DNA of 14,794 bases, taken from the NCBI GenBank assembly GCA_903821905.1, contig CAIJMQ010000040.1:1-14794 (forward strand), in the 5' to 3' direction. The position numbers were made by a program, and so were the translations under genes. The notes beneath the pieces are model-generated. The model saw only the letters and a list, made by a program, of their open reading frames with translations. It was not told the origin of the DNA and did not search any database. Positions 1-14,794 of this stretch are shown piece by piece; the stretch's first letter is position 1; every line of letters begins with the position of its first letter. The stretch comes from an uncultured bacterium. GTDB taxonomy: Bacteria; CAIJMQ01.

Positions 1-2
1 AT

Positions 3-407
3 TGTAATTTCTATGTTCATTATATTAAGAATAAACCTAAGGAATTTTTAGAAGAACTAAATGAAACACTTAAAGCGAACAATTATGAAGTGGTAATGGT
101 TAACGAATCCTCAAGAGTTTTGGCTTTAGCTTGTTCTGAAAAACCGGATTTGATATTGCTGGACATAAAAATGCCTGGTAAAAGTGGATTTCAGTTGGCT
201 ACAGAAATAAAACACTCTTATGGGATTTCACAAATACCAATTATTGCTATGAGCGCTTACTTCGAAGAGGAGGATAGACCATTAATGGAAATGTGTGGGA
301 TTAGTTCGCACCTGAAAAAGCCCTTTACGCCATTGGATGTTGTTACAGGGATAGAGAATGCTTTACAAGGTAATAAAGTAATAAATAATTTTGAGTTGTG
401 TAAATAA
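3..407 (+). CDS. Single-domain response regulator (receiver domain), 5' end cut by window edge
   Basis: The frame is open from the first bases of the window, so the gene starts outside it; a GTG at 90 is only an internal codon and would remove the first helix. The protein has a CheY-like receiver fold. The phospho-acceptor is the Asp in LLDIKMPG (codon at 162-164). The conserved Ser of IIAMSAY and the Lys of LKKPF follow at the expected distances. After the last helix (ENAL) only about 13 residues remain, so there is no output domain: it should act by binding a partner protein in a two-component relay. The acidic pair normally found at the end of strand 1 (DD) seems replaced by Lys/Asn in the visible N-terminal stretch (IKNKPKEF), which would impair Mg2+ binding. 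That reading depends on sequence at the window edge. No kinase is visible nearby. Confidence 0.85.
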   Translation, partial: CNFYVHYIKNKPKEFLEELNETLKANNYEVVMVNESSRVLALACSEKPDLILLDIKMPGKSGFQLATEIKHSYGISQIPIIAMSAYFEEEDRPLMEMCGISSHLKKPFTPLDVVTGIENALQGNKVINNFELCK

Positions 408-416
408 TTGAAAGAT

Positions 417-426
417 AAAGGAGGTG
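417..426 (+). promoter_or_regulatory. Very strong Shine-Dalgarno site of the DUF3185 gene
   Basis: AAAGGAGGTG lies 8 bases before the ATG at 435 and fixes that start over the in-frame TTG at 408. It matches the anti-SD end of 16S rRNA over about ten bases. The spacer GATTTCA recurs before the small basic gene at 3146. Confidence 0.8.
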
Positions 427-434
427 GATTTCAA

Positions 435-641
435 ATGAATAAAGGGATTTCAGCTGTGTTGTTGATTGTCGGGATTATGTTAATCATCTGGGGCATTCAC
501 TCATCGGAGTCGTTTAATTCCGGTGTGTCGCGATTCTTTACAGGTTCGCCTACAGACAAGACCATCTGGTTGCTAATCGGCGGGCTAATTATGGGTGTTG
601 TCGGACTGCTTGGCGTGCTTCGCGGTTCAAAGAGTAACTAA
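435..641 (+). CDS. DUF3185-family small membrane protein
   Basis: A 68-residue protein with two hydrophobic helices (about residues 4-21 and 43-62) joined by a polar loop. The loop carries the family hallmark [14 protein letters not shown] (about residues 32-45), followed by LLIGG and a C-terminal LRGSK, which is why I assign DUF3185. Family members are uncharacterised inner-membrane proteins, often found near other tiny stress-type membrane proteins, as here. The ATG at 435 is chosen because of the strong SD just upstream; the TTG at 408 would add nine residues encoded by the SD itself. It follows the receiver gene by 27 bases and could be co-transcribed with it. The biochemical role is unknown. 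Confidence 0.86.
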
Positions 642-643
642 AG

Positions 644-681
644 AATGCCTTTAGGCATTTGTCCACTTCTATGTTGTGGAC
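644..681 (+). other. Two tandem small hairpins between DUF3185 and DUF1328 genes
   Basis: The first stem pairs AATGCC (644-649) with GGCATT (654-659) around a TTTA loop. The second pairs GTCCAC (661-666) with GTGGAC (676-681). Neither is followed by a T-run, so they are not classical intrinsic terminators. They sit directly before the next SD (687-695), so they could set mRNA processing, stability or ribosome access. Confidence 0.5.
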
Positions 682-700
682 AAAAGAAAGGAGGTTCAGT

Positions 701-865
701 ATGTTAGGTTGGTCAGCAACATTTTTTGTTATTGCTATTGTTGCAGCGCTGTTAGGATTTACGGGAATTGCCGGTTCTGCCATGGGGATAGCTAAAGTTT
801 TGTTTGTTATATTCCTAATTTTAGCGTTTCTCATTTTTATTCTTGGAAGAAGCCGGTCTGTATAA
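701..865 (+). CDS. DUF1328 (YtjA-like) small membrane protein
   Basis: A 54-residue protein made almost entirely of two transmembrane helices around the family signature [21 protein letters not shown] (residues 15-35, shown here to identify the family by its Gly/Ala-rich turn). It ends in the usual short basic tail (GRSRSV). The ATG at 701 is preceded at a 5-base distance by AAAGGAGGT (687-695). An in-frame TTG at 659 lies inside a hairpin and is rejected. DUF1328 proteins sit in the inner membrane and have no known activity; in many bacteria they occur with other short envelope or osmotic-stress proteins, matching the neighbours here. Confidence 0.9.
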
Positions 866-898
866 ATCTTTATCAGAAAATAAAAAAGGAGGTATTTC

Positions 899-1564
899 AT
901 GAACATCAAATATTTTAAAGTGCTAATTGCGGTTACAGCCGTTATGTTGATTGCGAGTATGTCTGTATGCGCTTATGAGATAGGGAAGACGATGCTTAAA
1001 GTGTCTGGGGAAATTGCATGGGTAGATGTTAAACTCGGTAAACTGCAACTTCAGGACGACACATCTCGAGGTAAAGGAGCAACAACAGAGTATAGAATTA
1101 ACCAGAATGATACGCGTGTAACTGACCCTGCAGATAAGAAGTTCCTAAAGCTTGAAGATTTACGGGCGGGTCAACATGTCACAATGGAAGTGATAGGTGG
1201 TAAAGCGGAACAGATTGTCCAAAATATCGTCATCAAATCCTTACCGTCACCTTATTTCCAAGAAGCCTATGGAGAGATTGAGTCCATAGATGTCACAGCT
1301 GGAACACTTGTCATAGTTGAGAAACCAAGAAGCGATGAAGAAGGAAGCAGCAGACTGTCCTATTTCACCTTTGAACCAAGAGACATCATTTTTATGCAAA
1401 GCCCAAGTGAACAGCCTGTAAAATTAGAACTGAAGCCTGGTGATACAGTAAAGGTTGAATATGTAGTGAAGGATGGAAAGAAACAGACACATTCTATTAA
1501 GCTGTATTCACCGCAGGGATCTACAAGCACAACCACGACCACAACTACAACCACAACACGATAA
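899..1564 (+). CDS. Exported protein with two similar beta-rich repeats and a poly-Thr tail
   Basis: A 221-residue protein. Residues 1-25 are a signal peptide (basic start, hydrophobic core, VCA before YE). Two related segments follow. The first (about 36-113) begins GEIAWVDVKLGKLQL and the second (about 125-202) begins GEIESIDVTAGTLVI. Each continues to a line of the form 'L..L..G..V.VE/ME' and ends in a short strand. This looks like a duplicated small beta-barrel of the DUF5666/OB type, but the family is an inference. The protein ends in ten consecutive threonines and one Arg, written in mixed ACA/ACC/ACG/ACT codons. The SD is AAAGGAGGT at 885-893, six bases before the ATG. It lies 33 bases after the DUF1328 gene and is probably in the same transcript. 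Function unknown; an extracytoplasmic binding or surface role is likely. Confidence 0.8.
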   Translation: MNIKYFKVLIAVTAVMLIASMSVCAYEIGKTMLKVSGEIAWVDVKLGKLQLQDDTSRGKGATTEYRINQNDTRVTDPADKKFLKLEDLRAGQHVTMEVIGGKAEQIVQNIVIKSLPSPYFQEAYGEIESIDVTAGTLVIVEKPRSDEEGSSRLSYFTFEPRDIIFMQSPSEQPVKLELKPGDTVKVEYVVKDGKKQTHSIKLYSPQGSTSTTTTTTTTTTR

Positions 1565-1589
1565 TGGTAAAAAATAAAGTGAGGTAAAA

Positions 1590-2723
1590 ATGAAATTTAA
1601 AAATTTGGCTCTATATGTAATGATCGGAGTCATTGCTTTTAGTATTGGTATTTTCTTGACAGGATGCGCGACAACAAATAATAATGGAGGAGGAGATTCA
1701 AATGGACAGGGACAGCCCCATTTTTTAGGGATACCTACTGTCACCAACAGAGACCATGCTGCTGATGCTGTTAATGTGCCCATTAACTATGTAATTAGCG
1801 TAATCTTCAGTAAGGAAATGAACCCTACAACAATTAACACGGAAACCTTCACGGTGGAGAGAATACAGCAATTCCCATTACCCAGAATACCCGTAACAGG
1901 AACAGTCGTCCCTGTCGGTACAGCGGCGACTTTTATACCGGACATCAATCTCATTCCTAGTGCTCTTTATACTGTCACGATTACGACAGGGGCAAGAGAC
2001 ATGGCAGGCAATGCACTGTTAACTAACCATGTATGGAGTTTTAGGACGGGTACCGGCATAGCACAAGGACCTGTGCCAGTAAACCTTGGAACGGCTGGCG
2101 ATTTTGTGATTCTGTCAAAATCAGGAATCACAGATGTTCCAGCTTCAGTGATTACTGGAAATGTCGGGACGAGCCCAATCACGGGTGCTGCTAACCACTT
2201 AAGCTGTCCAGAAGTGACTGGAAGTGTTTACTCAGTCGATGCTGCTGGCCCTGCTCCATGTAGTATTATGGATCCAACTAGACTCACTACTTCTGTAAGC
2301 GACATGGAAACTGCGTACACTGACGCAGCAGGACGAGTATTGCCTGATTTCACCGAACTGGGCGCTGGAGATATTAGTGCGATGACACTCGCTCCCGGTC
2401 TTTATAAATGGAGTACAGGAGTCCACATAGACAATAGGGGTGTCACACTTTCGGGCAGCGCAAATGATGTTTGGATTTTTCAGATAGCGCAAGACCTCAC
2501 TGTGGACAGCACTGCTGTTGTAACTCTAGGTGGCACTGCACAGGCCTCAAACATATTCTGGCAGGTCGGCGGCGACACTGGAGTGACTCTCGGAACGACG
2601 TCTGTTGTTAAGGGGAATATATTGGCAATAGCAGGTATTGTAGTGGACACTGGAGCAACGCTGAATGGCAGGGCGCTTGCACAGACTGCTGTTACTCTTG
2701 ATCACAGTGTTGTAGGACCGTAA
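1590..2723 (+). CDS. Ice-binding-like (DUF3494) lipoprotein with Big_5 Ig-like domain
   Basis: A 377-residue lipoprotein. The signal peptide ends in the lipobox LTGC, so Cys26 should be lipidated and the protein membrane-anchored on the outside. A Gly/Asn-rich linker (27-42) is followed by a bacterial Ig-like Big_5 domain (about 48-155; note VIFSKEMNPTTI and the closing WSFRTG). Residues about 163-377 form a DUF3494 domain: it opens LGTAGDFVILSKSGI with VITGNVGTSPI after it, and ends with GRALAQTAVTLDHSVV. DUF3494 proteins are beta-solenoids; several bind ice, others are adhesins or of unknown role, so ice binding is not proven here. The start has GTGAGGT seven bases upstream. The stretch looks clearly richer in G+C than its neighbours, and DUF3494 genes are often transferred between lineages. 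Confidence 0.9.
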   Translation: MKFKNLALYVMIGVIAFSIGIFLTGCATTNNNGGGDSNGQGQPHFLGIPTVTNRDHAADAVNVPINYVISVIFSKEMNPTTINTETFTVERIQQFPLPRIPVTGTVVPVGTAATFIPDINLIPSALYTVTITTGARDMAGNALLTNHVWSFRTGTGIAQGPVPVNLGTAGDFVILSKSGITDVPASVITGNVGTSPITGAANHLSCPEVTGSVYSVDAAGPAPCSIMDPTRLTTSVSDMETAYTDAAGRVLPDFTELGAGDISAMTLAPGLYKWSTGVHIDNRGVTLSGSANDVWIFQIAQDLTVDSTAVVTLGGTAQASNIFWQVGGDTGVTLGTTSVVKGNILAIAGIVVDTGATLNGRALAQTAVTLDHSVVGP

Positions 2724-2790
2724 AAATGTATGATGAATGTGGTTAAGAATATGGAGTAAAGAAATGAATTTATTAAGAAAATAGAGATTA

Positions 2791-2851
2791 CTCCGAAACG
2801 CAAACTGGCTAAAATTATCTTCAATAATTTTAGCCAGCGCTTCGGAGTTTT
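2791..2851 (+). terminator. Very long hairpin with short T-run, probable terminator of the DUF3494 gene
   Basis: The inner stem is a perfect 14-bp pairing of 2805-2818 with 2824-2837 around the loop CTTCA. An outer 7-bp stem pairs CTCCGAA (2791-2797) with TTCGGAG (2841-2847). Four T's follow (2848-2851). The short T-run makes termination plausible but not certain. Confidence 0.6.
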
Positions 2852-2876
2852 GCCCGCTGACGAAACAAAAACGGGC
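2852..2876 (+). promoter_or_regulatory. Second stem-loop next to the SD of the PLDc_N gene
   Basis: GCCCG (2852-2856) pairs with CGGGC (2872-2876), with an A-rich 15-base loop, just three bases before the SD AAGGAGGG (2879-2886). The 3' flank CTC could alternatively pair with GAG at 2845-2847, competing with the long hairpin. That arrangement could couple termination or ribosome access. No known riboswitch class was recognised. Confidence 0.35.
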
Positions 2877-2889
2877 TCAAGGAGGGTCT

Positions 2890-3072
2890 ATGGGTTATGG
2901 ATATATGGGAGGAATATTTGGGCTCCTAATTTTGATTCTAGATATTGTCGCCATTGTTGATGTCCTAAAAAGTTCCATAGATACAGGTAAACAGGCATTG
3001 TGGATTATTCTGATACTTTTCTTGCCTGTTATCGGCATGGTACTTTATTTTTTCGTTGGCAAGAAGACATAG
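2890..3072 (+). CDS. Stand-alone PLDc_N-type small membrane protein
   Basis: A 60-residue protein with two membrane helices (about 9-25 and 35-56). The hydrophilic turn between them has DVLKSSIDTGKQALWI, followed by LPVIGMVLYFFVG. This pattern (ALWIILILFLPVIG.V.YF) matches the two-helix N-terminal module of cardiolipin synthases and similar proteins (PLDc_N), here without any catalytic HKD domain. Such free-standing copies are common small inner-membrane proteins of unknown role. The start is fixed by the SD AAGGAGGG at 2879-2886. It is separated from the DUF3494 gene by the long hairpin and so is probably a separate or attenuated transcript. It belongs with the two other tiny membrane proteins at 435 and 701. 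Confidence 0.85.
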   Translation: MGYGYMGGIFGLLILILDIVAIVDVLKSSIDTGKQALWIILILFLPVIGMVLYFFVGKKT

Positions 3073-3145
3073 TTTGTGAGAGCACCTTTTTATAGTAGTT
3101 GCGAGGTTTCGCGCTTATTCAAAAATTAAAGGAGGTGATTTCAAA

Positions 3146-3265
3146 ATGGCAAAGAAAAGCAGAGGTGGTAGAATGACTGCAGCTAAGGGACGCGCCAAGA
3201 AAAGTCCAGGCGGCAAAGGTATGGTTAAAAATCGTCCTGCAGGTCGAAAAATTATGAAGACTTAA
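3146..3265 (+). CDS. 39-residue Lys/Arg/Gly-rich basic protein, unrecognised
   Basis: A very short frame, starting MAKKSRGGRMTAAKGRAKKS and ending GRKIMKT before TAA. About one third of the residues are Lys or Arg, seven are Gly, there is no acidic residue at all and no membrane segment. It is supported by the best SD of the window: AAAGGAGGTGAT (3128-3139) matches the 16S tail over about twelve bases, followed by TTCAAA and the ATG. The length, charge and lack of acidic residues suggest a nucleic-acid or ribosome-binding peptide, but no family is recognised and that is inference. It stands between the PLDc_N gene and the AsmA-like gene, each separated by about 70 bases. A random open frame of this size is possible in principle; the SD argues against it. 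Confidence 0.62.
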   Translation: MAKKSRGGRMTAAKGRAKKSPGGKGMVKNRPAGRKIMKT

Positions 3266-3284
3266 AAAAAGATTACATTCTTTT

Positions 3285-3317
3285 GAACGCCTTCACCAAT
3301 GATTAGTGGGGGCGTTC
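3285..3317 (+). other. Inverted repeat after the small basic gene
   Basis: GAACGCC (3285-3291) pairs with GGCGTTC (3311-3317). An inner imperfect stem pairs CACCAAT with ATTAGTG. There is no T-run after it on the plus strand (four T's precede it), so it may protect the 3' end of the upstream mRNA rather than terminate. Confidence 0.45.
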
Positions 3318-3337
3318 GTTGATAAAGTGAGGTGCTT

Positions 3338-4267
3338 ATGAAGAAATTTCTTATAGTGATAGGGATAATAGTCATTTTTTTAGTGTGTATTACGATTTTA
3401 AAAAATCTTATTATCAAATCCGTGGTAACAAAAGTTGCTTCTGGAGTCATAGGAGCGCCGGTGCATATAGATAGTTTTTCATTGAATATTTTAAGTTCGA
3501 CTATATATATGTCCGGATTTAAAATCTTTAACCCCAGCGGTTTTCCGGAAGGCATACTGGTATCTTGCCCCAAAATAAAAATTATATATGACCGTGCTAC
3601 CTTATTTAAGCAGAAACGTCACTTCTTACTTGTAGAGATTGAATTAAAAGAGATGGGACTTACCAAAAATAAAGAAGGAAAACTCAACGTGGATTCATTA
3701 AAGATAGTTCAGCAATCAAAGTCTTCTGAGTTTATCCCTATGCAAATTGATTTACTTACCTTAAGCATTGGCAAGATTGTTTATAAGGACTACACTGTTA
3801 GCACGGAGCCCAGCGTAAGAGTCTACGATGTTAATAAACAAAAAAGCTATAAGGGTATTCCCAGTGCTGAGCAGTTGGCTTTACTTGTACTTACAGAGCC
3901 CATGAAGGATGCAGCGATAAAAAGTGCCGAGATCTATGGGGTTGCTATTGTTTCTGGTGTGGCTGTGCTGCCGGTTGCCGTAGTGGCAATGTTTATAGGT
4001 AAAGATAGTGTGCAGGGAATCAGTGACGCAAGTTTTGAACATGTGTATGAAGTGAGTCTTGAGGTGGTAGGGCGTATGGGGAAGATTACGAAACAGGATG
4101 CTCCCAATGGGGTAATTAAAGCCAATATAAATGGAGCGTGGGTATCACTTCAACTAAGGAAGAAAGAAGATAATAAGACCGAAATAACAATTTCTGCACG
4201 CAAATATATGTTTCCTAAACCAGAAATTGCAGGGGGGGTTTTGTATCAAATATCTGATAAGCTGTAA
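3338..4267 (+). CDS. AsmA-like membrane-anchored protein with DUF3568-like C-terminal domain
   Basis: A 309-residue protein. Residues 4-21 form an N-terminal membrane anchor. Residues about 28-153 look like the AsmA/DUF748 beginning: helix, then GAPVHIDSFSLNILSSTIYM, FKIFNPSGFPEG, KIKIIYDRATLF and GKLNVDSLKIV. This family shapes or bridges the outer membrane and is anchored in the inner membrane. A second hydrophobic stretch lies at about 200-221. It is followed by a domain at about 235-305 (VYEVSLEVVGRMG, NGVIKANINGAWVSLQL, TEITISARKY) resembling DUF3568, normally a separate short lipoprotein. The start is the ATG at 3338 with GTGAGGTG directly upstream; a GTG at 3332 lies inside that SD. 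The domain fusion is an inference from pattern; the AsmA-like part is more certain. Confidence 0.75.
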   Translation: MKKFLIVIGIIVIFLVCITILKNLIIKSVVTKVASGVIGAPVHIDSFSLNILSSTIYMSGFKIFNPSGFPEGILVSCPKIKIIYDRATLFKQKRHFLLVEIELKEMGLTKNKEGKLNVDSLKIVQQSKSSEFIPMQIDLLTLSIGKIVYKDYTVSTEPSVRVYDVNKQKSYKGIPSAEQLALLVLTEPMKDAAIKSAEIYGVAIVSGVAVLPVAVVAMFIGKDSVQGISDASFEHVYEVSLEVVGRMGKITKQDAPNGVIKANINGAWVSLQLRKKEDNKTEITISARKYMFPKPEIAGGVLYQISDKL

Positions 4268-4358
4268 TAATAAATAGCGTTAAAGAAAAATTGTAAAATT
4301 GCACCGAATCTCCAGAAGAGTCAGATTAAACTTATGTGAGATTTATTGTAATATATCC

Positions 4359-5063
4359 ATGTGTCGAAATTGTGCCAATCCAAGTGAAAAAGAAAAACAA
4401 ACTCTAAATTTAATGGGATTTACTCTTATAGAATTGTTGGTAGTAATTAGTATTATTGGTATTTTAGCTGCGTTACTATTACCTGCTCTGTCTACAGCAC
4501 GTCAAGAAGCGCAAAAAATAGTATGTATCTCAAATCTCCGTCAAATTGGTAATACCCTTGTAATTTACACTAACGATTATAATGGAGTATGTCCGTTTGC
4601 TTCAGGGGAGATTAGATGGGGTCAAACGGATGCAGATTATGGAACTCCTGGTTGGATGGAACAGCTATATGACTATGTAAATGATAAAAAATTATATTCT
4701 TGTCCTGCCAATAGGGAATTCAGGGAATACAGTTATTTTTTAGGTGTGAGGGCTGCTTATAAAGAAGCAAATGATAGTTTTGCATCGGTTAGAATAGGTA
4801 GAATCATGTACTCCAGTGCTTTTGTTTTATCAGGTGATACGACGCGAGATGGTAACGCCCCAACCAATTTTAATTATTATGATTGCGATAAAGATGACTA
4901 CACACAAAACTGTGTAGGTGGAGTTGGTGCGGTTTGGACAGGATGGAAAGTTCATATGAGAGGACAAAATATTCTTTTTGCTGACGGTCATGTAGAATGG
5001 GTTCAAAATTATGTCGAAAGCAAGATGACTTTTCGTTATAATGAGTTGAGCGGATGGGAATGA
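4359..5063 (+). CDS. Prepilin-type protein with H-X9-DG C-terminal motif (DUF1559-like)
   Basis: A 234-residue protein when started at the ATG at 4359. The class III signal is [19 protein letters not shown]: cleavage by prepilin peptidase after Gly20 leaves Phe1, with Glu5 in place, followed by the hydrophobic helix. The C-terminal part carries exactly H-X9-DG ([17 protein letters not shown]), typical of the large G-pseudopilin-like families of Planctomycetes, Lentisphaerae and relatives. Their genomes hold many such genes, and the products are thought to be surface or type II secretion-like pseudopilins. The start is uncertain: no good SD is seen, the frame stays open up to a TTG at 4299, and an ATG at 4413 would leave a leader of only two residues. 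The leader contains CRNC. No pilus assembly genes are close. Confidence 0.88.
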
Positions 5064-5087
5064 ACCGAATGGTTTATCTTAATATAA

Positions 5088-5150
5088 AAAGCTTTAAAGA
5101 TAGATCCTAGCCTGAAAGAAGCCCAAGAATTCATTAAGAAATTGAATTAA
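5088..5150 (+). pseudogene. Probable 3' remnant of a TPR-repeat gene
   Basis: The 20 codons here read KALKIDPSLKEAQEFIKKLN and stop. This is the typical end of a tetratricopeptide repeat (K-A-L-x-I-D-P-x-L-x-E-A). The frame is closed by a TAA directly upstream (5085-5087) and has no start codon or SD, so it cannot be an intact gene. It probably marks a deletion or rearrangement that joined the prepilin gene to this spot. The call rests on the strong TPR-like pattern over a short length. Confidence 0.5.
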
Positions 5151-5211
5151 ATAAATTTACTTCGTTAAAAAGTTTGTCTTCCCACATCTAAATACTAAAT
5201 AATATAAATGG

Positions 5212-5217
5212 TATAAT
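5212..5217 (+). promoter_or_regulatory. -10 box of dapF, suggesting a leaderless mRNA
   Basis: A perfect TATAAT ends seven bases before the dapF ATG (5225), so transcription would start at or next to the A of the start codon. No SD is present, consistent with leaderless translation. No convincing -35 box was found at the usual distance. Confidence 0.55.
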
Positions 5218-5224
5218 TACCCAA

Positions 5225-6046
5225 ATGAACTACTTGAAATTAGATTTTTTAAAAGTATCCGGGACTGGGAATGATTTTATTGTGGTTATGAATTTAAAAA
5301 ACGAATATAGCCACAATTGGTCAAATTTGGCGCGCATTATATGTGGACGCCATTTATCTGTAGGCGCTGATGGGCTTGTGGTATTGGAAAAATCCCCAAA
5401 AGCAGACGCCAGAATGAGAATATTTAATCCTGATGGTAGCGAAGCGGAAATGTGTGGGAATGCAGCTCGTTGTTCTGCCAGAGTTCTTGTTAAAGAAGAG
5501 ATTACTTCATCGGGTGATGTAACCTTGGAAACCCTTGCAGGCATTATTACAGCCAAAGTCAAAGGCAACAATGTTAAAATAAAAATGACTAAACCCGAAA
5601 ATTTTAGAGATGGGATTAGTGTAAACATTGGCGGGATTGATTATAAAGGCAGTTTTATAAATACGGGCGTGCCCCATGCAGTGTTTTTTATGGACGATAT
5701 AGATAAAATAGAGCTAGTTAGCATTGGTTCCAGAATTCGATCTCACAGACAATTCCAACCAGCGGGTGCGAATGTTAATTTTGTTAAAGTACTGCGCAAT
5801 GATTCAATTTCCATACGGACATATGAAAGAGGAGTAGAAGACGAAACATATGCATGTGGTACGGGAGCAGTAGCTTCCAGTATGGTAGGGTATCTAAAAG
5901 GTTTATTGAAAGGAAGAAAAATAAAAGTATTGACAAAAGGCGGAGAATTAACCGTTGAAATAGAAGATGTTAATGGTGAGATCAAAAACGTTTATCTTGA
6001 AAGTCCTGTAGAAATAATTTATTCAGCTAAATATTTAGGAGAATAA
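5225..6046 (+). CDS. dapF: Diaminopimelate epimerase
   Basis: Interconverts LL- and meso-2,6-diaminopimelate in the cytoplasm, the last step before meso-DAP enters peptidoglycan and lysine synthesis. The 273-residue length is normal. The two catalytic cysteines are in the family motifs MCGNAARC (Cys77) and YACGTGAVAS (Cys211). FLKVSGTGNDFIV near the N-terminus, VGADGLV, FNPDGSEAEMCGN, ANVNFV and YERGVEDETYACG are all present, so the enzyme should be active. The start is the first ATG after a TATAAT box; no SD is visible. One base separates its stop from the dapL ATG, so the two genes form an operon covering consecutive steps of the pathway. Confidence 0.97.
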   Translation: MNYLKLDFLKVSGTGNDFIVVMNLKNEYSHNWSNLARIICGRHLSVGADGLVVLEKSPKADARMRIFNPDGSEAEMCGNAARCSARVLVKEEITSSGDVTLETLAGIITAKVKGNNVKIKMTKPENFRDGISVNIGGIDYKGSFINTGVPHAVFFMDDIDKIELVSIGSRIRSHRQFQPAGANVNFVKVLRNDSISIRTYERGVEDETYACGTGAVASSMVGYLKGLLKGRKIKVLTKGGELTVEIEDVNGEIKNVYLESPVEIIYSAKYLGE

Positions 6047-6047
6047 A

Positions 6048-7229
6048 ATGTTTGATATATCCAACAGATTAAAAGCGCTTGTTGAGTATCCTTTTGCAGA
6101 ACTTAACAGGAAGAAAAGAGAAGTTATGGCTAGGGGTGTTAAAGTTATTGATTTGGGTATAGGTGACCCTGATTTACCACCTCTTTCAAGTGTGATAAAA
6201 ACTTTGGAGAAATCTACAGGAGTTACTGATGTCCATAAATATCCCTCAGAACATCCTTCTCCTAAAGGTAATGATGAATTGCGTTATGCTGTAGCGGAGT
6301 GGTATGAGAAAAGGTTCGCAGTAAAACTAGACCCCGAAAATGAAGTTCAGATTCTTATAGGTGCTAAAGAGGGGATAGGTCATCTACCTCTGGCTTTTGT
6401 AAATCCGGGGGATGGTGTGCTTGTTCCCGATCCCGGATATCCGGTGTATCGTGCTGGTACAATTCTTGCCGACGGGATTCCTGTCACCATGCCTTTACGC
6501 GAAAAAAATAACTTTCTACCCGACCTTTCAAGTCTTGAAACAAATTCTTCCATACTAAAAAAATGCAAAATGATGTATATAAACTATCCCAACAACCCAA
6601 CATCAGCAGTTGCAGACAAGGATTTCTTTATAAAAATTGTGGATTTTGCTAATAGTCATAAAATCATTGTTTGTCATGATGCTACATACTCAGAGATTAC
6701 ATTTGATGGTTTTAAAGCAAATAGTTTTTTAAGTGTTGAAGGCGCAAAAGAAGTAGGGATAGAATTCCATTCTCTGTCAAAATCGTGCAATATGACGGGA
6801 TGGAGGATAGGATTTGTTGTGGGTAATAAAGATATCATTGCCGGGTTGAGGAAAGTGAAGACTAATTTGGACTCAGGAGCTTTTAATGTTGTTCAACTTG
6901 CAGCAATAGAAGCAATTAAAACAATGCCCGAGAATTTAAATAGAATTCTTCCTATCTATAAACAGAGAAGAGATATTTTAATTGAAGCGCTAACAACAGC
7001 TGGTTTTAAAATAAGAAGCCCCAAAGCTACTTTTTATCTGTGGGTTCCTGTTCCATCTGGTATGAAATCCGAGTTTTTCTGCGCAAAAATGCTCGACGAA
7101 AGCGGTGTTTTAGTTACTCCTGGAACTGGTTTTGGTCCTGAAGGGGAAGGTTATTTCAGAATTAGCCTTACTGCTGCAACTACCCAAATAGAAGAAGCTT
7201 CCCAGAGAATTAAAAGTTTAAACTTGTAA
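6048..7229 (+). CDS. dapL: LL-diaminopimelate aminotransferase
   Basis: A PLP enzyme that converts tetrahydrodipicolinate directly to LL-diaminopimelate with glutamate as amino donor, bypassing the succinylase/acetylase branches; DapF then makes meso-DAP. The 393 residues contain the fold-type I aminotransferase motifs: IDLGIGDPDLP (35-44), GAKEGIGHLPLAF (105-117), PDPGYPVYRAG, the NYPNNPTSAVA stretch with Asn183, Asp211 that pairs with the pyridine ring, Lys245 that binds PLP (SLSKSCNMTGWR), and Arg371 that binds the substrate carboxylate (YFRISLT). GDPDLP with the KEGIGHLPLAFVNPGD region matches bacterial DapL best. The adjacent dapF strongly supports this over a general aspartate/alanine aminotransferase. 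The SD AGGAG (6037-6041) lies within the end of dapF, so the genes are translationally linked. Confidence 0.93.
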   Translation: MFDISNRLKALVEYPFAELNRKKREVMARGVKVIDLGIGDPDLPPLSSVIKTLEKSTGVTDVHKYPSEHPSPKGNDELRYAVAEWYEKRFAVKLDPENEVQILIGAKEGIGHLPLAFVNPGDGVLVPDPGYPVYRAGTILADGIPVTMPLREKNNFLPDLSSLETNSSILKKCKMMYINYPNNPTSAVADKDFFIKIVDFANSHKIIVCHDATYSEITFDGFKANSFLSVEGAKEVGIEFHSLSKSCNMTGWRIGFVVGNKDIIAGLRKVKTNLDSGAFNVVQLAAIEAIKTMPENLNRILPIYKQRRDILIEALTTAGFKIRSPKATFYLWVPVPSGMKSEFFCAKMLDESGVLVTPGTGFGPEGEGYFRISLTAATTQIEEASQRIKSLNL

Positions 7230-7242
7230 GATATTCTTAATA

Positions 7243-7635
7243 TTATAATCCACTTATAGTTATAAGTCCTTCATTACTTAGGAAAATATTGATTCCTGAT
7301 GCATCTCCGGATCCTGCAACTGTAGCGTTAAAAGTAGCATTGTCTTCTGTTCCTATTGCATTAATAATCGGAGCTGTGTTGAAATATTTGTTGTTATTTA
7401 TATCTATATCTCCGCTTATATCCCCCCAATTGGAAGTATATTTATAATGCTCCGAGAAATATATTCTTTCAATTGTTTTTATGGAACCAATTAATGAATA
7501 ACCTTCAGTAGCCATTGCTTTTTTTACATTCTGTCTAAAAATAGGGACTGCTAAAGCTGTTAAAATTCCTACTATCATTACCGTCACAATAAGTTCTATG
7601 AGAGTAAACCCTTTTTCACGGATAATTTTATTCAT
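7243..7635 (-). CDS. Type IV pilin-like protein
   Basis: A 130-residue protein with a type III signal: the short basic leader MNKIIREKG is cut before FTLIELIVTVMIVGILTALAVP, with Glu at mature position 5. The N-terminal helix is followed by AMATEGYSLIGSIKTIERIYFSEH and a small soluble head without a cysteine pair. This pattern, with a Y-F-x-E-H turn, is common among minor pilins and pseudopilins. It would be exported, cleaved by prepilin peptidase and assembled into a type IV pilus or type II secretion pseudopilus; which one cannot be told from here. It is convergent with dapL, 13 bases between stops, and stands alone with no assembly genes in the window. A strong promoter directly upstream suggests a leaderless mRNA. 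No SD is seen. Confidence 0.92.
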   Translation of the reverse strand: MNKIIREKGFTLIELIVTVMIVGILTALAVPIFRQNVKKAMATEGYSLIGSIKTIERIYFSEHYKYTSNWGDISGDIDINNNKYFNTAPIINAIGTEDNATFNATVAGSGDASGINIFLSNEGLITISGL

Positions 7636-7644
7636 TTATTGTAA

Positions 7645-7674
7645 ATTATACTTGACTTGTCTAAGAAATTTCAA
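7645..7674 (-). promoter_or_regulatory. Sigma70-type promoter of the pilin gene
   Basis: On the minus strand TTGAAA (7669-7674), an 18-base spacer and a perfect TATAAT (7645-7650) precede the pilin ATG by nine bases. Initiation should fall within two or three bases of the ATG, leaving no room for an SD. Confidence 0.75.
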
Positions 7675-7692
7675 AAACTATATATTGAATTG

Positions 7693-7721
7693 TTGAATAT
7701 CCTTATATTATTCACTATAAT
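7693..7721 (+). promoter_or_regulatory. Sigma70-type promoter of tRNA-His
   Basis: TTGAAT (7693-7698), a 17-base spacer and a perfect TATAAT (7716-7721). Start is expected about six bases before the tRNA. It is back to back with the pilin promoter, the two -35 boxes being about 18 bases apart. Confidence 0.8.
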
Positions 7722-7733
7722 TCAGGTCAGATT

Positions 7734-7808
7734 GGTGGCTATGGTGTAAAGGTTGCACAAGAGACTGTGGCTCTCTTTGTACGGGTTCGAATCCCGTTAG
7801 CCACCCCA
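7734..7808 (+). tRNA. tRNA-His (anticodon GTG)
   Basis: A complete cloverleaf. Acceptor stem GTGGCTA/TAGCCAC, D arm GTG/CAC with loop TAAAGGTTG, anticodon stem AGAGA/TCTCT with loop CTGTGGC (anticodon GTG), a four-base variable loop, and T arm ACGGG/CCCGT with loop TTCGAAT. The histidine-specific extra G at -1 is present (7734) opposite C73 (7805). The 3' CCA (7806-7808) is encoded in the gene. It supplies histidine tRNA for both CAC and CAT codons. Confidence 0.98.
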
Positions 7809-7815
7809 GTAATCT

Positions 7816-7832
7816 CTCTCTCGTTTAGAGAG
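7816..7832 (+). other. CT/GA hairpin between tRNA-His and its terminator
   Basis: CTCTCT (7816-7821) pairs with AGAGAG (7827-7832) around CGTTT. A second AGAG run (7834-7839) offers an alternative partner. It probably forms part of the tRNA 3' trailer, a structure for end processing. Confidence 0.45.
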
Positions 7833-7844
7833 TAGAGAGGATAT

Positions 7845-7879
7845 AAGCCATAATTGCATCAAGCGATTATGGCTTTTTT
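7845..7879 (+). terminator. Intrinsic terminator of tRNA-His
   Basis: A 13-bp stem pairs 7845-7857 with 7863-7875 (one T-G wobble) around ATCAA, followed by a run of six T's (7874-7879). It is the clearest intrinsic terminator in the window. Confidence 0.93.
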
Positions 7880-8259
7880 AAACTGCGAGCGGGGTCAAGA
7901 GTTAGAGCATCAATTTCTCCACGTTTATCGACAAAACCAAGCTTTTCTTGGACTGTGTGTAAAATCTCTCCCCAATACTCCATATCTTCTCCAAAATATC
8001 GCAATTTATCTCTGTTTTCATGGCTGTTTCGCGACAGCCTTATTCGTGGCCGTACTTGGTAATATTGAGGATTGGAGATTGACTGTCACGAAAACCTATC
8101 TCTCGTGACACTTGGATTTGCTTAAGCAGATTTTAGGAGAGAATCCCTCAACCTATTTTACATCTCTCTATAGAAAGAATAAAATATTTCAGATTGAACC
8201 GACAACTTTTCTTCGTCTGTGTGTATATAATTTTTGCACCATGCGCTTTTGTTTAACAT
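7867..8259 (-). pseudogene. Decayed minus-strand reading frame, unrecognised
   Basis: Read from 8259 to 7867 in one frame, this gives 131 codons with three internal stops. It starts MLNKSAWCKNYIHTDEEKL, has stops after codons 33, 45 and 57, and then stays open for 72 codons to TAA, which lies inside the tRNA terminator stem. The last part (about ENRDKLRYFGEDMEYWGEIL, then EKLGFVDKRGEIDALTLDPA) looks protein-like. The motif (I/L)HT-x-x-EKL appears twice in this frame, 88 codons apart, encoded by a 20-base repeat with two mismatches. An internal ATG at 7983 has GGAG five bases upstream and would give a 38-residue protein. No family is recognised. It could be a gene relic or a non-coding repeat element that merely stays open. 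Confidence 0.3.
7880..8233. other. Gene-poor stretch with several palindromes
   Basis: No intact gene is supported here. Visible structure: GGCTGT/ACAGCC stem (8022-8039), TGTCACGA/TCGTGACA inverted repeat (8084-8091 and 8103-8110), the palindrome TGCTTAAGCA (8119-8128), and a near-identical 20-base repeat at 7942-7961 and 8206-8225. Together with the decayed minus-strand frame this looks like remains of an older insertion next to the tRNA gene. Confidence 0.5.
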
Positions 8260-8281
8260 AATTTAAAACACTAATTATAAA
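8234..8281 (+). promoter_or_regulatory. Candidate promoters of the GH2 gene
   Basis: Two overlapping sigma70-like candidates: TTGCAC (8234-8239) with N17 to CATAAT (8257-8262), and TTAACA (8253-8258) with N17 to TATAAA (8276-8281). Both point at the GH2 gene at 8297. The second would leave a leader of only about nine bases. Confidence 0.45.
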
Positions 8282-8296
8282 AAGAGTGGACCAAAG

Positions 8297-11185
8297 ATGA
8301 AAGAAGAGATACTTTTAATAATAAGTTCTTTAGGATTACTATTAATAATATTATTTTTGTTTGTATTAAATACTTCGGCCAAGGAAAATGAAGCTGAAAA
8401 AGAAATTAGAGTCAGAAATTTATTCTGTTCTGATTGGAAGTTCTATCGCAGTGATATGAGAAGCTGTGAGAAAGTAGATTTCGATGATTCCAAGTGGCGA
8501 ATACTTGACCTTCCGCATGACTGGAGCATAGAAGGTCCAGTTAACGTTATAAAATCTAATGAAACACAAGAAGTAATCGATGTAGTAACCGGTGAATGGC
8601 TTTTTAATAAAGGTGATAGCCAACAATATAGAAGAGAAGATTTTGATGATACTTTATGGCAAAGGGTAAAATTGCCGGCATCATGGGAAAACCATTCCAG
8701 CTATACAGAAGATAAAGTATACGGATGGTACCGCAGAACAATAATAATTCCGAATTCTTTAAAAGGCAAAAAAATTATACTCCATCTTGGCATGATAGAC
8801 GATGTTGACGAAACATATTTTAATGGAATAAAGATAGGTGGTTTAGGAAGTTTCCCTCCTAATTACAATCCAGCTTGGAATGTACCGAGATATTATGAGG
8901 TTCCGGATAATTTCATTAAGTTCGGGAAAGAAAACATACTCGCTGTCCGTGTATATGATGGGAATGGATCGGGTGGTATTAATAATGTCCAAATTATAGA
9001 AGGACCATTTGACTCTGCTGTCTCAGGCTCTGAAGGACATCTCATTGGCGGTACAGGATGGTACCGAAAAACATTTCAAATACCTGAATCTGTAAAAGGG
9101 AAAAATGTTTTTATTGAGTTTGACGGTGTTTATATGGACAGTGATATCTGGATAAACGAACATTTTTTAGGTAATCATCCTTACGGATATACCGGTTTTC
9201 AATATGAACTTACACCATTTCTAAATTATGGCAACAAGAAAAATGTGATTGCTGTGTATGTAAAAACAAAACAGCCTTGTAGCCGTTGGTATTCAGGTTC
9301 CGGAATTTACCGTAATGTATGGCTTACGATTACAGAGCCAGTGCATGTTGCACATTGGGGAACATATATCACGACTCCAGAAGTTACAGAAAAAGAAGCT
9401 ACAATTCACGTAGAAACCCTCATTCTCAATCAGAGTGAAAATACTAACAATGTTAGTCTGGAAACTGTAATTGTGGATAAAAACGGAAATGAAGTAGCAA
9501 AAGATAAGAAAACAGAGGAAATTGCTTCGGACACAGAAATTAAGTTTACACAAACATTAAAAGTTAAAAATCCACAACTCTGGTCAACCCAGTCACCCTA
9601 CTTATACAAGGTCTTATCAAAAGTGTCATCAAACGGAAAGCTTGTAGATAATTATACTTCTCCTTTAGGTATTAGAACTTTCCAGTTTACAGAAGACAAA
9701 GGGTTTTTTCTGAATGGAAAACATTTAAATCTCAAAGGGGTGTGTATGCATCATGACCTCGGTTGTATCGGAACAGCTGTGTACTATCGTGGTATTGAAC
9801 GTCAGCTTGAGATTATGAAAGAGATGGGATGTAATGCCATCCGGACAAGCCATAATCCTCCCGCTCCTGAACTTTTAGCTCTCTGTGACAAGATGGGATT
9901 TCTTGTGATGGATGAAATTTTTGATGAGTGGAAAAAGTCCAAAACAGCATACGGATACGGTAGATTCTATGACGAATGGAGCTTGAAGGATTTAAAGAGC
10001 ATGCTTCAGAGGGACAGAAATCATCCTTCTATTCTAATGTGGAGTATTGGGAATGAAATCCCCGAACAGGATATAAAAGGCGGTCCAGAAATGGCAAAAA
10101 CACTTGCCGATATCTGCCGTGAGGAAGACCCGACAAGACCGGTAACTTCAGGTTGTAATATAGTCAATCGAGCCGTAGAAACAGGATATGTGAAGGCACT
10201 TGATATAGTTGGTATCAATTACAATACTTGGGCTTATACTAATTATAAAGATAAAGGAATAAAACTTTTTGCTTCTGAAACATCCTCTACAGTAAGTACG
10301 CGGGGTGAATACAACCTTGTAAAGCAATATGGCAAAATTGCAATTGAACCATTACTAAATAACCAGTGTACTTCCTATGACTTGTATAAACCCCAATGGG
10401 CAACACAAGTAGAAGAATCGCTCAATGCTGTAAAAAATTCACCTTGGGTTGCAGGTGAATTCGTATGGACGGGTTTTGACTATCTCGGAGAACCAACACC
10501 TTTTGGGTGGCCATCAAGAAGTTCATACTTCGGTATAGTTGACCTCTGCGGTTTTCCGAAAGACCGTTATTACCTATACCAAAGTCAGTGGTCTAATAAA
10601 CCTATGGTTCATATTCTCCCCCACTGGAACTGGGAAGGTTATGAAGGCATGGAAATACCTGTGTGGTCATACACTAACTGCGATTCTGTGGAACTATTCC
10701 TAAACGAAGAATCACTGGGGGAAAAAACATGGGAAGATACAAGCCAACTTCATCTGGAATGGTCTGTCCCTTATAAACCAGGAATATTGAAAGCGGTTGG
10801 AAAAAAAGGCGGCAAAATCGTCTGCACTAAAGAGATTTCCACTGCTGGTAAACCAAATGCCTTTGTTTTATCAGCAGACAGAACGGAGATTGAAAGTGGA
10901 GGATATGACTTATCTTATATTACTGTAAAAATTGTCGACGAAAAAGGTAATGTTTGTCCTAATGCTGACAATGAAGTTATATTCAACATCAAAGGAGCAG
11001 GTTCAATTCTCGGTGTTGATAATGGGAATCCAATAAGTCATGAAGATTTTATAGCTAATAAACGCAAGGCTTTCCATGGATTGTGCCTTGTTGTTGTTAA
11101 ATCTGCAAAAAATAGTGGGACTATAAATCTTACTGCAACAGCAGAAGGTCTCAATTCTGATAGCATCACAATATTAACAAAATAA
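8297..11185 (+). CDS. Exported glycoside hydrolase family 2 (beta-galactosidase-like)
   Basis: A 962-residue retaining glycosidase. Residues 5-24 are a hydrophobic signal or anchor. The N-terminal sugar-binding jelly roll is split: 42-81 (ending PHDWSIEGP) and 238-345 (GGTGWYRKTF, VFIEFDGVYMDSDIWING-like, GYTGFQYELTPF). Between them, about residues 82-237, sits a second jelly-roll-like module (VYGWYRRTIIIP, LGMIDDVDETYFNG, SFPPNYNPAWNVPRYYEVP). An Ig-like domain (about 350-462) precedes the catalytic barrel (about 463-755). The acid/base is Glu587 (SIGNE) and the nucleophile Glu661 (FASE). A DUF4982-like domain (757-845) and an Ig-like C-terminal domain (853-960) follow. GH2 enzymes of this layout are mostly beta-galactosidases, but other activities occur. 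The SD is weak. It lies 62 bases before araF and probably shares its transcript. Confidence 0.94.
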   Translation: MKEEILLIISSLGLLLIILFLFVLNTSAKENEAEKEIRVRNLFCSDWKFYRSDMRSCEKVDFDDSKWRILDLPHDWSIEGPVNVIKSNETQEVIDVVTGEWLFNKGDSQQYRREDFDDTLWQRVKLPASWENHSSYTEDKVYGWYRRTIIIPNSLKGKKIILHLGMIDDVDETYFNGIKIGGLGSFPPNYNPAWNVPRYYEVPDNFIKFGKENILAVRVYDGNGSGGINNVQIIEGPFDSAVSGSEGHLIGGTGWYRKTFQIPESVKGKNVFIEFDGVYMDSDIWINEHFLGNHPYGYTGFQYELTPFLNYGNKKNVIAVYVKTKQPCSRWYSGSGIYRNVWLTITEPVHVAHWGTYITTPEVTEKEATIHVETLILNQSENTNNVSLETVIVDKNGNEVAKDKKTEEIASDTEIKFTQTLKVKNPQLWSTQSPYLYKVLSKVSSNGKLVDNYTSPLGIRTFQFTEDKGFFLNGKHLNLKGVCMHHDLGCIGTAVYYRGIERQLEIMKEMGCNAIRTSHNPPAPELLALCDKMGFLVMDEIFDEWKKSKTAYGYGRFYDEWSLKDLKSMLQRDRNHPSILMWSIGNEIPEQDIKGGPEMAKTLADICREEDPTRPVTSGCNIVNRAVETGYVKALDIVGINYNTWAYTNYKDKGIKLFASETSSTVSTRGEYNLVKQYGKIAIEPLLNNQCTSYDLYKPQWATQVEESLNAVKNSPWVAGEFVWTGFDYLGEPTPFGWPSRSSYFGIVDLCGFPKDRYYLYQSQWSNKPMVHILPHWNWEGYEGMEIPVWSYTNCDSVELFLNEESLGEKTWEDTSQLHLEWSVPYKPGILKAVGKKGGKIVCTKEISTAGKPNAFVLSADRTEIESGGYDLSYITVKIVDEKGNVCPNADNEVIFNIKGAGSILGVDNGNPISHEDFIANKRKAFHGLCLVVVKSAKNSGTINLTATAEGLNSDSITILTK

Positions 11186-11208
11186 TATAATAAAAAAAGT
11201 ATTTAAAA

Positions 11209-11227
11209 TTAGAAATTATATTTCTAA
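11209..11227 (+). promoter_or_regulatory. 19-bp palindrome upstream of araF, candidate operator
   Basis: TTAGAAAT, centre TAT, ATTTCTAA: perfect 8-base arms, ending eight bases before the araF SD. It could be the binding site of a sugar-responsive regulator or a small mRNA hairpin limiting araF translation. No regulator gene is in the window. Confidence 0.4.
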
Positions 11228-11247
11228 ATATGGAAAAGGAGGATGTT

Positions 11248-12246
11248 ATGAAGTTAGTTAAGATAGCATGTTTTATTCTTTTGTTGTTTGTTCTGATAGC
11301 TAATGGGTATTCAGCTGAACAAAAAGTCAAGCTGGGTTTTCTTGTAAAACAACCCGAAGAACTTTGGTTCCAGAATGAATGGAAGTTTGCCCAGAAGTTC
11401 GCTGATGAAGTTGGTATAGACTTAATAAAAATCGGCACTACTGATGGCGAAAAAGTTATGACAGCTATAGACAACCTGGCAACTCAGAAGGTTCAGGGCT
11501 TTGTTATTTGTACTCCGGATGTTCGACTTGGACCTGCTATTATTAAGAAAGCCAATTCCAAGAATTTGAAAGTTTTCACAGTGGATGACAGATTTGTTGG
11601 CGCAGATGGCAATCCTGTGGAAGATGTCCCTTATATGGGAATTTCTTCAACACAGATTGGTTTTGATATAGGCAAGGCATGTTACGAGGAAGCAAAGAAG
11701 CGCGGTTGGAATATGAATGAAACCGGTGCAATGGTTGTTACTCACGATGAATTGGAAACAATTAAACAGAGAACCGATGCGGAGAAAGATGCATTAATTA
11801 AAGCTGGTTTCCCTGCAAATAATATTTTTACCGCAGTTAACAAAACATTAGATGTACCCGGTGGAATGGATGGAGCTAATGTTACTTTAACACAAAATCC
11901 TACTATTAAAAAATGGCTGGTTGCAGGTGGAAATGAAGAATCAGTTATCGGCGCTGTGCGCGCTCTTGAAGGCAAAGGTTTTGATGGGAATACAACAATC
12001 GGTATCGGCCTTGGTGCTGGCGCTGGTTTGCTCGAATTTAAGAAACCTGGCGTAAATGGTTTCTTTGCTACAAGCGCTATCAGTCCTTATAGACATGGCT
12101 ATGAAACAACTAAATTACTTTATGAATGGGTAAAAGATGGGAAGAAACCTCCTATGAAGACTTTAACCGCTGGTTATATTGTAACCCGTGAGACTTATGT
12201 TAAGACTATGACTGAACTTGGATTAGCTGATTCACTTCCTAAATAA
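11248..12246 (+). CDS. araF: AraF-type periplasmic sugar-binding protein
   Basis: A 332-residue ABC-transporter binding protein. Residues 1-23 are a cleavable signal peptide (NGYSA before EQ) without a lipobox, so the mature protein is periplasmic. From KLGFLVKQPEELWFQ onward it aligns with E. coli AraF without gaps at a constant offset of 24. Retained pocket residues: Lys34, Glu38, Trp40, Asp113/Asp114, Arg175 and Asn229 (AraF 10, 14, 16, 89/90, 151, 205). Changed: Met108 to Ile132, Asn232 to Gly256, Asp235 to Ala259, Pro254 to Ile278. So it is clearly of this family, but its ligand may not be L-arabinose; the alignment is from memory. The start at 11248 is set by AAAGGAGG (11235-11242); an ATG at 11230 precedes that SD. 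It is first in an araFGH order. Confidence 0.92.
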   Translation: MKLVKIACFILLLFVLIANGYSAEQKVKLGFLVKQPEELWFQNEWKFAQKFADEVGIDLIKIGTTDGEKVMTAIDNLATQKVQGFVICTPDVRLGPAIIKKANSKNLKVFTVDDRFVGADGNPVEDVPYMGISSTQIGFDIGKACYEEAKKRGWNMNETGAMVVTHDELETIKQRTDAEKDALIKAGFPANNIFTAVNKTLDVPGGMDGANVTLTQNPTIKKWLVAGGNEESVIGAVRALEGKGFDGNTTIGIGLGAGAGLLEFKKPGVNGFFATSAISPYRHGYETTKLLYEWVKDGKKPPMKTLTAGYIVTRETYVKTMTELGLADSLPK

Positions 12247-12270
12247 AGTAAATTTAAGAAATATAACATA

Positions 12271-13761
12271 ATGCCGATAAGCTATCTTCAATTTGAAGGA
12301 ATAACAAAGAATTTCCCAGGTGTTTTAGCTCTTAATGATATTAATTTTGGTGTTGAAGAAGGAACTGTGCATGCATTAGTGGGAGAAAATGGCGCAGGGA
12401 AATCAACACTATTAAAAATATTAAGCGGCCTTTATCAGCCTGACAAAGGCATTATCCGATTGAACGGACAATCCCAAGTTTTCCAATCAACTTCTGATGC
12501 TATAAAAGCTGGAATTGCTGTAATTTACCAAGAATTAAATTTAGTTCCGGAAATGACTGTGGCTGAAAATCTCTTGTTGGGACATATGCCTGAAGAATTT
12601 GGTTTTATTAATAAAAAAGGAATGCGAGATAAGGCTATAAAACAATTAGCAATTTTAGAAGAGAATATAGACCCTTCCGCAAAAGTTGGGACACTTTCGA
12701 TTGCTCAACGGCAAATGTTGGAAATTGCTAAAGCACTCATTAGAGATGCCAAAGTCATTGCTTTCGATGAACCAACCAGCAGTTTATCGGATAGAGAAGT
12801 GCAAAAACTTTTTGAAATTATCAATGAATTGAAACGACAAGACAGGGTTATACTTTATGTTTCCCATCGATTGAAAGAAATTTTCGGGGTTTGTGATATG
12901 GTAACGGTATTCCGTGACGGAGTTAAAGTTGAAACCTTTAATGATACTAAAAAGATTTCACAAGATATTCTAATAAATAGAATGGTAGGTCGTTCCATAA
13001 CAGATATTTATAACTATTCAATCCATACTCACGGCGAACCCATACTTGAAGTAGAAGATTTAATGGGACATGGATTATCGGAGCCGGTTAATTTTTCTGT
13101 TTCCAAGGGAGAGGTTTTAGGTATATTTGGTCTTGTAGGAGCAGGAAGAACAGAGCTTTTAAAGCTGATTTATGGAGCAATAAAATCAAAAACTGGGAAA
13201 ATAAAGTTGCATAGTAAAGAGATTAAAATCGATAACCCATCGCAGGCAATACAAAATGGAATAGTGTACTGTCCGGAAGACCGAAAAAAAGAAGGTATAA
13301 TCGCTATACGTTCAGTTAAGGAAAATATCAATATTAGCATACGTCGATTAATAGCTAGATTGGGTTTCATAAATGAAAAGAAAGACAATGAAAATGCTAA
13401 GCAGTTTGTTGAAAAGCTCAATATTAAGACACCCTCAATTAATAGATTGGCAAGAGACCTTTCTGGCGGTAATCAGCAAAAAGTTATTTTAGCGCGTTGG
13501 CTCTCCGAGAAGATTAAAGTTATTCTCTTTGATGAACCAACACGAGGTATTGATGTAGGAGCAAAATCTGAAATCTATTCAATAATTTCTCAACTAGCTC
13601 ATCAGGGCATAGGAATAGTAGTTGTATCGAGCGAATTGCCGGAAATCTTGGGTATCTCTGATAGAATTATCGTGATGAGACAAGGTAAAATGCATACATC
13701 TCTAAAACATGACGAGGCTACAGAAGAAAAATTGCTCAGGTTAGCATTACCAGTTGTTTAA
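12271..13761 (+). CDS. araG: AraG-type sugar ABC transporter, dual ATP-binding protein
   Basis: A 496-residue cytoplasmic ATPase with two tandem nucleotide-binding halves, as in the AraG/RbsA/MglA group that drives import of pentoses and hexoses. First half: Walker A GENGAGKST (38-46), Q-loop at Gln87, a degenerate signature (LSIAQRQ, 142-148) and Walker B FDEPTSSL (165-172). Second half: a degenerate P-loop GLVGAGRTE (287-295), a full signature LSGGNQQ (397-402) and Walker B FDEPTRGID (420-428). The asymmetric degeneration of one P-loop and one signature is normal for this group. It follows araF by 24 bases and precedes the permease by 23. No SD is visible before the ATG, so initiation may depend on upstream translation. 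Name based on the neighbours and the family, since RbsA and MglA are very similar. Confidence 0.94.
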   Translation: MPISYLQFEGITKNFPGVLALNDINFGVEEGTVHALVGENGAGKSTLLKILSGLYQPDKGIIRLNGQSQVFQSTSDAIKAGIAVIYQELNLVPEMTVAENLLLGHMPEEFGFINKKGMRDKAIKQLAILEENIDPSAKVGTLSIAQRQMLEIAKALIRDAKVIAFDEPTSSLSDREVQKLFEIINELKRQDRVILYVSHRLKEIFGVCDMVTVFRDGVKVETFNDTKKISQDILINRMVGRSITDIYNYSIHTHGEPILEVEDLMGHGLSEPVNFSVSKGEVLGIFGLVGAGRTELLKLIYGAIKSKTGKIKLHSKEIKIDNPSQAIQNGIVYCPEDRKKEGIIAIRSVKENINISIRRLIARLGFINEKKDNENAKQFVEKLNIKTPSINRLARDLSGGNQQKVILARWLSEKIKVILFDEPTRGIDVGAKSEIYSIISQLAHQGIGIVVVSSELPEILGISDRIIVMRQGKMHTSLKHDEATEEKLLRLALPVV

Positions 13762-13784
13762 TTGTGTAAAAAGAAAAATTTATC

Positions 13785-14765
13785 ATGATTACAAATGTGA
13801 GTAAAAGCATAACAGATTCAAAAGTAAAACCTGTATATCAAACTGTTTGGGATAACGCGAGTATATTGGTTATTTATATTATTATGTTCATTGTCCTATC
13901 TTTAACTGTTCCCTACTTTTTCAGCTGGGATAATATGATAGGCATATCTCTTGCAATATCTACAGTCGGGCCAGTTGCCTGTACTATGCTATTTTGTTTA
14001 GCATCAGGTGATTTTGACCTTTCCGTTGGGGCAGTTGTGGCTTTTTCTGGAGTCTTCGCCGCCGTAATGATTAGGGAAACCGGGAATGTTTTTATAGGCG
14101 GTATGTTCGGTATCATTGCCGGCGGACTAGTAGGTTTTTTAAATGGAGTGATTATAGCTAAACTTAAGATCAATGCGCTAATAACCACTCTTGCCACGAT
14201 GCAGATTGTCCGAGGACTTTGTTTTATCATTTCCAATGGAATAGCGGTTGGAATTACAAATGATAAGTTTTATGTTATTGGCAACAATGATTTTGCAGGA
14301 GTACCGATACCGGTATGGATTATGATTGCTTGTTTTGTTGTTTTTGCCATATTACTTAATAGAACAGTATATGGACGCAACACATTGGCAATGGGTGGAA
14401 ATAAAGAAGCAGCTAAACTTGCCGGTATAAATGTTGACAAAATTAAGATTATTATTTTTATGGTTCAGGGTTTAGTTGCCGGTACTGTTGGTATTGTACT
14501 TGCTTCCAGAATGACTAGCGGACAGCCAAACACATCTCTGGGTTTTGAGTTAGATGTTATTTCTGCTTGCGTATTAGGCGGAGTATCTCTTTCAGGAGGT
14601 ATCGGCACAATACTTGGAGTTATTGTTGGTGTGATTATTATGGGAACCGTACAGAATGCAATGAATCTTTTAAATATTCCAACATTTTATCAATATGTAG
14701 TAAGAGGCATTATTTTACTTCTTGCTGTTCTCTTTGACCAATTAAAACAGAGAAGAACTGCATAA
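13785..14765 (+). CDS. araH: AraH-type sugar ABC transporter permease
   Basis: A 326-residue inner-membrane permease with roughly eight to ten hydrophobic helices between residues 25 and 318, as usual for the AraH/RbsC family. It forms the channel that accepts sugar from the binding protein and is powered by the dual ATPase. Stretches such as MLFCLASGDFDLSVG, IAKLKINALITTLATMQIVR, RNTLAMGGNKEAAKLAG, LASRMTSGQPNTS and ISACVLGGVSLSGGIG are very close to E. coli AraH (closer than to RbsC), which supports the name. The length is normal and the frame intact. No SD is seen before the ATG at 13785; MITNVSKSITDSKVK would be a short cytoplasmic N-terminus. It is the last gene of the GH2-araFGH run; the 29 bases after it hold nothing recognisable. 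Confidence 0.95.
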   Translation: MITNVSKSITDSKVKPVYQTVWDNASILVIYIIMFIVLSLTVPYFFSWDNMIGISLAISTVGPVACTMLFCLASGDFDLSVGAVVAFSGVFAAVMIRETGNVFIGGMFGIIAGGLVGFLNGVIIAKLKINALITTLATMQIVRGLCFIISNGIAVGITNDKFYVIGNNDFAGVPIPVWIMIACFVVFAILLNRTVYGRNTLAMGGNKEAAKLAGINVDKIKIIIFMVQGLVAGTVGIVLASRMTSGQPNTSLGFELDVISACVLGGVSLSGGIGTILGVIVGVIIMGTVQNAMNLLNIPTFYQYVVRGIILLLAVLFDQLKQRRTA

Positions 14766-14794
14766 AGCATTTTAACTACCAAAAACCTATTTTC

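Follow-up and report, generated by a model that had tools for sequence, protein, structure and literature searches.

Which sugar is carried by an ABC importer whose binding protein belongs to the AraF family but does not have the E. coli AraF pocket? The question is raised by a run of genes in a 14,794-nucleotide stretch of DNA from an uncultured bacterium (contig CAIJMQ010000040.1), referred to below as the window. The original prediction, made from the letters of the window, was that its AraF-like protein had lost several L-arabinose pocket residues and that the transporter may import galactose, another hexose or a modified sugar. The protein was compared with AraF structures and with its relatives, and the gene context of the relatives was examined.

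The araF-like gene and its surroundings

The araF-like open reading frame is intact and full-length, has a strong ribosome site (GGAGGATGTTATG) and encodes a signal-like segment at the N-terminus. The protein matches E. coli AraF (PDB accession numbers 6abp, 1abe and 1apb) with an E value of ~ 1e-85 and 41–44% sequence identity, compared with 5e-7 for the next family after ABP. Mature AraF numbering, obtained by subtracting 24 from the residue number of the window protein, is used throughout. As had been claimed, no gap interrupts the alignment across the pocket. The AlphaFold2 model (mean pLDDT 93) superposes on the ABP structures 1apb, 7abp and 5abp with a Z score of 44 and RMSD of 1.4 over 304 residues, far above the Z score of 31 for the next-best fold, which supports the residue register.

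The residues shared with E. coli AraF are Lys10, Glu14, Trp16, Phe17, Cys64, Asp89, Asp90, Leu145, Thr147, Arg151 and Asn205. They comprise those listed as kept in the original prediction (Lys10, Glu14, Trp16, Asp89/90, Arg151 and Asn205) and all the core ligand residues of the family (Lys10, Glu14, Asp90, Arg151 and Asn205). Asn232 of the E. coli-type arabinose pocket, which contacts the sugar directly, is absent and a glycine is present instead. This exchange and three others, Met108Ile, Asp235Ala and Pro254Ile, had been correctly identified; M107G, M204G, D206E, S207E, G233A, V234G and V258R are to be added. That mutations at positions 108 and 254 alter AraF specificity is borne out by the titles of PDB entries 1apb and 7abp, according to which Pro254Gly (hinge) and Met108Leu change ABP binding and specificity. 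The window protein is thus a CUT2 substrate-binding protein of the AraF family whose pocket differs in type from that of E. coli AraF.

Table 1 Features of the GH2-araFGH-like region, in window coordinates.
Feature	Coordinates	Strand	Basis
Predicted secreted GH2 beta-galactosidase, GalA/GalB type, hydrophobic N-terminal segment	8297..11185	+	NCBIfam GalB, GH2 domains, GH2 C5
Perfect 8-bp palindrome TTAGAAAT-TAT-ATTTCTAA, between GH2 and araF	11209..11227	.	Pattern search
araF-like sugar-binding protein gene (AraF-like periplasmic, 332 aa, Glu207/Gly232/Arg258 type)	11248..12246	+	Homology, alignment, model
Ile132 codon, AraF position 108 (Met in E. coli)	11641..11643	+	Alignment
Gly228 codon, AraF position 204 (Met in E. 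coli)	11929..11931	+	Sole Gly in 61 relatives
Glu231 codon, AraF position 207 (Ser in E. coli), subfamily signature	11938..11940	+	Alignment
Gly256 codon, AraF position 232 (Asn in E. coli)	12013..12015	+	Alignment
Ala259 codon, AraF position 235 (Asp in E. coli; Thr/Ser in most of subfamily)	12022..12024	+	Alignment
Ile278 codon, AraF position 254 (Pro in E. coli)	12079..12081	+	Alignment
Arg282 codon, AraF position 258 (Val in E. coli), subfamily signature	12091..12093	+	Alignment
araG-like ABC ATPase gene	12271..13761	+	NCBIfam AraG 756.7 bits, cut-off 689
araH-like permease gene	13785..14765	+	NCBIfam AraH 485.6 bits, cut-off 378

The four genes GH2, araF-like, araG-like and araH-like follow one another on one strand with gaps of 62, 24 and 23 bases, and the window stops just past araH. 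Their base composition is like that of the remainder of the window. Both AraG and AraH exceed the NCBIfam equivalog cut-offs. The GH2 protein passes the NCBIfam GalB model (NF041463) only narrowly, with 916.6 bits against a cut-off of 900; its best solved relatives (5t98, 4ypj and 8q2h) are mostly named beta-galactosidases. The palindrome between GH2 and araF is a possible candidate operator, a weak one given that the pattern, with up to 3 mismatches allowed, occurred in 66 of 200 shuffled windows. Elsewhere, the window encodes a secreted protein in which a Big_5 Ig-like domain is combined with an Ice_binding (DUF3494) domain (1590–2723, + strand) and two proteins that resemble type IV prepilins and carry N-methylation motifs (4299–5063, + strand, and 7243–7635, − strand), the former with a terminal DGHVEW pattern as in DUF1559-like proteins. 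A search of the phage collection gave no match.

Coupled residues at positions 207, 232 and 258

Sixty-one AraF sequences were compared, including the window protein, 33 relatives from genome contigs, plasmid copies and a Proteobacteria sample. Position 232 is Gly in 35 of the 61 and Asn in 26, and the core ligand residues are common to both types. Glu207 occurs in all 35 Gly232 proteins vs 4 of the 26 Asn232 proteins; the corresponding counts are 34/35 vs 2/26 for Arg258 and 34/35 vs 6/26 for Ile108. Among the first 38 sequences the linkage of Glu207 with Gly232 was perfect (Fisher p = 2e-10) and that of Arg258 with Gly232 gave p = 7e-7, both p values being inflated by the kinship of the sequences. 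In the trees, whose deepest split is poorly supported, the Gly232 label takes 1 to 2 changes compared with ~ 11 to 20 for shuffled labels. The window protein carries Glu207, Gly232 and Arg258 together and is grouped with other members of this kind with a support of 98–99, on a long branch (0.88–0.94).

N232G goes beyond chance because it is common to 34 of the 60 other relatives, each time with S207E. On these sequence grounds the exchange is part of a coordinated one, a subfamily signature, rather than mere loss of an arabinose contact, and the view that the pocket had simply lost residues did not hold: Gly232 comes with the gained Glu207 and Arg258. Loss of Pro254 was rejected as a lone diagnostic; Pro254 is found in none of the 35 Gly232 proteins, but position 254 varies in the Asn232 proteins too, being P, L, V or M. 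Ile108 was likewise rejected as weakly informative, since position 108 of the Asn232 proteins is M, I or L. The window protein departs from its subfamily at otherwise conserved positions (F33I, A58V, A185G and D206E), and Gly204 together with Ala235 may make its pocket roomier than that of its kin.

Gene context of the two pocket types

In Proteobacteria, dgoD or dgoK/dgoA adjoins 15 of 16 Gly232 loci vs 1 of 17 Asn232 loci (p = 2.5e-7, on loci that are phylogenetically non-independent). These genes constitute the De Ley-Doudoroff path for D-galactose. The Gly232 dgo clusters often include an aldose 1-epimerase and a dehydrogenase, and none of araA, araB and araD was found beside the 16 proteobacterial Gly232 loci. 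Rhizobial dgoD scores 725 bits compared with a galactonate dehydratase cut-off of 311. Among the Asn232 loci, some adjoin araBAD (L027 and L066), araAB (L118) or galETK with araD (L029). One Asn232 protein, L117, sits inside a galactose cluster; hence residue 232 marks a tendency and not a rule. Presence of AraA or GalK in the whole genome was rejected as a discriminator because it did not differ between the two types.

Three genomes (G607, G676 and G678) contain both pocket types. Their Gly232 copy lies within a dgoK-dgoA-SDR-araFGH-galM cluster, and the second copy has Gln14, Met108, Glu207, Asn232 and Glu235. Beside the Asn232 copies of G678 (L103) and of Caballeronia (L065) lie genes for which the closest solved structures include L-arabinose 1-dehydrogenase and the dehydratase group to which L-arabinonate dehydratase belongs. 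Enzymes of the L-arabinose oxidation type can act on galactose too. The Burkholderiales Asn232 copies are nested in the Glu207 clade, a reversal, and therefore Asn232 appears to have returned where the context turned to arabinose. In this second paralogue (L065, L101, L103 and L105) Gln14 replaces the otherwise invariant Glu14; it shares the AraF family and Glu207 with the window protein but differs from it in Asn232, Met108, Gln14 and Glu235.

Of the named systems, E. coli AraF (1abe, 6abp and 1apb) shares with the window protein the fold, the Lys10/Glu14/Trp16/Asp90/Arg151/Asn205 core and the araFGH gene order, and differs at positions 108, 207, 232, 235, 254 and 258; the window has no arabinose genes near the araF-like gene. 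AraFGH systems on plasmids of Sinorhizobium, Rhizobium, Shinella and Aminobacter, where they adjoin dgoD and are annotated "arabinose ABC transporter", share its pocket type. Their AraF is 47–50% identical to the window protein and has the same Glu207, Gly232, Arg258, Ile108 and Ile254, but Ser235 and Leu204 where the window protein has Ala235 and Gly204, and their neighbour is a galactonate dehydratase instead of a GH2 enzyme. The Caulobacter locus L028, with dgoA and dgoK nearby, resembles the window in combining Gly232 and Glu207 with an adjoining GH2 enzyme of the GalA/GalB type (GalA beta-galactosidase, 1141 bits, cut-off 900). It differs in that residue 258 is Gln and the GH2 gene is downstream rather than upstream. 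Two further candidates were set aside: the R. leguminosarum D-galactose sensor RL2376 (YtfQ-like, not AraF) and SMb20484 (the cluster described around it does not match). S. meliloti araA SMb20895, of a known arabinose operon, may or may not be the L049 gene; gbpR and araDEF, described as its neighbours, are not those seen at L049.

No dgo cluster was seen beside the nearest relatives of the window protein, which are from Bacillota, Gemmatimonadota and Armatimonadota. URO-D family genes flank six Gly232 araFGH loci of spirochaetes and Bacillota (L003, L006, L008, L015, L017 and L019), of which L003 and L008 are near relatives of the window protein; L008 has up to three such genes together with an FGGY kinase. 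For the one URO-D gene compared with solved structures, the only solved relative was a methylcobalamin:CoM methyltransferase. This link may signal another sugar in the spirochaete and Bacillota branches. AraF is rare in Spirochaetota, with only 2 matches in a sample of 296 genomes. A GH123 enzyme is encoded next to one Armatimonadota relative. Other observations at the relatives' loci include a divergent pair of regulatory genes upstream of araF in L012, for a response regulator of the sigma-54 activator type and for a histidine kinase with an N-terminal ABC-ATPase domain, araG-like matches at the equivalent upstream place in L013, L015 and L019, an Armatimonadetes AraF with an in-frame stop near codon 90 (L002, ~ 3383–4291; a pseudogene or an assembly error) and, in a Phycisphaerae genome, a gene for a PFL-like glycyl-radical enzyme close to an araF of the Gly232 type (L023, 5528–7900, − strand).

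Substrate of the importer and of the subfamily

The window encodes a CUT2 ABC importer of the AraFGH type that probably prefers D-galactose, or a hexose like it, and acts together with an exported beta-galactosidase. This reading is drawn from the galactose genes adjoining the proteobacterial Gly232 loci and the beta-galactosidase gene directly upstream in the window. The galactose or other-hexose direction of the original prediction is thereby retained, on the relatives' gene context and the adjacent beta-galactosidase; its reasoning from lost residues, Pro254 and Ile108 is not. E. coli AraF binds D-galactose with an affinity similar to that for L-arabinose, so that galactose binding would be no departure from the AraF family. 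The pocket appears to have been rebuilt as a unit (Asn232 to Gly, Ser/Asn207 to Glu, 258 to Arg, Met108 to Ile and Asp235 to Thr, Ser or Ala), with a galacto-configured pyranose presumably held by the unchanged core of Lys10, Glu14, Asp90, Arg151 and Asn205. Glu207 and Arg258 would stand in for the contacts lost with Asn232, and the room left by Gly232 would take the C5/C6 part of a hexose. The main ligand of the subfamily would accordingly be D-galactose or a close galacto-hexose. In this organism, galactose released by the exported GH2 enzyme would be caught by the AraF-like protein and imported by the AraG- and AraH-like subunits. Counting against this reading are the long branch of the window protein, the lack of dgo clusters beside its nearest relatives, the URO-D genes at several spirochaete and Bacillota loci, the galactose cluster around the Asn232 protein L117, the failure of whole-genome AraA or GalK presence to separate the types, and the galactose enzymes not found in the 84%-complete genome.

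The importer could instead be a broad arabinose, galactose and fucose binder like E. coli AraF, the pocket difference being cosmetic and the physiological sugar the same. The core ligand residues common to both types, the AraG and AraH scores above the equivalog cut-offs and the binding of both sugars by E. coli AraF all fit this explanation, which we nonetheless regard as unlikely: the coupled change at 207, 232 and 258 and the split in gene context, seen even between paralogues of the same genome, argue for a maintained specificity difference, and L-arabinose isomerase was not found in the organism's own 84%-complete genome. That genome (1.3 Mb) contains one araF, and no close araF was found in the nearest six genomes of the same class. 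AraA, GalK, GalT, GalM and DgoK were not found in it, 16% of the genome being missing; an enolase-family match is sub-threshold only, and a xylulokinase is present.

The lack of a detected galactose entry enzyme there could also point to import of a different sugar, such as a modified or methylated galactoside, GalNAc, D-fucose or another deoxyhexose. Gly204, unique among the 61 relatives, and Ala235 are two further small residues in the pocket, and the URO-D genes, one of them methyltransferase-like, and the GH123 enzyme beside relatives point the same way. However, the GH2 enzyme encoded beside araF is of the beta-galactosidase type and does not remove GalNAc or methyl groups by its classification, and no URO-D link is seen up to the end of the window, just after araH; we give this alternative little weight. 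Decay of the gene, with the residue changes reflecting loss of function, is very improbable. The long branch and the four departures at subfamily-conserved positions would be expected of it, but the open reading frame is full-length, the operon intact, the core pocket invariant, the signature complete and the model confidently predicted.

For the family as a whole, it is tentatively proposed that the 207/232/258 module is a natural specificity switch, Glu207-Gly232-Arg258 serving hexoses such as D-galactose and Asn232 serving L-arabinose or both, with the Burkholderiales copies as a reversal. A literature search, with most subscription journals outside its reach, found no paper on a Glu207/Gly232/Arg258 AraF subfamily. 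Mutant-fitness studies reportedly name galactose as the substrate of a Burkholderia sugar ABC transporter; should this be the Gly232 copy, the subfamily substrate is partly known already.

The window protein itself adds one more case to a broad subfamily labelled arabinose-binding in databases, and the only point of wider interest is the use of the signature to predict substrate. ABP is a textbook sugar-recognition protein that also serves as a scaffold in binding-protein design, and the paralogue pairs in single genomes are a ready natural experiment. If the signature reports galactose and not arabinose, the substrate labels given automatically to a large share of AraF, AraG and AraH proteins in spirochaetes, Planctomycetes, Armatimonadetes, rhizobia and Burkholderiales would be wrong. 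If the switch is real, many annotated arabinose ABC transporters would be galactose transporters, and this would be readable from sequence.
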